From Sphingomonas sp. AOB5 (lineage in GTDB: Bacteria > Pseudomonadota > Alphaproteobacteria > Sphingomonadales > Sphingomonadaceae), in assembly GCF_029433115.1 (NCBI RefSeq), contig NZ_JARNTV010000002.1, forward strand, positions 62,001-126,000: a DNA stretch of 64,000 nt, read 5' to 3'. A program made the translations under genes and the position numbers. How positions within the stretch are numbered: position 1 is the stretch's first letter; every line of letters begins with the position of its first letter. The notes beneath the pieces were generated by a model that was not told the DNA's origin, made no database searches, and was given only the letters and a program-made list of their open reading frames with translations. Below are positions 1-64,000 of the stretch, piece by piece.

Positions 1-1170
1 AAGGTCAAGGCGTCCGGCCTGCGCGGCCGCGGCGGGGCAGGGTTCCCCACCGGCATGAAGTGGAGCTTCATGCCCAAGGAACCGCGCCCGGACCGTCCCA
101 ACTTCCTCGTCATCAATGCCGACGAGTCAGAGCCGGGTTCGTGCAAGGACCGCGAGATCATCCGCCACGATCCGCACAAGCTGATCGAAGGCGCGCTGAT
201 CGCCGGCTTCGCGATGCGTGCACGTGCTGCGTACATCTACATTCGCGGCGAATATATCCGCGAGGCCGAGACGCTGCAGGCTGCGGTCTACGAAGCCTAT
301 GAAGCCGGCCTGATCGGCAAGAATGCGTGCAAGTCGGGCTATGACTTCGACGTCGTCGTCCATCGCGGCGCGGGCGCCTATATCTGCGGCGAAGAGACCG
401 CGATGCTCGAAAGCCTCGAGGGCAAGAAGGGCCAGCCGCGCCTGAAGCCGCCATTCCCGGCAGGCGCCGGCCTCTATGGCTGCCCGACCACGGTCAACAA
501 TGTGGAATCGATCGCGGTCGTCCCGACGATCCTGCGCCGCTCGCCCGAATGGTTCGCCAGCTTCGGCGCCGAGGGCAATCGCGGGACCAAGCTGTTCCAG
601 ATCAGCGGTCACGTCGACAAGCCGTGCGTGGTCGAGGAAGAGATGAGCATTCCCTTCCGCGAGCTGATCGAAAAGCATTGCGGCGGCATTCGCGGCGGCT
701 GGGACAATCTGCTCGCGGTGATCCCGGGCGGCTCGTCGGTGCCGCTGGTGCCTGCGGCCGAGATCATCGACTGCCCGATGGACTTCGACGGCCTGAAGAA
801 GGTCGGATCGGGCCTGGGCACCGCCGCGATCATCGTGATGGACAAGTCCACCGATATCGTCCGCGCGATCAGCCGGATCAGTTATTTCTACAAGCATGAG
901 AGTTGCGGCCAGTGCACCCCGTGCCGTGAAGGTACGGGCTGGATGTGGCGTGTCATGGAACGTCTGCGCACCGGCGATGCCGATGTCAGCGAGATCGACA
1001 CGCTCCACCAGGTTACCAAGCAGGTGGAAGGGCACACGATCTGCGCGCTGGGCGATGCCGCCGCCTGGCCGATCCAGGGCCTGATCCGCCATTTCCGACC
1101 TGAGCTGGAACGCCGCATTGCCGAACGCAATGGCGGTGGCGACGCTCCCATGATGGAGGCTGCAGAATGA
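1..1170 (+). CDS. nuoF: NADH-quinone oxidoreductase subunit F (5' truncated by window edge)
   Basis: NuoF is the NADH- and FMN-binding subunit of the peripheral arm of complex I. It takes a hydride from NADH and passes electrons to the N3 cluster. The reading frame is open from base 1 ([15 protein letters not shown], the glycine-rich nucleotide-binding stretch), so the N-terminus lies outside the window. Visible motifs are the FMN-site segment [14 protein letters not shown] and the 4Fe-4S ligands [11 protein letters not shown] near the C-terminus, plus a later Cys in [13 protein letters not shown]. 389 residues are present. The stop overlaps the next start (ATGA). It opens the visible part of the nuo operon. 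The identification is secure. Confidence 0.98.
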
Positions 1171-1781
1171 TTGCTCTTCTCGCTTCTCTGGCGCTGATGA
1201 CCGCGCCGCAACAGGGGAACCGTGTTCCCGTCGCCACCGAAAGCGCCGTGGAATCGACCCAGGCGTTCGTCGCCTGCGCCGCGAACGACCTGACTCTGGT
1301 GCAGGGGCTGTTCGGCGCCATGCCCGGCACGTCGGGCGAGAGCGATGCGATCGCTGCGCTGCTCAGCAAGGGTTGCCGCACCATGGGCGATTTCGCGGTC
1401 GATCCGGCCACGGTTCGCGGCTCGATGGCCGAGGCGTTGTTCGAGCGCGACTACGGCACGCTCGATGGCGCAGCGCGTCCGGGCAAGGTTTCGATGTTCA
1501 CCATGCCGATGCCGGGCAGCTATCAGTCTCTCTATCCGCGCACCCGTTACGCGATCGGCATGCTCGCTTATGGCGATTGCATCGTTCAGGCCGCACCGAA
1601 GGAGTCGGTCGCGATGATGCTGACCGCGCCAGGTTCGTCGAATGAGCGGACCGCCTTCAGCGCACTGGCACCGGTCATGGGCGAATGCCTCAACGATGGC
1701 GACAAGATCACCTTCACCCGCACCCAGCTGCGCGGCGTGATCGCAGAGGCCGCCTATCGCAAGGCGTCCGGTTCGAAGTGA
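1167..1781 (+). CDS. Exported protein of unknown function, nuo-embedded paralogue 1
   Basis: 204 residues, start ATG overlapping the nuoF stop by four bases, so probably translationally coupled. The N-terminus ([17 protein letters not shown]) is a short hydrophobic stretch, likely a signal peptide or anchor. The body has two similar halves of about 80 residues. Each has an early Cys followed by D, a small-residue helix, a PG(T/S)S.E stretch, a second Cys, then a motif like RG.(M/V/I)AEA(L/A)(F/Y). The same two-repeat design occurs in the next two genes, so the three look like tandem duplicates. I recognise no named family. A role in complex I assembly or in the periplasm is possible from position only. 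Confidence 0.85.
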
Positions 1782-2362
1782 TGAAGCCGCTCGCCCTTCT
1801 TATCGCCGCTGTGCCGCTCGGTCTGCTTGCGCAGCCCGCCGCGGCGCAGGGGGTCTCGACCTCGGCCTACCGCACGACGCTCGACTATGCGAGCTGTGCG
1901 GTCGGCAAGGACGCGGCTGCCGCCAAGGCGCTGCTGGCGACCGTGCCGGGCAGTGCCGAGGCGCGCGCCGCCGCGGCCAAGGTCACCGCGCTTGGCTGTG
2001 ACGGCAAGCCGAATGACGAGGGGTTGCGCGGTGCCGTGGCCGAGAAGCTGTATCTCGCCACCTATGCCACCCCGCCGGCCGAAGCGACGGGCGAGCCCGC
2101 CGCCTTCACCGGCAGCGGCGTCAGGGACCTCGCTTATTACGACATCGCCCGCTGCGTCGCGACCCGCGACCCGCTGGGTGCCGATATGCTGATCCGCTCG
2201 GATCTGCGTTCGGAAGCGGAGAAGGCGGCACTGAAGCGGATCATGCCGGTGCTCGGCGGCTGCGTGCCGTCGGGATTCCAGCTCGGCCTCGACCGCGAGA
2301 AGCTGCGCGGGATGGTGGCAGAGGGCCTGTACAATATCCGCGGCGCGGCGGGGACGAACTGA
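1781..2362 (+). CDS. Exported protein of unknown function, nuo-embedded paralogue 2
   Basis: 193 residues. The ATG overlaps the preceding stop by one base (TGATG). The N-terminus [24 protein letters not shown] is a clear Sec signal peptide with an AAA-QG type cleavage site. The mature part has the two-repeat pattern of its neighbours: YASCAVGKD, then VPGSAEARAAA, then a Cys, then LRGAVAEKLYL in the first half; YDIARCVATRD, then LRSEAEKAALKR, then GGC, then LRGMVAEGLY in the second. The halves are joined by a linker containing PAAFTGSG, which also occurs in paralogue 3. Function unknown; the paired Cys residues could form disulfides in the periplasm. Confidence 0.85.
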   Translation: MKPLALLIAAVPLGLLAQPAAAQGVSTSAYRTTLDYASCAVGKDAAAAKALLATVPGSAEARAAAAKVTALGCDGKPNDEGLRGAVAEKLYLATYATPPAEATGEPAAFTGSGVRDLAYYDIARCVATRDPLGADMLIRSDLRSEAEKAALKRIMPVLGGCVPSGFQLGLDREKLRGMVAEGLYNIRGAAGTN

Positions 2363-2364
2363 CG

Positions 2365-2985
2365 ATGCGTCTCGTTCCGATCCTTGCCGTTGCCGCCATC
2401 GGCCTCGCCACGCTTCCGGCGCAGGCGCAGGACGCAAGTCCCGACCGCACCTATCGCATGGTGCAGGACGTCGCGCGCTGCTTCGTGCGCGGCGAACCGG
2501 CCAAGGCACGCGCGCTGCTGGCGATGGAGCCTGAGACGGCTGAGACCAACGCCATGTTCCAGGCGGCGATCACGCGGCGCAGCGGTTGTATGGGCGTCAG
2601 CGGCAAGCTGCGGATGAAGCAGGCGTCGTTCCGCGGCGCGGTCGCCGAGCGCCTCTATCTCGACACCTATTCCGAGCCGCTGGCGGATCGCCCCGCTTCC
2701 GAGGCGCCATTCACCGGCAGCGGCAATTCGCGGCTGGCCAGCTATGACGTCACGCGTTGCGTCGCCGCGCGCGATCCGTCCGGTGCCGACCGCTTCGTCC
2801 GTTCGCAGCTCCGCTCGCCCGAGGAAAAGGCGGCGTTGACCCGCATCGTCCCGGTGATCGCGGGCTGCACCCCCAACGGCGCACAGATCGGTTTCGATCG
2901 CGCCATGCTCCACGGTCTTCTCGCCGAAGCCCTGTTCAAGTCTCGCAGCGGAAGCGCTGCGCCTGCCCAAGCGGGAACCCAGTAA
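2365..2985 (+). CDS. Exported protein of unknown function, nuo-embedded paralogue 3
   Basis: 206 residues starting two bases after the previous stop. MRLVPILAVAAIGLATLPAQAQD is a signal peptide with an AQA-QD cleavage site. Repeat A spans about residues 30-100 (ARCFVRGEPAKARALLA ... FRGAVAERLYLDTY). Repeat B spans about 125-195 (YDVTRCVAARDPSGADRFV ... GLLAEALF). The linker APFTGSGNSRLASYD is close to that of paralogue 2. The stop overlaps the nuoG start (TAATG), so the gene lies fully inside the operon. No recognised domain. Being exported, it cannot contact the cytoplasmic NuoFG arm directly; contact with the membrane arm is conceivable but unproven. Confidence 0.85.
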   Translation: MRLVPILAVAAIGLATLPAQAQDASPDRTYRMVQDVARCFVRGEPAKARALLAMEPETAETNAMFQAAITRRSGCMGVSGKLRMKQASFRGAVAERLYLDTYSEPLADRPASEAPFTGSGNSRLASYDVTRCVAARDPSGADRFVRSQLRSPEEKAALTRIVPVIAGCTPNGAQIGFDRAMLHGLLAEALFKSRSGSAAPAQAGTQ

Positions 2986-4985
2986 TGCCCAAGCTAACTG
3001 TCGACGGAATCGAAGTGGAGGTGCCCGCAGGGGCCACCGTGCTCCAGGCCTGCGAGGCCGCGGGCAAGGAGATTCCGCGCTTCTGCTACCATGAGCGCCT
3101 CTCGATCGCCGGCAATTGCCGCATGTGCCTGGTCGAAGTGAAGCCGGGACCGCCCAAGCCCCAGGCCTCATGCGCGCTGCCCGCTGGCGAAGGTCAGGAA
3201 ATCCGCACCGACAGTGCGATGGTGAAGGCCGCGCGCGAAGGCGTGATGGAGTTCCTGCTGATCAACCACCCGCTCGATTGCCCGATCTGCGATCAGGGCG
3301 GCGAATGCGACCTGCAGGACCAGTCGGTCGCCTATGGCCGCGGCCATTCGCGCTACACCGAGAACAAGCGCGCGGTGACCGAGAAGTACATGGGTCCCAT
3401 CGTCAAGACGGTGATGACCCGTTGCATCCAGTGCACCCGCTGCGTGCGCTTCGCCGAGGAAGTGGCGGGCGTGGAGGAAATCGGCGCGATCTATCGCGGC
3501 GAGGACATGCAGATCACCTCGTATCTCGAACAGGCCGTGACCAGCGAGCTTTCGGGCAATGTCGTCGACCTGTGCCCGGTCGGCGCGCTGACCTCGAAGC
3601 CCTATGCGTTCGAAGCGCGCCCGTGGGAGCTCAAGAAGACGCTCGCCATCGACGTGACCGACGCGGTCGGCACCAATATCCGCCTCGACAGCCGCGGCCG
3701 CGCCGTGCTGCGCGCGCTTCCGCGCATCAACGAGGACGTCAACGAGGAATGGGCGCACGACAAGACGCGCCACCATGTCGATGGTCTGTCGCGCCGCCGC
3801 CTCGACAAGCCCTATGTCCGCAAGGGCGGCAAGCTTATCGAAGCGACCTGGGACGAAGCGTTCGCCGAGATCGCCAAGGCCGCCAAGACCGCCGGCTCCA
3901 GCGTCGCGGCCATTGCCGGCGATCTGCTCGATTGCGAGACGATGTTCGCGGCCAAGGCGCTGCTCAAGTCGCTCGGCTCGGACCTGCTCGAAGGCCGCCA
4001 GACCGGCATGGCCTATGACACCAGCAATCTGGGCGCCGTGGCGTTCAACTCGACCATCGCCGGCGTCGAGGATGCCGACGCGATCCTGCTGGTGGGCACC
4101 AATCTGCGCTGGGAAGCGCCGCTGGTGAACACCCGCGTGCGCAAGGCCTTCAAGAAGGGTGCGAAGGTCTTCGCCATCGGCCCCGAGACCGACCTGACCT
4201 ATCCGGTCGAATGGCTCGGCAACGATCTCGGCCTGCTCGCCAAGCTGCCGGCTCAGGCCGCACAGGCAATCGACGAAGCCAAGAAGCCGCTGCTGATCGT
4301 CGGCCCCGGCGCGCTGAAGGACGGCCATGGCCCGACGCTGGCGATGGCCGGCGGCTTCATGCGTGACGGCTGGAACGGCTATAACGTCGTCCATATCGCC
4401 GCGGCGCGGATGGGCGGGCTGATGCTCGGCTATGCGCAGAAGGGCGGCATCGCCGACGTGGTTGCGGCTGCACCGAAGCTGACCTTCTTCCTGGGCGCCG
4501 ACGAAGTCGACTTCTCGGCGTTCGGGGGCAGCTTCAAGGTCTATATCGGCCATCATGGCGATACCGGCGCGCATCACGCGGACGTGATCCTGCCGGGCGC
4601 GACCTATGCCGAGAAGCCGGGCACCTATGTGAACCTCGAAGGCCGCGTCCAGCGTGGCGACCGTGCCGTCTACGCCCCGGGCGATGCCCGTGAGGACTGG
4701 ACTATCCTGCGTGCGCTGTCGGACAAGCTCGGCCACACCCTGCCGTTCGACACGCTCGACGAGCTGCGCGCCGCGATGGCCGCGGACGTGCCGGCGCTGG
4801 GGCAGGAGGGTCTGGTCAGCTACGACTGGGCGCCGCCCAAGCTGGCTGCCAAGGCGAAGGGCGAACTCGCCTATCCGATGAAGGACTTCTACCTCACCAA
4901 CGCCATCTGCCGGGCCAGCCCGACGATGCAGCGCTGCTCGGCCGAACTGATCCACGGCGAAGATTTCGCGGAGGCCGCGGAGTGA
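2985..4985 (+). CDS. nuoG: NADH-quinone oxidoreductase subunit G
   Basis: NuoG carries the Fe-S chain of the complex I peripheral arm between NuoF and NuoI. 666 residues from the ATG overlapping the preceding stop; the start is fixed by the family N-terminus MPKLTVDGIEVEV. In order there is a 2Fe-2S ferredoxin domain (RFCYHERLSIAGNCRMC ... C), the His-Cys region HPLDCPICDQGGECDLQD, a 4Fe-4S domain (RCIQCTRCVRF ... NVVDLCPVGAL), then a molybdopterin-oxidoreductase-like domain that is normally non-catalytic in this subunit. Length is typical for alphaproteobacteria and shorter than E. coli NuoG. Confidence 0.98.
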   Translation: MPKLTVDGIEVEVPAGATVLQACEAAGKEIPRFCYHERLSIAGNCRMCLVEVKPGPPKPQASCALPAGEGQEIRTDSAMVKAAREGVMEFLLINHPLDCPICDQGGECDLQDQSVAYGRGHSRYTENKRAVTEKYMGPIVKTVMTRCIQCTRCVRFAEEVAGVEEIGAIYRGEDMQITSYLEQAVTSELSGNVVDLCPVGALTSKPYAFEARPWELKKTLAIDVTDAVGTNIRLDSRGRAVLRALPRINEDVNEEWAHDKTRHHVDGLSRRRLDKPYVRKGGKLIEATWDEAFAEIAKAAKTAGSSVAAIAGDLLDCETMFAAKALLKSLGSDLLEGRQTGMAYDTSNLGAVAFNSTIAGVEDADAILLVGTNLRWEAPLVNTRVRKAFKKGAKVFAIGPETDLTYPVEWLGNDLGLLAKLPAQAAQAIDEAKKPLLIVGPGALKDGHGPTLAMAGGFMRDGWNGYNVVHIAAARMGGLMLGYAQKGGIADVVAAAPKLTFFLGADEVDFSAFGGSFKVYIGHHGDTGAHHADVILPGATYAEKPGTYVNLEGRVQRGDRAVYAPGDAREDWTILRALSDKLGHTLPFDTLDELRAAMAADVPALGQEGLVSYDWAPPKLAAKAKGELAYPMKDFYLTNAICRASPTMQRCSAELIHGEDFAEAAE

Positions 4986-4991
4986 TGACTT

Positions 4992-5111
4992 ATGTCCAAC
5001 TACCTCTTCGAAATCCTCGGGTTTCTTATGCCCTCCTCATGGAAGGCGTGGGCGCTGTTCATGACCGTCATTCTGTGCTTGGCGGCGCTAGTGTTGATTG
5101 CTTCGAGCTGA
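4992..5111 (+). CDS. Putative 39-residue single-span membrane protein between nuoG and nuoH
   Basis: An ATG seven bases after the start of the nuoG TGATG junction opens a 39-codon frame ending in TGA just before nuoH. The product begins [20 protein letters not shown]. It continues with one hydrophobic helix (about residues 20-37, [17 protein letters not shown]) and ends in ASS. The frame fills the whole nuoG-nuoH gap, and the hydrophobic segment is a plausible transmembrane span. There is no strong Shine-Dalgarno sequence, but it could be coupled to nuoG termination. No family is recognised. The main alternative is a chance frame, because a short overlapping frame in another phase also starts at 4985. 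Confidence 0.5.
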
Positions 5112-5124
5112 TGGAGTGCGCGCG

Positions 5125-6177
5125 ATGACCGCCTTCTTCCAATGGCTCGGCCTGCCGTTCGAGGCGGCGTGGTTCATCGCTACCATCGCGGGCATCCTGC
5201 TGATCGCGCTGCCGCTGATGCTGGCCGTCGCGATGATCATCTATGCCGATCGCAAGATCTGGGCGGCGATGGCGCTGCGCCGCGGCCCGAACGTGGTGGG
5301 TCCGCTGGGCCTGCTCCAGTCGTTCGCGGACGGCCTGAAGGTGTTCCTGCAGGAAACGATCATCCCGTCGAGCGCCAACAAGGTGCTGTTCCTGATGGCG
5401 CCGATCATCACCTTCACGGTCGCGCTGATCGTGTGGGCGGTGATCCCGTTCCAAGCGGGCGTGGTCCTGTCGAACATCAATGTCGGCCTGCTCTACATTC
5501 TCGCGGCCTCGTCGCTGGGCGTGTACGGCATCATCCTGGCGGGCTGGGCGTCGAACTCGAAATACCCGTTCTACTCGGCGATCCGTGCCGCGGCGCAGAT
5601 GGTCAGCTATGAAGTTTCGATCGGCTTCGTCCTGATCGCCGTCGTGCTGTGGGCCGGCAGCTTCAACCTCTCGACCATCGTCGATGCGCAGCAGGGCCAT
5701 GTGCTGAGCTTCCTCAACGGCTTCGGCTTCAACCCGCTGCTGTTCCCGATGGCGGTGGTGTTCTTCATCTCGTCGCTCGCCGAGACCCAGCGCGCGCCGT
5801 TCGACCTGACCGAAGCGGAGAGCGAGCTCGTCGCCGGCTATCAGACCGAATATTCGTCGATGGCCTTCGCGCTCTATTGGCTGGGCGAGTACGCCAACGT
5901 CATCCTGATGTGCGCGCTGAACGCGATCCTGTTCTGGGGCGGCTATCTGCCCCCGATCGACTGGGCGCCGCTCTATTACGTGCCGGGCATCATCTGGCTT
6001 TTCGCGAAGATCCTGTTCTTCTTCTTCTGCTTCAGCTGGGTGAAGGCCACCGTCCCGCGCTACCGTTACGACCAGCTGATGCGGCTGGGCTGGAAGATCT
6101 TCCTGCCGCTGTCGCTGACCTTCGTGTTCCTGGTGTCGGGCTGGCTGATGATCCAGCGCGTGGGGATGCCCTGGTGA
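5125..6177 (+). CDS. nuoH: NADH-quinone oxidoreductase subunit H
   Basis: NuoH is the membrane subunit at the junction of the arms, forming part of the quinone chamber and the first link of the proton path. 350 residues from the ATG at 5125 ([17 protein letters not shown]). An upstream TTG in frame gives a poor extension, so ATG was chosen. About eight hydrophobic segments are visible. Family-typical stretches include [21 protein letters not shown] near the N-terminus and [22 protein letters not shown] in the middle, which holds the conserved acidic loop facing the quinone site. The end [13 protein letters not shown] is also characteristic. Confidence 0.97.
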
Positions 6178-6998
6178 GCTTGCCGCTCCTCCTTCTTGCG
6201 CTGTCCGCGCAGTCCGCACCGGCGGGCGCCCAGCAATGCGGCATGATCGCTGCAACGGGCGATCCCGTGGTGTTCGGTATTGCGACGTCAGGGCCGCAGG
6301 CAACGCTGGTCCCGACGAGCGGAACCGCGTGGCCGAGCGCTAAGATCGTTACGCCCCGCACGCAGTCAGGGGCGAGCGAAACGGTCGTGATCGGATCTGG
6401 ATCCGAGCGGCTTGCGCTCGAGTTGGGTCCGATACAGGACGGCATGCGCTCGGCGACACTCTTTCAGACCAATGCCACGCTCAAGGGCCTTCCGGTCGCG
6501 GTTGGCTATTGCGTCGAAGATGACGCCAAGGATACCTCCGGGGCGCGTACCGCAACGGTAGCTGATGCGACCTCTCCAGCCTTTGCTTACGACCGCTGGA
6601 TGCAGAAGTGCCTGGCGATCACCAGCGAAGGCAAGCGGGTGGTGATCGATCCCCGTTATGCAGCGGCTTCGGGATCGGGTGATCTTACGATCAGTTTTCA
6701 GGCCCCGGGCTATGATCTCTGGAGTGCGCCGACATCGCCGGTCGTGTTGCGGGATACGGGCACCCGAAAGATTGCGAGAGATCTGGATCTGACGACGGAC
6801 GCGTTCGCGCCGGCGCGCGGCAAGACGGGCCCACGCGGCACGCGAGTCATGTACACCCAGATGACGGGCAAGGAGTCTGCGATCCTGTCATCCGTGTTCG
6901 AATTTTCCGATCTTTCCAGTCCGGCGGCAACCGGCGCTCGCGCGCTGTGCAATGCGAATGGTGTGGTCCGTACCCAATTTACGCCGGTAGGTGGATGA
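6174..6998 (+). CDS. Exported protein of unknown function between nuoH and nuoI
   Basis: 274 residues from a GTG whose TGA overlap with the nuoH stop suggests coupled translation. The N-terminus (M)[21 protein letters not shown] is a signal peptide, leaving a mature protein that starts near QQCG. It has four Cys in the mature part, no further membrane spans and no motif I recognise; the predicted character is beta-rich and Gly/Ser/Thr-rich. Codon use is less GC-biased than in the flanking nuo genes (for example many T- and A-ending codons after 6230), which may indicate later insertion. It is not obviously related to the three exported paralogues between nuoF and nuoG. Confidence 0.75.
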
Positions 6999-7056
6999 CG
7001 ATGGCACGGACCCCCTTGATGCGCCAGGCGCAACCCAATTTCCCGAGAGCAAGCCA

Positions 7057-7542
7057 ATGAGCATCGCCCAGACCATCCGTTCCTTCACGCTGTGGGAGTT
7101 CGTCAAGGCGCATGCGCTGACCTTGCAGTACTTCTTCAAGCCCAAGGCGACGATCAACTATCCTTACGAGAAGAACCCGATCTCGCCCCGCTTCCGCGGC
7201 GAGCATGCGCTGCGCCGTTATCCCAATGGCGAAGAGCGCTGCATCGCGTGCAAGCTGTGCGAGGCGATCTGTCCGGCGCTGGCGATCACCATCGAGGCCG
7301 AGCCGCGCGACGACGGCAGCCGCCGCACCACGCGCTATGATATCGACATGACCAAGTGCATCTATTGCGGGCTGTGCCAGGAGGCATGCCCGGTGGACGC
7401 CATCGTCGAGGGACCGAATTTCGAATTCGCGACCGAGACGCGTGAGGAACTGATCTACGACAAGTCGAAACTGCTCGCCAACGGCGACCGCTGGGAACGC
7501 GCCATCGCCGCGAACCTTGCCGCCGATGCACCGTATCGTTAA
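7057..7542 (+). CDS. nuoI: NADH-quinone oxidoreductase subunit I
   Basis: NuoI holds the two 4Fe-4S clusters N6a and N6b that pass electrons towards N2 in NuoB. 161 residues starting [20 protein letters not shown] longer in-frame start at 6991 would overlap the preceding gene and adds an acidic tail not seen in the family, so the internal ATG was chosen. The two ferredoxin motifs [12 protein letters not shown] and [12 protein letters not shown] are intact, with the typical spacing of about 40 residues. The 58-base gap from the upstream stop is larger than at most junctions in this operon. Confidence 0.97.
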
Positions 7543-7574
7543 GCGCACCGCAGCTTCAGGGGCCCATTGATTCC

Positions 7575-8186
7575 GTGATCCAGATCCTAGCCTTTTACCT
7601 GTTCGCCATCGTGGTCGTCGCGTCCGCGGCGATGACGATCCTGGCGCGCAATCCGGTGCATTCGGTGCTCTGGCTGATCCTGGCGTTCTTCAACGCCGCA
7701 GGGCTGATGGTGCTCGCGGGTGCCGAGTTCATCGCGATGCTGCTCGTCATCGTTTATGTCGGCGCGGTCGCGGTGCTGTTCCTGTTCGTCGTGATGATGC
7801 TCGACATCGATTTCGCCGAACTGCGCGCGGGCGTGATGCGCTATGCCGCAGTCGGTCTGGCGCTGGCGATCGCGCTGGCTGCCGAGATCGTGATCGCGGT
7901 GGGCGCGTGGCAGGCGGGCGGCATCCAGCTCGGCCGCCGCATCGCGCCGGTCGATGGCGCCAAGCCGAACATCGAGGCGCTCGGCGAGCTGCTCTACACC
8001 CGTTACCTGTTCGTCTTCGAAGCTGCCGGGTTCGTCCTGCTGGTCGCCATGATCGGCGCCATCGTGCTGACCCACCGCAAGCGCGGTGACGTGCACAAGC
8101 AGAACATCAACCGCCAGATCAATCGCCGCCAGAAGGATGCGACCCGCAACATGAAACCGCCGGTTGGGCAGGGGGTCGAGCTGTGA
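7575..8186 (+). CDS. nuoJ: NADH-quinone oxidoreductase subunit J
   Basis: NuoJ is a small membrane-arm subunit; its third helix changes conformation during quinone turnover. 203 residues from a GTG ([20 protein letters not shown]). Five hydrophobic segments are visible, including the family stretch [20 protein letters not shown]. The C-terminal tail after the last helix is basic and Asn/Gln-rich ([15 protein letters not shown]...), as in other alphaproteobacterial NuoJ. The stop overlaps the nuoK start by four bases (GTGA). Confidence 0.96.
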
Positions 8187-8488
8187 TCGGCATCACCCAT
8201 TATCTCGTCGTTTCGGCGATCCTCTTCACGCTGGGCGTGCTGGGCATCTTCATGAACCGCAAGAACCTGATCATCATCCTGATGGCGATCGAGCTGATCC
8301 TGCTGAGCGTGAACCTGAACCTCGTCGCCTTCTCGGCGGCGCTGAACGACATGGTCGGTCAGGTGTTCGCGATGTTCGTGCTGACCGTCGCTGCCGGTGA
8401 GGCCGCGATCGGTCTCGCCATCCTCGTCATCTATTTCCGTGGCCGCGGCACGATCGCAGTCGACGACGTCAATCGGATGAAGGGCTGA
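8183..8488 (+). CDS. nuoK: NADH-quinone oxidoreductase subunit K
   Basis: NuoK is the MrpC-like membrane subunit carrying conserved glutamates of the central proton axis. 101 residues from GTG, normal length. Three membrane helices are visible, with the conserved acidic residues in [16 protein letters not shown] and [15 protein letters not shown]. It overlaps nuoJ by four bases and shares one base with the nuoL start (TGATG). Confidence 0.97.
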
Positions 8489-10554
8489 TGTCGACGATCC
8501 ATTTCATCGTACTCCTGCCGCTGATCGCGGCAGCAGTGGGCGGCCTTTCGAACAAGGCATTCGGTTTCGCATTTCCGAAGCTGGTGACGACGGGCGCGCT
8601 GTTCGTTGCGTGCGCGCTCTCCTGGACCATCTTCATCAAATATCTGGGTGGCGGCGAGGCGGCGATCGCGCCGGGCTTCACCTGGATCCTGTCGGGCGCG
8701 ATGGATGTGCAGTGGGAACTGCGCGTCGATGCGCTGACCGCGGTCATGCTGGTGGTGATCACCAGCGTCTCGGCGCTCGTCCACCTCTATAGCTGGGGCT
8801 ATATGAGCGAGGACCCGGATCAGCCGCGCTTCTTCGCCTATCTCAGCCTGTTCACCTTCGCGATGCTGATGCTCGTGACCGCGAACAATCTGGTCCAGAT
8901 GTTCTTCGGCTGGGAAGGCGTGGGTCTCGCCAGCTATCTGCTGATCGGCTTCTGGTTCAAGAAGCCCAGCGCCAACGCGGCCGCGATCAAGGCGTTCGTG
9001 GTGAACCGTGTCGGCGATCTCGGCTTCATGCTCGGCATCTTCGGCACCTTCCTGGTGTTCGGCACCATCTCGATCCCCGAGATCCTGGCCGCCGCGCCGG
9101 GCATGGCGGGTTCGACCATCGGCTTCCTTGGCGTTCGCTGGGATACGATGACGATCCTGTGCCTGCTGCTGTTCGTCGGCGCGATGGGCAAGTCGGCGCA
9201 GCTCGGCCTGCACACCTGGTTGCCGGACGCGATGGAAGGCCCGACCCCGGTGTCGGCGCTGATCCACGCTGCGACGATGGTCACCGCCGGCGTGTTCATG
9301 GTCTGCCGCCTGTCGCCGATGTTCGAAACCAGCGAAGTCGCGCAGCATGTCGTCACCTTCGTCGGTGCCGCGACCTGCCTGTTCGCCGCCACGGTCGGCA
9401 TGACGCAGACCGACATCAAGCGCGTGATCGCCTATTCGACCTGTTCGCAGCTGGGCTACATGTTCTTCGCGGCAGGCGTCGGCGCGTACGGCGCGGCGAT
9501 GTTCCACCTGTTCACGCACGCCTTCTTCAAGGCTCTGCTGTTCCTCGGCGCCGGTTCGGTGATCCACGCGATGCACCACGAGCAGGACATGCGCTACTAT
9601 GGCGGCCTGCGTAAGCACATCCCGATCACCTACTGGACGATGATGGCGGGCACGCTCGCGATCACCGGCCTGGGCATCCCCGCGGTGTTCGGCAACCATC
9701 TCGCCATCGGTTTCGCCGGCTTCCACTCGAAGGACGCGATCATCGAAGCGGCCTGGGCGGCTGGCTATCCGGCCGCCTTCTGGGTCGGCGTTGGCGTTGC
9801 GCTGATCACCAGCTTCTACAGCTGGCGCCTGATCTTCCTGACCTTCTACGGCAAGCCCCGCTGGGAGCAGTCCGAGCATATCCAGCATGCCGTGCATGAC
9901 GCGCATGGCCATGGCGATGCGCACCACGATGATCATGCCCATGGTCATGACGATCACGCCCACGCGCATGACTCGCACGGTGACGGGACGGCCGGCTATC
10001 ACCCGCATGAAAGCCCGCTGGTGATGCTGATCCCGCTGCTGGTGCTGACCGTCGGCGCAGTCGCCGCGGGCTTCGTCTTCCACGGCTTCTTCATTGAGGC
10101 AGAGGAGGGGGCGCACTTCTGGAACGGCGCGCTCGCGTTCGACACCCATCTGATGCACGCGATGCACGAGGTGCCGACGCTGGTGAAGCTTTCCGCCACC
10201 ATCGCCATGGTCAGCGGCCTGCTGATCGGCTGGTATGCCTACATCCGCAACCCGGGCTTCCCGGCGCGCTTCGTCGAGCAGTTCAAGCCGGTCTACCAGT
10301 TCCTGCTCAACAAATGGTATTTCGACGAGCTCTACAACTTCCTGTTCGTGAAGCCTGCCTTCGCGATCGGGCGGTTCCTTTGGAAGAAGGGCGACGAGGG
10401 CACGATCGATCGGTTCGGCCCCAACGGCCTCGCCCGGCTGGTCCAGCTCGGCAGCGCCGGCGCGGTCCGCCTGCAATCGGGATATGTATACAGCTATGCG
10501 TTCGTCATGTTGATCGGCCTCACTGCGGCGATCACCTGGTTCATGGTGGGTTGA
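8488..10554 (+). CDS. nuoL: NADH-quinone oxidoreductase subunit L
   Basis: NuoL is the distal antiporter-like proton pump of complex I. 688 residues. The proton-antiporter core is evident: [21 protein letters not shown], the essential Glu in [17 protein letters not shown], the Lys-containing [34 protein letters not shown] in the middle, and a C-terminal lateral region. An unusual feature is a linker at about residues 464-507 with 16 histidines mixed with Asp, Gly and Ala, between two hydrophobic parts. The linker is in frame and composed of ordinary codons, so it is not a sequencing artefact on its face. Confidence 0.97.
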
Positions 10555-10558
10555 GCGC

Positions 10559-12135
10559 ATGACCGGATTTCCCATCCTTTCGATCATGCTCGCGGTCCCT
10601 GCGGTCGCGGCCATTGCCTGTCTGTTCGTCGACGCGAAGGCGGCGCGCTGGATCGCGCTGGGCGCGACCCTGATCGATCTCGTCCTGGGCGGTATGCTCT
10701 GGGCCTGTTTCGACATGGGTCCGCACGCGGCCCAGTGGCAGTTCGTCGAGCATAGCGCGGTCCTCGGCCGCTTCGGCTGGTCGCTCGGGATCGACGGCTT
10801 CGCGCTGATGCTGATCCTGCTCAGCGTGTTCCTGATGCCGATCTGCATCCTGGCGAGCTGGGACGCGATCCAGGATCGTGTTTCCGAATATATGGCGGCG
10901 TTCCTCGTCACCGAAGTGCTGATGATCGGCACCTTCGCGGCGCAGGATATCTTCCTGTTCTACATCTTCTTCGAAGCCGGCCTGATCCCGATGTACCTGA
11001 TCATCGGCATCTGGGGCGGTGCGAACCGGATCTACGCGTCGTACAAATTCTTCCTCTACACGCTGCTCGGCTCGCTGCTGATGCTGATCGCCATGATGTA
11101 CATGGTGGGCACCGCAGGCACGACCAGCATCCCGACGCTGATGGCCTATGACTTCCCGGCGGAAGTCCAGACATGGTTATGGCTGGCCTTCTTCGCTTCG
11201 TTCGCGGTGAAGATGCCGATGTGGCCGGTCCACACCTGGCTTCCCGACGCACACGTGCAGGCGCCGACCGCAGGTTCGGTGATCCTGGCGGGCGTGCTGC
11301 TGAAGCTCGGCGGTTACGGCTTCCTGCGCTTCTCGCTGCCGATGTTCCCCGAGGCTTCGGCCCAGCTCACCTGGCTGGTCTTCGCCCTCTCGGCCGTCGC
11401 GGTGGTCTACACCTCGCTCGTCGCACTGGTGCAGTCCGACATGAAGAAGCTGATCGCCTATTCGTCGGTCGCGCATATGGCGATCGTCACCTTCGGCCTG
11501 TTCGCGTTCAACGCGCAGGGCATCGAAGGCGCGATGATGGTGATGCTCGGCCACGGCCTGGTCTCGGGCGCGCTGTTCCTGTGCGTCGGCGTGATCTACG
11601 ACCGGCTGCACACCCGCGAGATCGACCGCTACGGCGGCCTTGCGATCAACATGCCGAAATACGCCGTGTTCTTCATGCTGTTCACCATGGCCTCGGTCGG
11701 CCTGCCGGGCACCAGCAACTTCATCGGCGAATTCCTCGCGCTGGCGGGCATCTACCAGATCTCGACCTTCTACGCGTTCATGGCGACCACCGGCATCATC
11801 CTGGGCGCGGCGTACATGCTGTACCTCTATCGCCGGGTGGTGTTCGGCGATCTGACCAAGGACGATGTCCGCGCCATGCCGGACCTCAACGTCCGCGAGA
11901 TCCTGACGCTGGCGCCGATTGCGGCGGCGGTGCTGTGGATGGGCGTGTACCCCGAAAGCTTCCTGAAGCCGATGCGCCCCGACGTCTCTCGCCTGGTCGA
12001 GCGGATCGAGCGCGCCAAGCCGGCTGGGGACTCCCAGCCTACCCCGGGTAACCCTGCGGCCGCCAAGGCCGCGCACGACGCACATGGCGCCCCCGCTGCG
12101 CACGGCGAACCCGCCGCAAAGACCGAGGCGCACTG

Positions 12136-12136
<1 letters not shown>
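10559..12136 (+). CDS. nuoM: NADH-quinone oxidoreductase subunit M
   Basis: NuoM is the second antiporter-like pump subunit. 525 residues starting four bases after nuoL. The family stretches FFEAGLIPMYLIIGIWGG (key Glu), FFASFAVKMPMWPVHTWLPDAH (key Lys and helix-breaking Pro) and LGHGLVSGALFLCVGVIYDR are intact. The C-terminus beyond about residue 480 is an Ala/Pro/His-rich tail (KAAHDAHGAPAAHGEP), a weaker echo of the His-rich linker in NuoL. The stop overlaps the nuoN ATG by one base. Confidence 0.97.
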
Positions 12137-13577
<1,441 letters not shown>

Positions 13578-13581
<4 letters not shown>

Positions 13582-14285
13582 CCGTCACGATCCGCACCGT
13601 CGCCGAGACGGGTTCGACCAATGCCGATCTCGCCGGCCTCGCCCGCAGCGGCGCGGCCGAAGGGCTGTGGCTGAGGGCCGAACGCCAGACCGCGGGCAAG
13701 GGTCGGCAAGGCAGGGCGTGGGAATCCCCCGTCGGCAACCTGTTCGCTTCGACGCTGGTTCGGCTACGGCCAAGCGATCCGCAGGGCGCCACGCTCGCGC
13801 TGGTCGCGGCGGTGGCGCTCGAGGATGCGGTGTCGACCTTCCTGCCCGGCCAGGCGATGCTCAAATGGCCCAACGATCTGCTGATCGACGGCGCCAAGCT
13901 CTCGGGCATCCTGCTCGAACGGGTCGACGATGCCGTCATCATCGGCTTCGGCGTCAATCTGGCGCATCATCCCGAGGGTCTCGAACGCCCCGTCACCGGC
14001 CTCGCCGCACACGGCGTCACGCCCGATCCGCATATCTTCCTCGAAACCCTCGCCGAAAGTCTGGAGCGCTGGATCGCACGCTGGCGGGGCGAGGGGCTTG
14101 GTCCAGTCCGCGACCGCTGGCTCGCCCGCGCGCACCCGATGGGCACCGCGCTCACCGCGCGACAGGCCGATGGCAGTTCGCAGGATGGCCTGTTCGGCGG
14201 CCTCACCGGTGACGGCGCGCTCATCCTTCGCTTGGCCGATGGCTCCAGCCATGTCATTCACGCCGCCGATGTATTCCTGATCTAG
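13578..14285 (+). CDS. birA: Biotin--[acetyl-CoA-carboxylase] ligase, non-regulatory type
   Basis: BirA makes biotinyl-AMP and transfers biotin to the BCCP subunit of acetyl-CoA carboxylase. About 235 residues containing the ligase signatures [18 protein letters not shown] (adenylate-binding loop) and [19 protein letters not shown], plus a short C-terminal domain. There is no N-terminal DNA-binding domain, so it should not act as the bio repressor. The start is a problem: the first ATG/GTG/TTG in frame is at 13812, which would delete the catalytic loop. The only suitable upstream codon is CTG at 13578, overlapping the nuoN stop (CTGA). A CTG start or coupled re-initiation is therefore inferred. 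Confidence 0.88.
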
Positions 14286-14296
14286 AGGAAAGCCCG

Positions 14297-15082
14297 ATGC
14301 TGCTCGCGATCGACGCCGGCAACACCAATGTCGTCTTCGCGCTCGTTGATGCGGGCGAGATCCGCGCGCGCTGGCGGATCGCCACCGATCCGCGCCGCAC
14401 CGCCGACGAATATGCCGTGTGGCTCAGTCAGTTGCTTGGCCTCGAAGGCTTCACCATGGCTTCGGTGACCGCGGTCATCCTCGGCACGGTGGTGCCCCGT
14501 GCGCTTCACAATCTTCAGGTGCTCAGCAGCAAATACTTCAAGACCGAGGCCGTGATCGCAGGCAAGGGCGACGCAGACTGGGGCTTTCAGCTCGACGTGG
14601 ACGAGCCGGACAATCTGGGCGCAGACCGTGCGCTCAACTGCATCGCGGCGCATGCCCGCCATCCCGGCGACCTCGTTATTATCGATTTCGGCACCGCGAC
14701 CACCTTCGACGTGATCGACTTCAAGGGCACGTACAAGGGCGGCATCATCGCGCCGGGCATCAACCTGTCGCTCGATGCGCTCGTCACCGCGGCCGCCAAG
14801 CTGCCCCGCATCGCGATCGAGGCGCCCAAGGGCAATAACAGCGTGATCGGCCGCAACACGGTCGATCAGATGCAGATCGGCATCTATTGGGGCTATATCG
14901 CGATGATCGAAGGGCTGGTCGCGCGCACCAAGGCCGAGATCGGCCGTCCCGCCAAGGTGATCGCCACCGGCGGCCTCGCCGTCCTGTTCGAGAAGCATAC
15001 CGATGTGTTCGACGTGATCGAACCCGACCTTACCATCCAGGGCCTGTCGATGCTCTGGGCACGCAGCCATAGCGCCAAATGA
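14297..15082 (+). CDS. coaX: Type III pantothenate kinase
   Basis: CoaX phosphorylates pantothenate in the first step of coenzyme A synthesis; the type III enzyme is not feedback-inhibited by CoA. 261 residues, normal length. ASKHA-fold signatures are present: [18 protein letters not shown] (phosphate 1 loop), [13 protein letters not shown] (phosphate 2 region) and [15 protein letters not shown]. It lies 12 bases after birA, with GAGGAAAGCCCG before the ATG. The birA-coaX-RNase J succession behind nuoN is a conserved alphaproteobacterial order. Confidence 0.96.
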
Positions 15083-15113
15083 GCGTTGAGGCAGCGCAAC
15101 TGATTGGAACGAT

Positions 15114-16751
15114 GTGACCCCCGGTAAAGAACTCCTCTTCCTCGCGCTCGGCGGCTCGGGCGAGATCGGCATGAACGTCAATCTCTACGGCACGCAGGGC
15201 AAGTGGCTGATGGTCGATTGCGGCATCACCTTCGGCGACGCGAACTATCCCGGCGTCGACGTGATCCTGCCCGACCTCCAGTTCATCGAGGAACGGCTCG
15301 ACGATCTGCTCGGCATCGTGCTGACCCATGGGCATGAGGATCATATCGGCGCGCTGCCCTATCTCGCCGCCGATCTGGGCGTGCCGCTCTATGCCACCCC
15401 GTTCACCGCGGGCCTGATCCGCGGCAAGCTGGAGGAAGAGGGTGTCGAGGATCGCGTCCGGCTGAACGTTGTGAAGGACGAGGAGCCGTTCGATATCGGC
15501 CCCTTCACCGTGCGTTACGTCCCGCTGGCCCACTCGATCCCCGAGGGCAACGCGGTGCTGATCGAGACGCCCTATGGCAAGATCATGCACACCGGCGACT
15601 GGAAGCTGGACGACAGCCCCTCGCTGGGCGGCGCTTCCACCGCCGAGGAACTGACCGCAATCGGCGACCAGGGCGTGCTGGCTCTGGTCTGCGATTCCAC
15701 CAACGTCTTCAATCCCGAAGCCTCGGGTTCGGAAGGCGAGGTCCGCAAGGGGCTGGACGAAGTGATCGGCGCCGCCACCGGCCGCGTTCTGGTCACCACC
15801 TTCGCCTCGAACGCCGCGCGCCTACAGACGTTGGGCGAAGTCGCGGTCGATACCGGGCGCCAGCTCTGCGTCGCGGGCCGCTCGCTCGACCGCATCCTGC
15901 GTGTGGCCAAGCAGACCGGCTATCTGCGCGATTTCCCCGAAACGATCGATTTCGACACCGCCATGTCGCTGCCGCCGGGCCGCGTCATGATCGTGGCGAC
16001 CGGCGGGCAGGGCGAACCCCGCGCCGCCCTGTCGCGGATCGCCGAGGGACAGCACCAGATCAAGCTGGGCAAGGGCGACACCGTGTTGTTCTCGTCGCGC
16101 CAGATCCCGGGCAACGAGATCGCCATTGGCCGCATCATGAACATTCTGGCGGGGCAGGGTGTCGATCTGGTGACCGATCGCCAGGCCTTTATCCACGTCT
16201 CCGGCCATCCGGGCCGCCCCGAACTGGCCGAGATGTACAAGTGGATCCGCCCGCAGATCCTGCTGCCGGTCCATGGCGAGGTGCGCCACATGCACGAACA
16301 GGCGCGCTTCGGCCGTTCGCTCGGCATCCCGGCCGCGATCGAACAGGTCAATGGCGACATCATCCGGCTGGCGCCGGGCAAGCCGCACAAGGTGGGCGAG
16401 GCGCATGCCGGCCGCCTCGTGCTGGATGGGGACGTGATCCTGCCTGCCGACGGCACGACGATCAACGAACGCCGTCGCGTGGCGCTCTACGGCCAGATCT
16501 CGGTCGCAGTCGCGCTCGACAAGAATGGCCGCCTGTTCGGCAAGCCGCAGATCCGCGTGCAGGGCGTGCCGGTAGAGGAAGATCGCGACAAGTTCATCGC
16601 CGAAGCCGCGGACGCCGCCGCCGAAGCGGTCCGCGCGGGCAAGTCCGGCGGCGAAGCATTGCGCGAGGCGCTACGGCTCGCCGTTCGGCGCACCGCGACC
16701 CGCTTCACCGGCAAGAAGCCGGTGGTCGATGTGCTGGTGATCGAGGCCTGA
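15114..16751 (+). CDS. rnj: Ribonuclease J family enzyme
   Basis: RNase J is a metallo-beta-lactamase/beta-CASP enzyme with 5' exonuclease and endonuclease activity in mRNA decay and rRNA maturation. 545 residues from a GTG (TPGKELLFLALGGSGEIGMNVNLYG). The zinc motif LTHGHEDHIGALPY, later metal ligands in PLAHSIPEGNAVLI and HTGDWK, and the beta-CASP motif VHVSGHPGRPEL-like segment (IHVSGHPGRPELAEM) followed by LLPVHGEVRHM are all present. A C-terminal domain of about 100 residues follows. No ATG is available near the start; the family N-terminus supports the GTG. Confidence 0.95.
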   Translation: MTPGKELLFLALGGSGEIGMNVNLYGTQGKWLMVDCGITFGDANYPGVDVILPDLQFIEERLDDLLGIVLTHGHEDHIGALPYLAADLGVPLYATPFTAGLIRGKLEEEGVEDRVRLNVVKDEEPFDIGPFTVRYVPLAHSIPEGNAVLIETPYGKIMHTGDWKLDDSPSLGGASTAEELTAIGDQGVLALVCDSTNVFNPEASGSEGEVRKGLDEVIGAATGRVLVTTFASNAARLQTLGEVAVDTGRQLCVAGRSLDRILRVAKQTGYLRDFPETIDFDTAMSLPPGRVMIVATGGQGEPRAALSRIAEGQHQIKLGKGDTVLFSSRQIPGNEIAIGRIMNILAGQGVDLVTDRQAFIHVSGHPGRPELAEMYKWIRPQILLPVHGEVRHMHEQARFGRSLGIPAAIEQVNGDIIRLAPGKPHKVGEAHAGRLVLDGDVILPADGTTINERRRVALYGQISVAVALDKNGRLFGKPQIRVQGVPVEEDRDKFIAEAADAAAEAVRAGKSGGEALREALRLAVRRTATRFTGKKPVVDVLVIEA

Positions 16752-16755
16752 TCCG

Positions 16756-17016
16756 ATGAAGTGGCAATCCGCGCTCGCAATCTATGTGCTGTTCTGGTCG
16801 CTCTGCGTCTTCTTCGTGCTGCCGTTCGGCGTGAAGACCTCGCAGGAAGCGGGCGTGGAGATGGTGCCCGGACAGGCCGACAGCGCCCCGGCCAGCTTCA
16901 GCCTGGCCAAGGTCGCGATCCGCACGACGATCGTCTCGACGATCCTCTTCGCGATCTTCCTGCTCAACTATATCTTCGGCTGGGTGACCACCGAGATGCT
17001 CGACTGGGCGCACTAG
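16756..17016 (+). CDS. DUF1467 family small membrane protein
   Basis: 86 residues with two transmembrane helices, at about 7-26 (ALAIYVLFWSLCVFFVLPFG) and about 56-75 (TTIVSTILFAIFLLNYIFGW). The pattern of a helix ending in LPFGVKTSQEAG followed by a short acidic loop and a second helix fits DUF1467 as I know it. Function unknown. It starts four bases after the RNase J stop, so it is likely the last gene of the transcription unit. Its stop overlaps the stop of the convergent gene by three bases. Confidence 0.85.
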   Translation: MKWQSALAIYVLFWSLCVFFVLPFGVKTSQEAGVEMVPGQADSAPASFSLAKVAIRTTIVSTILFAIFLLNYIFGWVTTEMLDWAH

Positions 17017-17471
17017 GCTCGGACGGGGAACCATAATTCGATCAGCCCGGTCGCGGTGATCGGATCGAAATTCTCGTCATAGCGCTCGAAATCCGGGCCT
17101 TCGTCCGCCGTCAGGCCCAGTGCGGCAAGTTCGCCGCCCGCAAGCCGATCCCGCAGGCTGCGCGCCTCGGCGGCATGCCCGCGATGCTCGAACACCGCAT
17201 AGCGCCGCTGCGGCAGTGCGATCCGCTCGAGCGTGGCGGGCAGGGCCTCGAACCCGTCGACCTCCACCGCCGCGAGATAGTCGACCATCTCCGCGTCCGG
17301 CGCCTCGAGATGAAGTCCATAGCCGGTCTGCGCCGCCTGACCCGGAATCCGGCCGAGCACGACCAGGTCCATCCACTGCCGCCGGGAGTCGCTGGCCATC
17401 TTGGCGCGCGGGTGCGAACGCCGGATACCGGCCAGCCTCAGTCCGCCCTGATCGACCAGCCGGGGCTGCAC
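17013..17471 (-). CDS. GyrI-like/AraC effector-binding domain protein
   Basis: 152 residues from a GTG start (QPRLVDQGGLRLAGIRRSH), a typical beginning for stand-alone GyrI-like small-molecule-binding domains. Such domains form the ligand pocket of AraC- and MerR-type regulators and also occur alone. The stretches GYGLHLEAP (after an aromatic), YLAAVEVDGFEALP, RYAVFEHRGHA and GLIELWFPV follow the two-fold SHS2-like repeat of the family. No DNA-binding domain is present. It lies six bases downstream of the coiled-coil gene, so the two are probably co-transcribed. The ligand is unknown. Confidence 0.75.
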   Translation of the reverse strand: MQPRLVDQGGLRLAGIRRSHPRAKMASDSRRQWMDLVVLGRIPGQAAQTGYGLHLEAPDAEMVDYLAAVEVDGFEALPATLERIALPQRRYAVFEHRGHAAEARSLRDRLAGGELAALGLTADEGPDFERYDENFDPITATGLIELWFPVRA

Positions 17472-17476
17472 CGGGC

Positions 17477-19798
17477 TCAGCCCCGCAGCCGTTCGATCGC
17501 CTGTGCCAGCGCGACGTAGAGCTTGCCCATGTCGGACGAGAGCAGGGTTACGCCCAGCGGCGATCCGTCACGCAGCGCGAGGATCTGGCGGAGCATCGCC
17601 TCGAAATCATGGATGTAGCGGTTGACGTTGTCGCGGAAGACCTCGTCCTCGTCATACAGCCGCGCCACTTCGCGGGTCTCTCCCGCATCCAGCAGCCGTA
17701 CCGCACGGCGGGTAAAGACCCCGCGATCGCCCTTGAGATAGGCCGACCAGGCGCTGTCGGTCACTTCGGCCGAGAAGCTCTTGGTGATGTCGATCGACGC
17801 CGAATTGAGCGCCTCGATCAGCAAGGTCACGCGGCGCGCGAAATTATCGCTGTCGCTCTTCTCATGCTCCGCGCGCGCCTTGTCGATCTGGCGATCCACC
17901 TGCGAGGTGGTCTCGGCCAGCGCCAGCATCTGCTGTGTGAGCCGCTCGGACGCCCGCGTGGCGGCGGTAACCGCAGCCTCGGTAGTGTCGGCCAGCTCGA
18001 CCAGCTGGCGGCGCACCGAAGCATCCATTGCGCGGCTGAGCGCGGCATTGCCCGCTTCCTCCAGCGCCGCCTCGGCAACCGGCACGATCCCCGCCAGCGT
18101 GTTGCGCGCATGATCGGCCGCCTGAGCCGAAGTCTCGCGCACGCGGAGCAGCGCGTCGATCAACTGCGGCGCGGCTTCGGAGGCAAAGCGGCGCGTGGTG
18201 GAAATGGCATCGTCGACGATCGCTTCGAGATCGTTGGCCTTCTCACGGCCGCTGGCGAGCGTCTCCAGCAGCGATTCCTGGGTCTTGGCCAGCGTATCGG
18301 TCTGCTGCTTGACCACATCGGCAATCGCTTCGATCGCGTCGTGCGTGCTCTCCGCGGCGGTGACCAGCGCCAGCAGTTCGGGCTTGCTCTCGGCCACCAC
18401 GCGACGGCTGAGCGCTATCCGCGCATCGAGCCGGTCGAGCGCCTCCGGCAGCGTCTCGTCGATCTCGCGCGCCGATGCATCGAGCGCGGTCAGCAGGTCT
18501 TCCGAGGTCGCGATCACCGCGCGCGCCGTGGTCTCGCCCGCGCGCATCGTCGCCGCGGTCGCTTCGAAGGATTCGCCCAGCGCGCTGACCTGCGCGGCAA
18601 GCGCCTGGGTGCGGTCCATGCCCGCGGCGTGGAGCACCGCGAGTTCCTGATCGGTGCGCTTCACCCCGTCGGTCAGCGTCCTGAACAGCTCGCTGCCGCG
18701 GTCCTTCTCTTCGCCCAGCCGCTCGGAAATGCGGCCAACGGCTTCCTCGATGGTCGCGATCCGCTCGGCCAGCGCATCCGCACTGTCCTTGCCGGCACGA
18801 TCCAGCGCAGCCTGATTGGCGCCGAGCATGGCGAGCATCGCTTCGCCCTGCGCCGCGATCCCCTTGCGCGCTTCGTCCACGGCATTGGCGGCACGATCCA
18901 GCACCGCATCAACCGCAGTCGACATCTCGCCGGTAACCGATTCCAGCCGCGCGCTGGCAGTCTCGCTGGTCGCTTCCATCCGCGCGATATGCGCCGCGAG
19001 CCGGTCTGCAGCGCCACCGGCGACGGTGTCGGCCTCACGCCCGCGATCGGCGAGCGCGGTAAGTTGGGTATCGAGTGCCGCCGCACGCTCGCTGGCGATC
19101 AGGCCCGCGGCGTCCACGCGCGCGGCCATGCCCTGCATTTCCTCATGCGCCTTGGGCAGCGAGGAGAGGACAACCGCGACGCTCTTCTCGGCATCGGTAA
19201 CCGCTTCGACGAGGGTACGCGTGCTGGCATCGACCACGCGCGCCTGCTGGCCCATTTCGGTCGCCAGACCCGCCATCCGCTCGGCCGCCGCATCGCCCAT
19301 CGCCATCAGCGTGGTCGTCTGCTGCGCCAGCGCCGCGCGATTATCCTCGATACGGCGCGCCAGCGTCTCGACGACACGCTCCAGCGCTGCCGCCTCGGAG
19401 CGCATCGCCCGGGCGGTCTTGCCGAAGCGTTGCGCCTCCGCACGGCTGGTGTGCATCGCCAGAAGGTACAGTATCGCGATCAGCGCGAGCGGAACGCAGA
19501 GTTCCGCCACCAGCCGGACGAGTTCGACCGGCGCCATCGGCTGGGTCAGCATATCGCGCATCGCCCATAGCGAGCCGCCGATCCAGCCAAGCGACAGAAG
19601 AATGGCGAGGGCAGGGGCGAGCCAGCCGAAGCTGCGGCGCGGCGCTTCCTCCTCATCCGCCTCCACTTCGGCCGCGTAAACGGCCTCCGGCTCGGCCGAC
19701 GCTTCGAAAGCGTCGTTGGCGAGCAACAGTTCCTCTTCGCCGCTTGCCGTCGGCGCGAGAATGGGTTCGGCGGTTTTGGCCCCTGTCATGTGACCCAT
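17477..19798 (-). CDS. Large membrane-anchored coiled-coil protein (TipN-like architecture)
   Basis: 773 residues. The N-terminus is acidic (EEELLLANDAFEASAEPEA...). It is followed by two hydrophobic helices at about residues 61-80 (APALAILLSLGWIGGSLWAM) and about 97-116 (LCVPLALIAILYLLAMHTS), then some 550 residues of Ala/Glu/Thr/Arg-rich sequence strongly predicted as coiled coil. A distinct globular C-terminal end follows (NFARRVTLLIEALNSASIDI ... WSAYLKGDRGVFTRRAVRLL). No HAMP, chemoreceptor signalling tip or ATPase motif is seen. Two N-terminal spans plus a very long coiled coil resemble the Caulobacter polarity factor TipN, which is an inference from architecture only. It is divergent from the Hpt gene. 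An alternative start is Met4. Confidence 0.7.
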   Translation of the reverse strand: MGHMTGAKTAEPILAPTASGEEELLLANDAFEASAEPEAVYAAEVEADEEEAPRRSFGWLAPALAILLSLGWIGGSLWAMRDMLTQPMAPVELVRLVAELCVPLALIAILYLLAMHTSRAEAQRFGKTARAMRSEAAALERVVETLARRIEDNRAALAQQTTTLMAMGDAAAERMAGLATEMGQQARVVDASTRTLVEAVTDAEKSVAVVLSSLPKAHEEMQGMAARVDAAGLIASERAAALDTQLTALADRGREADTVAGGAADRLAAHIARMEATSETASARLESVTGEMSTAVDAVLDRAANAVDEARKGIAAQGEAMLAMLGANQAALDRAGKDSADALAERIATIEEAVGRISERLGEEKDRGSELFRTLTDGVKRTDQELAVLHAAGMDRTQALAAQVSALGESFEATAATMRAGETTARAVIATSEDLLTALDASAREIDETLPEALDRLDARIALSRRVVAESKPELLALVTAAESTHDAIEAIADVVKQQTDTLAKTQESLLETLASGREKANDLEAIVDDAISTTRRFASEAAPQLIDALLRVRETSAQAADHARNTLAGIVPVAEAALEEAGNAALSRAMDASVRRQLVELADTTEAAVTAATRASERLTQQMLALAETTSQVDRQIDKARAEHEKSDSDNFARRVTLLIEALNSASIDITKSFSAEVTDSAWSAYLKGDRGVFTRRAVRLLDAGETREVARLYDEDEVFRDNVNRYIHDFEAMLRQILALRDGSPLGVTLLSSDMGKLYVALAQAIERLRG

Positions 19799-19871
19799 TT
19801 ACCACATTTCGCTGCCGGTCCAACTCCGTAAGGAAACGAAGCATTAACTGGGGTTAAGCTACTCTTTGATC

Positions 19872-20165
19872 ATGGCGTATGATCCCGGTGCAATCGATGC
19901 GACGCTGGCGGCAGCGGTAGGCGATGAGCCTGCTCTGATCGCGGAGCTGCGCGAGGCTTTCCTCGATGGCGTGAAGCGCAATCTGGAGGGCATGAAGTCG
20001 GCCGACACGCCCGACGGATGGACCGCCGCGGCACTGCGTCTCAAGGGTCTGGCCGCCAGCTTCGGCGCGGTTCGCCTGATGGCGCTGGCGGGCGAAGCCG
20101 CCAACGGCCTGGCGCACGACAATGCGACGCTGCGCCGCCTGCATCGGGCGATTGAACGCCTCTGA
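19872..20165 (+). CDS. Degenerate Hpt-like protein lacking the phospho-accepting histidine
   Basis: 97 residues from the ATG at 19872; a TTG two codons upstream is also possible. The helical pattern and the stretch TAAALRLKGLAASFGAVRLM match the core of histidine phosphotransfer domains, where the motif is normally H-x-(L)-K-G. Here the histidine position is Leu55, so the protein cannot relay phosphate in the usual way. The nucleotides read gcg gca ctg cgt ctc aag ggt. It might bind kinases or receivers as a non-catalytic regulator. The gene stands alone, divergent from the coiled-coil gene, with about 70 bases between their starts. Confidence 0.75.
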   Translation: MAYDPGAIDATLAAAVGDEPALIAELREAFLDGVKRNLEGMKSADTPDGWTAAALRLKGLAASFGAVRLMALAGEAANGLAHDNATLRRLHRAIERL

Positions 20166-20232
20166 TCCTCCTTACGGTTGCGCTCCCGATCGAAGTTACA
20201 TAAACTAACTTCGAAACGAGGGGAGCCTGCAT

Positions 20233-20622
20233 ATGTCGCCCAAGGCGATGACGATCACCGGATGGGTCCTGACCGGCCTGTTCTCGCTGTTCATTCTGGG
20301 CGCATCGGTGTTCCCGAAACTCTCCGGCATGCCGATTGCCGAGGAGACCATGGCACAACTCGGCTGGCCCGCCGGCTATGTCATGATGATCGGCCTGATC
20401 GAGCTGGCCTGCCTGATCCTCTATCTCTTCCCGCGCACGAGCGTGCTGGGCGCCATATTGTTCATGGGCGTGTTCGGCGGCGCGATGGCGACCCAGATCC
20501 GCGCGGAAATGCCGCTCTACAGCAACATCCTCTTCAGCCTGTATCTCGGCCTGTTCATGTGGGGCGGGTTATGGCTGCGCGATCCGGCATTGCGGGCGAT
20601 CTTTCCGTTCCGGAAGGGCTGA
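20233..20622 (+). CDS. DoxX-like membrane protein
   Basis: 129 residues with four predicted membrane helices (about 7-25, 43-63, 68-86 and 97-115). The pattern GWVLTGLFSLFILGASVFPK, GYVMMIGLIELACLILYLFPRT, and the charged loop containing TQIRAEMP followed by LGLFMWGGLWLRDP, is that of the DoxX-like family. The biochemical role of these proteins is mostly unknown; some are linked to quinone or sulfur metabolism. A Shine-Dalgarno stretch GAGGGGAGCC precedes the ATG. It is a single-gene unit. Confidence 0.8.
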   Translation: MSPKAMTITGWVLTGLFSLFILGASVFPKLSGMPIAEETMAQLGWPAGYVMMIGLIELACLILYLFPRTSVLGAILFMGVFGGAMATQIRAEMPLYSNILFSLYLGLFMWGGLWLRDPALRAIFPFRKG

Positions 20623-20691
20623 TCTGACCGCTTTGGCACTGGCCCCGCCAGCGTCCCGGGCGTAGAGCCAGCCCCGAAAGGGGGGCGGACC

Positions 20692-22041
20692 ATGGCGACC
20701 GGACAGCAGATCGTGCCGCCCGCCATTTATCCGCCCTCGCGCGAACCCGGCCTGAAGGAATCGCTCCGCGCGGTCCGCACCGTGGTCGACGGCTGGCCCG
20801 CCCAGGTTTTCACGGGCGGCATCTACCGTTCTCGCCTTCCCGGCGCCCCGCTGATCGTCAGCGATCCCGATCTCGCCCATGAGGTGCTGGTCGATCGCGC
20901 CGACGAGTTCCCGCATGGCGAACTGTTCAACCGCCTGTTCCGCCCGGTCTGGGGACGCGGCATCTTTGTCAGCGAAGGCCATGAGTGGCGCTGGCAGCGC
21001 CGAGCCGCAGCACCTGCCTTCCGCCCGTCCGCGATGCATGCGCTCGCGCCGGTGATGAGCGCCGCCGCAGAGGGTGTCGCGGCGCGCTGGACGAACGGAG
21101 TTCCCGTCAACCTGCATGACGAAATGCGCCGGCTCACGCTGCAGGTGCTGTTCGACGCCGTGCTGTCCGGTGGCGCCGATTTTCCTGACAAGGCGGAAAC
21201 CAGCCGCCATGTGCATCGCTTCCTGGATGGGGTCGGGCAGTTCAGCCTGCGCGATTTCCTGCCGATCCCAGAGCGCTGGCGCGGCTCGACCGCGGGACGG
21301 GGAAGTGCCGATGCCGCCTATCTGCGCGCCGGCGTCGACGCGATGGTCTCGCGGCGGCGTGCGCTGGCCGAGCAGCCCGACGATCTCGTCACCATGCTGA
21401 TGCAGGCTGCCGACCCGGAGACGGGTCAGCGCATGGACGACGAACTGCTGCGCGACAATCTGCTGGGGTTCATTGCCGCGGGCACCGACACTTCGTCCTT
21501 CGCTTTGTCATGGGCACTGTGGCTCGTCGCGCATCACCCGGAAGTCGAGGGGCGGCTGCTGGCCGAGATCGAGGCGGTAGCAGGGCAGGGGCCGATCGGC
21601 GGGACACATGTGGGCCAGCTCATCTTCACGAGGCAGGTGATCCAGGAGACCCAGCGCCTCTATCCCGGCGCCGTCGCGCTGGTGCGCACCGCAGCGGCCG
21701 ATTGCGAACTGGGCGGTCACAAGGTGCGCAAGGGCGCGCTGGTCCAGATCGCCACCTATGCGCTCCATCGCCGCGCCGATCTGTGGTCCCACCCCGAACG
21801 CTTCGATCCCGACCGGTTCAGCGGGGAAAAACCCGCCGCCGCTATCTACCACCCCTTCGGCGCGGGCCCTCGCATCTGCATGGGCGCGGCGTTCGCGATG
21901 ACCGAGATGGTGGCGTCGCTCGCGACCCTGGTCCGCGCAGTTCGCTTAGCTCCCGATCCAGCGCGACCAGTGGAAATCGGCGTACGGCTCGGCGCGCTGG
22001 TGGGCCAGGGCGGCATGTGGATGCTGCCTTACAGGCGTTAG
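20692..22041 (+). CDS. Cytochrome P450
   Basis: 449 residues, soluble and without a membrane anchor. All P450 landmarks are seen: the WRWQRRAAAPAF C-helix region, the I-helix oxygen-activation motif AAGTDTSS near residue 264, ExxR (E319-R322 in ETQR), the PERFDPDRF meander and the haem loop FGAGPRICMG with ligand Cys396. The substrate is not predictable; overall features resemble bacterial P450s related to fatty-acid or terpenoid hydroxylases. No ferredoxin or reductase gene lies nearby, so electron partners must be encoded elsewhere. Its stop overlaps that of the convergent VWA gene by three bases. Confidence 0.93.
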   Translation: MATGQQIVPPAIYPPSREPGLKESLRAVRTVVDGWPAQVFTGGIYRSRLPGAPLIVSDPDLAHEVLVDRADEFPHGELFNRLFRPVWGRGIFVSEGHEWRWQRRAAAPAFRPSAMHALAPVMSAAAEGVAARWTNGVPVNLHDEMRRLTLQVLFDAVLSGGADFPDKAETSRHVHRFLDGVGQFSLRDFLPIPERWRGSTAGRGSADAAYLRAGVDAMVSRRRALAEQPDDLVTMLMQAADPETGQRMDDELLRDNLLGFIAAGTDTSSFALSWALWLVAHHPEVEGRLLAEIEAVAGQGPIGGTHVGQLIFTRQVIQETQRLYPGAVALVRTAAADCELGGHKVRKGALVQIATYALHRRADLWSHPERFDPDRFSGEKPAAAIYHPFGAGPRICMGAAFAMTEMVASLATLVRAVRLAPDPARPVEIGVRLGALVGQGGMWMLPYRR

Positions 22042-23216
22042 CGCTTCCGGCTGAGTTCCCGCGTCGCATCGTCCAGCCCCGCCAGCGTCAGCGGATACAT
22101 CCGGTCGGTCATCAGCTCGCGCATGATCCGCGTGGACTGCGAATAGCCCCATTGCGCCTCGGGAATCGGATTGAGCCACACCGCGGCGGGATAGGTGTTG
22201 GTCACGCGCTGCATCCACGCCGCGCCGGCTTCCTCGTTGAAATGCTCGACCGATCCGCCCGGATGGCTGATCTCGTACGCGCTCATCGCGGCGTCTCCCA
22301 CGAAGATCACCTTATAGTCGTGCCCGTACTTGTGGAGCACGTCCCAGGTCGGCGTACGCTCGGTGAAGCGGCGGCGATTGTCCTTCCACACGCCTTCGTA
22401 CAGACAGTTGTGGAAGTAGAAGAATTCGAGGTTCTTGAACTCGGCGGTCGCGGCAGAGAACAGCTCCTCGCACAGCTTTATGAACGGATCCATCGATCCG
22501 CCGACATCGAGGAAAAGCAGCAATTTCACCGCATTGTGCCGCTCCGGCCGCATGCGGATATCGAGCCAGCCCTGGCGCGCGGTGCCTTCGATGGTGCCTT
22601 CCAGATCGAGTTCGTCCGCTGCCCCCTCGCGGGCAAAGCGGCGCAGGCGGCGCAGCGCCACCTTGATGTTGCGTGTGCCCAGCTCGCGGGTGGCGTCCAG
22701 ATTCTTGAACTCGCGGCCTTCCCACACCTTCAGCGCGCGCTTGTGCTTGCTCTCGCCGCCGATGCGGACGCCCTCGGGATTATAGCCGCCATTGCCGAAA
22801 GGCGAGGTGCCGCCGGTGCCGATCCACTTGTTTCCGCCCTGATGCCGGCCCTGCTGCTCCTCGAGCCGCTTCTTCAGCGTCTCCATGATCTCGTCCCACG
22901 AACCGAGCGACTTGATCTTCTCCATTTCCTCCGGGGTCAGGAATTTCTCGGCCACGGCCTTCAGCCAGTCCTCGGGAATCTCGGCAGGGGCCACGCCATA
23001 GCTGGACGAGATGCCTTTGAAGACCTTGGCGAACACCTGGTCGAACCGGTCGAGCAGCCCCTCGTCCTTCACGAAAGTCGCGCGGGCGAGGAAGTAGAAG
23101 GCCTCGGGCGTGCGGTCGATCACATCGCTGTCGAGCGCTTCGAGTAGGACCAGATGCTCCTTCAGGCTGGCGGAAATACCCGCGGCGCGCAGCTCGTCGA
23201 GGAAGTTGAAGAACAT
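22038..23216 (-). CDS. CoxE-like VWA domain protein
   Basis: 392 residues. The N-terminal half (MFFNFLDELRAAGISASLKE) is the helical region common to CoxE-type proteins. The C-terminal half is a von Willebrand factor A domain with a MIDAS-like segment LLFLDVGGSMDPFI, where DxGxS replaces the usual DxSxS. These proteins work with MoxR AAA+ ATPases in metal-cofactor insertion or protein maturation. Here it is the last gene of an operon whose first gene is a MoxR ATPase. Start ATG, three bases after the upstream stop. Confidence 0.88.
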   Translation of the reverse strand: MFFNFLDELRAAGISASLKEHLVLLEALDSDVIDRTPEAFYFLARATFVKDEGLLDRFDQVFAKVFKGISSSYGVAPAEIPEDWLKAVAEKFLTPEEMEKIKSLGSWDEIMETLKKRLEEQQGRHQGGNKWIGTGGTSPFGNGGYNPEGVRIGGESKHKRALKVWEGREFKNLDATRELGTRNIKVALRRLRRFAREGAADELDLEGTIEGTARQGWLDIRMRPERHNAVKLLLFLDVGGSMDPFIKLCEELFSAATAEFKNLEFFYFHNCLYEGVWKDNRRRFTERTPTWDVLHKYGHDYKVIFVGDAAMSAYEISHPGGSVEHFNEEAGAAWMQRVTNTYPAAVWLNPIPEAQWGYSQSTRIMRELMTDRMYPLTLAGLDDATRELSRKR

Positions 23217-23219
23217 GGG

Positions 23220-24611
23220 TCAGCGATGCTCCTCTGCGACGCGCTCGTAAAGCTTCCAGTGCGTGCCGGACAGGCCTTCGGGATGCGCCTCGGCGATCGG
23301 TTGATAGATGGTGCCGCAATGTTCGGGGGCGTCGGGAAACCGATCGAACCCGTCGCGGTCGACGAACAGGAAGCGCGGGGCGGGGCAGGGTGTCTCGACG
23401 ATGGTCAGCCGGTAGCCCGACGAGACGCTCGCCGCGCGCAGCACCGCAACGGCGCGATCCCGCTCGGCGGTGACATCCGCTCCGGCAGGCGCCCTGTCGC
23501 GCATCGCGGCGATGGCGCGGCCGGGATCGGCGCGCTGGTCGACGATCAGGCGCCAGTCCTTGTCGAGCGCGAACCACGCCACCACGACGATCGCGATGCA
23601 GCCGAACATGCGCGCCAGCCCGGGCCACTCGATCCGCCGCGCGATCAGCACCGCCATCAGCATCAGCCCGCCGATGCTGGCGACGATATGGTATCGCGGT
23701 GCCCCGCTGTTCGGCAGCTGCGCCAGCGCGATCGCCAGCGGCACCAGCAGCAGGATGACCCAATAGGCCAGCTCGTTGCGCTCCGCCTTCCGGGCAAGCG
23801 GCGCCTCGCCCAGACCGAGCAGCAGCACCAGCAGCGCGATCGGCAGGATGCCGCCGATCCAGTAGTTCGCCAGCAGGCTCACGCCGTTCCACCAGCTCGC
23901 CCAGCTGAAGGCCTCGACATTGCCGAACTGCAGTTCCCCCTGCGCCGCCCACAGGATCAGCCCCAGCATCGCGATGGCGGGCAGGGCCAAGGGCAGCAGG
24001 ACGCGCGCCGAAAGCATCAGCGTCTCCCGCCACGAACGCCCGTGCTTGAGGGTGAGCACGACCCAGAGCGCCATCGCCGCCAAACCGAACGCCATGGTCA
24101 GTTGCGAAGCCATGCCCAGCAGTGAGGCAAGGGCAAGCGGCACCACCGGCAGCCGCTGCCCCGGATCGTCCATCCACCGCGCGGCCAGCAGAGCCGCAAC
24201 CATCAGCGCCAGGATCATCGGCGCATAGCCCCGCGCTTCCGATCCATAAATGACCAGCAACGGCGACACCGCGAACAGCAACGCGGCAACCAGCGCCATC
24301 GCCACACCGTCCCGCCGCCCGATCAGCGCCGCGACGACAATGGCCGCCGTACCGGTCAGGACCGAAAGGCCACGCTGTAGCACCGGCGGTGCGTCCAGAC
24401 CTACCATCTGCAGCCACAGCGTGTTCAGGTGATGGTTGTTGTCATGATTGATGTTGAGGAACACGCCCAGCGGCGTCCCCACATCATGCGCCTGAACCGC
24501 CGACCAAGCCTCGTCGAGCCAAAGCGCCCCGGTTCCGGCAGCGACGCGCAGCGCAAGACCGAGTACCGCTATGGCGGCGACTGCCAACCAAAGACGACGC
24601 CCCCCAGCCAT
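23220..24611 (-). CDS. GT-C type membrane glycosyltransferase-like protein
   Basis: 463 residues with about ten or more hydrophobic helices and a soluble C-terminal part of about 110 residues. The first periplasmic loop after helix 1 contains LWLDEAWSAVQA, the acidic site region of ArnT/PMT-like GT-C glycosyltransferases. The long second loop has NINHDNNHHLN, and a later stretch reads YGSEARGYAPM. Such enzymes use polyprenyl-phosphate sugars on the periplasmic side. The acceptor is unknown. It starts five bases below the GFA gene in the MoxR-VWA operon, an unusual place for a glycosyltransferase. Confidence 0.8.
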   Translation of the reverse strand: MAGGRRLWLAVAAIAVLGLALRVAAGTGALWLDEAWSAVQAHDVGTPLGVFLNINHDNNHHLNTLWLQMVGLDAPPVLQRGLSVLTGTAAIVVAALIGRRDGVAMALVAALLFAVSPLLVIYGSEARGYAPMILALMVAALLAARWMDDPGQRLPVVPLALASLLGMASQLTMAFGLAAMALWVVLTLKHGRSWRETLMLSARVLLPLALPAIAMLGLILWAAQGELQFGNVEAFSWASWWNGVSLLANYWIGGILPIALLVLLLGLGEAPLARKAERNELAYWVILLLVPLAIALAQLPNSGAPRYHIVASIGGLMLMAVLIARRIEWPGLARMFGCIAIVVVAWFALDKDWRLIVDQRADPGRAIAAMRDRAPAGADVTAERDRAVAVLRAASVSSGYRLTIVETPCPAPRFLFVDRDGFDRFPDAPEHCGTIYQPIAEAHPEGLSGTHWKLYERVAEEHR

Positions 24612-24615
24612 GGTG

Positions 24616-25026
24616 TCAGCCTATCGGCGGGGGCTGACGCTCGGACTGCGTCAGTTCGGGATCGAAAGCGGCCCAGTGCGGCGCGGACGCGGTCCAGATC
24701 ACTTCGGTCGGGCGGATGCTGCCCGGATCGTCCAGCGCGCCAGCGCGCATGCCCAGGAACTCGCCACTCACAGGACCGGTGAACAGCGGCGTTCCGCATT
24801 GCGGACAGAAACCGCGCCGCAGACGGTTGCCGCTATCCGCGACGCTCTCATACCAGCGGACTTCGCCCTCGATCTCGAGGTCCGCCGCACGGTGCAAAGC
24901 ATTGGTGGTGCCGTTACCGGCACCCCAATACTGGCAGTCGCGGCACCAGCATGTCCGCACGCGCACAGGTTCGCCATGGATCGCGACGCGCACGGCGCCG
25001 CACAGGCAACCTGCGCTACTCGTCAC
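24616..25026 (-). CDS. GFA family zinc-binding protein
   Basis: 136 residues from a GTG overlapping the moxR stop (GTGA). The GFA fold (named for glutathione-dependent formaldehyde-activating enzyme) is marked by zinc ligands CLC (C7, C9), CWCRDC (C26, C28, C31) and CPQCGTPLF. Family members are small Mss4-like proteins, and only a few bind glutathione-formaldehyde adducts. It sits inside a MoxR/VWA operon. Function here is uncertain. Confidence 0.88.
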   Translation of the reverse strand: MTSSAGCLCGAVRVAIHGEPVRVRTCWCRDCQYWGAGNGTTNALHRAADLEIEGEVRWYESVADSGNRLRRGFCPQCGTPLFTGPVSGEFLGMRAGALDDPGSIRPTEVIWTASAPHWAAFDPELTQSERQPPPIG

Positions 25027-25874
25027 GGGCGGTTCTGCTGTCGCTTGGCCATGAAGGCGAGGCGTTCGAACAACATCACGTCCTGCTCGTTCTTCAGCAG
25101 CGCGCCGTGGAGCGGCGGGATCGCCTTGGTCGGATCCTTGTTCTGCAGCACGTCGAGCGGCAGGTCTTCGTGTAGCAGCAGCTTCAGCCAGTCGAGCAGC
25201 TCGCTGGTCGAGGGCTTCTTCTTCAGGCCCGGCACCTCGCGGATATCGTAGAAGATATCCATCGCCTTGCTGACCAGGATCTTCTGGATGCCGGGGAAGT
25301 GCACGTCGACGATCGCCTGCATCGTCTCGCGATCGGGGAACTTGATATAGTGGAAGAAGCAGCGGCGCAGGAACGCGTCGGGCAGTTCCTTCTCGTTGTT
25401 CGAGGTGATGACCACGATCGGGCGCTCGGCAGCGCGGATGGTCTCCTTGGTCTCGTAGACATGGAATTCCATGCGATCGAGTTCCTGGAGCAGGTCGTTC
25501 GGGAACTCGATATCCGCCTTGTCGATCTCGTCGATCAGCAGCACGGGCAGCTTGGGCGCGGTGAACGCCTCCCACAATTTGCCCTTGCGGATATAGTTGG
25601 CGATGTCGTGGACGCGCTCGTCGCCCAGCTGGCCGTCGCGCAAGCGGGCGACCGCGTCATATTCGTACAGGCCCTGCTGCGCCTTGGTAGTCGACTTGAC
25701 GTTCCACTCGATCAGCGGCGCGCCGACCGCCTTTGCTATCTCATAGGCCAGCACGGTCTTGCCGGTGCCCGGCTCGCCCTTCACCAGCAGCGGGCGGCGC
25801 AAGGTGACCGCGGCGTTGACCGCGACCTTCAGATCCTCGGTAGCGACGTAAGACTGGGTACCCTCGAAGCGCAT
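25023..25874 (-). CDS. MoxR family AAA+ ATPase
   Basis: 283 residues starting MRFEGTQSYVATEDL. A longer in-frame start at 26048 would overlap the next gene and adds a Cys/Pro-rich extension, so the ATG at 25874 was taken. Walker A GEPGTGKT, Walker B VLLIDEIDKAD, sensor 1 VVITSNNEKELPDAF with the following arginine pair, and the long C-terminal helical part are present. The related CoxD-type ATPases act with VWA partners to mature molybdenum enzymes. The VWA partner is the fourth gene of this operon. Confidence 0.93.
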   Translation of the reverse strand: MRFEGTQSYVATEDLKVAVNAAVTLRRPLLVKGEPGTGKTVLAYEIAKAVGAPLIEWNVKSTTKAQQGLYEYDAVARLRDGQLGDERVHDIANYIRKGKLWEAFTAPKLPVLLIDEIDKADIEFPNDLLQELDRMEFHVYETKETIRAAERPIVVITSNNEKELPDAFLRRCFFHYIKFPDRETMQAIVDVHFPGIQKILVSKAMDIFYDIREVPGLKKKPSTSELLDWLKLLLHEDLPLDVLQNKDPTKAIPPLHGALLKNEQDVMLFERLAFMAKRQQNRP

Positions 25875-25944
25875 CGGTATTCCTTTGAAACCCGATTTGC
25901 TGCGTAGAGGGGAAGGGGCGGCGGGTGCAACCCCGCCGGAGGGA

Positions 25945-26610
25945 TCAGTGCTTGCCGCGGGCGCTGGCGCGGGCTTCGAGCAGATCGAACAGGCCGCGAT
26001 GCTGGGCGAACATCTGCTGCGCGCCGAACAGCATGGCACGCTCGACACTCATTTCTCGCACCAGCGTGTCGACCACGGTTATAGTCTCCTCCGCCAACGG
26101 CAACGTGCTTGCCGGCGCAATCAGGCCGAGCCGGTGCGCGGCGGCATCCAGCACGTCGCGGATCGCATCCCAGTCCAGCGCCAGTGCCAGCGCGGCGCCG
26201 GTAGCGCATCCGGCGCGATCCGACTGGGCCAGCATGTCCAGCGCGTGGCGTTGATGCTGTGCTGCGGCCTCGGCCTCGGCATGGCCCGGCGTGCTGGGCA
26301 GGGGGCCTGCGGCAGACACGATGCGAACCAGGAACTCGCGCTCGGCGACGAAGGCCTCGGCGGCCGCTTCCAGCCAGCCGCGTTCCAGATCGCCGCGCGC
26401 ATGCGCCAGTGCGTGATCGATCACACCCGGATGGCTGCCGTGCAGCAGGCACAGATAATGCACCGCGTCGGCAAGGTCGCGGGGCGGCTCGGTCTTGGTC
26501 GCGAGTCGGGTGAGCCAGGGATGGACCGCGACGCCGTCCGAAGCGGTGAGGGCGCCCATAGGCCCCGAAGCACCGCTCAGCCGCGCAATCTGTACCGAAT
26601 CAAACGGCAT
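25945..26610 (-). CDS. Conserved hypothetical protein, mostly helical
   Basis: 221 residues from ATG (MPFDSVQIARLSGASGPMG). The sequence is alanine- and leucine-rich and helical, without signal peptide or membrane spans. Notable stretches are DLADAVHYLCLLHGSHPGVIDHA and FVAEREFLVRIVSAAGPLPSTPGHAEAEAA, the second with a Pro break. A resemblance to ferritin-like or TENA-like helical bundles is possible but not demonstrable by eye. It ends 71 bases upstream of the MoxR operon start and may be its promoter-proximal gene or independent. Function unknown. Confidence 0.7.
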   Translation of the reverse strand: MPFDSVQIARLSGASGPMGALTASDGVAVHPWLTRLATKTEPPRDLADAVHYLCLLHGSHPGVIDHALAHARGDLERGWLEAAAEAFVAEREFLVRIVSAAGPLPSTPGHAEAEAAAQHQRHALDMLAQSDRAGCATGAALALALDWDAIRDVLDAAAHRLGLIAPASTLPLAEETITVVDTLVREMSVERAMLFGAQQMFAQHRGLFDLLEARASARGKH

Positions 26611-26674
26611 ACGCCCCCATTACACAAGAGTGCAGCCCAAGACGGGCGCGCCTCTCAATAGCGGGCAGGAATAT

Positions 26675-26706
26675 ACCGAACCGCGTAAAGACGTGGTTTA
26701 TTCGGT
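26675..26706. terminator. Imperfect stem-loop downstream of the carbonic anhydrase gene
   Basis: The sequence ACCGAACCGCGT - AAAG - ACGTGGTTTATTCGGT can fold with an 8-bp inner stem (one G-T pair), a small bulge and a closing CCGAA/TTCGG stem. It lies between the 3' end of the carbonic anhydrase gene and the start of the neighbouring minus-strand gene, in a locally AT-richer stretch. There is no long T-run on the minus strand, so a terminator role is only likely, not certain. Confidence 0.4.
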
Positions 26707-26742
26707 GTTTACCTAGGTGTTTCTACGGAAGCACGTTTGCGT

Positions 26743-27372
26743 TCAGGCGGGTGTGAACTCGCCATCTTCGCCCATCACGTGCAAGCCGCCGTCCGCGATC
26801 GCGAAATAGGCGCCGTGGATGGTCAGCGTGCCTGCAGACTCGCGATCGGTGACGAACGGGAAGCTGCGCAGATTGGCGATCGAGGTGCGGACGGTCTCAT
26901 ATTCCATCTCGCGGCCGATATCCGGGCTGTCGCCGAACTTCGCCTTCACCTTTTCGCGCGCGCCGTCGAGCAGGCTCACCCAGTCGTGCACGAAGCCGCC
27001 ATCGCCGCGTTCGGAATCCTGGAACATCTCGGTCAGCGCGGCATGTGCGCCGCCGCATTTGCCATGACCGAGAACGACGACCTCCTCGACGTTCAGCTTG
27101 GTCACCGCGAATTCCAGCGCGGCGGACACGCCGTGACGGCCCGGAGTCGTCTCGAACGGCGGCACCAGATTGGCAACGTTGCGCACCACGAACATCTCGC
27201 CCGGCAGCGTGTCGAATATCTGCGACGGCTCGACCCGGCTGTCGGCACAGGCGATCACCATCACCTTGGGCGACTGGCCTTCCGCCAGTTGCTCCCAGCG
27301 TTCGCGCTGGCGGCGATAGTCGCTGCTGCGGAACCGGTGATAGCCGTCAACAAGGTCGGTGAAGTAGGTCAT
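26743..27372 (-). CDS. Beta-class carbonic anhydrase
   Basis: 209 residues. The enzyme interconverts CO2 and bicarbonate using zinc held by Cys42, His103 and Cys106, with the Asp44-Arg46 dyad in CADSR; VLGHGKCGG carries the other two ligands. Length and the insertion VRNVANLVPPFET are typical for bacterial beta-CA. The gene is monocistronic and divergent from lipA, with a 125-base shared upstream region. A likely role is supplying bicarbonate to carboxylases at ambient CO2. Confidence 0.96.
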   Translation of the reverse strand: MTYFTDLVDGYHRFRSSDYRRQRERWEQLAEGQSPKVMVIACADSRVEPSQIFDTLPGEMFVVRNVANLVPPFETTPGRHGVSAALEFAVTKLNVEEVVVLGHGKCGGAHAALTEMFQDSERGDGGFVHDWVSLLDGAREKVKAKFGDSPDIGREMEYETVRTSIANLRSFPFVTDRESAGTLTIHGAYFAIADGGLHVMGEDGEFTPA

Positions 27373-27497
27373 GGTACCTCCGTGCGCCCCGACTGATACA
27401 CTGGGGCGGTGCCTGGTGCGATGGCGGTTAACGGAAAGCGCGCCGGCGGGACAAGCGCAACATTGTAACCGTTGGTTGCTGCCGCTATCTGGCCCTC

Positions 27498-28430
27498 ATG
27501 AACGACCTCTCTGCCGCACCCCGCCCGGAACGCCAGCGCAAGCCCGACTGGATCCGCGTGAAAGCGCCGACCTCGGCCGGTTTCGCCGCCACGCGCGAAC
27601 TGATGCGGTCGAAAAGCCTGACCACGGTGTGCGAAGAGGCCGCCTGCCCGAATATCGGCGAGTGCTGGTCAAAGAAGCACGCGACCGTGATGATCCTGGG
27701 CGACACCTGCACCCGCGCCTGTGCCTTCTGCAACGTGAAGACCGGCATGCCGCGCGCTGTCGATCCGATGGAGCCGAACAATGTCGCCGATGCCGCGGCC
27801 CAGATGGGGCTGGAGCACATCGTCGTCACCTCGGTCGACCGTGACGATCTGAAGGATGGCGGCGCGAGCCAGTTCGTGAAGGTGATCGAGGCGATCCGCC
27901 GCTCGAACCCGACCACGACCATCGAGATCCTGACCCCGGATTTCCGCAACAAGCACGAGGCCGCGGTCGAGGCGATCGTCGCCGCGCGGCCCGACGTGTA
28001 CAACCACAATCTCGAAACCGTTCCGAGGCTCTATCCCACGATCCGCCCGGGCGCGCGCTATTATGCGTCGCTGCGGCTGCTTGAGACGGTGAAGCGGCTC
28101 GATCCGTCGATCTTCACCAAGTCGGGCGTGATGCTGGGCCTCGGTGAAGAACGGCTTGAGGTGCATCAGGTGATGGACGACATGCGCTCGGCCGGCATCG
28201 ATTTCCTGACCATGGGTCAGTATCTCCGGCCGACGCCCAAGCACGCCAAGGTGCAGGAATTTGTCACCCCGGCGGCGTTCAACGCCTATGGTGCGATTGC
28301 GCGGGCCAAGGGCTTCCTACTGGTCGCGTCCTCGCCGCTGACCCGTTCGAGCTATCATGCGGGCGACGATTTCGCGAAGATGCGCGACGCCCGCGCAGCC
28401 AAGCTGGCCAAGGAAGCCGCGGGGGCCTGA
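27498..28430 (+). CDS. lipA: Lipoyl synthase
   Basis: LipA is a radical-SAM enzyme that inserts two sulfurs into octanoyl groups on E2 subunits and GcvH. 310 residues. The auxiliary-cluster motif [13 protein letters not shown] and the radical-SAM motif [10 protein letters not shown] are intact, and the C-terminal serine region ([12 protein letters not shown]) is present. The stop overlaps the next start by one base. Pairing of lipA with a COQ10/RatA-like gene is widespread in alphaproteobacteria. Confidence 0.98.
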
Positions 28431-28918
28431 TGCCGCGTCATCAGGAGACGCGGGCGCTTCCCTACACGCCCGAACAGATGTTCGATCTGGTGGCCGATGT
28501 CGGCCGCTATGCCGAATTCCTGCCCTGGGTGACTGCAGTCAGGGTGCGTTCGAACAGCGAGACCGAGATGGTCGCGGACGTGATCGTCGGCTTCAAGGGG
28601 CTGCGCGAAACCTTCTCGTCGCGTGTCGCGAAGACGCAGCCGGATCATATCCATGTCGACTATCTTGAGGGGCCGCTGAAGCACCTCAATAACGACTGGA
28701 AGTTTCGCCCGGACGGCAAGGGCGGTTGCCTGGTCGATTTCAGCGTCGATTTCGCGTTCAAGAACCGCATGTTCGAGATGCTGGCGGGTCAGGTGTTCGA
28801 CCGCGCCGTCCGCAAGATGGTCAATGCGTTCGAGGATCGCGCCGCGCGGCTCTATTCCGCCGCATCCGGCTCGGGCGCGCCCGGCATCAGCAGTTCGAGC
28901 GCCACCAGCGCCGCCTGA
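28430..28918 (+). CDS. COQ10/RatA-like SRPBCC (START-fold) protein
   Basis: 162 residues. The family stretches LPYTPEQMFDLVADVGRYAEFLPW, RVRSNSETEMVADVIVGFKGL and the C-terminal FDRAVRKMVNAFEDRA match the polyketide-cyclase-like COQ10/RatA group. Members bind ubiquinone and aid its delivery or synthesis; the E. coli homologue was also described as a ribosome-association toxin, which I do not infer here. It is coupled to lipA (TGATG). Its last 67 bases overlap the 3' end of the convergent cinA-like gene. Confidence 0.88.
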   Translation: MPRHQETRALPYTPEQMFDLVADVGRYAEFLPWVTAVRVRSNSETEMVADVIVGFKGLRETFSSRVAKTQPDHIHVDYLEGPLKHLNNDWKFRPDGKGGCLVDFSVDFAFKNRMFEMLAGQVFDRAVRKMVNAFEDRAARLYSAASGSGAPGISSSSATSAA

Positions 28919-29379
28919 AGCCGGATCCCGCCGCGGCCATTATTCTCGAACAGCTTCGAATCCGCGACGATGTGATTGGGGTCGGCGCCCTTTTCGGCGC
29001 GCGCGAAGACGACCGTGCCGACCGGCTTCTTCTCGGTTCCGCCATCGGGGCCTGCGATGCCGGTGATCGCCACCGCTACATCGGCCTGGGTCTTGGAAAC
29101 CGCGTTTTGCGCCATCGTCCAGGCAACGGCGATCGAGACGGCGCCGAACGTCTCGAGCACATCGGTGCTGACCTTCAGCATGTCGGTCTTGGCTTCGTTC
29201 GAATAGGTAACGAAGCCGCCTTCCAGCACATCCGACGAACCCGGAATCTCGGTCAGCGCGCCGCAGACCAGCCCGCCGGTGCAGCTTTCGGCCACCGCGA
29301 TGCGCCGTCCAGCGGCGCGGTTGGCCTCGATCACCTTGCGCGCGGCGGCGACGAGTTCCGGGGGAAGAATGGTGTCCAT
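28852..29379 (-). CDS. CinA C-terminal domain protein (NMN amidase type)
   Basis: 175 residues. This is the PncC/CinA-C domain that deamidates nicotinamide mononucleotide in pyridine nucleotide recycling. Signature segments are RIAVAESCTGGLVCGALTEIPGSSDVLEGGFVTYSN (catalytic Ser in ESCTGG) and AITGIAGPDGGTEKKPVGTVVFA. The N-terminal molybdopterin-like half of full CinA is absent, so this is the stand-alone form. It follows the exported-protein gene by seven bases, apparently the third gene of the ispDF unit. Confidence 0.92.
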   Translation of the reverse strand: MDTILPPELVAAARKVIEANRAAGRRIAVAESCTGGLVCGALTEIPGSSDVLEGGFVTYSNEAKTDMLKVSTDVLETFGAVSIAVAWTMAQNAVSKTQADVAVAITGIAGPDGGTEKKPVGTVVFARAEKGADPNHIVADSKLFENNGRGGIRLQAALVALELLMPGAPEPDAAE

Positions 29380-29386
29380 ATGAGTC

Positions 29387-29935
29387 TCAGCGTGCCTTTC
29401 GGGGGCATATAGTGATCGGCAGCGGCTTTTTCCCGTCGCGCGAACCCAGTTCGGCGATCACGGTCAAAACGCCGGCGACATCCTTGGGCGGCAGCGGATC
29501 GAGCAGGTGGAACATCCGATCGAACGCATAGCAGCGGAGCGTGTCCATCTGGTCCAGTTCGCCCATCACCATCATTTGCGCGAGCGACGCGAAGCCCGCG
29601 GACGATCCCGGAACGGCTGCAGCGGCGGGCGGCAGGCCCAGCAGCTTGGCGATGCCCGAGCCCGCGGCCGGTTCAGCAGCCTTCGCGGCGGCTTCGTAGC
29701 GGGTCAGCTGGGCTCGACCGGCAGGGCCGGTCAGGAAGGCGCCGGCGGTGAAATGGGGGGTGCACGCCTGTGTTACGCCCTTGATCGCACCGGGTGCGAT
29801 CAGCAGCATCACTGCTTCGGCCTCGGGTGCTTCGAGACAGGGAATGTCGCGACCGCCAAAGCTCTGGGCATGCGCGCCGGTGGCTGCGAGCGCGGCCCAT
29901 GCGGCAGCGGTGGCGAGGAATCCCTTGCGAATCAT
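29387..29935 (-). CDS. Exported protein of unknown function in the ispDF operon
   Basis: 182 residues. MIRKGFLATAAAWAALAATGAHAQS is a signal peptide (AHA-QS). The mature protein has four Cys (IPCLEAPEAEA, TQACTPHF, LRCYAFDRM, TICPRKAR), which suggests two disulfides, and an Ala/Gly/Pro-rich middle. No known domain is seen. Its ATG overlaps the ispDF stop by four bases (ATGA), so it is translated with that gene. A link to isoprenoid synthesis is not implied by the sequence. Confidence 0.8.
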   Translation of the reverse strand: MIRKGFLATAAAWAALAATGAHAQSFGGRDIPCLEAPEAEAVMLLIAPGAIKGVTQACTPHFTAGAFLTGPAGRAQLTRYEAAAKAAEPAAGSGIAKLLGLPPAAAAVPGSSAGFASLAQMMVMGELDQMDTLRCYAFDRMFHLLDPLPPKDVAGVLTVIAELGSRDGKKPLPITICPRKAR

Positions 29936-31083
29936 GCGTCGGTCTCCGGAATCCTGACCGTGGCGACCGCCTGTGCCGCCATGCCCTCGCCGCGACCGGT
30001 AAAGCCCAGCCGCTCGGTCGTCGTTGCCTTGACGCTAATCCGGCTGACGGGGAGCCGCAACAGCTCTGCGATGCTCGCGCGGATGGCTTCGCGGTGCGGG
30101 CCGATCTTGGGCGCCTCGCAGATCAGGGTCAGGTCTATGAAGTCGACGATCCCGCCTTCGCGCGCGATGAGGCCGGCGGCATGCTGGAGGAACTGCCCCG
30201 ATGAAGCGCCGCGCCATTGCGGGTCGCTGGGCGGGAAATGCATGCCGATATCACCCGCGCCGATGGTGCCGAGCAACGCATCGGTGATCGCATGGAGCGC
30301 GACATCGGCGTCGCTATGGCCGGACAGCCCCTTGCTGTGCGGCACCAGCACGCCGCCGAGCCACAATTCCTCACCCTCGGCGAAGCGATGGACGTCGTAT
30401 CCGGTCGCGGTGCGCACGCGCAGGCTGGCCGAATGGCGCGCCTCTGCGGCAGCGAAGTCGGCGGGGTGGGTGATCTTTTCCAATGCAGCATCTCCGGGGA
30501 CCAGCATGACGTCATGCCCGGCATGGCGGAGCATCTGGGCATCGTCGGTGGCTTCGCGATCTTCTGGCCAGTCGAGATGCGCGGCGAGGATCGCGGGATA
30601 GCGGAAGGCCTGCGGGGTCTGGACGCGGAACAGGCCGTCGCGGGGAACAGTGTCCTCTAACTTACCAATAGACGACAGTGCCAAAGTGTCGGCGACGGGC
30701 AGGGCAGGGATGGCACCTTCATGCTCGTCGAGCGCGGCGACCAGCGCGCCGATCACCGTAGCAGGCAGAAACGGCCGCGCGGCGTCGTGGATCAGGACAC
30801 GATCCGCTTCAATCGCCTGCAGGCCATTCAGCACCGACTCGCGGCGCGTGGTCCCGCCGATAACGTGCGGGACGTCACCCAGCGCCTCGGCCAGCGCGTC
30901 CTGCTGGCCTTCGCCGATCACCACCAGCACGTCGTCCACGTCCGGATGCGACGCCAAAGCGGCATAGCTGTGCGCCAGCATCGGCTTGCCGGCGAGCTTC
31001 GCGAACTGCTTGGGGACGGTGCTGCCCGCTCGGGTGCCTTGCCCAGCGGCGACGATGATCGCGACGGTCTTCGGGCGGGACAT
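29932..31083 (-). CDS. ispDF: Bifunctional IspD/IspF enzyme of the MEP isoprenoid pathway
   Basis: 383 residues fusing two non-consecutive steps of the MEP pathway. The IspD domain (about 1-220) activates 2-C-methylerythritol 4-phosphate with CTP: the nucleotide-binding loop is VAAGQGTRAGSTVPKQF, and DAARPFLP is also present. The IspF domain (about 225-383) cyclises the CDP intermediate: zinc ligands in GYDVHRF and GLSGHSDADVALHAITDALLG, then DIGMHFPPSD and the C-terminal KATTTERLGFTGRGEG. The fusion is common in alphaproteobacteria. Confidence 0.97.
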   Translation of the reverse strand: MSRPKTVAIIVAAGQGTRAGSTVPKQFAKLAGKPMLAHSYAALASHPDVDDVLVVIGEGQQDALAEALGDVPHVIGGTTRRESVLNGLQAIEADRVLIHDAARPFLPATVIGALVAALDEHEGAIPALPVADTLALSSIGKLEDTVPRDGLFRVQTPQAFRYPAILAAHLDWPEDREATDDAQMLRHAGHDVMLVPGDAALEKITHPADFAAAEARHSASLRVRTATGYDVHRFAEGEELWLGGVLVPHSKGLSGHSDADVALHAITDALLGTIGAGDIGMHFPPSDPQWRGASSGQFLQHAAGLIAREGGIVDFIDLTLICEAPKIGPHREAIRASIAELLRLPVSRISVKATTTERLGFTGRGEGMAAQAVATVRIPETDA

Positions 31084-31172
31084 TCGGGCGCCCTAGCGCA
31101 AGGCGAAGTGGGTCGCCAGCCTTGATCGGCGGCACCGGCACTGGCAGCATCGGGGCAGGAAAGGGGATCGGC

Positions 31173-31532
31173 ATGACAATGGCGGGGTTGAAGTTCTTGG
31201 CAGCCATCGCGGCGCTATCGGTTGCCCCTGCTGCATGGGCGCAGAAATCCAGCTTGCGTCCCATCGATCCCTTCAAGTGGATCACCAACAACGATTATCC
31301 CATGGAATCCCTGCGGCGCAGGGAGCAGGGAATGGTGTATTTCCGTCTCGATGTCGACGAGAAGGGCAAGGTAAGCGCCTGCACCATCACCCAAACGAGC
31401 GGATTCCGGCGTCTCGACGACACAGTCTGCGCAGCTTTGAAGGCCCGTGCCCGGTTTATTCCCGCCAGGAACGAAGAGGGCCAGAATATTCCCAGCGTCT
31501 GGAGCAGCCGGTTTCACTGGGAGATCCCGTAA
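31173..31532 (+). CDS. Exported TonB C-terminal-like domain protein
   Basis: 119 residues from the ATG at 31173; a longer frame from 31122 adds only Gly-rich sequence. The signal peptide is MTMAGLKFLAAIAALSVAPAAWAQ. The mature part has the TonB-C signature: NNDYPMESLRRREQGMVYFRLDVDEKGKVSACTITQTSGFRRLDDTVCAALK, split here by a short disulfide-capable Cys pair. It lacks the membrane anchor and proline-rich spacer of true TonB, so it is a stand-alone periplasmic domain. It is separated from dusB by 78 bases. Confidence 0.82.
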   Translation: MTMAGLKFLAAIAALSVAPAAWAQKSSLRPIDPFKWITNNDYPMESLRRREQGMVYFRLDVDEKGKVSACTITQTSGFRRLDDTVCAALKARARFIPARNEEGQNIPSVWSSRFHWEIP

Positions 31533-31610
31533 TATACGGGGCGTAACCACCCCAACTTGCCAATCGCCGCTTGCGCGCGTAGGGGCTGCTGCCTATTTTT
31601 CAGGCAGATC

Positions 31611-32609
31611 ATGACGACGCTCGCTCCCATCCAGGTCGGTCCCGTGCGGATCGACGTACCGGTGATCCTCGCCCCGATGACGGGCGTCACCGACCTGCCG
31701 TTCCGGCGGGTGGTGCGGCGCTATGGCTCGGGCCTCAACGTCACCGAGATGGTCGCCAGCCAGGCCGCCATCCGGGAGACGCGCCAGTCGGTCCAGAAAT
31801 TCGCCTGGGATCCGATCGAGGATCCGGTGTCGATGCAACTGGTCGGCTGCACCCCCTATGAAATGGGTGAGGCGGCCAAGCTCTCCGAGGATCGCGGCGC
31901 CGCCATCGTCGACATCAACATGGGCTGCCCGGTGCGCAAGGTCACCAATGGCGATGCGGGTTCCGCGCTGATGCGCGACCTGCCGCTTGCTTCGCAGCTG
32001 GTCGAGGCGGTGGTGAAGGCGGTGAAGGTGCCGGTCACGCTCAAGATGCGGATGGGCTGGTGCCATTCCAGCCTGAACGCGCCGGAGCTTGCCCGGATCG
32101 CCGAGGATCTTGGCGTCAAGATGGTGACGGTCCATGGTCGCACCCGGAACCAGATGTACCGCGACAGCGCCGATTGGGCGTTCGTGCGCAAGGTGAAGGA
32201 TGCGGTGTCGATCCCGGTGATCGTCAATGGCGATATCCTGAACGCCGAGGACGCCCGCACCGCGCTGGCGCAGTCGGGCGCGGATGGCGTGATGATCGGC
32301 CGTGGGTCCTATGGAAAGCCGTGGATCCTGAAGCAGGTCATGGACGAACTGTCAGGGCAGGGCGTGCGCCCCGATCCCACGCTCGACGAACAATATGACA
32401 TTATCACAGCGCATTACCGCGACTCACTGAGCCTGTATGGCAACGAAGTCGGCGTGAACATGATGCGCAAGCATATCGGCTGGTACACCAAGGGGCTGCA
32501 CGGATCGGCCGAGTTCCGCAATGCAGTCAACAAGATCGCCGACGCCGATACCGTCCTGAAGATGCTCGCCGAATTCTACGCACCGTGGCGATCCCGCGAA
32601 GCGGCCTGA
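31611..32609 (+). CDS. dusB: tRNA-dihydrouridine synthase B-type
   Basis: Flavoenzyme reducing specific uridines in the tRNA D-loop. 332 residues from ATG ([21 protein letters not shown]); an upstream in-frame start at 31557 adds a Cys-rich extension and was rejected. FMN-site and catalytic segments [33 protein letters not shown] (catalytic Cys), [18 protein letters not shown] and VIVNGDI are present. In alphaproteobacteria dusB (nifR3) usually opens the ntrBC operon, as here. Confidence 0.96.
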
Positions 32610-33688
32610 AGCGCGCCAAGGTAACCCCCGTCGCGGGGCCGGCCTTTGGCGAAATGTTCGCGGCATTGCCCGTCGCGGTGCTCGTGATCGATCCGGACGG
32701 TCGCATCGCCCATGCCAATGCCGCGTGCGAGCTGCTGCTCAACCACAGCGAAACCTCCATGGCGGGACAGCCCTATGACGCGGTGCTGCTGCCGCCCGAA
32801 GACTATGCCGACCGCCGCGACGGACGCGGCTTCGCGGCCTATGATGTCGAGATCGAAGCGGTGCGCGGTTCCCGCATCCGCGTCGATTTCGTCGAGACCT
32901 CGGTCGTCGACCATCCCGGCTGGCGCATCGTGACGCTCCACCATGCGCCGCGCAGAGCTGCGCACGGCGGCGATCGTTCGGCAGGCGCGCGCGCTGCAGT
33001 CGGCGCAGCGGCGATGCTGGCGCATGAGATCAAGAACCCGCTTTCGGGCATTCGTGGGGCGGCGCAGTTGCTCGGAATGGGGGAGGGAGCCGATCCAGAA
33101 CTCACCGGGCTGATCACCACCGAAGTCGACCGCATCGCCGCGCTGATCGACCGGATGCAGGACTTCACCGATACGCGTCCGCTGAAGCTGGCGCCGACCA
33201 ATGTCTATCCGCTACTGGATCACGCCCGCCGCGTGGCGCTGGCCGGGTTCGCGCGCGGGATGGTGATCGAGGAGCGGTTCGATCCCTCGCTGCCACCGGT
33301 GCTGATCGATCCCGACGCGTTCCTGCAGGTGCTGCTGAACCTGCTGAAGAACGCGGCCGAGGTGCTGGTCGGGCTGGCGCAGCCGCGGATCACCCTGTCG
33401 ACCGCCTATCGCCACGGCATGTCGGTCAGCACCGGGGCAGGGCGTCCGCGCCAGCCGCTGCCGATCGAGATCCTCGTCGTCGATAACGGCCCCGGCGCGC
33501 CGGGGGATATCGCCGAGCATCTGTTCGAGCCGTTCGTTTCGGGCAAGCCCGAGGGCAAGGGCCTGGGCCTGCCGCTGGTCGAGAAGCTGGTCCGCGATAT
33601 GGGCGGTATCATCCAGTATGCCCGCGAACGCACCGGCCAGAACGAATCCACTGTATTCCGCATCCTCCTGCCCAGAGCTCCAAAGTGA
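32585..33688 (+). CDS. ntrB: Nitrogen regulation sensor kinase NtrB
   Basis: Cytoplasmic histidine kinase/phosphatase that sets the phosphorylation of NtrC according to PII signals. 367 residues if the GTG at 32585 (25 bases inside dusB) is used; an ATG at 32654 would give 344. Domains: PAS (about 24-120, [21 protein letters not shown]), HisKA with H-box [20 protein letters not shown], and HATPase with the N-box [13 protein letters not shown]1 [11 protein letters not shown] and G2 [12 protein letters not shown]. No membrane span, as expected. Confidence 0.95.
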
Positions 33689-33698
33689 TCGCGCCCAA

Positions 33699-35153
33699 AT
33701 GAACAGCCCCGGTACCGTTCTGGTCGTCGACGACGACGCTGCAATCCGCACCGTGGTCGCCGCGGCGCTGAAGCGCGAGGGGCATCGCGTCACCACCGCG
33801 GGCAGCATCGCCGAATTCCGCCGTGAATTCCGTCTCGCCATGCCTGAAGTGCTGGTGACCGACGTGGTGCTGCCGGACGGCAATGGCCTGGATCTGGTCG
33901 CGTCGCTGCTGACCGAGCATCCCGATCTGCCGGTGATCGTCTTCTCCGCACAGAACACGCTGGCCACCGCGGTGCGTGCGACCGAGGTGGGCGCGTTCGA
34001 CTATCTGCCCAAGCCGTTCGATCTCGACGTGCTGGCGCAGGCCGTGCGCGGCGCGATCGCCAAGGGACGGCGGCGGCCCTCGGCCATGCCGGATATCGAG
34101 GAAGGCGCAGGCCCCTCGCTGATCGGCCGCTCGCCTGCGATGCAGGACGTGTATCGGGTGATCGCCCGCGTCGTCTCGAACGACCTGACCGTGCTGGTCT
34201 CGGGCGAATCCGGCACCGGCAAGGAGCTGGTCGCAAAGGCGATCCACGATCTCGGTCAGCGCCGGCGCGCGCCGTTCGTCGCGCTCAACATGGCCGCCAT
34301 CCCGCGCGAGCTGATCGAAGCCGAACTGTTCGGCCATGAACGCGGCGCCTTTACCGGTGCGGCTGCGCGCGTCGCCGGCAAGTTCGAACAGGCGGCAGGA
34401 GGGACTTTGTTCCTCGACGAAATCGGCGACATGCCGATGGATGCGCAGACGCGCCTGTTGCGCGTACTGCAATCGGGCGAATTCACCACTGTAGGCGGCG
34501 CCCGCACGATCCGTGCAGACGTCCGCATCGTCGCGGCGACGAACAAGGATCTGAGCGCGCTGGTGAATATCGGCCAGTTCCGCGAGGATCTGTTCTACCG
34601 GCTCAACGTAGTGCCGGTAGCGCTCCCCGCTTTGCGCGAGCGGCGTCAGGACGTCGCGCTGCTGGCCCGTCACTTCCTCGACCGGGCAGTGGAAGACGGA
34701 TTGCCACGCAAGCATCTCGACAAGGATGCGGTCACCGTCCTCGAGACCTATGACTGGCCCGGCAATGTGCGCGAGCTGGAGAACCTGATGCGCCGCATTG
34801 CCGCGCTCAGCCGCGACGAGTGGATCGACGCTGCCGGCATCCGCCGCGCGCTGGGCGAAGCCAATATGGGCAATGCGCCCGTGGCGGTTCGCGACGAGGG
34901 AATCGAGGCTGCAGTGCGTGCCCGGCTGGAACGAATCGCGATCGAGGAGCCGCAGTCGCTCGACGATGGCACGCTGTACGACCGGATCATCGGCGAGGTG
35001 GAACGCCCGCTGATCGAAGCGATGCTGAGCCGCCACGGCCAGAACCAGCTTCGCGCCGCCCGCTCGCTGGGAATCAACCGCAATACGCTGCGCAAGCGGC
35101 TGGATACGCTCGGGATCGCGATGGCGGGCGGGCGTCAGGATGGTGCCGAATAG
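33699..35153 (+). CDS. ntrC: Nitrogen regulator NtrC, sigma-54 activator
   Basis: 484 residues from ATG (MNSPGTVLVVDDDAAIR), starting ten bases after ntrB. The receiver domain has the acidic pair DDD and the phospho-acceptor in VLVTDVVLPDG. The central AAA+ domain has Walker A GESGTGKE, the sigma-54 contact loop GAFTGA (within ERGAFTGAAARV) and Walker B GGTLFLDEIGDMP. The C-terminal Fis-type helix-turn-helix is seen in NQLRAARSLGINRNTLRKRL. A complete, apparently functional NtrC. Confidence 0.97.
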   Translation: MNSPGTVLVVDDDAAIRTVVAAALKREGHRVTTAGSIAEFRREFRLAMPEVLVTDVVLPDGNGLDLVASLLTEHPDLPVIVFSAQNTLATAVRATEVGAFDYLPKPFDLDVLAQAVRGAIAKGRRRPSAMPDIEEGAGPSLIGRSPAMQDVYRVIARVVSNDLTVLVSGESGTGKELVAKAIHDLGQRRRAPFVALNMAAIPRELIEAELFGHERGAFTGAAARVAGKFEQAAGGTLFLDEIGDMPMDAQTRLLRVLQSGEFTTVGGARTIRADVRIVAATNKDLSALVNIGQFREDLFYRLNVVPVALPALRERRQDVALLARHFLDRAVEDGLPRKHLDKDAVTVLETYDWPGNVRELENLMRRIAALSRDEWIDAAGIRRALGEANMGNAPVAVRDEGIEAAVRARLERIAIEEPQSLDDGTLYDRIIGEVERPLIEAMLSRHGQNQLRAARSLGINRNTLRKRLDTLGIAMAGGRQDGAE

Positions 35154-35212
35154 CGACAGTCTGACCAGATTATGTGTTTTTCCGGCCACAATCCTGTTGT
35201 AGCCTTGCAACG

Positions 35213-37465
35213 ATGGATGCCGTCACGACGCCAATAACCGGAGAGAAGCCGCAAAAGCGGTGGTTTTCGGTTACCCCGGCGATCGAACTGGCAGTGCTGG
35301 GGGTCGCGGCCGCGACGCTTTATGGCACCTATCTCTATATCAGCGGACAGCGCGATCTCACCGGTCTGCTAAGTCCGGTAATCGCCGCGTTCCTGCTGCT
35401 GGCGAACCTGCTGCCCGCAGTGGTCCTGATTATCCTGCTCGGACGCCGGATCGCCAGAAACCGCGCTGCGAAAGCAGGCATGGCCGGTGGCGGACAGCTT
35501 CACATCCGGCTTGTGGTGATGTTCTCGCTGATTGCGAGCATTCCGATCATCCTGACCGTGATCGGCGCTTCCGTGATGTTCCAGTCTGGTGTGCAGCTTT
35601 GGGGTTCCGAACGCGCGCGAACCGCGTTTGAATCAAGCACCGACCTTGCGATCGAAGGGCAGCGCGTGGTCGCGGAACGCTGGGCCGGCGAGGCGAGGGC
35701 GATGGCGGATGACTTGATCGCCATCTATCCCGATCTGCCCGGCCGCTCGGCTTCGGTGCAGCGCGCCTTTCTCGAGCAGACTTACCTCCGGAATTTCTAT
35801 CAGGCGGTCTTATTTCATCTGCCCGATGGCAAGAATGTCGAGCCGCTCTATGCCTATGAGCAGCCGAACGAGAAGGAATTCGCCGCCCGGGTCACCGGTT
35901 CGATCCTCAACGCGTTGAACGACAACAAGAAAACCTATACCGATTTCAACGCCAAGCTGGTCTGGGTGATCACCCCGGTCGATCGTTCCCGCAACATCTT
36001 CCTGTACGTCGCGACGCCGGTAAACGCCGAATATCTGACGCGCCAAACCGACTCCGCGCGTGAGATCAAGCGCGAGTACACCGCGCTGCAGGCGCGTGCG
36101 CGCTCGCTCCAGATCATTTTCAACGCGGCGCTTTATGGCGTCGCGCTGCTGATCATCGGCATTGCCATGTGGGTCGCGATCCTCGTCGCCGACCGGCTGG
36201 TGCGGCCGATCAGCGAGCTGGTTGGTGCAGCACGAGAGATTGCCAAGGGCGATCTGGGCGTGCGCGTGCCCGAGCCGAAGACGCGGGACGAAGTCGGTGT
36301 GCTCGCGGACGCGTTCAACCAGATGACCGAGCGGCTTCAGGGGCAAACCAGTGCGCTCGTCAGCGCGAACGCTGAATCCGAAAGCCGCCGTGCGCTTATC
36401 GAAGCAGTGATGTCGGGTGTGACCGCAGGCGTTATCTCGATCGATGACGAGCGCAAGGTGCGGCTGATCAACGCGTCCGCGCTTACGATGCTGCGTCGCG
36501 ATGCCGATGTGGTGAGCCAGCCGCTGGCCGAGCTGGTGCCCGAACTCGCCGTGCTGCTTGACGGACAGGACCGCGAGGCCGTGGTCCAGGTCACAGCCGG
36601 AGGCGATCCGCGCACGCTCGCCGTGAAGATCACCCGCGACGAGGGCGGGCAGGTCCTCACCTTCGACGACATCACCCAGCAACTCCTCGACCAGCGCCGC
36701 GCGGCATGGTCCGACGTGGCGCGGCGGATCGCGCACGAGATCAAGAACCCGCTCACCCCGATCCAGCTCGCCGCGGAACGGCTCCAGCGGCGCTATGGCA
36801 AGAAGGTGGATGCCGAGGACGGCACCTTCGCCCGGCTGACCGACACGATCGTGCGGCAGGTGGGCGATCTGCGCCGCATCGTCGACGAATTCTCCTCCTT
36901 CGCGCGCATGCCCAAGCCGCTGTTCCGCCGCGAATCCCTGCTCGATATCGCGCGCCAGTCGATGTTCCTCCACGAAGTCGCCCATCCGACGATCCGCTTC
37001 GAGATGGATGCGCCCGATCCCGCACCCAATCTGATCGCCGATCGCCGCCAGATCGGTCAGGCGCTGACCAATGTGGTCAAGAACGCGGTCGAGGCGATCG
37101 AGGGCCGCGGGGAAGGGGAGGCGCTGCCGCAGGGCGAGGTCGTGCTGACCATTGCCGAGGACGAGGGCAGGGTGACCCTGACCGTCGCCGATAATGGCGT
37201 GGGCCTGCCGGTCGAGCGCGACCGCATCGTCGAGCCCTATATGACGACGCGCAGCCGCGGCACCGGGCTCGGCCTCGCCATCGTCAAGAAGATCGTCGAG
37301 GAGCATTGCGGCACGATCGCCTTCGGGGATCGTCCGGGTGGCGGCACGATCGTCACCATCTGCTTCGACACAGATGCGCTGGCCGGCATGGCCACCGCCG
37401 ATTCCGAAACCGCCGACAGCGCCGATACGCGTCCGGTGGCGCTTACCCGTGGGAACAAGTCATGA
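35213..37465 (+). CDS. ntrY: Nitrogen/redox sensor kinase NtrY
   Basis: 750 residues from the ATG at 35213. Three to four N-terminal membrane helices are visible (about 22-45, 50-78, 98-123 and 305-327) around a periplasmic loop of about 170 residues. A HAMP domain (VADRLVRPISELVGAAREIAKGD), a PAS domain, HisKA (H-box [19 protein letters not shown]) and an HATPase domain follow (NVVKNAVEAIE, VADNGVGLP, GTGLGLAIVKKI). NtrY pairs with NtrX in nitrogen and redox control. Its stop overlaps the ntrX ATG (ATGA). Confidence 0.95.
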   Translation: MDAVTTPITGEKPQKRWFSVTPAIELAVLGVAAATLYGTYLYISGQRDLTGLLSPVIAAFLLLANLLPAVVLIILLGRRIARNRAAKAGMAGGGQLHIRLVVMFSLIASIPIILTVIGASVMFQSGVQLWGSERARTAFESSTDLAIEGQRVVAERWAGEARAMADDLIAIYPDLPGRSASVQRAFLEQTYLRNFYQAVLFHLPDGKNVEPLYAYEQPNEKEFAARVTGSILNALNDNKKTYTDFNAKLVWVITPVDRSRNIFLYVATPVNAEYLTRQTDSAREIKREYTALQARARSLQIIFNAALYGVALLIIGIAMWVAILVADRLVRPISELVGAAREIAKGDLGVRVPEPKTRDEVGVLADAFNQMTERLQGQTSALVSANAESESRRALIEAVMSGVTAGVISIDDERKVRLINASALTMLRRDADVVSQPLAELVPELAVLLDGQDREAVVQVTAGGDPRTLAVKITRDEGGQVLTFDDITQQLLDQRRAAWSDVARRIAHEIKNPLTPIQLAAERLQRRYGKKVDAEDGTFARLTDTIVRQVGDLRRIVDEFSSFARMPKPLFRRESLLDIARQSMFLHEVAHPTIRFEMDAPDPAPNLIADRRQIGQALTNVVKNAVEAIEGRGEGEALPQGEVVLTIAEDEGRVTLTVADNGVGLPVERDRIVEPYMTTRSRGTGLGLAIVKKIVEEHCGTIAFGDRPGGGTIVTICFDTDALAGMATADSETADSADTRPVALTRGNKS

Positions 37466-38841
37466 CACTCGATATCCTGGTCGTCGACGATGAGCGCGAC
37501 ATCCGCGAGCTGGTCGCCGGCGTGCTCGAGGACGAAGGCTATGAGACGCGGGGCGCGGCCGACAGCGACTCAGCGCTGAATGCCATTGCCGACCGGCGGC
37601 CCAGCCTGGTGCTGCTAGACGTGTGGCTGCAGGGCTCGCGGCTCGACGGGTTGGAACTGCTCGACGAGATCAAGCGGCGCGACCCCTCGATCCCGGTGCT
37701 GGTGATCTCGGGCCATGGCAATCTGGATACCGCAGTGGCGGCGATCCGGCGCGGCGCGGTGGACTTCATCGAAAAGCCGTTCGAGGCGGAGCGGCTGCTG
37801 TGGCTGGTCGAACGCGCGACCGAGACCGAGCGGTTGAAGCGCGAGGTCGCGTCGCTGCGCGCGTCGATCGGGCGCGAGGAAGACCTGACCGGCATGTCCG
37901 GTTCTATCAATGCGGTGCGTGCAACCCTGAAGCGGGTTGCCTCGACCGGCAGCCGCGTACTCATCAGCGGCGGCGCGGGCGTGGGCAAGGAAGTCGCGGC
38001 GCGGCTGCTGCACGGCTGGAGCCAGCGCGCACAGGCGCCCTTCATCATCGTCAGCGCGGCGCGGATGACGCCCGAGCGGGTCGATGAGGAGCTGTTCGGC
38101 GTCGAGGAGAATGGCGATCTGGTCCGCACCGGCCTGCTCGAACAGGCCCATGGCGGCACCCTGTTTCTCGATGAGATCGCAGACATGCCGATCGCGACCC
38201 AGGCGCGCATCCTGCGCGTGCTGACCGATCAAAGTTTCAGCCGCGTCGGCGGCACGCGGATCGTGAAAGTCGATGTCCGCGTGGTCTCGGCCACTGCACG
38301 GGACCTGATGACCGAGATTGCCGAGGGGCGTTTCCGCGAGGATCTCTATTACCGGCTCAACGTGGTGCCGGTGATGATCCCGCCGCTGACCGAACGGCGC
38401 GAGGATATCCCGGTGCTGGTCGAGCATTTCGTGGCGCATTACGCCAGCGAACGCCGCGTGCCGACGCCCGAGGTGGCCGCGGACGCGATCGTCGCGCTGC
38501 AAAGCTATGAATGGCCGGGCAATGTCCGCCAGCTCCGCAACGTGGTCGAACGCACCGTGATCCTCGCCCCCGGCGACCGGATCGGCCGGATCGATCTCGA
38601 CCTGCTTCCCCCCGAAGTGCTGGGCAAGCCGGGCGAGATGGGCAATGGCGTCGGCGCCAACGCGATCATGGGCGCCCCGCTGAAGGAAGCCCGCGAGACG
38701 TTCGAGCGCGAATATCTGCGCATCCAGATCCGTCGCTTCTCGGGCAATATCTCGCGCACGGCGAGCTTCATCGGGATGGAACGCTCGGCGCTGCACCGGA
38801 AGCTGAAGCTGCTGGGGATTACCGAGACGCGGGAAGACTAG
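37462..38841 (+). CDS. ntrX: Response regulator NtrX (AAA+ domain without GAFTGA)
   Basis: 459 residues. Receiver domain: VVDDERDIRELVAG with phospho-acceptor in VLLDVWLQGS. AAA+ domain: Walker A GGAGVGKE and Walker B GGTLFLDEIADMP. The sigma-54 contact loop is replaced: after EELFG the sequence reads VEENGDLVRTGLLEQAHGG with no GAFTGA. Fis-type HTH at the C-terminus (GNISRTASFIGMERSALHRKL). Loss of GAFTGA is known for alphaproteobacterial NtrX and implies action through sigma-70 promoters or as a repressor. Confidence 0.95.
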   Translation: MTLDILVVDDERDIRELVAGVLEDEGYETRGAADSDSALNAIADRRPSLVLLDVWLQGSRLDGLELLDEIKRRDPSIPVLVISGHGNLDTAVAAIRRGAVDFIEKPFEAERLLWLVERATETERLKREVASLRASIGREEDLTGMSGSINAVRATLKRVASTGSRVLISGGAGVGKEVAARLLHGWSQRAQAPFIIVSAARMTPERVDEELFGVEENGDLVRTGLLEQAHGGTLFLDEIADMPIATQARILRVLTDQSFSRVGGTRIVKVDVRVVSATARDLMTEIAEGRFREDLYYRLNVVPVMIPPLTERREDIPVLVEHFVAHYASERRVPTPEVAADAIVALQSYEWPGNVRQLRNVVERTVILAPGDRIGRIDLDLLPPEVLGKPGEMGNGVGANAIMGAPLKEARETFEREYLRIQIRRFSGNISRTASFIGMERSALHRKLKLLGITETRED

Positions 38842-38850
38842 GCGGCGCGA

Positions 38851-40332
38851 TCACACGACCGATGTCAGGCTGTCGCAGGCCTGGCTGATCGCCGACGCCA
38901 GCAGCCGATCGCTCGTTTCCACGCCGGTATGGTATTTCTGGTCGAGATAGGCCCGGATCGTGTCCATCTCGTACCCCTGCGCCAGATAGTCCACGATCTC
39001 GGCCTGCATCGCGGTGAACAGCCCGTAGGTCACCGCTTCAACCTTTGAAGACGCATATTCCGAGCGGAACTCACCGGCAAAGATCGAGAAAAGCGCGTAG
39101 TAAATCTCGCGATCGCGAACCATCTCGGCAAAGGTATCGCGTGCCTCCGCCCCGTAGAAGCGCATTTCGGTCATCCCGGCGGCGAGGAAGGATTTGCGCA
39201 GCATCGCCTGGACCGAATTATAGGAATCGCACGCGTGCTGGAGGATCGGCTCGTGTCGATGGAAGCCGAGCTTGCCGAGCATGCGGCCACCACGCTCGGT
39301 GAGCCGCTCGCGCAGGTAGGAGGCGGTGAGCGGCGTCTCGCGCGCGCGTATCCCGCCACAATAGCCGATCAGGCCGGTCTGTTTGAAAATATCGAGATAC
39401 ATTTCGAGGATGACCGAGTCATAAGCCCTGTCCTCCGCCATTTCCGGATCTTCGTAATTCTTCGTCAGCGCATCCCGCGCAGTCTGCAACTGCCGTTGCG
39501 AACCCGGAATGAGATGCGCGAGCCGGTAGCCCGGATGAAACGCGCTCCACCGTAGCTTGCCCGAGACACCGCTTGTGGTCCCGAAGACCGGCACCGGCCC
39601 CGACAATGCGATGCCTAGTGCCATCTGGCACGGCGCCAGCAGACCCATCTGCTCGCGCATGGCATCGATCAGCGCAAAATAGATCAGATGATCACGCTTG
39701 TCGTAGCGGAGCAGCGGAACCGGATCCAGGTTTGGCGCGAAACTGCGAAGCTGCCGCATCTCGACCATCAGCGCGGACGCCTCGAGCAGGTTCGTATAGG
39801 CAAAGCGTGGATCGGGGCAGGCGGGCGCCGAGGGGGTATCCGCAACGAACGGCGCTTCGCAGTCCGTGAATTGCGTGAACAGCATGTTCAGCGCATCGAC
39901 CGCATCGGCCTGGGTCCATTCGGGCGAATAGCCGGTAAGCGAGAACAAGACCCGATCATAGAGATCAAGGATCGCCCTTGGCGTCTCGAGTTCGCCCATG
40001 CGCGGCATCGAGACGATCAGCGCATGCCGCATGAGCTGGACATAAGTGACCAGCACCCCGAATGCCGAACCGGTATGGGCGGCGAAATGATTATGCTCGT
40101 GGACGCTCGTCAGCGACTGATGCATCTCATCCAGATTGAAACCGGCGGTCACCGCCTCGCGTTCGGCACGCTCGGCCTGGGTTTGCATGCCGACCTTCGA
40201 ATATTCGCCGGCGCCACGCCACGCCTCGCGCGCCGACGCCTCCTCCATGATCGAGAGCGTAAGCAGCGAGAAATGCCCGTTCGCCCGGGACGCGTCATAA
40301 AGGCGCAGCGGCGCGAAATCGGTAACGGGCAT
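38851..40332 (-). CDS. Protein of unknown function with HEXXH motif
   Basis: 493 residues from the ATG at 40332, which has AGGGGAGG six bases upstream; an ATG six bases further up lacks spacing. No signal peptide or clear membrane helix. The stretch LTSVHEHNHFAAHTGSAFG (H78-E79-x-x-H82, with another His at 86) matches the zincin HEXXH signature, so a metal-dependent peptidase-like site is possible. The rest is helical with many aromatic residues and does not resemble a family I can name. It is convergent with ntrX (nine bases apart) and upstream of nothing obvious, so context gives no substrate. Confidence 0.75.
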   Translation of the reverse strand: MPVTDFAPLRLYDASRANGHFSLLTLSIMEEASAREAWRGAGEYSKVGMQTQAERAEREAVTAGFNLDEMHQSLTSVHEHNHFAAHTGSAFGVLVTYVQLMRHALIVSMPRMGELETPRAILDLYDRVLFSLTGYSPEWTQADAVDALNMLFTQFTDCEAPFVADTPSAPACPDPRFAYTNLLEASALMVEMRQLRSFAPNLDPVPLLRYDKRDHLIYFALIDAMREQMGLLAPCQMALGIALSGPVPVFGTTSGVSGKLRWSAFHPGYRLAHLIPGSQRQLQTARDALTKNYEDPEMAEDRAYDSVILEMYLDIFKQTGLIGYCGGIRARETPLTASYLRERLTERGGRMLGKLGFHRHEPILQHACDSYNSVQAMLRKSFLAAGMTEMRFYGAEARDTFAEMVRDREIYYALFSIFAGEFRSEYASSKVEAVTYGLFTAMQAEIVDYLAQGYEMDTIRAYLDQKYHTGVETSDRLLASAISQACDSLTSVV

Positions 40333-40413
40333 CGGCATCCTCCCCTGGACGAGCCGACCATGGCAATCCCGCCGCCCGTGAGGCAAGCGGGATCGCATTC
40401 AAAGCGGTCTCGA

Positions 40414-40731
40414 TCAGGGCGTCGCCAGCTTCATCAACCCGATCCCGGCGACGATCAGCCCTGCTGCCGCGATCCGCATCAGCCCGGCGCCTTCGCCCAG
40501 GAACACCACCCCGACGATGAACGCGCCGACCGCGCCGATCCCGGTCCACACCATGTAGCTGGTGCCTAGCGGCAATTGCTTCATCGCCCATGCGAGCAGG
40601 CCGAAGCTGAGGAACATGAAGACGAAGGTCGCGGCGGTCGCGCCCGGGCGGGTGAAGCCGTCCGACAGCTTCATGAAATAGGCCCACACCACTTCGAGCA
40701 GACCGGCGACGAACAATGCAATCCAGGCCAT
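40414..40731 (-). CDS. sugE: SMR family exporter, SugE/Gdx type
   Basis: 105 residues, four membrane helices, start ATG (MAWIALFVAGLLEVVWAYFMK). The essential Glu14 of small multidrug resistance proteins lies in GLLEVVWAYFMKLSDGF, and the SugE-type loop MKQLPLGTSYMVWTGIGAVG is present. Proteins with this pattern export guanidinium ion in exchange for protons (Gdx subtype); substrate assignment is by family only. AAAGGAGGGCC provides the ribosome site. The leader holds a hairpin described separately. Confidence 0.93.
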   Translation of the reverse strand: MAWIALFVAGLLEVVWAYFMKLSDGFTRPGATAATFVFMFLSFGLLAWAMKQLPLGTSYMVWTGIGAVGAFIVGVVFLGEGAGLMRIAAAGLIVAGIGLMKLATP

Positions 40732-40791
40732 ATGGCCCTCCTTTCGAAAGGCCGGGCCGTCCCGGGCATCTGCCTGCGGCACCCTCTTATA
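40732..40791 (-). promoter_or_regulatory. Structured leader of sugE with an ACGG-loop hairpin
   Basis: On the minus strand the leader contains CCGGG-ACGG-CCCGG (plus coordinates 40752-40765), a 5-bp hairpin with an ACGG loop. CCTTTCGAAAGGAGG then follows, in which the Shine-Dalgarno AAGGAGG can pair with the preceding CCTT. An ACGR-loop hairpin just before an SMR exporter recalls one half of the guanidine-II (mini-ykkC) riboswitch. The canonical motif needs two such hairpins; I find no second ACGR loop upstream. A TATAAG hexamer at 40786-40791 could be a -10 box. Confidence 0.35.
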
Positions 40792-40981
40792 GTGGTGAGC
40801 AGGGGAGGGCGTGGCCTCGCGCGGCTCATCTAGGAAAATGGGACGGGCCGATCAAGCATCCAACTGGACGCGACGGGGTGCAATCCCTAGATTGGCGGCG
40901 CGCGCCAGCGGTGGCGCGACTCCGACGCCGGGAAACGGCGCCCAGCGGGACAGATCCCGCCAAAAACAGTGGAGCCCTTCG

Positions 40982-41467
40982 ATGGCCGACAAGCAGACCT
41001 CGCTCCAGGACCTGTTCCTGAACTCGCTGCGCCGTTCCAAGACCCCCGTCACCATGTTCCTGGTCAAGGGCGTGAAGCTCCAGGGTATCGTGACCTGGTT
41101 CGACAATTTCTCGGTGCTGCTCCGCCGCGACGGCCAGTCGCAGCTGATCTACAAGCATGCCATTTCCACCATCATGCCCTCGGGCGCAGTGGATCTCGAG
41201 CAACTCTTGGATCAGGTTGGAGATTACCAGTCCAAGAACCCGGTTTTGCAGGAAATTTTCCTGAATGCGATCCGCAAGCAGCAGGAAAATGTCACCATGT
41301 TCCTGGTGAATGGCGTGATGCTGCAGGGGCAGATCGCGGCGTTCGACCTGTTCTGCATGCTGCTCCAGCGTGAGGGCATGGCGCAGCTGGTCTACAAGCA
41401 TGCGGTGTCGACCATCCAGCCGGCGCATCCGCTGAACCTCGCCGAAGAGCAGAATGGCGAGGACTGA
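40982..41467 (+). CDS. hfq: RNA chaperone Hfq, tandem double-domain form
   Basis: 161 residues from ATG ([20 protein letters not shown]), with an upstream GGAGCCCTTCG. Two complete Hfq Sm-like domains lie in one chain: about 6-66 ([15 protein letters not shown] ... [12 protein letters not shown] at 58-59) and about 87-147 ([15 protein letters not shown] ... [12 protein letters not shown] at 139-140). They are joined by an acidic linker of about 20 residues. Ordinary Hfq is 70-100 residues and hexameric, so a double form could make the ring from three chains. It is followed by hflX 15 bases later, as in many proteobacteria. Confidence 0.95.
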
Positions 41468-41482
41468 CTTTAAGGCATTGAA

Positions 41483-42772
41483 ATGAGTACCGGTTTCGAA
41501 CGCGACGCCAGCGAGTTCACTCGCGGGGCGAGGGCGGCAGTCGTCTATCCCGATACGGGAGGCAGCTCGCGCGATGCAGACGCGCGTCTGGAGGAGACCG
41601 CCGGCCTCGCCATGGCGATCGGCGTCGATGTGATCGAGAAGGTGACGTTCCGGCTGCGCCAGCCCAAGCCGGGCACGCTGATCGGTTCGGGCCAGGTCGA
41701 AGCGTTGGCCGAGACGGTGCGCGACCGCGAACTGGACCTCACGGTGTTCGACGCGGCGCTGACACCGGTGCAGCAGCGCAATCTGGAGACTGCGCTCGGT
41801 TGCAAGGTGATCGACCGCACCGGCCTGATCCTCGAAATCTTCGGCGAGCGCGCGCGGACGGCCGAGGGCCGGCTTCAGGTCGAGCTGGCGCATCTCGATT
41901 ATCAGGCAGGCCGACTGGTGCGCAGCTGGACCCATCTCGAGCGCCAGCGCGGCGGCTTCGGCTTCCTTGGCGGCCCGGGCGAAACCCAGATCGAAGCCGA
42001 CAGGCGCCTGATCCGCGACCGGATGGCGCGGCTGAAGAAGGAACTCGATCAGGTCAGCCGCACGCGCAGCCTGCACCGCGACCGTCGCCAGCGCGCGCCA
42101 TGGCCGGTGATCGCGCTGGTCGGCTATACCAACGCCGGAAAGTCCACGCTTTTCAATCGCCTGACTGGTGCTGACGTCATGGCGGAAAACCTGCTGTTCG
42201 CCACGCTGGATCCGACCTTGCGCCAGATCCAGTTGCCGGGGATCGACAAGGCGATCCTGTCCGACACGGTGGGCTTCGTCTCCGAACTGCCGACCCAGCT
42301 GGTCGCGGCGTTCAAGGCAACGCTGGAGGAAGTGGTGTCGGCCGACCTGCTGATCCATGTCCGCGACATCGCCCATCCCGATAGCGAAGCGCAGCGCGCC
42401 GATGTCGAGAAGGTGCTGGGCGAGATCGGCGTGGCGCTGGACACGCCGCGGTTCGAGGCGTGGAACAAGCTCGACCTGCTCGACGAGGAGCGGCGCGAGG
42501 AAGCGCTGGCCGAAGCGACGAAGCGCGAGGATGTTGTGGCGCTGTCCGCCTGGACGGGGGAGGGCGTCGCGATCCTTATCGAAGCGGTGGCAGCACGGCT
42601 GACCGAGGGGCACCGGCGCTACACGGTGACGCTGGATACCGGCGATGGGGCGGGGGCTGCCTGGCTGCACCAGCATGGCGAGGTGATCGAGCAACGCGTC
42701 GAGGGCGACCGCGCAGTGTATGAAGTGCGGATGGCGCCGCGGGATTTCGAACGGTTCGGGATGCGAGGCTGA
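41483..42772 (+). CDS. hflX: GTPase HflX
   Basis: 429 residues. HflX is a ribosome-associated GTPase that splits stalled 70S ribosomes under stress. The N-terminal HflX domain shows GSGQVEAL and the glycine-rich block RQRGGFGFLGGPGETQIEADRR. The G domain has G1 GYTNAGKST, G3 DTVGF and G4 NKLD. It shares an operon with hfq. Length is normal. Confidence 0.97.
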   Translation: MSTGFERDASEFTRGARAAVVYPDTGGSSRDADARLEETAGLAMAIGVDVIEKVTFRLRQPKPGTLIGSGQVEALAETVRDRELDLTVFDAALTPVQQRNLETALGCKVIDRTGLILEIFGERARTAEGRLQVELAHLDYQAGRLVRSWTHLERQRGGFGFLGGPGETQIEADRRLIRDRMARLKKELDQVSRTRSLHRDRRQRAPWPVIALVGYTNAGKSTLFNRLTGADVMAENLLFATLDPTLRQIQLPGIDKAILSDTVGFVSELPTQLVAAFKATLEEVVSADLLIHVRDIAHPDSEAQRADVEKVLGEIGVALDTPRFEAWNKLDLLDEERREEALAEATKREDVVALSAWTGEGVAILIEAVAARLTEGHRRYTVTLDTGDGAGAAWLHQHGEVIEQRVEGDRAVYEVRMAPRDFERFGMRG

Positions 42773-42875
42773 ACGCCCCTATTGTTACGAACTTGGTGCG
42801 AAATGGACGCATCCGGCGCAGGGGCCGGATCATGGCAGGCTATAGCTTCCCTTCGATGCGAAAGGGGAGCAGGCC

Positions 42876-43430
42876 ATGCCACTCATTTACCTCAGCCGGG
42901 AATTCAGCGGTTCGACGCTTGAGTTTACGCTACCGGGCTTGAGCGATGGGTTCTTCAAAATACTTCTCAACGTCACGGTTTCGGAATTCGCCCAGCACTT
43001 TCTCTACGTAACCCTGAACGGCTTAGGGCCGAGGCATCTGTATACCGGTGAGTGGAACTCGGCCGGGTCCAGTCTTCCTCGACCGGTATCTGTACCGAGT
43101 ATGTCGATAGATACGCTCGAGATTCCCCTCGGAGCGACCGACGGTGGCTCGAGAGGATCGACCTTCAACTCGGAAATCACGATCGGGCTGAATCCCGAGA
43201 TCGATGTGTTTTCGCTGAATGCGCGGACGAACAGCTTCTGGAGCGAACCGACAGGGGTCGGTTTCAGAACCTCTGCCGTGTCTGGCGGTCGTGCGGGAAT
43301 GGAAACGCTACACAGCATCGGGTTCAGGATCATTCACGAAAACCAACAGCCGGGCGGCGATGCCTCGGGTTGGGCGCGGATGGTCTACTATCCGCATGTC
43401 TTGGACATGCAGGCCGAGATTCCGGCCTAG
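42876..43430 (+). CDS. Orphan gene, probably recently acquired
   Basis: 184 residues with a good ribosome site (AAAGGGGAGCAGGCC before ATG). The protein has no signal peptide or membrane helix and looks beta-rich, with many Ser, Thr, Gly and aromatic residues (for example FSGSTLEFTLPGLSDGFFK and SEITIGLNPEIDVFSLN). The gene is clearly less GC-rich than its neighbours and uses codons such as TTA, ATA, AGA and TTT that are rare around it. It lies between hflX and the convergent mazG, ending one base before the mazG stop. I recognise no family. Confidence 0.7.
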   Translation: MPLIYLSREFSGSTLEFTLPGLSDGFFKILLNVTVSEFAQHFLYVTLNGLGPRHLYTGEWNSAGSSLPRPVSVPSMSIDTLEIPLGATDGGSRGSTFNSEITIGLNPEIDVFSLNARTNSFWSEPTGVGFRTSAVSGGRAGMETLHSIGFRIIHENQQPGGDASGWARMVYYPHVLDMQAEIPA

Positions 43431-43431
43431 G

Positions 43432-44193
43432 CTAGGCGGTTGGTGCGGCCTTGACCCGCTGCCATAGGGCTTCCTGAGCATCGAGATCGAGCTTTGTGAA
43501 GGCCTCGACGCCAGCCGCATCCTCCATCGCCTTGAACCGCCGCTCGAACTTGGCGCTTGCCCCGCGCAACGCAGCCTCCGGGTCCACGCCCAGCTTGCGC
43601 GCCCAGTTGACCACCGCGAACAGCAGGTCGCCAATTTCTTCCTCGCGATGCGCAGCCGTCTCCGCAGCTTCCACTTCCGCCAGTTCCTCGTCGATCTTGA
43701 CGCGGGCGCCGCTCGGATCGGGCCAGTCGAAGCCGGTGCGGGCGGCGCGCTTCTGGAGCTTTTCGGCGCGGAGCAGGGCGGGTAGGGCGAGGGCGACGCC
43801 ATCCAAGGCGCTCTCCGCCCCCTTGCTCCCCCGCTCTTCGGCCTTGATTTGTTCCCACAGATGATGGCCGCCCTCGGACTTGCCGAGGAAGATATGCGGG
43901 TGGCGGCGCTCCATCTTGTCGCTGATCGCGCCGATCACGTCGGGCAGTGCGAAATGACCGGATTCCTCGGCCATGCGGCTGTGGAACACGACCTGGAGCA
44001 GCAGATCGCCAAGCTCGTCCTTCAGATCGGCCATATCGCCGCGCTGACACGCATCGGCGACCTCATAGGCTTCCTCGATCGTGTAGGGCGCGATCGTCTC
44101 GAAGGTCTGGACGGTATCCCATTCGCAGCCGGTCTTCGGATCGCGCAGCCGCGCCATGATCGCGACGAGACGGTCGATGGGAGCGGCGGTCAT
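43432..44193 (-). CDS. mazG: Nucleoside triphosphate pyrophosphohydrolase MazG
   Basis: 253 residues. MazG hydrolyses NTPs and dNTPs to monophosphates, with a housekeeping and stress role. Two MazG domains are seen: the first with CEWDTVQTFETIAPYTIEEAYEVADA and DLKDELGDLLLQVVFHS, the second with EEIGDLLFAVVNWARKLGVDPEAALRGASAKFERRF. The typical start motif is RDPKTGCEWD. Monocistronic; the 216 bases upstream, partly AT-rich near 44370-44400, contain no other gene that I can support. Confidence 0.95.
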   Translation of the reverse strand: MTAAPIDRLVAIMARLRDPKTGCEWDTVQTFETIAPYTIEEAYEVADACQRGDMADLKDELGDLLLQVVFHSRMAEESGHFALPDVIGAISDKMERRHPHIFLGKSEGGHHLWEQIKAEERGSKGAESALDGVALALPALLRAEKLQKRAARTGFDWPDPSGARVKIDEELAEVEAAETAAHREEEIGDLLFAVVNWARKLGVDPEAALRGASAKFERRFKAMEDAAGVEAFTKLDLDAQEALWQRVKAAPTA

Positions 44194-44409
44194 GGGGAGC
44201 CTTTCGGAGCGCGGATCGATGCTGCGCCGCTGGTATCAGCCGCGCCTGCGTCGCGCCATACCGCCACATCATCAAGGACACGACCTGGAGGCTTGCTGGT
44301 GCAGGCTAATTGAAGAGAGGGCGGTCATAGTCGATCGCCCCGCACGGACAAACGCAAGAACGATAATATACATTATGTTAAATTACGATAAGCATCACGC
44401 GACGGGGAT

Positions 44410-45054
44410 TCAGGGTTCGCGCCGGTCCCTCTTTTCCGATGCCTTGCGATCTTCCGTACCCTTCGGCCGCACAGGCTCGAGCACAAGCGTCTTGCCTTCG
44501 ACGCGCCAGGATTGCAGCCGCGACAGGAAATTCATCCCCAGCACGTCGAACTCGCCAAAGCTGCGCGAAACGACGATCTCGAGATCGCGGGTCTTCAGCG
44601 GGCCGACTTCGATCAGGTCCAGACGCGTGCTGCGCGCCTGAACCGATCCATTGGCGGTCTCGATCACCACCGGCAGGCCGCCTGGGCCGATACCGGCCTC
44701 ACGCGCGGTCGTTTCGGACAATGCTGTGACCGTCGCGCCGCTATCGACCAGCATGCGGCGTTCGACGCCGTTGATCGTGACCTTGGCCCAGAAATGCCCG
44801 TCACGGCTCATCGGGATTCGAACGGTGTCGCCTTCGACCTTTTGCTGCTCATAGCCGAGCCGATCCGACGCGCGTGCCAGGATCGCGGCGATTTCCTGCT
44901 GATGGCTGAAGGCAATGAACGCGATGATGCCGATGGCGGCCCAACTGATCAGGCTCTGGATCAAGCCACGCACGGTAAAGCCGCCGGCGGCTAACCGCGC
45001 CGCGATCAACAGCGCAACCGCCGCGACGATCAACATAAGTAGCTGATTATTCAT
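44410..45054 (-). CDS. Membrane-anchored retropepsin-like aspartic protease (TIGR02281 type)
   Basis: 214 residues with two N-terminal helices (about 4-25 and 33-52) and a periplasmic-side domain of about 130 residues. The catalytic motif is RRMLVDSGATVTALSETTA, with a following GLPVVIETANGSVQA and the C-terminal LDVLGMNFLSRLQSWRVEGKTLVL. This matches the clan AA TIGR02281 family common in alphaproteobacteria, of unknown substrate. Its N-terminal membrane module resembles the protein encoded just upstream. Confidence 0.88.
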   Translation of the reverse strand: MNNQLLMLIVAAVALLIAARLAAGGFTVRGLIQSLISWAAIGIIAFIAFSHQQEIAAILARASDRLGYEQQKVEGDTVRIPMSRDGHFWAKVTINGVERRMLVDSGATVTALSETTAREAGIGPGGLPVVIETANGSVQARSTRLDLIEVGPLKTRDLEIVVSRSFGEFDVLGMNFLSRLQSWRVEGKTLVLEPVRPKGTEDRKASEKRDRREP

Positions 45055-45102
45055 GAGATACCCATACCCCGCCCCTCATGAACAAATGCCGAACGCAGAA
45101 CG

Positions 45103-45378
45103 TCAGGCCCTTCCCTGCTCCCGCATGACGTCAGCGATCCGGCTATTGTCGTTCGGCTGTACATCCTGCTGTTCGGCTTCAGCCGGCAGAATACCGAACG
45201 CGCGGCCGATCGCGTGACGATTGTCGACCAGCAGAAACGCGATCAGGAAGATGCCCGCCCAGAGCAGCAGCAGGCGCAGCGACTTGCCCAGCGACAGGCG
45301 TGTCCCCCACAGCCCGCTGCCGACCAGCACCAGTGCCGCCAGAAGATAGATGACCCGCGCGCCTTCGTAATCGCTCAT
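45103..45378 (-). CDS. Small membrane protein, apparent protease-less paralogue of its neighbour
   Basis: 91 residues with two membrane helices (about 9-25 and 34-51). Layout and several positions match the N-terminal module of the downstream aspartic protease: a helix, then L..SL..LLLLWAGIFLIAFLL against L.QSLISWAAIGIIAFIA, then a charged region with EQQ.V and RI. The protein then ends where the protease domain would begin. The start overlaps the MBL gene stop by four bases. A truncated duplicate or an independent partner subunit are both possible. Confidence 0.75.
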   Translation of the reverse strand: MSDYEGARVIYLLAALVLVGSGLWGTRLSLGKSLRLLLLWAGIFLIAFLLVDNRHAIGRAFGILPAEAEQQDVQPNDNSRIADVMREQGRA

Positions 45379-46142
45379 GCCGCGACCTCCAGTCCGTCAT
45401 AGCCCGGCTCCACACCGGATGGCAGTTCGGCGGCCAGCGTAGCGAAGTTCATCGACTGGTCCATATGCACCAGCACCGCCCGGCGCGGCTTCAGTTCCTG
45501 GATCCAGCGGAGCGTGGCGTCGAGATGCGGATGGGTCGGATGCGGCGCATGGCGCAATGCATCGACCACCCAAAGATCGAGATCGCGGAAATTCTCACGC
45601 ATCTCGTTCGTCATTTCATTGAAATCGGTGGAATATCCGATTGATTTTCCATTGTTTTCAAAGCGAAGTCCGGCCGATGTGATGCCACCGTGCGGCTGAT
45701 CGGCAACGCTGACCTCGATATCGCCGATGCGGCAGCGATCATGGAGCAGATCGCCTTCGATGGTCGGGCGATAACCGGCACGGCCGTAAAATGCGTAGGC
45801 GAAGCGGCTCTGAAGTTGTTCGAGCGTGAACGGCCGCGCCAGCCCGCGGACCGGATCGCCGCCGCGCAGGTGCATCAGCTGCCGCAGATCGTCGATACCG
45901 TGGCAATGATCGGCATGGTCGTGCGTCCAGATCACCGCATCGAGATCGCTGACGTTCGCGGCAAGCAACTGCTCGCGCATGTCCGGGCTGGTATCGACCA
46001 GGATATGCGTGGTTTCGGTCGAGACCAAGATCGAGGCGCGCGTGCGGCGGTTACGCGGGTCTGTGGGATCGCAATCGCCCCAATCATTCCCGATCCTCGG
46101 CACGCCCGACGACGTGCCGGAGCCGAGGATGCGGACCTTCAC
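45375..46142 (-). CDS. MBL fold metallohydrolase, PhnP-like
   Basis: 255 residues from the GTG that overlaps the tatD stop (GTGA). N-terminus VKVRILGSGTSSGVPRIGNDWG and zinc motif WTHDHADHCHGIDDLR belong to the RNase Z/PhnP-like phosphodiesterase group. Later metal ligands are probable in IGYSTDFNE and VLVHMDQSMN. PhnP is a cyclic ribose phosphodiesterase, but no phn genes are nearby. A tatD-MBL pair next to metG is a common alphaproteobacterial arrangement. Confidence 0.9.
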   Translation of the reverse strand: MKVRILGSGTSSGVPRIGNDWGDCDPTDPRNRRTRASILVSTETTHILVDTSPDMREQLLAANVSDLDAVIWTHDHADHCHGIDDLRQLMHLRGGDPVRGLARPFTLEQLQSRFAYAFYGRAGYRPTIEGDLLHDRCRIGDIEVSVADQPHGGITSAGLRFENNGKSIGYSTDFNEMTNEMRENFRDLDLWVVDALRHAPHPTHPHLDATLRWIQELKPRRAVLVHMDQSMNFATLAAELPSGVEPGYDGLEVAA

Positions 46143-46918
46143 GCCAGCGTCTTCGAGAAGAGCTTGTGGAAATTGAGCCGCGTCGCGTCCGCCAGCGCAT
46201 CCGGATCCTCGCCGCGCAGATTTGCCAGGAAGCGGCAAGTATCCGCCACGAATGCCGGCTCGCCGGTCTTGCCCCTATGCGGCACCGGGGCGAGGAACGG
46301 CGCATCGGTTTCGATCAGCATCCGGTCCAGCGGCAGGCGCGCGCCGGTTTCCTGCAGGTCCTTCGCGTTCTTGAACGTCACGATGCCTGAGATCGAGATG
46401 TAGAGACCCAGTTCCAGCGCGATATCGGCGAACTCGCCACTGGCGGTGAAGCAGTGGATCACGCCGGGAAAGGCCCCCTTCCCCATCTCCTCGCGCAGCA
46501 TCGCCGCGGTGTCTTCCTCGGCATCGCGAGTGTGGATGACGATGGGAAGCTGCGTCTCGCGGCTGGCGGCGATGTGCGAACGGAAGCTGTGCCGCTGGCG
46601 GTCGCGGTCGCTATGGTCGTAATAATAATCGAGGCCGGTTTCGCCGATGCCGACGATACGCGGATGCGCAGCGCGAGCGACCAACTTCCCCGTGTCGACA
46701 TCGGGATGCTCGTCCGCCTCGTGCGGATGGATGCCAACCGTCGCCCACACGTCCGGCTCGCGCTCGGCCGCAGCCAGCACATCGTCCCACTCGCTTTCGC
46801 GCGTGGCGATGTTGAGCATCGCCTCCACACCGGTTTCGCGAGCACGCGCAATCACTTGCGCCTGTTCCTCGACAAGCCCTTTATAGTTCAGGTGGCAATG
46901 GCTGTCCGCTAACCTCAC
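46139..46918 (-). CDS. tatD: TatD family DNase/hydrolase
   Basis: 259 residues, TIM-barrel metal hydrolase. N-terminal metal site DSHCHLNYKG, catalytic Glu in GIGETGLDYYYDHSDR, His ligands in IVIHTRDAEED and GVIHCFTAS, and the C-terminal ETDAPFLAPVPHRG. Members degrade DNA 3' ends and D-aminoacyl products in vitro. The start overlaps the metG stop by four bases. Length is normal. Confidence 0.96.
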   Translation of the reverse strand: MRLADSHCHLNYKGLVEEQAQVIARARETGVEAMLNIATRESEWDDVLAAAEREPDVWATVGIHPHEADEHPDVDTGKLVARAAHPRIVGIGETGLDYYYDHSDRDRQRHSFRSHIAASRETQLPIVIHTRDAEEDTAAMLREEMGKGAFPGVIHCFTASGEFADIALELGLYISISGIVTFKNAKDLQETGARLPLDRMLIETDAPFLAPVPHRGKTGEPAFVADTCRFLANLRGEDPDALADATRLNFHKLFSKTLA

Positions 46919-48423
46919 GCTTCCTCGCTCTGCTGAAGCTCCAGACGCGGGAAGATGGGGCTTGGCGCCGCGATATTGAAGGCACCGGTCGCGGCATCAT
47001 GCCCGAGCTGCGCGATCAGCTTCGCCGACGAGCCCGGCACGACCGGCTCAATCGTGACGGCAAGACGGTGGATCGCCTTCAGAAGCGTGCCCAGGACGGC
47101 ATGCATCCGCTCCGGATCGGTCTTGCGCAGCGCCCAGGGCGCCTGCACGTCGATAAACGCGTTGCATGCGAAGACGCCGGTCATCCAGCTTTCGATGCCC
47201 TGGCTCAGCGCCAGTTCCTCGAACGCCTTCGCAAAACCGTCACAGGCGGCATCCACGTCGGCAATCAGCGCATCGTCGGCCGTATCCGCCCTGCCCGCTT
47301 CCACCTTGCCTTCGAGATTCTTGGCGATGAAGGCGCAGACCCGCTGGGCCAGATTGCCGAAACTGTTCGACAGGTCGGCATTGGCACGCGTCACGATGGC
47401 TTCGTCGCTGAAGGTGCCGTCATTGCCGAAGCTGACGTCACGCAGCAGGAAATAGCGCAGCGCATCGACGCCATAGAGCTCGGCCAGTTCCATCGGATCG
47501 ACCACGTTGCCGACCGACTTCGACATTTTCTCCCCACGATTGAGCAGGAATCCATGGCCGAAGACCTGTTTCGGCAACGGCAGCTTCGCCGACATCAGGA
47601 AGGCGGGCCAGTAGACGGTGTGGAAGCGAACGATGTCCTTGCCGATCAGGTGTAGGTCCGCCGGCCAATATTTGTCGAACATCGCGGAATCGTCGGGGTA
47701 GCCGACGCCGGTGATGTAGTTGGTCAGCGCATCGACCCACACATACATGACGTGCCCCGGCGATCCCGGCACCGGCACGCCCCAGTCGAAGCTGGTGCGG
47801 CTGACCGACAGATCGGTGAGCCCCCCCTCGACGAAGCGCAGTATCTCGTTGCGACGCGATTCCGGGCGGATGAAGTCGGGCTGGCTCGCGAACAGATCGA
47901 GCAAAGGCTGCTGATATTTGGACAGGCGGAAGAACCAGGTCTCTTCCGCGGTCCACTCCACCGGCGTGCCTTGGGGCGACAGCTTCTCGCCACCCTCGCC
48001 TTCGACCAGCTCCTTTTCCTCGTAAAAGGCTTCGTCGCGAACCGAATACCAGCCCTCATAGCGATCGAGATACAGGTCGCCATTGGCTTCCATCGCCTTC
48101 CAGATCGCCTGGCTGGCGGCATAGTGATCGGGTTCGACGGTACGGATGAAACGATCGCACGAAATATCGAGCTTGTCCGCCATCTCATGGAAATAGCCGG
48201 ACATTTCGTCGGCGAGCGCGCGTACTTCGACGCCGCGGTCACGCGCGGTCTTGACCATTTTCAGGCCATGCTCGTCGGTGCCGGTCTGGAAGCGGACGTC
48301 GCGACCCTGCTGACGCTGGAACCGCGCGATCGCGTCGGCCGCGATCATCTCGTAGGCGTGACCGATATGCGGGCGGCCATTCGGATAGTGAATGGCGGTG
48401 GTGATGTAATAAGGCCGGGACAT
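46915..48423 (-). CDS. metG: Methionyl-tRNA synthetase
   Basis: 502 residues, class I synthetase of the short type without the C-terminal tRNA-binding extension. HIGH motif in YPNGRPHIGHAYEM and KMSKS in NRGEKMSKSVGNVVDP. The zinc knuckle cysteines of the E. coli form are missing from the insertion, as in the one-domain alphaproteobacterial type. Followed without gap by tatD and the MBL gene. Confidence 0.97.
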   Translation of the reverse strand: MSRPYYITTAIHYPNGRPHIGHAYEMIAADAIARFQRQQGRDVRFQTGTDEHGLKMVKTARDRGVEVRALADEMSGYFHEMADKLDISCDRFIRTVEPDHYAASQAIWKAMEANGDLYLDRYEGWYSVRDEAFYEEKELVEGEGGEKLSPQGTPVEWTAEETWFFRLSKYQQPLLDLFASQPDFIRPESRRNEILRFVEGGLTDLSVSRTSFDWGVPVPGSPGHVMYVWVDALTNYITGVGYPDDSAMFDKYWPADLHLIGKDIVRFHTVYWPAFLMSAKLPLPKQVFGHGFLLNRGEKMSKSVGNVVDPMELAELYGVDALRYFLLRDVSFGNDGTFSDEAIVTRANADLSNSFGNLAQRVCAFIAKNLEGKVEAGRADTADDALIADVDAACDGFAKAFEELALSQGIESWMTGVFACNAFIDVQAPWALRKTDPERMHAVLGTLLKAIHRLAVTIEPVVPGSSAKLIAQLGHDAATGAFNIAAPSPIFPRLELQQSEEA

Positions 48424-48463
48424 GGGGCGGCTTTAGGGGAATGCGCTCGCGCGGTGAAGGCCC

Positions 48464-48784
48464 TCAGCCGAACAGTTTGTCCGTGGCGAACGAATGTTCG
48501 GTCGCGGGGACGCCCGTCTTGCGTTCGTGGAGCTTTTTCACAGCCGCAGCGACCTCTTGGTCGATCGCCTTGCGCTTCTCCGGCGCCAGGCGGTCGTAAT
48601 CGGCTTCGTTCAGGTCATGCTTCTTGAGCACGGCTTCGCGGACCCGCTCTTCGGGGGTCTGGGCAGCGGCTTTCTTGAAGGATTCGAGGATCGTCTCGAA
48701 CGAAGCGGCGGAACTTGCCTTGGCCGACGGCCTGGAGCGAAGAGGATCGCTGGCCGCGCCAGTGCCGGAAATGCCGATGGTCAT
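48464..48784 (-). CDS. Small hypothetical protein, helical
   Basis: 106 residues. It begins MTIGISGTGAASDPLRSRPS with low-complexity Ser/Ala sequence, then a helical region (SFETILESFKKAAAQTPEERVREAVLKKHDLNEADYDRL, split here as one helix pair) and a lysine-rich end. No signal peptide or membrane span. The stretch ERVREAVLKKHDLNEADYDRLAPE recalls hypothetical proteins next to flagellar genes in sphingomonads, but no flagellar gene is near. It lies 40 bases upstream of metG. Confidence 0.65.
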   Translation of the reverse strand: MTIGISGTGAASDPLRSRPSAKASSAASFETILESFKKAAAQTPEERVREAVLKKHDLNEADYDRLAPEKRKAIDQEVAAAVKKLHERKTGVPATEHSFATDKLFG

Positions 48785-48854
48785 ACTCTCTCCCCTGTTC
48801 GGGAGAGACTTACCCCGGCACGGCTGAAATCGAGGTTAAAGCCCCCGAAGGCGA

Positions 48855-49190
48855 TCAATGCGCGTGGATTTCCTCGCTGCTGGTCAGCGCATAGCTGCGA
48901 TCGAGCTTCGCCCAGACCTGAACGCGGAACTTGCGGCCATCCTTCAGCACCATGACGAAGTTATAGTTCGTGCCGGCAACCACCTGCCGCTTGGCCTGCT
49001 CGATATGGTCGAGGTCCTCGACCGGAATCTGCAACTCGCCCAGCGCGAACTCGGCGGCCTTGGTGACCTCGGCGTCCACTTCGATGGCGCTGAAGCCGCC
49101 CACGACCGGACGCGGACGCGGCGCATCCTGGGCCTGTGCACCGGTGGCGAGGAAGACGGTGGCGGCAAGGCTGGCGAGAACAAGGCGCAT
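48855..49190 (-). CDS. Exported cystatin-like protein
   Basis: 111 residues from the ATG at 49190, preceded by GAGGAG ten bases upstream. The signal peptide is MRLVLASLAATVFLATGAQA-QD. The mature part carries the hallmarks of the cystatin fold: an N-terminal VVGGFSAIEVDAEV (conserved Gly pair, then the helix), the central QVVAGTNYNFVM (the Q-x-V-x-G inhibitory loop, residues 69-73) and an edge strand KFRVQVWAKLDRS. Cystatins inhibit papain-like cysteine proteases. Bacterial examples are few and little studied, so target and role are unknown. Confidence 0.8.
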   Translation of the reverse strand: MRLVLASLAATVFLATGAQAQDAPRPRPVVGGFSAIEVDAEVTKAAEFALGELQIPVEDLDHIEQAKRQVVAGTNYNFVMVLKDGRKFRVQVWAKLDRSYALTSSEEIHAH

Positions 49191-49265
49191 ATCGTTTCGG
49201 CTCCTCAATGGTGCTTCGCTTTGCGGGGGCTAGCCCGCTTTGTCGATACGCAAGCTGAACGAAAT

Positions 49266-50249
49266 TCAGCGCGCGCCGAGTTTCGCGATCAGCCCGCCCA
49301 TCTCGAACACGGTAGCCGTGGCATCGAGCGACAGTCCGAGCGCAGCGCCGGAAAGGTCGCGTGCGCTGGCATAGGCATCCAGCGCGGTGCGCAGCGGCTC
49401 GCCCGACAGGGGCCGGGCATGTTCTGCGATGAAGCTGGGCGCCCGTTCGAGGAACGCCTCGTAACGCGGCTGTGCAGCCTTGACGCCAAGCAGCTTGGCA
49501 AGACGGGTGCGGGTCGCGTTCGAAGGATCGCCGGTCTGCGCGATGCTGAGCATATCGGCCTCGATCGCGGCCAGATCGAGCCCGGCAAAGCCCAGCGCGC
49601 GGCCGGGGGAACCCTCCCCTGCCCGCACCAGAGCTTCGATCTCGCTCGCGGTCGCATCGGGCAACTGGTTGCGGAGGACGGAGGCGACGTCGCTCGACGC
49701 CAGCGGCTCGAACCGTAGCAAGCGGCAGCGCGAGCGGATCGTAGGCAACAGCCGGCCCGGCGCGTGGCTGACCAGCAGGAAGATCGTGCCCTGTGGCGGC
49801 TCCTCCAGCACCTTGAGCAGCGCGTTCGCGGCACCGGGGCGCTCCACCTCGTCGATCGAGTCGATCAAAACGACGCGGCGCTGCGACAGCGAAGGCTTGG
49901 TCGCGAAACTGGCGATCAGGCTGCGGATCTGCGCGATCGGGATCGAGCGGGCGAGACCCGCCTCCGGCTTGTCGGCATCCTTGGGCAGGCGCACCAGCTC
50001 GCGATAATCGGGATGCGAATGCGCTTCGAACAGATGCGAGGTCTGGCTGGTCAGCGGCACAGCCCAGCCGGGCTGCAACCGATCGGGTTCCGCCGCTTCG
50101 GCCAGCATGCGCAGCGCCGCCTTGCGCGCGAAACTGGCCTTGCCCACGCCCTCCGGCCCGGCCAGCAACCACGCATGATGCAGCGTGCCCGACGCCATGG
50201 CGGCGGCGAGCTGCGATTGTGCCGTTTCGTTGCCGATCAGGTCGGTCAT
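49266..50249 (-). CDS. holB: DNA polymerase III delta' subunit
   Basis: 327 residues from ATG (MTDLIGNETAQSQLAAAM). Clamp-loader subunit with P-loop GPEGVGKASFA and the region RRVVLIDSIDEVERPGAANALLKVLEEPPQGTIFLLVSHAPGRLLPTIRSRC, which ends in the SRC sensor-1 motif. The zinc-binding cysteines of E. coli delta' are absent, as is common in alphaproteobacteria. It starts seven bases after the dac stop; tmk, which usually precedes holB, is not here. Confidence 0.94.
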   Translation of the reverse strand: MTDLIGNETAQSQLAAAMASGTLHHAWLLAGPEGVGKASFARKAALRMLAEAAEPDRLQPGWAVPLTSQTSHLFEAHSHPDYRELVRLPKDADKPEAGLARSIPIAQIRSLIASFATKPSLSQRRVVLIDSIDEVERPGAANALLKVLEEPPQGTIFLLVSHAPGRLLPTIRSRCRLLRFEPLASSDVASVLRNQLPDATASEIEALVRAGEGSPGRALGFAGLDLAAIEADMLSIAQTGDPSNATRTRLAKLLGVKAAQPRYEAFLERAPSFIAEHARPLSGEPLRTALDAYASARDLSGAALGLSLDATATVFEMGGLIAKLGAR

Positions 50250-50256
50250 GCCCCCA

Positions 50257-51426
50257 TCAGAGGCCGAACAGGCCCCACAGGCCAAGCCATGCGCGGCGGA
50301 AGAAGCCCGCTTCGCCCACGTCCGCTTCGGCCACCAGCGGCAGGGTCTGCGCGCCATTGCCGTCAGGGGTGGTGATGACGAGGTCGGCGATATGATCGCC
50401 CGCCTTGATCGGCGCCTTGACCGGGCCGGTATAGACGATCTTGCCCTGCATCGTCGGCGTCGTGCCGGCGGGAATGGCGATGGCGAGATCGCGCGGGGCG
50501 ACCAGCCCGACGCTGCCCGAACCGCCGCCCTGCACATCGGCCTCGCCGACATGCTTGCCCTTCGACACCACCTTGTGCGGGGTCCAGGCGCGGAAGCCCC
50601 AGTTCATGAACTTGACCGACTCCTCGGCGCGACCGCCATAGGAATCGAGGCCCGCCACCACCATCACGATGCGGCGGCCGTTCTGCTCGGCCGAACCGGT
50701 GAAGCCATAGCCAGCCTCGTCGGTGTGACCGGTCTTGAGGCCATCGGCACCGGCGACACGGCCGAGCAGCGGATCGCGATTGTCCTGCTTGATCACCTTT
50801 CCGTCGCTCAGCGTGCGGATGTAGTTATGCTGGCTGTAGAACTGCTTGTAGAGCGCCGGATGCTGCTCGATCGTCGCCTGCGCCAGCTTGGCCAGATCGC
50901 GCGCGGTCACGAAGGTACGGCCTTCGTCGGGCCAGCCGTTCGAGGTGCCGAAATTGCTGTTGGCGAGGCCCAGCTTCTTCGCCTGCTGGTTCATCAGCGT
51001 GGTGAAGGCTTCCTCGGTACCCGAAATACCCTCGGCCAGCACCACGCAGGCATCGTTCCCCGAAAGCGTGACGATACCGTACAGCAGCTCCTGCACGCTG
51101 ATCTGCTCGCCGGTCTCCAGGAACATGGTCGATCCCGCCTGCGGGCCATGCCATTTGCGCCAGGTCTCGGGCGCAACGGTGAATTTCTGGTCGAGCTTCA
51201 GCTTGCCCTGCTTGATCAGGTCGAACGCGACATAGACCGTCATCATCTTCGCCATCGAAGCCGGCGGGATGCGGCGATCGGCTTCCTTGGCGAACAGGGT
51301 GGCGCCCGACGAGACATCGACCATGAAGGCGATCGGCGCGGGCGTATCGAACACCGGCCCCGCGGCCTGAAGCGGCACGGCAATCGAAAGGGCGACGAGC
51401 GAGGCGGCGGCGAAAAGCTTCTTCAT
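50257..51426 (-). CDS. D-alanyl-D-alanine carboxypeptidase (PBP5/6 type)
   Basis: 389 residues with signal peptide MKKLFAAASLVALSIAVPLQA. Penicillin-binding motifs: S57-x-x-K60 in PASMAKMM, S122-x-N124 in TLSGNDAC and K231-T-G in LKTGHTDEAG. A C-terminal beta domain and a final amphipathic helix (FFRRAWLGLWGLFGL) for membrane attachment follow. It trims pentapeptides in the periplasm. It is next to a SPOR protein and a lytic transglycosylase, forming a wall-remodelling group. Confidence 0.95.
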   Translation of the reverse strand: MKKLFAAASLVALSIAVPLQAAGPVFDTPAPIAFMVDVSSGATLFAKEADRRIPPASMAKMMTVYVAFDLIKQGKLKLDQKFTVAPETWRKWHGPQAGSTMFLETGEQISVQELLYGIVTLSGNDACVVLAEGISGTEEAFTTLMNQQAKKLGLANSNFGTSNGWPDEGRTFVTARDLAKLAQATIEQHPALYKQFYSQHNYIRTLSDGKVIKQDNRDPLLGRVAGADGLKTGHTDEAGYGFTGSAEQNGRRIVMVVAGLDSYGGRAEESVKFMNWGFRAWTPHKVVSKGKHVGEADVQGGGSGSVGLVAPRDLAIAIPAGTTPTMQGKIVYTGPVKAPIKAGDHIADLVITTPDGNGAQTLPLVAEADVGEAGFFRRAWLGLWGLFGL

Positions 51427-51476
51427 GGGGTCTCGAATCCAGCAAAACGGATGTTCGAGACCTTCCTAGGCCCTAC

Positions 51477-52553
51477 TCAGTTCTGGGTGAAGACCCGTGC
51501 GTCGCCGAAACCGCGCTGAGCAGCCGATGCGCGGGCGCGATCGGCCTCTGCAGGCGTCGCGAACGGCCCGAGCTGGACGCGGTAGAGACCCCCACCCTGC
51601 TTCACGAAGCCGCCCAGGCTCTGCGCCAGATTGTTGGCATTGGCGCCGTTGGAGAGCGCCGCCACCTGTACGAAATACCGGCCACGTCCGGTGGGTGCGG
51701 TACGAACCGGCGCCGTAGAGGGACGGCCATAGGCCGGGGCCGGCGCGGTCGCGCGAGCGGGCGTATAGGCCGGAAGCTGCTTGCGCAGCGCGTTGAGCAG
51801 CACCGGCGGCGTATCGGGCCGCGGCGTGGCGGCCTGACCGCTGTTGAGCGCATTCTGGTCCGGGCCGGTCGGAGTCGACTTGCGCACGCGGACGGGGATC
51901 GAATTGCCCGACGCACCAAGCTGACGCGCGGCGGCTGGCGAGAGATCGATCAGCGTATCGCCATCGCCGCCCGTACCGGTGACGAGCGCGAGAATGGTCT
52001 TTCCGCTGTCGAGCGAGGTGATCTCGACGAAACTGCCTGCGGGCAGCGTCGGGCTAATCGCCACGACGGCACCGGCGGTGGTGTCACCACCCTGCACACC
52101 GCGGACACCGGCATAGCCGACCTTGTCGTAGCGGGCTTCGTTCCGGCCGGTCGACGATGCGGCCGGGTCGGTCACGCCTGTGGTGGGATCCTGCCAGCCA
52201 TCGAGCTGCGGCTGAGGCTGCTGGACAACCGGCTGCTGGGTTACGGGACGGCGCGTAGGCTGCGGCGCAGGCGTACGCTGGGCGACGCGCTCACCGGGGC
52301 GGCCATAGCTGGCGCCCGGAGTGTCATAGCCTGCGTCCGGGCGTTCATAGCCGCCCTGCTGGGCCTGTGCGGAATAGGGATCGGACGGCGCCGGTTCCGG
52401 CTCGCGGTACGTGTCCTGCGGCGCCTGATAGGCACTGCCATAGCCCTGCGGCGCAGGCTGGGCTGCGGGCAGGGTTTCGGGACCATAGCCAAACCCGCCC
52501 CCACAGCCGGAGAGCAGGAAAAGAACAGCAACGATGCTAGCGTTCGACCTCAT
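51477..52553 (-). CDS. SPOR domain lipoprotein, RlpA-like
   Basis: 358 residues. N-terminus MRSNASIVAVLFLLSGCGGG is a lipoprotein signal with lipobox LSGC. A long Pro/Gln/Ala/Gly-rich linker follows (about 25-150). A weakly conserved double-psi barrel-like region (about 150-225: VGYAGVRGVQGG ... AISPTLPAGSFVEITSLDSGKTILALV ... LIDLSPAAARQLG) and a C-terminal SPOR domain (about 285-358: GRYFVQVAALSNGANANNL) complete it. The double-psi region lacks the Asp/His catalytic pair that I would expect of lytic RlpA. Its start overlaps the end of the upstream gene by 17 bases. Confidence 0.85.
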   Translation of the reverse strand: MRSNASIVAVLFLLSGCGGGFGYGPETLPAAQPAPQGYGSAYQAPQDTYREPEPAPSDPYSAQAQQGGYERPDAGYDTPGASYGRPGERVAQRTPAPQPTRRPVTQQPVVQQPQPQLDGWQDPTTGVTDPAASSTGRNEARYDKVGYAGVRGVQGGDTTAGAVVAISPTLPAGSFVEITSLDSGKTILALVTGTGGDGDTLIDLSPAAARQLGASGNSIPVRVRKSTPTGPDQNALNSGQAATPRPDTPPVLLNALRKQLPAYTPARATAPAPAYGRPSTAPVRTAPTGRGRYFVQVAALSNGANANNLAQSLGGFVKQGGGLYRVQLGPFATPAEADRARASAAQRGFGDARVFTQN

Positions 52554-53577
52554 CGGCGAGCAGGCCTACCGACAAAGCGTAAAAATTTGAGCAATTATAA
52601 TCGAGGATCACGCGATAATTGCCGGTCAGCAGATAGGCGGTCTTTCCCGGGCCGTCCGGCTCAAGCAAAGTCGCCTGCATCTTCTCGTTCGGCCACGCAC
52701 GGTTCTGCGGCACGATGCCCAGCGCCCGCCATTCGGCCATCGACTTCCACTGGCTGTGGCGTTCATGCACGCGCGGGCAACGCGGCGACGTGGTGCGCGC
52801 CTTGATCGCATTGCGGTTCAGATCCGCCGGCACGGTGACGGCAAAGCCCCAGGGCTGGCCCGGGCGCCAGCCGGCATCGACGAAATAATTGGCGATCGAG
52901 GTCAGCGTATCGGCTTCGCTGGTCCAGATATCGGCCAGCCCGTCGCCATCGCCGTCACGCGCCAGGCGGATATAGACCGAGGGCAGGAATTGCGGCCCGC
53001 CAAAGGCCCCTGCCCAGCTGCCGATCAGCTTCTCGCGCGGTACGCCGCGATCGATCATCTTCAGCGTGGCAATGAACTCGCCGGCGAACAGATCGCGGCG
53101 GCGCCCTTCATAGGCCAGGCTGGCCAGCGCGCGGGGCAGATCGAAATTGCCCATGATCCGCCCGTAATTAGTCTCATGGCCCCAGATCGCGACCATGATC
53201 GATTCGGGCACGCCGGTCTCACGCTCGATCAGCTCGAGCCGCGGACGCTGGCGCTGATAGGCTTCGCGACCGCGATTGATGCGCGATGCGTCGACATGGG
53301 TGCGGCGATAGGGCTCGAACGCGGGGATCGGCGCGTTGGGCCGGGTCTCGGGCTGCTGCCGGTCCAGCTCGACCACGCGCGGATTGAAGGTCAGCGTGGG
53401 CATGACGAGGTTGATCGTGCGGCGGGTAACCCCCGCTGACTCCGCCTGACGGGCAAGCTGCGGCAGATAGGCCTGGAAGCCAGCCTCGCTGAGCGGCGCC
53501 GACTGCTGTGCCTGACCCGAAGCCGCGCCCAGCGCCGCCGCCATCATCGCCAGAAAAATCGCGCCAATCTTACGCAT
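52537..53577 (-). CDS. Lytic murein transglycosylase, MltB-like (SLT2)
   Basis: 346 residues from the ATG at 53577 (MRKIGAIFLAMMAAALGAAS, signal peptide); an upstream GTG-type frame adds only Arg-rich residues. Catalytic Glu lies in IWGHETNYGRIMG, and the family stretch IGSWAGAFGGPQFLPSVYIR is intact. YNCSNFYALSVGLLAD ends the protein. It cleaves glycan strands to 1,6-anhydro-MurNAc products. Likely co-transcribed with the overlapping SPOR lipoprotein gene. Confidence 0.94.
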   Translation of the reverse strand: MRKIGAIFLAMMAAALGAASGQAQQSAPLSEAGFQAYLPQLARQAESAGVTRRTINLVMPTLTFNPRVVELDRQQPETRPNAPIPAFEPYRRTHVDASRINRGREAYQRQRPRLELIERETGVPESIMVAIWGHETNYGRIMGNFDLPRALASLAYEGRRRDLFAGEFIATLKMIDRGVPREKLIGSWAGAFGGPQFLPSVYIRLARDGDGDGLADIWTSEADTLTSIANYFVDAGWRPGQPWGFAVTVPADLNRNAIKARTTSPRCPRVHERHSQWKSMAEWRALGIVPQNRAWPNEKMQATLLEPDGPGKTAYLLTGNYRVILDYNCSNFYALSVGLLADEVER

Positions 53578-53711
53578 CTTGAACACCCATCGCCCGCATC
53601 GCTGCATGATGACACAGCGATTCCCGCGGTTGAACCCCCTGCGCGCGCCATTCACCAACTATTCTGACCGCTTGCACTCAGACCAGCAGCCGGGCTAGCG
53701 CGGCGCAGCGC

Positions 53712-53801
53712 GGAGAGATGGCCGAGTGGTTTAAGGCAGCGGTCTTGAAAACCGCCGTGGGTGCAAGCTCACCGTGGGTTCGAATCCCACTCTCTCCGCC
53801 A
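53712..53801 (+). tRNA. tRNA-Ser (anticodon TGA)
   Basis: 90 bases including an encoded CCA. Acceptor stem GGAGAGA pairs with TCTCTCC, discriminator G. The anticodon arm GCGGTCTTGAAAACCGC has loop CTTGAAA, giving anticodon TGA. A long variable arm (GTGGGTGCAAGCTCAC) marks it as a class II tRNA, and the T arm is GTGGGTTCGAATCCCAC. All three features fit serine. Confidence 0.97.
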
Positions 53802-53848
53802 GTTTTGTTTCAGGACCTCGCACAAGCTCGGGCGGCCGTTCGGCCTTG

Positions 53849-53865
53849 CGAACCCTGCGGGTTCG
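53849..53865. terminator. Short perfect hairpin between tRNA-Ser and the DUF1772 gene
   Basis: CGAACCC - TGC - GGGTTCG is a 7-bp perfect stem with a 3-base loop, 48 bases after the tRNA and 17 bases from the convergent gene's stop. A T-rich stretch (GTTTTGTTT) instead follows the tRNA directly, so this hairpin may serve as a two-way terminator, though no T-run flanks it. Confidence 0.35.
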
Positions 53866-53882
53866 ATGTTGCGCTACTTCCG

Positions 53883-54323
53883 CTAGAGTGCGGATGTCAG
53901 CGCCCAGGCGAACAGGATCGCGGAGAGCGTGCCGAGGGCGCTCCGGACAGCATGAAGCCTGCCCCATTGCACAAGCAACTGGCGGCTCTCCGCATTCGCC
54001 TGTTCCGGACGGGTGGCCTGAAGCTGCTTGTTCACCGGAAAGATCACCACCAGCGTGAATGGCCAGTTCGCCAGCAGTGCCACGCTGCCCGCGATCCACC
54101 GCCAGTCGCCCGAAAGATACCATGCCGCCAGCCCGGCAACCCCGCCCAGGATGGCGAGGCCCGACTGGATCGGAAGCGCGCGATCGTAGCTGGGCTGCCA
54201 TTGCGCAAGCAGCGACCCGTCATCGAGCACCAGCCGTGCCGGATGCTCGACAAGGGTGATGTACAGGGCCGCGCCCGCGAACAGCGTGGCAGCAACCAGT
54301 GCGACAATCGAAAGAATAGCCAT
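53883..54323 (-). CDS. DUF1772 family membrane protein
   Basis: 146 residues from ATG (MAILSIVALVAATLFAGAAL), with four membrane helices: about 3-24, 50-70, 78-97 and 124-143. Features of the family are the first-helix end YITLVEHPARL and the fourth-region motif W.RLHAVRSALG (here WGRLHAVRSALGTLSAILFAW). Homologues are described as anthrone oxygenase-like; no substrate is suggested here. An in-frame open stretch continues upstream to 54512 without family-like sequence, so the internal ATG was used. Confidence 0.8.
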   Translation of the reverse strand: MAILSIVALVAATLFAGAALYITLVEHPARLVLDDGSLLAQWQPSYDRALPIQSGLAILGGVAGLAAWYLSGDWRWIAGSVALLANWPFTLVVIFPVNKQLQATRPEQANAESRQLLVQWGRLHAVRSALGTLSAILFAWALTSAL

Positions 54324-54330
54324 TGCAGGT

Positions 54331-54378
54331 CCTCGGTATGCTCCGAGGGCGGCGCCAACCAACGTAAAGGCGCCGCCC
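54331..54378. repeat. Two adjoining inverted repeats upstream of the DUF1772 gene
   Basis: CCTCGG-TATGCT-CCGAGG (54331-54348) and GGGCGGCGCC-AACCAACGTAAA-GGCGCCGCCC (54347-54378) share two bases, so the stems compete or stack. They lie immediately before the ATG of the minus-strand gene, within its likely 5' leader. The arrangement could be regulatory (switching leader) or a divergent-promoter operator. No known riboswitch is recognised. Confidence 0.45.
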
Positions 54379-54578
54379 CGAGAGACTCGGTTCGACGCCG
54401 CGGCTGGGAAGAACCCGATGGATCGGGCGCAGGAACTACCAACCTGCCACTCTATTTCCGGCATATCCGGAATGCGCCATGTCGCGGGGGATATCAAGAA
54501 GGGCGAGGGCAACAGCGTTACCCTTATCGTAGGACTCTGCCGCTAACCCCCAGCTCCTGGAGGAGCTTGCGGGCGCTG

Positions 54579-55772
54579 ATGATGCAAGGGGAGACCATTC
54601 GTCCGGCAGCGGAAAGCTGTGTGGGGATCGAGGTCCGGCGCGGGTTTCCGATGCTGCTGGACCGGCTGGCCGATCGTGCCGTCGGCGCGCGCGGCTTCCT
54701 GCGCGCGGCATGGTATCGCGGTGACAGCGGACCGCAGGACGGCACCACCATCGTCGCCCGCCGCCTCGACGACAGCGTCATCGCTGCCATCCCCACCGTC
54801 CCGATCGGCCCCACCCTGCTGGGCGCGCGGACGGTTCCCGGCAGCTATTGGCCGTTCCGCTCGATCCTGATCGACAGCAGCGCGACGCAGGCGGAACTCA
54901 CCGAAGCATTCAAGCACCCGATGCTGCGCGCCACGCTTACGCCGATGTGGCGGGTCGGCCCGGTCTACAAGGACGATCCCGCGACCGTGATGCTGAAGCG
55001 CGCGGCGGCGCGGGCTGGCTGGACGGTGTTGAAGCGAAGGGTCGGCCAGACCTTCATCTTCGATCTCGCCGCGAACGAGGATGGCGGTTGGCCGCGCAAA
55101 TCGACGCGCCGGCGGCTGGCAGGCTATGAAAGACAATTGGGGCTGATCGGCGCGGTTTCCTATCGCCATGTCACCGGCAGCGACTGGGACGAAGCGGCAT
55201 TCGCTGCCCTTTCGGCGATCGAGGCGAACAGCTGGGTCGGCCAGACCACCGACGGCAGCGGCGCGAAATTCCTGAGTGAGGAACAGCGCGAGCGCTGGCG
55301 CCGCATGGTGTGCGATCCGCACCTCGCAAAGGCGCTGTCGGCGACGATCATGTTCGTCGGAGAGCAACCCGCGGCATTCTCGTTCGACCTGCAGGAGGGC
55401 TCGACCCAGTTCGCGATCGCCAGCAGCTATGACGAGCGCTTCGCCGCCGGACGCCCGGGGCGGATCGTGACCTGGCGGCAGCTGCAATGGGCCCGTGAGC
55501 GCGGCGTGACTCGCGTCGATCTGGGCGCGGGCGACAGCGGCTACAAGCAGGACATGGGCGCCCTGCCCGGCTCGGAAATACTCGACCTGCTGATCGTCCG
55601 CAGCCGCTCCGCCGCCAAGGTACTGAAGCTGAAATGGGGCGAGGAGTCCGCGATCGGGCGCGACGCATTCCTGCCCGCCGCCGATGTCGGCCATGCCGCA
55701 TTGCTGACGCGGATCGAACCCTGGCTGGCGGCAGGAGCCGTAGCTGCGGCGGTGCTGGCGCTGTCCGAATAA
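54579..55772 (+). CDS. GNAT family acetyltransferase, CelD/BcsL-like
   Basis: 397 residues from the ATG at 54579; a second ATG follows directly, and a TTG at 54567 sits on the GGAGGAG sequence. It has no signal peptide. The C-terminal half contains the GNAT_6/CelD-type fold: LSEEQRERWRRMVCDPH, EQPAAFSFDLQEGSTQFAIASSYDERFA, GRIVTWRQLQWARERGVTRVDLGAGDSGYKQDMG. These enzymes occur in exopolysaccharide clusters and may acylate sugar precursors. The stop overlaps the flippase ATG by one base (TAATG). Confidence 0.85.
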   Translation: MMQGETIRPAAESCVGIEVRRGFPMLLDRLADRAVGARGFLRAAWYRGDSGPQDGTTIVARRLDDSVIAAIPTVPIGPTLLGARTVPGSYWPFRSILIDSSATQAELTEAFKHPMLRATLTPMWRVGPVYKDDPATVMLKRAAARAGWTVLKRRVGQTFIFDLAANEDGGWPRKSTRRRLAGYERQLGLIGAVSYRHVTGSDWDEAAFAALSAIEANSWVGQTTDGSGAKFLSEEQRERWRRMVCDPHLAKALSATIMFVGEQPAAFSFDLQEGSTQFAIASSYDERFAAGRPGRIVTWRQLQWARERGVTRVDLGAGDSGYKQDMGALPGSEILDLLIVRSRSAAKVLKLKWGEESAIGRDAFLPAADVGHAALLTRIEPWLAAGAVAAAVLALSE

Positions 55773-57259
55773 TGAAGCACGAGAAGATCGAGGCTGCCGC
55801 GCCGGGTGACCTCCTGCGGCGCGTGAAGCAGGCGGTGATCTGGCGTTCCGGCAGCCAGATCGTGGCACAGGCGGTCGCCTGGGGATCGACCTTCATGGTG
55901 ATCCGCCTGCTCGATCCCGCGGATTATGGCCTGTTCGCCATGACCCAGGTCGTGCTGGTGTTCCTCAACCTGATGAACGGCTATGGCATCGCCAGCGCGC
56001 TGATCCGCGCCGACAGCGTATCGCGGACCGAGTTGCGCCAGGTGTTCGGCATGCTGGTGCTGCTGAACTTCGGTCTCGGGCTGGCCCAGTTCATCGCGGC
56101 ACCGGCAATCGCGGGATATTACCGGCAGGAGGCCGTGACGGACCTGTTGCGGGTACAGGCTCTGCTCTACATCGCGACGCCGTTCATGGCCCTGCCCCAT
56201 GCGATCCTCAGCCGTGAGATGGATTTCAAGCGGCCCGCACAGGTCCGGCTGGCAGCAGCGCTGGCGGGCGCCGCCACGGCTCTGGCCTGCGCGCTGGCCG
56301 GATGGGGCGTCTGGACGCTGGTCGCGGCACCCATGGCGCTGTTCTATGTCGAGGCGATCGGCATGACCTGGGCCGCGCGATCGCTGATGTGGCCCAGCTT
56401 CCGCTTCCGCGGTTCAGGCAGCCTGTTCGGCTATGGCGCGGCGCTGACCGGTGCGCAGTTCTTCTGGTTCCTGCAGAGCCAGGCCGATGTGATGATCGCG
56501 GGCCGCTCCCTCGATCCGCATGCGTTAGGCATCTACACCACCGCATTGTTCCTGACGCAGATCCTGGCGTCCAAGTTCGTGCCGCCGCTGAACGAAGTCG
56601 CCTTCGCCGCCTATTCGCGGATTCAGGGGCAACGCGACGTGATGCAGGGCGCGTTCCTGAAAACCGTGCGGCTGATCATGCTGGTGGCAATGCCGGCCTA
56701 TCTCGGGCTGGCTGCGACCGCAGAACCTTTGGTCGCGACCGTATTGGGTGAGAAGTGGCTGGAGACCGCCGCGATCGTGCCGATCCTGGCGCTCGCAATG
56801 CCCCTCCTGACGCTCCAGATCCTGTTCGCACCGGCCACCAATGCACTGGGCAAGCCGGGCATCTCGCTGCGCGCGGCGATTGCCGGTGGCCTGGTGATGC
56901 CACTGGCATTCCTGACCGGCGTCGGCTGGGGAATCGAGGGGCTCGCCTGGGGTTGGCTGATCGGCATGGCACTCGTGCTGGTGTTTACTGCCTCCCAATC
57001 GCTGCCCGCGATCGGGGTGAGCGCACGGAGCGTCGCAACCGCGGTAGCGCCGGGCGCCGCTGCTGCGCTGGCCATGGCGGCATTGGTGGTGCTGGCGGGG
57101 AACAACCTGCCGCCGATGAGCGCGCCGGCTCGACTGCTGGTCCTGATCGCGGTCGGTGCTTCGAGCTATGCCGCGCTGCTGGCACTCTTCGCGCGAGACG
57201 TGATGATCGACGCCTGGATGCTCATCCGCCGCGAGCCAGCGCTTCCTCCGTCGGTGTGA
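55772..57259 (+). CDS. Lipopolysaccharide/exopolysaccharide flippase (Wzx-like)
   Basis: 495 residues with about 12-14 membrane helices. N-terminal pattern [40 protein letters not shown] (split across helices 1-2) and [33 protein letters not shown] are typical of the MOP superfamily MATE/Wzx exporters. It is paired with the CelD-like acyltransferase but has no glycosyltransferase or polymerase beside it. The last 38 bases overlap the convergent hydrolase gene. Confidence 0.9.
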
Positions 57260-58409
57260 ACGCGGACCGCCCCGGCAGTTTCGTCGGCACATCGGTTCCG
57301 AAATACACCACGCCCACACCGCGCTCGCGATCGATCCACAGGCCCGATTTCAGGCCATAGGCGTCGCCCGAATGGCCGAAGCGGCGACGGCCATCACCAA
57401 AGGGATCGTCGCGGCAGCCTTTCACCGGCGTCGCGAGGAAATGGACCGCCAGCCCATAGCTGCAGGTGAAGCCGCCGGTCGGCGCCTCGACCGACGAGTC
57501 GGCGCCGATCTCACCGTTGGCGCCCTCACCTTCCACGCCGTTATACGTCCATAAAGGCGTCTCGAGCAGCTTCATGCTCCGCGGGCCGAGCAAGCGCACG
57601 CCATCCAGCATGCCGCCGTTCAGCAGGAAGCGGCCAACCCGCGCCAGATCGCGCGCCGAGATCCGCAGACCGCCCTGGGGTGAGAAGATCGCGCCGTTCG
57701 CGCCTGCCCGCCATACCGAGAGATCGCATCCGCCATCCTTTGCGGGCGTCACCGAGCAAATGGGCTTAACGCCCTGATTGTCGTCCTTGGTCGGCTTGCC
57801 GTCGCGATACTGGACCACCGCACGCGCCGCGACCGGCGCCGTACAGGCATCCCAATTGTAGCAGGCCCTCAGCTTGAGCGGACGGATCACCAGCCGGTCC
57901 ATCAGCCGGTCGAAACGCTCGCCGGTGGCGCGCTCCATTACCGCAGCGATGACCGGGAAATTGAAGTTGGTGTAGCGGAAGAAGGTCCCCGGCGCGTGCT
58001 TCTCGTCCCATGCCTTGGGGTCGGAAAGCAGCCCGCGCATATCGGCGTCGAGCGGCAGGACGTAATCGATCCGGTCGGTCAGGCTCGACTGGTGCGACAA
58101 CAGCAGCCGCAGTGTGATCGGCTTGTCCGGGAACGCCGGATTACGCAGCCGCCATCCGAGCTGCTTCGACACATCGGCATCGAGGTTGAGCTGGCCCTGT
58201 TCGACAAGCCGCAGCACCGCGATCGCCACGACCAGCTTCGAGATCGACGCGATACGCACCGGATCGTCGGCGGTAACGGCCCGGCCGGTGGTCAGGTCCG
58301 CCATGCCGCGCGTCAGGATAGAGGTCTCGCCCGATCGGTCGAACGTGATGCGGACCGTGGCGGCGGGTTGCGGCGTGGCAGCGAGCAGCAGGGCGGACAG
58401 CAGCGGCAT
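57222..58409 (-). CDS. Exported serine beta-lactamase-like hydrolase
   Basis: 395 residues, signal peptide [17 protein letters not shown]. Catalytic S55-x-x-K58 (ASISKLV) and Y146-T-N148 (RYTNFN) fit the class C-like serine hydrolase/esterase family; [11 protein letters not shown] takes the place of the K-T-G element. The Cys-rich stretch YNWDACTAP ... KPICSVTP ... GGCDLS suggests disulfides. The substrate could be a peptide or ester. It lies between the flippase and the TonB receptor on the receptor's strand, separated from it by a hairpin. Confidence 0.88.
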
Positions 58410-58430
58410 GGACTTACCTCAAAACGAGAA

Positions 58431-58456
58431 CGGGCGGGTGGAGAACCACCCGCCCG
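58431..58456 (-). terminator. Rho-independent terminator of the TonB receptor gene
   Basis: An 11-bp perfect stem, CGGGCGGGTGG - AGAA - CCACCCGCCCG, is followed on the minus strand by TTCTCGTTTT. It lies 50 bases after the receptor stop and before the hydrolase start. Orientation and tail fit termination of the receptor transcript. Confidence 0.85.
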
Positions 58457-58506
58457 CTTTCGATGTTGCGGAGTGCGCCGGCCATCGGACGGCGCATCCC
58501 GGCGTC

Positions 58507-61500
58507 TTAGAAGTTCGCTTCGAGCGCGAAGGTGAACGCACGGCCGCGAGGATCCGCAACGCGCGGTTCCCAGCTGCTGCCCGCACCCGTGTTACCATCA
58601 TAGGTGATGGCGAAGGGCGGATCGGTGTCGAAGATGTTCTTCACGCCGAGCGTCACCTTGAACGGCTTGAAGCCGCTATAGCTGATCGATGCGTTGTAGA
58701 TCGCGTAATCCGAAACCATCGGATTGTAATCCGGACGGGTCACCAGGCCAGCCGCGATGCCGGGCAGCGCGAAGTTCTTGTAACCCTTACGGAAGATCTG
58801 GCTGAAGTTCACGCTCAGCGAACCGGTGGTGTAGTTGATGAACGCGTTGTGCTTCCAGCGCACACCGAGATCGCCGGCGAAGGAGAACACGCCGACCAGG
58901 CTCGGACCATAGGCCGAGGTCGGGGTCAGCTTCTCACGCTTCTTGAGCAGCAGCGTGCCGTCCGCACCGAACGAGAAGCGGCCGCCCAGACCGTCGATCG
59001 CACCACGGCCCGACAATTCGAGGCCCTGGGTGCGGCGCGAACCGGCGTTGATCCAGCGCTGGTCGATCACCACCACGTCGTTGGTGCCGGGTGCGCGGAT
59101 GAAGCGATCCGGGAACAGCGCGGCGTTCTCGATCAGCTGACGCAGCGTCAGCAGCTGGATCGAGTTGTCGACCGCGATCGACCACCAGTCCACCGAGAAG
59201 CTGAAGCCGGTAGCCGGCTGAACCACCATACCGACGCTGAACTGCTTCGCAGTCTCCGGCCCAATGGTCGGATTGCCGCCGGTGTAGATATTCGGACGGA
59301 TCTGCGCGCACGGCTGGCCGCTGCCGAATGCCGAGGTCGGCACGCCGCCGGGGCAACGGACCGGATCGGCCAGATCGGAACCCGAATAGGGCGATTCGGT
59401 GATGCCGTTGAAGATCTGGTTGAACGACGGAACGCGGAAGCCGGTGTTGTACGAACCGCGGAACATGACCTGATCGATCGGGCGGAACTTCGCCGTGATC
59501 TTCGGGTTCACCGTGCTGCCGAAGCCCGTGTAATCATCGACGCGCAGCGCGCCGGTGACTTCGAAGCCGGGGAACAGCGGCACCAGCAATTCGGCATAGG
59601 CCGCCTTCACGGTGCGGCTCTTCGGGGTCAGCGCGTTGACGTTGTCGAACGCCGCCAGGAAGATCACCGGAGCGGTTGCCGCAGCGGCATCCGAACCGTT
59701 GAACTCATAGGTTTCCTTGCGGATATCGATGCCGGCCGCGAGCTGAACCTCGCCGCCCCAGACGCCGAACAGCGGACCCGAAGCCGAGAAGTCGAACTGA
59801 CGCACTTCATAGCGGCCGCCGTACAACACAGCACCCTCGGCCGAGACCGCCTCAAGCGCGGCAAGGCCGGCTGCAGTCTGGGTCAGGCTGAAGGGATTGA
59901 TCAGACCGGAGTTCATCACGCCGACGAGACCGCGCTGGGTCGTTCCGGTGACTGCCGGTGCGTTCGGATCGATCGCACCATTGGCCAGCGTACCGCGATA
60001 GTAATAGCCCGAGCCGAGAACCGACGAGGACTCGCTCTTCGCGTAGGACGCGCCAGTGCGATACTCCCAGCCCTCCCACAGCGGGCCTTCGAGAGCCAGA
60101 GCGCCGCGCAGGGTCTTGGTGTTGGTGCGATATTCGCGCGGGCCGCAGGCCTCGCAACGCCAGCGATACGAGATCGGCAGGTTCAGCGCTGCGCGAGTAT
60201 TGAATGCCGCAAGCTCGGTCGGGTTGGTGATGATGCTGCGGATCGAGTTGACCACCGAGTCATAGGTCGCGGCAGTCGTCGCATTGCGCGGATAGGCGAT
60301 CGGCAGGTTGGTGGTGTTCGCCGAAAGCTGTGCGTTCGAGAAGCTCTTGGCCGAATCCGCGTCGGACCCAGTCACTTCGAACGACAGTTCGTGGCCACCG
60401 CCAAGCGCGAAGACGCCACGACCATAATAGGTCAGGGTCTCGATCGGCTGCTGGATCACAGCGGCGCGGCCCGTATCCCAGGCGCAGGCGTAGAATGCGC
60501 TCGGCGTATTCCACAGCGCCTGGTCATAGGCCATGCCGCCGTCGAAGGACTCGCAGCCCGCGCCGCCCGGAACGTCGAGCGGGTTGATGCCGCCGCCTGC
60601 CACGTTCGCGCCGTTCGCGGTGATGGTCAGGCCCGAAAGCAGCGTACCGGCAGCGGTGATGCTGCCCGGCTGCGTGTTCGCACCGATGTTGAACGCGGTC
60701 GCGATCGGGGTACCGCGGGTATCGATCGAAAGGCCGCGGTTCGGCTGGTTGCCGTTCACGAAGTCACGATCCGAACCGCGAAGCATCCTGTTCCAGCTAT
60801 AGGAAGCGCCGAACGTGATGTTGAAGCCGTCCTTGTCCATGTCGCCGTAACCGGCGAGGCCCGACACACGGTAGATGTTGCCGCCGCCTGCTTCGGTCAC
60901 GTCGGCGAAGCCGGTCGCGGTGAAGCCCTGGAAGTCCTTCTTGGTGATGAAGTTGATCACGCCGCCGACCGCGTCGGTGCCGTAGATCGCCGAAGCGCCG
61001 TCCTTCAGCACTTCGACACGCTCGATCGCCGCGAACGGGATCTGGTTCACGTCGACCGCCGAACCCGACAGGCCGTGAGCCGCAACGCGGCGGCCGTTGA
61101 GAAGGACCAGCGTGGCCGAGCTGCCCTGGCCGCGCAGGTTGGCGGCGGACAGGCCGTTGGTGCCGCGCTGCGCGCCGGTGGTGACATCGGCGTTCGAAGC
61201 AAGGTTGTCCGCGCCCGAGCCGTTGGTGCTCAGGTACATGATCAGCTGCTCGGGGCTGCTGATGCCGTTGCGCTGGATTTCCTCGGTGGAAATAATCTGC
61301 AGCGGCAGCGCGCTGTTGTTCGGATTCTGGCGGATGCGCGAACCGGTGACGAGAATCTCGCCCTGCGTCGCTTCCGGCTCGGCCTGCTGCGTTTCAGGCA
61401 GCGTTGCCGGTGCGGTGGCGTTCTGCGCGAAGGCCGCAGGCGCGACGGACAGCGCGAGCAGCGCAGTACCCGACGCCAGAGCCATTCTGAACGAAGTTGA

Positions 61501-61509
61501 TCCAACCAT
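58507..61509 (-). CDS. TonB-dependent outer membrane receptor
   Basis: 1000 residues, signal peptide ending APAAFA-QN. The TonB-box region (EATQGEILVTGSRIRQNP) leads into the plug domain (about 60-180, with LLNGRRVAAHG, IERVEVLKDGASAIYGTDAVGGVINFITKKDF). The rest is a 22-strand barrel ending in the outer-membrane signature FALEANF. The plug stretch NGSGADNLASNADVT and the length fit the large sphingomonad receptors for organic substrates rather than a classic siderophore receptor, though this is not certain. An internal Cys-rich stretch (YRWRCEACGP) is unusual for this class. Confidence 0.96.
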   Translation of the reverse strand: MVGSTSFRMALASGTALLALSVAPAAFAQNATAPATLPETQQAEPEATQGEILVTGSRIRQNPNNSALPLQIISTEEIQRNGISSPEQLIMYLSTNGSGADNLASNADVTTGAQRGTNGLSAANLRGQGSSATLVLLNGRRVAAHGLSGSAVDVNQIPFAAIERVEVLKDGASAIYGTDAVGGVINFITKKDFQGFTATGFADVTEAGGGNIYRVSGLAGYGDMDKDGFNITFGASYSWNRMLRGSDRDFVNGNQPNRGLSIDTRGTPIATAFNIGANTQPGSITAAGTLLSGLTITANGANVAGGGINPLDVPGGAGCESFDGGMAYDQALWNTPSAFYACAWDTGRAAVIQQPIETLTYYGRGVFALGGGHELSFEVTGSDADSAKSFSNAQLSANTTNLPIAYPRNATTAATYDSVVNSIRSIITNPTELAAFNTRAALNLPISYRWRCEACGPREYRTNTKTLRGALALEGPLWEGWEYRTGASYAKSESSSVLGSGYYYRGTLANGAIDPNAPAVTGTTQRGLVGVMNSGLINPFSLTQTAAGLAALEAVSAEGAVLYGGRYEVRQFDFSASGPLFGVWGGEVQLAAGIDIRKETYEFNGSDAAAATAPVIFLAAFDNVNALTPKSRTVKAAYAELLVPLFPGFEVTGALRVDDYTGFGSTVNPKITAKFRPIDQVMFRGSYNTGFRVPSFNQIFNGITESPYSGSDLADPVRCPGGVPTSAFGSGQPCAQIRPNIYTGGNPTIGPETAKQFSVGMVVQPATGFSFSVDWWSIAVDNSIQLLTLRQLIENAALFPDRFIRAPGTNDVVVIDQRWINAGSRRTQGLELSGRGAIDGLGGRFSFGADGTLLLKKREKLTPTSAYGPSLVGVFSFAGDLGVRWKHNAFINYTTGSLSVNFSQIFRKGYKNFALPGIAAGLVTRPDYNPMVSDYAIYNASISYSGFKPFKVTLGVKNIFDTDPPFAITYDGNTGAGSSWEPRVADPRGRAFTFALEANF

Positions 61510-61582
61510 GTCTAAACCCCCTTAAACTCGCACTTCCCGATGCGTAGTTCGGCATTAAGTAACAAGAATGCTGCGGCGCGCC

Positions 61583-61611
61583 ATAGTTTCTGTTCCCCGG
61601 GCCATAACCAA
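61583..61611 (-). promoter_or_regulatory. Possible promoter of the TonB receptor gene
   Basis: On the minus strand TTGGTT and AACTAT are spaced 17 bases apart, 74 bases before the receptor ATG, and TAAGGGGGTTTAGAC precedes the start codon as a weak ribosome site. Both hexamers depart from consensus, so this is a guess from spacing and position. Confidence 0.25.
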
Positions 61612-61775
61612 TTGGCATTTTCTGTGACACTTCCCCTCCAAAGCGTGTTGCGTTTGCAACACTGGTGTCATGTTCCCCGCCATTGACTGCGCGCGCGTGC
61701 CAGCCGAGCGTGGGGATCCATCCGGCGGGGGACTGAAAATGGCGTTCGATCACTGTGCGTTGGGGATTTCGGCCC

Positions 61776-63371
61776 ATGGCTGAGGCCCCCGTGACCGCCA
61801 CCGCCGACGTGCCGCCGCCCGCGGTGAAGCCCGGAATCGGGCGGATGGCACTCTACGTGCTGCTGGGTTTCTCGGCCGGCCTGCCCTTCTACATGTTCTC
61901 GACCATCCTGTCGGCGCGGCTGACCGAGCATGGCGTCGCGCTGACGATCATCGGCTTCTTCGCCTGGGTCCAGCTTCTGCCGACCTTCAAGTTCCTCTGG
62001 GCGCCGCTGCTGGAGAAGTACGACGTGCCCGGCTTCGCCCGCTTCTGGGGCAAGCGCCGCGGCTGGATCATGCTGTCACAGCTGGGCATCGTCACCTCGA
62101 TGGCCGCGATGACGCTGACTGCGTCGGATGCGAATCTGGCGGTCACCGCGCTGTTCGCAGTGCTGCTCGCCTTCTGGACGACCACGCTGGAAGTCGCCGC
62201 CGACGCATGGCGCATCGAACTGGCACCGACGCAGGAGGAACAGGGACCGATCGCCGCGTCGAACCTGTGGGGTTACCGTACCGCGATGGTCGCGGCCGGC
62301 AGCGGCGCGCTGATCTTCGCCGATCCATCGGGCAGTTTCGCCGGTACCCTGCGCAGCCTCCACATCGAGCCCAGCTGGACCTCGTCCTACCTGCTGATCA
62401 CGCTTGCCGCGGCAATTCCCCTCCCCATCCTCGCATCCCTCCCGCCCCAGCCCTCGCGCGGCGACAGCGGCTCGCGCTGGACCGCGCTGGCGAGCGGACT
62501 GGGAGCGAGCGCCGTGATCCTGCTGGCCATCGGGCTGGTGACCGCCGCGGCCGGCTGGCTGATCCTCAGCGCCGCTTCGGGCATCGGTATCGACGCCAAG
62601 ACCAATGTGACGCCATGGGTGCTCGGCATCTCCGCCCTGCCCTTCATCGCCATGGCCATTGCCCTGCCCCGCATCCGCAAGGCCGGACCGGATTCGCCGC
62701 TCCGTACGTCGACCGCGATCGGCCCCTATGTCGATTTCTTCTGGCGATATGGCACGCTGGCGATCACGCTGATGGCGTTCGTGTCGATCTATCGCATGGG
62801 CGACGTGCTGGCGCTGAACCTGTCCAAGCCGATGATCCTGGGCCTCGGCTATACCAAGACCGAGATCGGGCGGGCGGACGGCATCATCGCACTGGCCTCG
62901 TCCATCATCGGCGTCGGTCTCGGCGGCTGGATGGTCACGCGCTGGCCTTCGGCATTCACCCTGACCGTCGGCGCGATCTTCGCTGCCATCGGCAATTTCG
63001 GCTTCGTCTGGCTGGCGCATATGCCCCGCGACGAGATGACGCTCTACATTGCCACCGCGCTCGACCAGTTCGGTAACGGCATGGCCGGGGCGGTGTTCGT
63101 CGTCTACCTGTCGATGCTCTGCAGCCCACGCTATCCGGGCGCGCAATATGCGTTCCTGTCGGGCTTCGCCTTCCTGCTATCCCGACTGCTGGCGGGTGCA
63201 GGCGGCGCGATCGTCGAGCGGCTGAACCAGGCGCCCTGGCTAAAGGGTTTGAACGCCACCGGTTTCGACGCCTTCTTCTTCGCCTCGGGCGTCATCAGCC
63301 TCGCGGCCCTGCTGTTCCTGCCGCTGATCGCGCGCGCAAAAGCGCGGCCCTATGAGACGGCTGCGGCATGA
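61776..63371 (+). CDS. AmpG-like MFS permease
   Basis: 531 residues from the ATG at 61776 (MAEAPVTATADVPPP); a GTG-type frame 21 bases upstream was not used. About 12-14 helices are seen. The AmpG pattern includes GFSAGLPFYMFSTILSARLTEHGV, FAWVQLLPTFKFLWAPLLEKYD, AFWTTTLEVAADAWRIE and a C-terminal KTEIGRADGIIALASSIIGVGLGGWM. AmpG imports anhydromuropeptides in wall recycling. It is coupled to a beta-lactamase-like gene (ATGA), which fits a muropeptide theme. Confidence 0.88.
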   Translation: MAEAPVTATADVPPPAVKPGIGRMALYVLLGFSAGLPFYMFSTILSARLTEHGVALTIIGFFAWVQLLPTFKFLWAPLLEKYDVPGFARFWGKRRGWIMLSQLGIVTSMAAMTLTASDANLAVTALFAVLLAFWTTTLEVAADAWRIELAPTQEEQGPIAASNLWGYRTAMVAAGSGALIFADPSGSFAGTLRSLHIEPSWTSSYLLITLAAAIPLPILASLPPQPSRGDSGSRWTALASGLGASAVILLAIGLVTAAAGWLILSAASGIGIDAKTNVTPWVLGISALPFIAMAIALPRIRKAGPDSPLRTSTAIGPYVDFFWRYGTLAITLMAFVSIYRMGDVLALNLSKPMILGLGYTKTEIGRADGIIALASSIIGVGLGGWMVTRWPSAFTLTVGAIFAAIGNFGFVWLAHMPRDEMTLYIATALDQFGNGMAGAVFVVYLSMLCSPRYPGAQYAFLSGFAFLLSRLLAGAGGAIVERLNQAPWLKGLNATGFDAFFFASGVISLAALLFLPLIARAKARPYETAAA

Positions 63372-64000
63372 TCGACGACGCCTTTGCACCCGCCGCGCAA
63401 GCCATTGCCGATAAACGCATTCCCGGCGCGACGCTCGGCGTGGTGGCGGCGGACGGCCGCCGCTGGACGAAGACCGAAGGCATGGCCGCGCTGGTCCCCG
63501 AACCCGAGATCCTGACTCCGGTTCACTGGTTCGATCTCGCTTCGGTGTCGAAGGTGATCGCGACCACCACGATGATCCTCCAGCTCGCCGATTGGGGAAA
63601 GCTGGACCTCGACGCACCGCTCACCACCGCCATTCCCGACCTGCGCCAATATGACGTGGCGAACGCGGCAGAACGGAAGCTCACCTTCCGCGATTGCCTG
63701 TCGCATCGCAGCTTCTTCCCCGCGGTCGAGCCGATCTACACCTATGGCGACGATCCCGCCCGTCTGCGCGCCTTCGTGCTCCAGCGCGAGTGGCGGCATG
63801 TGGCCGAGCCGGTCTATTCGGACATCAACTTCATTCTGCTGGGCATCGCCATCGAGCGGATCACCGGCGCACCGCTGGGCGACTGGGGGTTGAACCCCGG
63901 CCTGACCTTCGGCCCGCCACCCGGCCCCGCCGTCGCGACCGAATTCTGCCATTGGCGCGGTCGCGTGTTGAAGGGCGAGGTGCATGACGAGAATTGCTCG
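63368..64000 (+). CDS. Serine beta-lactamase-like hydrolase (3' truncated by window edge)
   Basis: 211 residues visible, start ATG overlapping the AmpG stop. Catalytic S59-x-x-K62 (LASVSKVIA) and the Tyr motif EPVYSDINFILLG place it in the class C-like hydrolase family; YSD in place of YxN is common in esterase-type members. No signal peptide (MIDDAFAPAAQ), so it is probably cytoplasmic, unlike the exported enzyme at 57222-58409. Coupling to the permease suggests action on the imported product. Confidence 0.9.
   Translation, partial: MIDDAFAPAAQAIADKRIPGATLGVVAADGRRWTKTEGMAALVPEPEILTPVHWFDLASVSKVIATTTMILQLADWGKLDLDAPLTTAIPDLRQYDVANAAERKLTFRDCLSHRSFFPAVEPIYTYGDDPARLRAFVLQREWRHVAEPVYSDINFILLGIAIERITGAPLGDWGLNPGLTFGPPPGPAVATEFCHWRGRVLKGEVHDENCS

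Follow-up and report, generated by a model that had tools for sequence, protein, structure and literature searches.

Known cystatins and comparable inhibitors

To our knowledge, cystatins have been studied almost wholly in eukaryotes. The bacterial members closest to the protein described here are those that Kordis and Turk (2009; PMC2784779) described in silico from Vibrio, Photobacterium, Polaribacter, and Geobacter; in the accessible part of that article, the list contains no alphaproteobacterial cystatin or stefin, stefins are said to lack a signal peptide as a rule, and bacterial cystatins and stefins are taken most probably to target host proteases, while chagasins inhibit bacterial C1 enzymes. 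The window analyzed here (the whole 64,000-nucleotide stretch from Sphingomonas sp. AOB5) encodes a protein that resembles this set in family, motifs, and patchy distribution, and judging from its sequence, it is an addition to the known bacterial cystatins, coming from a class absent from the accessible 2009 list and having a changed second hairpin. The Vibrio, Photobacterium, and Geobacter relatives that we recovered share the motif pattern of the Kordis and Turk set, and the Geobacter cystatins at loci L081 and L091 keep a Pro-Trp pair that the window protein lacks. Among the papers listed in our search of the open literature, none was a study of bacterial cystatins later than 2009 or an inhibition test of one, a silence that counts for little since subscription papers lay mostly outside its scope; in the accessible part of a screen of bacterial protease inhibitors (PMC12620975), the word "cystatin" occurs in the reference list only. 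Ecotin, which the accessible part of PMC11977995 treats as an envelope inhibitor of foreign proteases, is comparable in the role we propose here but belongs to an unrelated family and targets serine proteases.

Among eukaryotic families, the phytocystatins (oryzacystatin, tarocystatin, potato multicystatin) are the best PDB matches by both sequence and profile and share Gly-Gly and QVVAG; potato multicystatin, tarocystatin, and a sesame phytocystatin are 17 to 26% identical to the window protein over the structural match. Neither the phytocystatins nor the window protein have disulfides, but phytocystatins carry Pro-Trp where the window protein has Leu-Asp, and the window gene is bacterial with a signal-like sequence of its own. 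Type 2 animal cystatins (chicken cystatin, cystatin C) share the fold and the N-terminal and first-hairpin contacts and are secreted, as the window protein appears to be when its N terminus is judged by eye; they differ in two disulfide bonds near the C terminus, whereas the window protein has neither cysteines nor Pro-Trp. Stefins (cystatin A/B) are likewise small and free of both disulfides and Pro-Trp, but as a rule they are cytosolic proteins without a signal peptide; the N terminus of the window protein, judged by eye, looks signal-like.

A cystatin gene in Sphingomonas sp. AOB5

The gene is a minus-strand open reading frame running from an ATG at 49190 to a stop at 48855 (48855 to 49190 with the stop codon; 111 amino acids) and coincides exactly with the frame that the initial annotation had described as a small exported protein with an N-terminal Gly pair and a QVVAG loop. 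Both motifs are indeed present, as Gly31-Gly32 (49095 to 49100, minus strand) and Q69-V-V-A-G73 (48972 to 48986, minus strand). A ribosome-binding-like GAGGAG can be read on the same strand at 49201 to 49206, 10 nt before the ATG, and no promoter-like site was found within 48400 to 49400. The N terminus, MRLVLASLAATVFLATGAQA followed by QDAP, resembles a Sec signal peptide by eye (residues 1 to 20, ending AQA before Q; 49131 to 49190, minus strand), which suggests that the protein is probably exported to the periplasm. The putative signal is followed by a short stretch rich in Pro, then VVGGF, a segment forming the helix, QVVAGTNY, and a further pair of strands. The 111 residues include no cysteines, and the protein is therefore without disulfides.

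Family assignment draws on several lines of evidence. In Pfam-A, the window protein matches PF00031 (Cystatin) with 23.9 bits (E 5e-5), above the cutoff of 22.2; it scores 22.6 bits in the whole-genome scan, and none of 14 control genomes has a match to this model. It reaches 24.0 bits with the SQAPI model PF16845, short of that model's cutoff of 31, and has no NCBIfam match up to E 1. A phmmer search of the PDB ranks plant cystatins first: a multicystatin reaches E 1.3e-4 as a complete chain, although each of its three stretches taken singly fails to pass, and oryzacystatin-I has E 3.7e-3. A profile of 71 domains (alignment A2, below) finds multicystatin best in the PDB (E 1.7e-31), along with plant, tick, and human cystatins and stefins. 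When the window protein is excluded, it receives 90.0 bits from the profile of the other 70 domains, whereas no shuffled version among 1,000 exceeds 8.4 bits with that profile. In a smaller alignment that includes the window protein (A1), every one of the 15 rows has a PF00031 match with an E value no higher than 0.1. With profile, structure model, and conserved inhibitory elements in agreement, we regard it as practically certain that this frame encodes a genuine member of the cystatin family (Pfam PF00031, MEROPS I25), as the initial annotation had proposed.

Predicted fold and inhibitory contacts

An AlphaFold2 model built with the 71-sequence alignment has a mean pLDDT of 87, with values of 94 to 98 in ten-residue blocks from residue 31 to residue 110; a model from the single sequence was of low quality (pLDDT 51) and was discarded. 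The model has one helix (residues 40 to 52) followed by four strands (60 to 71, 73 to 82, 87 to 94, and 100 to 108), that is, the single helix and antiparallel beta sheet of the cystatin fold. By VIA-align, Z scores to the cystatins listed range from 9.8 to 12.3, with cystatin F at the top (12.3), tarocystatin in complex with papain at 11.2, and stefin B with papain at 10.1. Chicken cystatin (1cew), the comparison put forward in the initial annotation, aligns at Z 11.0 with an rmsd of 2.0 over 77 residues, and the model is cystatin-like by this measure. Foldseek returns the same families with probability 1.00 and weak E values (best, 2.2e-3). Monellin variants (Z 10.2 to 11.3) and latexin (10.8) score as high by VIA-align and share the fold without the function, so the fold alone is no proof of inhibition.

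In the model, QVVAG lies at the turn of the hairpin between strands 60 to 71 and 73 to 82. Given this placement and the likeness to solved cystatins, the loop, whose exposure the initial annotation had named as a check, is predicted to be solvent-exposed.

The contact elements were compared in alignment A2, which comprises the window protein and 70 domains (25 to 48% identical to it) from 69 of the 79 bacterial loci listed below; near-copies, loci cut short, and loci with an internal stop were left out (L036, L037, L045, L062, L065, L077, L087, L097, L102, and L104). Gly31 occurs in every domain (71 of 71), and Gly32 is missing only from L090 (70 of 71). QVVAG is invariant in A2 by construction, since the underlying collection scan used the pattern QVVAG[MTI]NY with confirmation by tblastn. 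In a less biased set of 16 domains (10 found by profile and 6 more by BLAST), QV[VI]AG is present in 16/16 and Gly-Gly in 15/16, a second, partial copy in genome G114 (L010) being the exception. The second hairpin, K95-L96-D97-R98 (48897 to 48908, minus strand), stands at the place of the Pro-Trp of classical type 2 cystatins and phytocystatins and has Leu96-Asp97 instead; across A2, position 96 is Leu in 55/71 and position 97 is Asp in 36/71, and Pro-Trp is found in three domains, two from Geobacter (L081 and L091) and one verrucomicrobial (L079). The Gly and Q-x-V-x-G elements noted in the initial annotation are therefore complete, and the third cystatin contact, Pro-Trp, on which that annotation is silent, is lacking. 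Because stefins likewise have no Pro-Trp in this hairpin, its loss is compatible with inhibition.

Distribution among bacteria

Of 295 genomes from the genus, 13 gave a hit at E 0.01. Seven of these hits (L017 to L023, E 1e-3 to 5e-3) were discarded as false, since none of the seven carries Q[VIL][VI]AG in the matched-strand frames and their six-frame translations lack the paired Gly-Gly...QV[VI]AG, which leaves 6/295 with the window's own genome included. In an order-level sample, 9 of 296 genomes match PF00031 at E 0.01, seven of them above its cutoff, and a profile from A1 recovers the same nine, having been built partly from those hits. In a class-level sample, the A2 profile (E 1e-4) finds the window's own genome only (1/385). 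Plasmid and phage collections contain no cystatin match, and thus there is no sign in them of a mobile vector.

Beyond these samples, scanning a named genome collection with the single protein gave 334 pattern matches, none confirmed; the alignment-based scan did find relatives, with at least 97 candidate stretches passing and at least 79 loci kept, so that bacterial homologues of the kind the initial annotation suggested looking for do exist. Represented among the loci listed are Sphingomonas, Novosphingobium, Asticcacaulis, Thiothrix, Vibrio, Photobacterium, Geobacter, Verrucomicrobia, Planctomycetota, Acidobacteriota, Bacteroidota, and further groups; many of the sources are metagenome bins. 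By a crude pattern, 36 of the 79 loci listed have a lipobox-like motif ahead of Gly-Gly. A tree of the domains (without eukaryotic sequences) has support under 80 on 39 of 68 inner branches.

Eight longer relatives were scanned with Pfam; against the Cystatin cutoff of 22.2, L043 (20.8) and L101 (20.5) fall below, and L026 is just at 22.2. By Pfam, the cystatin domain is fused to a BNR sialidase-like domain in two Verrucomicrobia (L033, 5851 to 7293; L046, 5935 to 7260), to an amidohydrolase in Draconibacterium (L067, 3799 to 6240), and to a YscW-family domain in a sphingomonad bin (L026, 5875 to 6669). One idea is that the fused cystatin domains act as a shield against proteolysis. In Sphingomonas canadensis FWC47 (L030, 5450 to 6537), two cystatin genes lie side by side, one with a single domain and one with two, for three domains in all.

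Several other sphingomonads keep their cystatin at a second recurring place, near a gene that we take to be thiC. Six genomes (G114, G203, G065, G530, and the two that contain L051 and L053; loci L005, L009, L008, L015/L038, L051, and L053) have thiC followed by a cystatin on the same strand, with the Gly-Gly codons 105 to 766 nt past the last aligned thiC base, and at L030, L066, and L029, the cystatin comes 2.1 to 3.9 kb after thiC. A functional link to thiC was rejected, as the window gene lies elsewhere. A search for recurring neighbors with a crude ORF caller gave 15 clusters present in at least 4 of the 79 loci listed, the cystatins themselves among them: one cluster in nine loci, which presumably belongs to the large sensor-kinase superfamily, two mixed clusters in four loci each, one in six loci (Photobacterium plus one other), and the rest mostly from single lineages. 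None was accepted as a cystatin partner.

A slot filled in some relatives and empty in others

On the minus strand of the window, the gene order is dacC, holB, cystatin, a 106-amino-acid frame, and metG, where dacC, holB, and metG are the names we presume from the sequences. Comparison of gene order shows the slot to be bounded upstream by the holB-like gene (DNA polymerase III delta' subunit; 49266 to 50249, minus strand) and downstream by the 106-amino-acid frame (48464 to 48784, minus strand), which has no Pfam family, with the metG-like gene (methionyl-tRNA synthetase; 46915 to 48423, minus strand) as a further conserved flank. The same holB-metG slot holds orthologues in two other genomes, G047 (L012; 81% identity) and G453 (L013; 72%), whereas in G353 (L117) and G358 (L118), holB is followed by the 106-amino-acid frame and metG with no cystatin between. 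The slot is thus filled in three genomes and empty in two relatives, and other sphingomonad cystatins sit elsewhere. The 106-amino-acid frame was found in 11 of 101 genus genomes searched, the window's own included; for the remaining eight carriers, the stretch examined holds an ORF-like match alone, without holB or metG.

Across the three ortholog pairs, cystatin dN/dS is 0.16 to 0.23, a sign of purifying selection and hence of a maintained gene; faster evolution than in the neighboring genes was considered, yet with such values we make no claim of positive selection. Between the window genome and G453, the cystatins are 72% identical while metG is 98% identical, and between the window genome and G047, the cystatins are 81% identical and holB only 72%. 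This divergence out of step with the flanks may reflect allele exchange at the slot, a reading that rests on three genes. The 106-amino-acid frame also diverges quickly, with 44.6 to 57.0% identity in eight more distant genome pairs in which metG is 85.6 to 90.2% identical.

Proposed function and alternatives

We consider it fairly probable that the window protein is a periplasmic inhibitor directed against papain-family proteases of foreign origin. As a cystatin, it would inhibit papain-family (C1) cysteine proteases tightly and reversibly, its Gly-Gly segment and QVVAG hairpin wedging into the enzyme's active-site cleft. The targets would be foreign enzymes that reach the cell envelope from feeding protists, from small animals or plants, or from microbial competitors, and the protein would thus act as the cysteine-protease counterpart of ecotin, the periplasmic inhibitor of serine proteases. 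Such an outward-aimed inhibitor agrees with the suggestion in the accessible text of Kordis and Turk (PMC2784779). Several observations count against this reading: Pro-Trp is missing, 14 of 50 cystatin-bearing genomes have a C1 match, proteins with the cystatin fold can lose inhibition or switch target, as monellin, fetuin, and SQAPI did, monellin variants score as high by fold, and the fusions to secreted enzymes are not obviously explained by a free inhibitor.

Another explanation, which we judge rather unlikely, is that the cystatin is non-inhibitory now and serves as a binding or stabilizing domain that has kept the fold, as it might in the secreted-enzyme fusions. Both the fusions to BNR sialidase-like, amidohydrolase, and YscW-family domains and the presence of Pro-Trp in just 3/71 domains are in keeping with such a loss. 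Yet monellin, a non-inhibitor, retained only the fold, whereas here the Gly-Gly and QVVAG loops, which the fold alone should be able to dispense with, are among the most conserved columns (QVVAG partly by construction), and QV[VI]AG is kept throughout the less biased set.

The initial annotation had offered two possible roles, control of a resident NlpC/P60-like or papain-like enzyme and protection against foreign cysteine proteases. The first, in which the cystatin regulates a periplasmic NlpC/P60 peptidoglycan hydrolase or other clan CA cysteine peptidase of its own cell, appears improbable. Its periplasmic setting is likely, and peptidoglycan genes, which we take to be dacC-like and rlpA-like, along with a lytic transglycosylase gene (PF13406), lie a few genes upstream; the flanks, however, keep their order in two relatives without the cystatin, so this neighborhood is not a functional link. 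Among the three cysteine protease families searched (PF00112, PF00877, and PF06035, in genomes that may be incomplete), the window genome has no match to PF00112 (papain family) or PF06035 (C93), and its sole NlpC/P60 match is subthreshold (18.2 bits against a cutoff of 23; 19.2 for the ORF) and adjoins genes that look to us like those of a phage tail or gene transfer agent. C93 occurs in one of eight genus genomes, and that one, G353, is without the cystatin. In the order sample (n = 296), PF00112 occurs in 17 genomes and a cystatin in 9; one genome (G145) carries both, which is about the chance level (expectation near 0.5). Among 50 cystatin-bearing genomes, whose completeness is not given (reached through 50 of the 79 loci listed), PF00112 is absent from 36 and present in 14. 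As carriers so often lack PF00112, a resident papain-like target is not needed to keep the gene, and control of such an enzyme finds poor support.

Protection against foreign cysteine proteases fits better than control of a resident one, and because the cell shows no papain-family protease, we infer that the target is most likely foreign; a resident target that is not needed, probable export, and the conserved wedge together argue for an outward-aimed inhibitor. More tentatively, and possible rather than likely in our view, exported cystatins may be a widespread but sporadic bacterial defense. They would counter the papain-family proteases that grazers, hosts, and rivals bring, as ecotin does for serine proteases, through a two-contact wedge of Gly-Gly and QVVAG and a second hairpin in which Pro-Trp is mostly absent (often Leu-Asp-Gly). 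In Verrucomicrobia and Bacteroidota, the same domain would have become part of secreted enzymes and would protect them from proteolysis. If the window protein does block grazer or plant proteases, a cysteine-protease arm would join bacterial protease shields such as ecotin. A small soluble cystatin, a clean empty site in relatives, and a genome in which no papain-type enzyme was found make the targets of a bacterial cystatin directly testable.

Inhibition of aspartic proteases, as by the SQAPI of squash, is very improbable: the window does encode a retropepsin-like protein (44410 to 45054; PF13975, 80 bits), the SQAPI model gives 24 bits with the window protein, 14 of the 15 A1 rows match it at E 0.1 or better, and three of the eight longer relatives, all verrucomicrobial, pass its cutoff (36.0 to 37.3 bits), but the window protein itself stays below that cutoff and retains the cysteine-protease contacts QVVAG and Gly-Gly, and some similarity is expected anyway because SQAPI is a recruited plant cystatin, according to the accessible part of PMC2784779. 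The retropepsin-like aspartyl protease gene is on the minus strand, as is the cystatin gene about 4 kb away, and its product has a hydrophobic N terminus.
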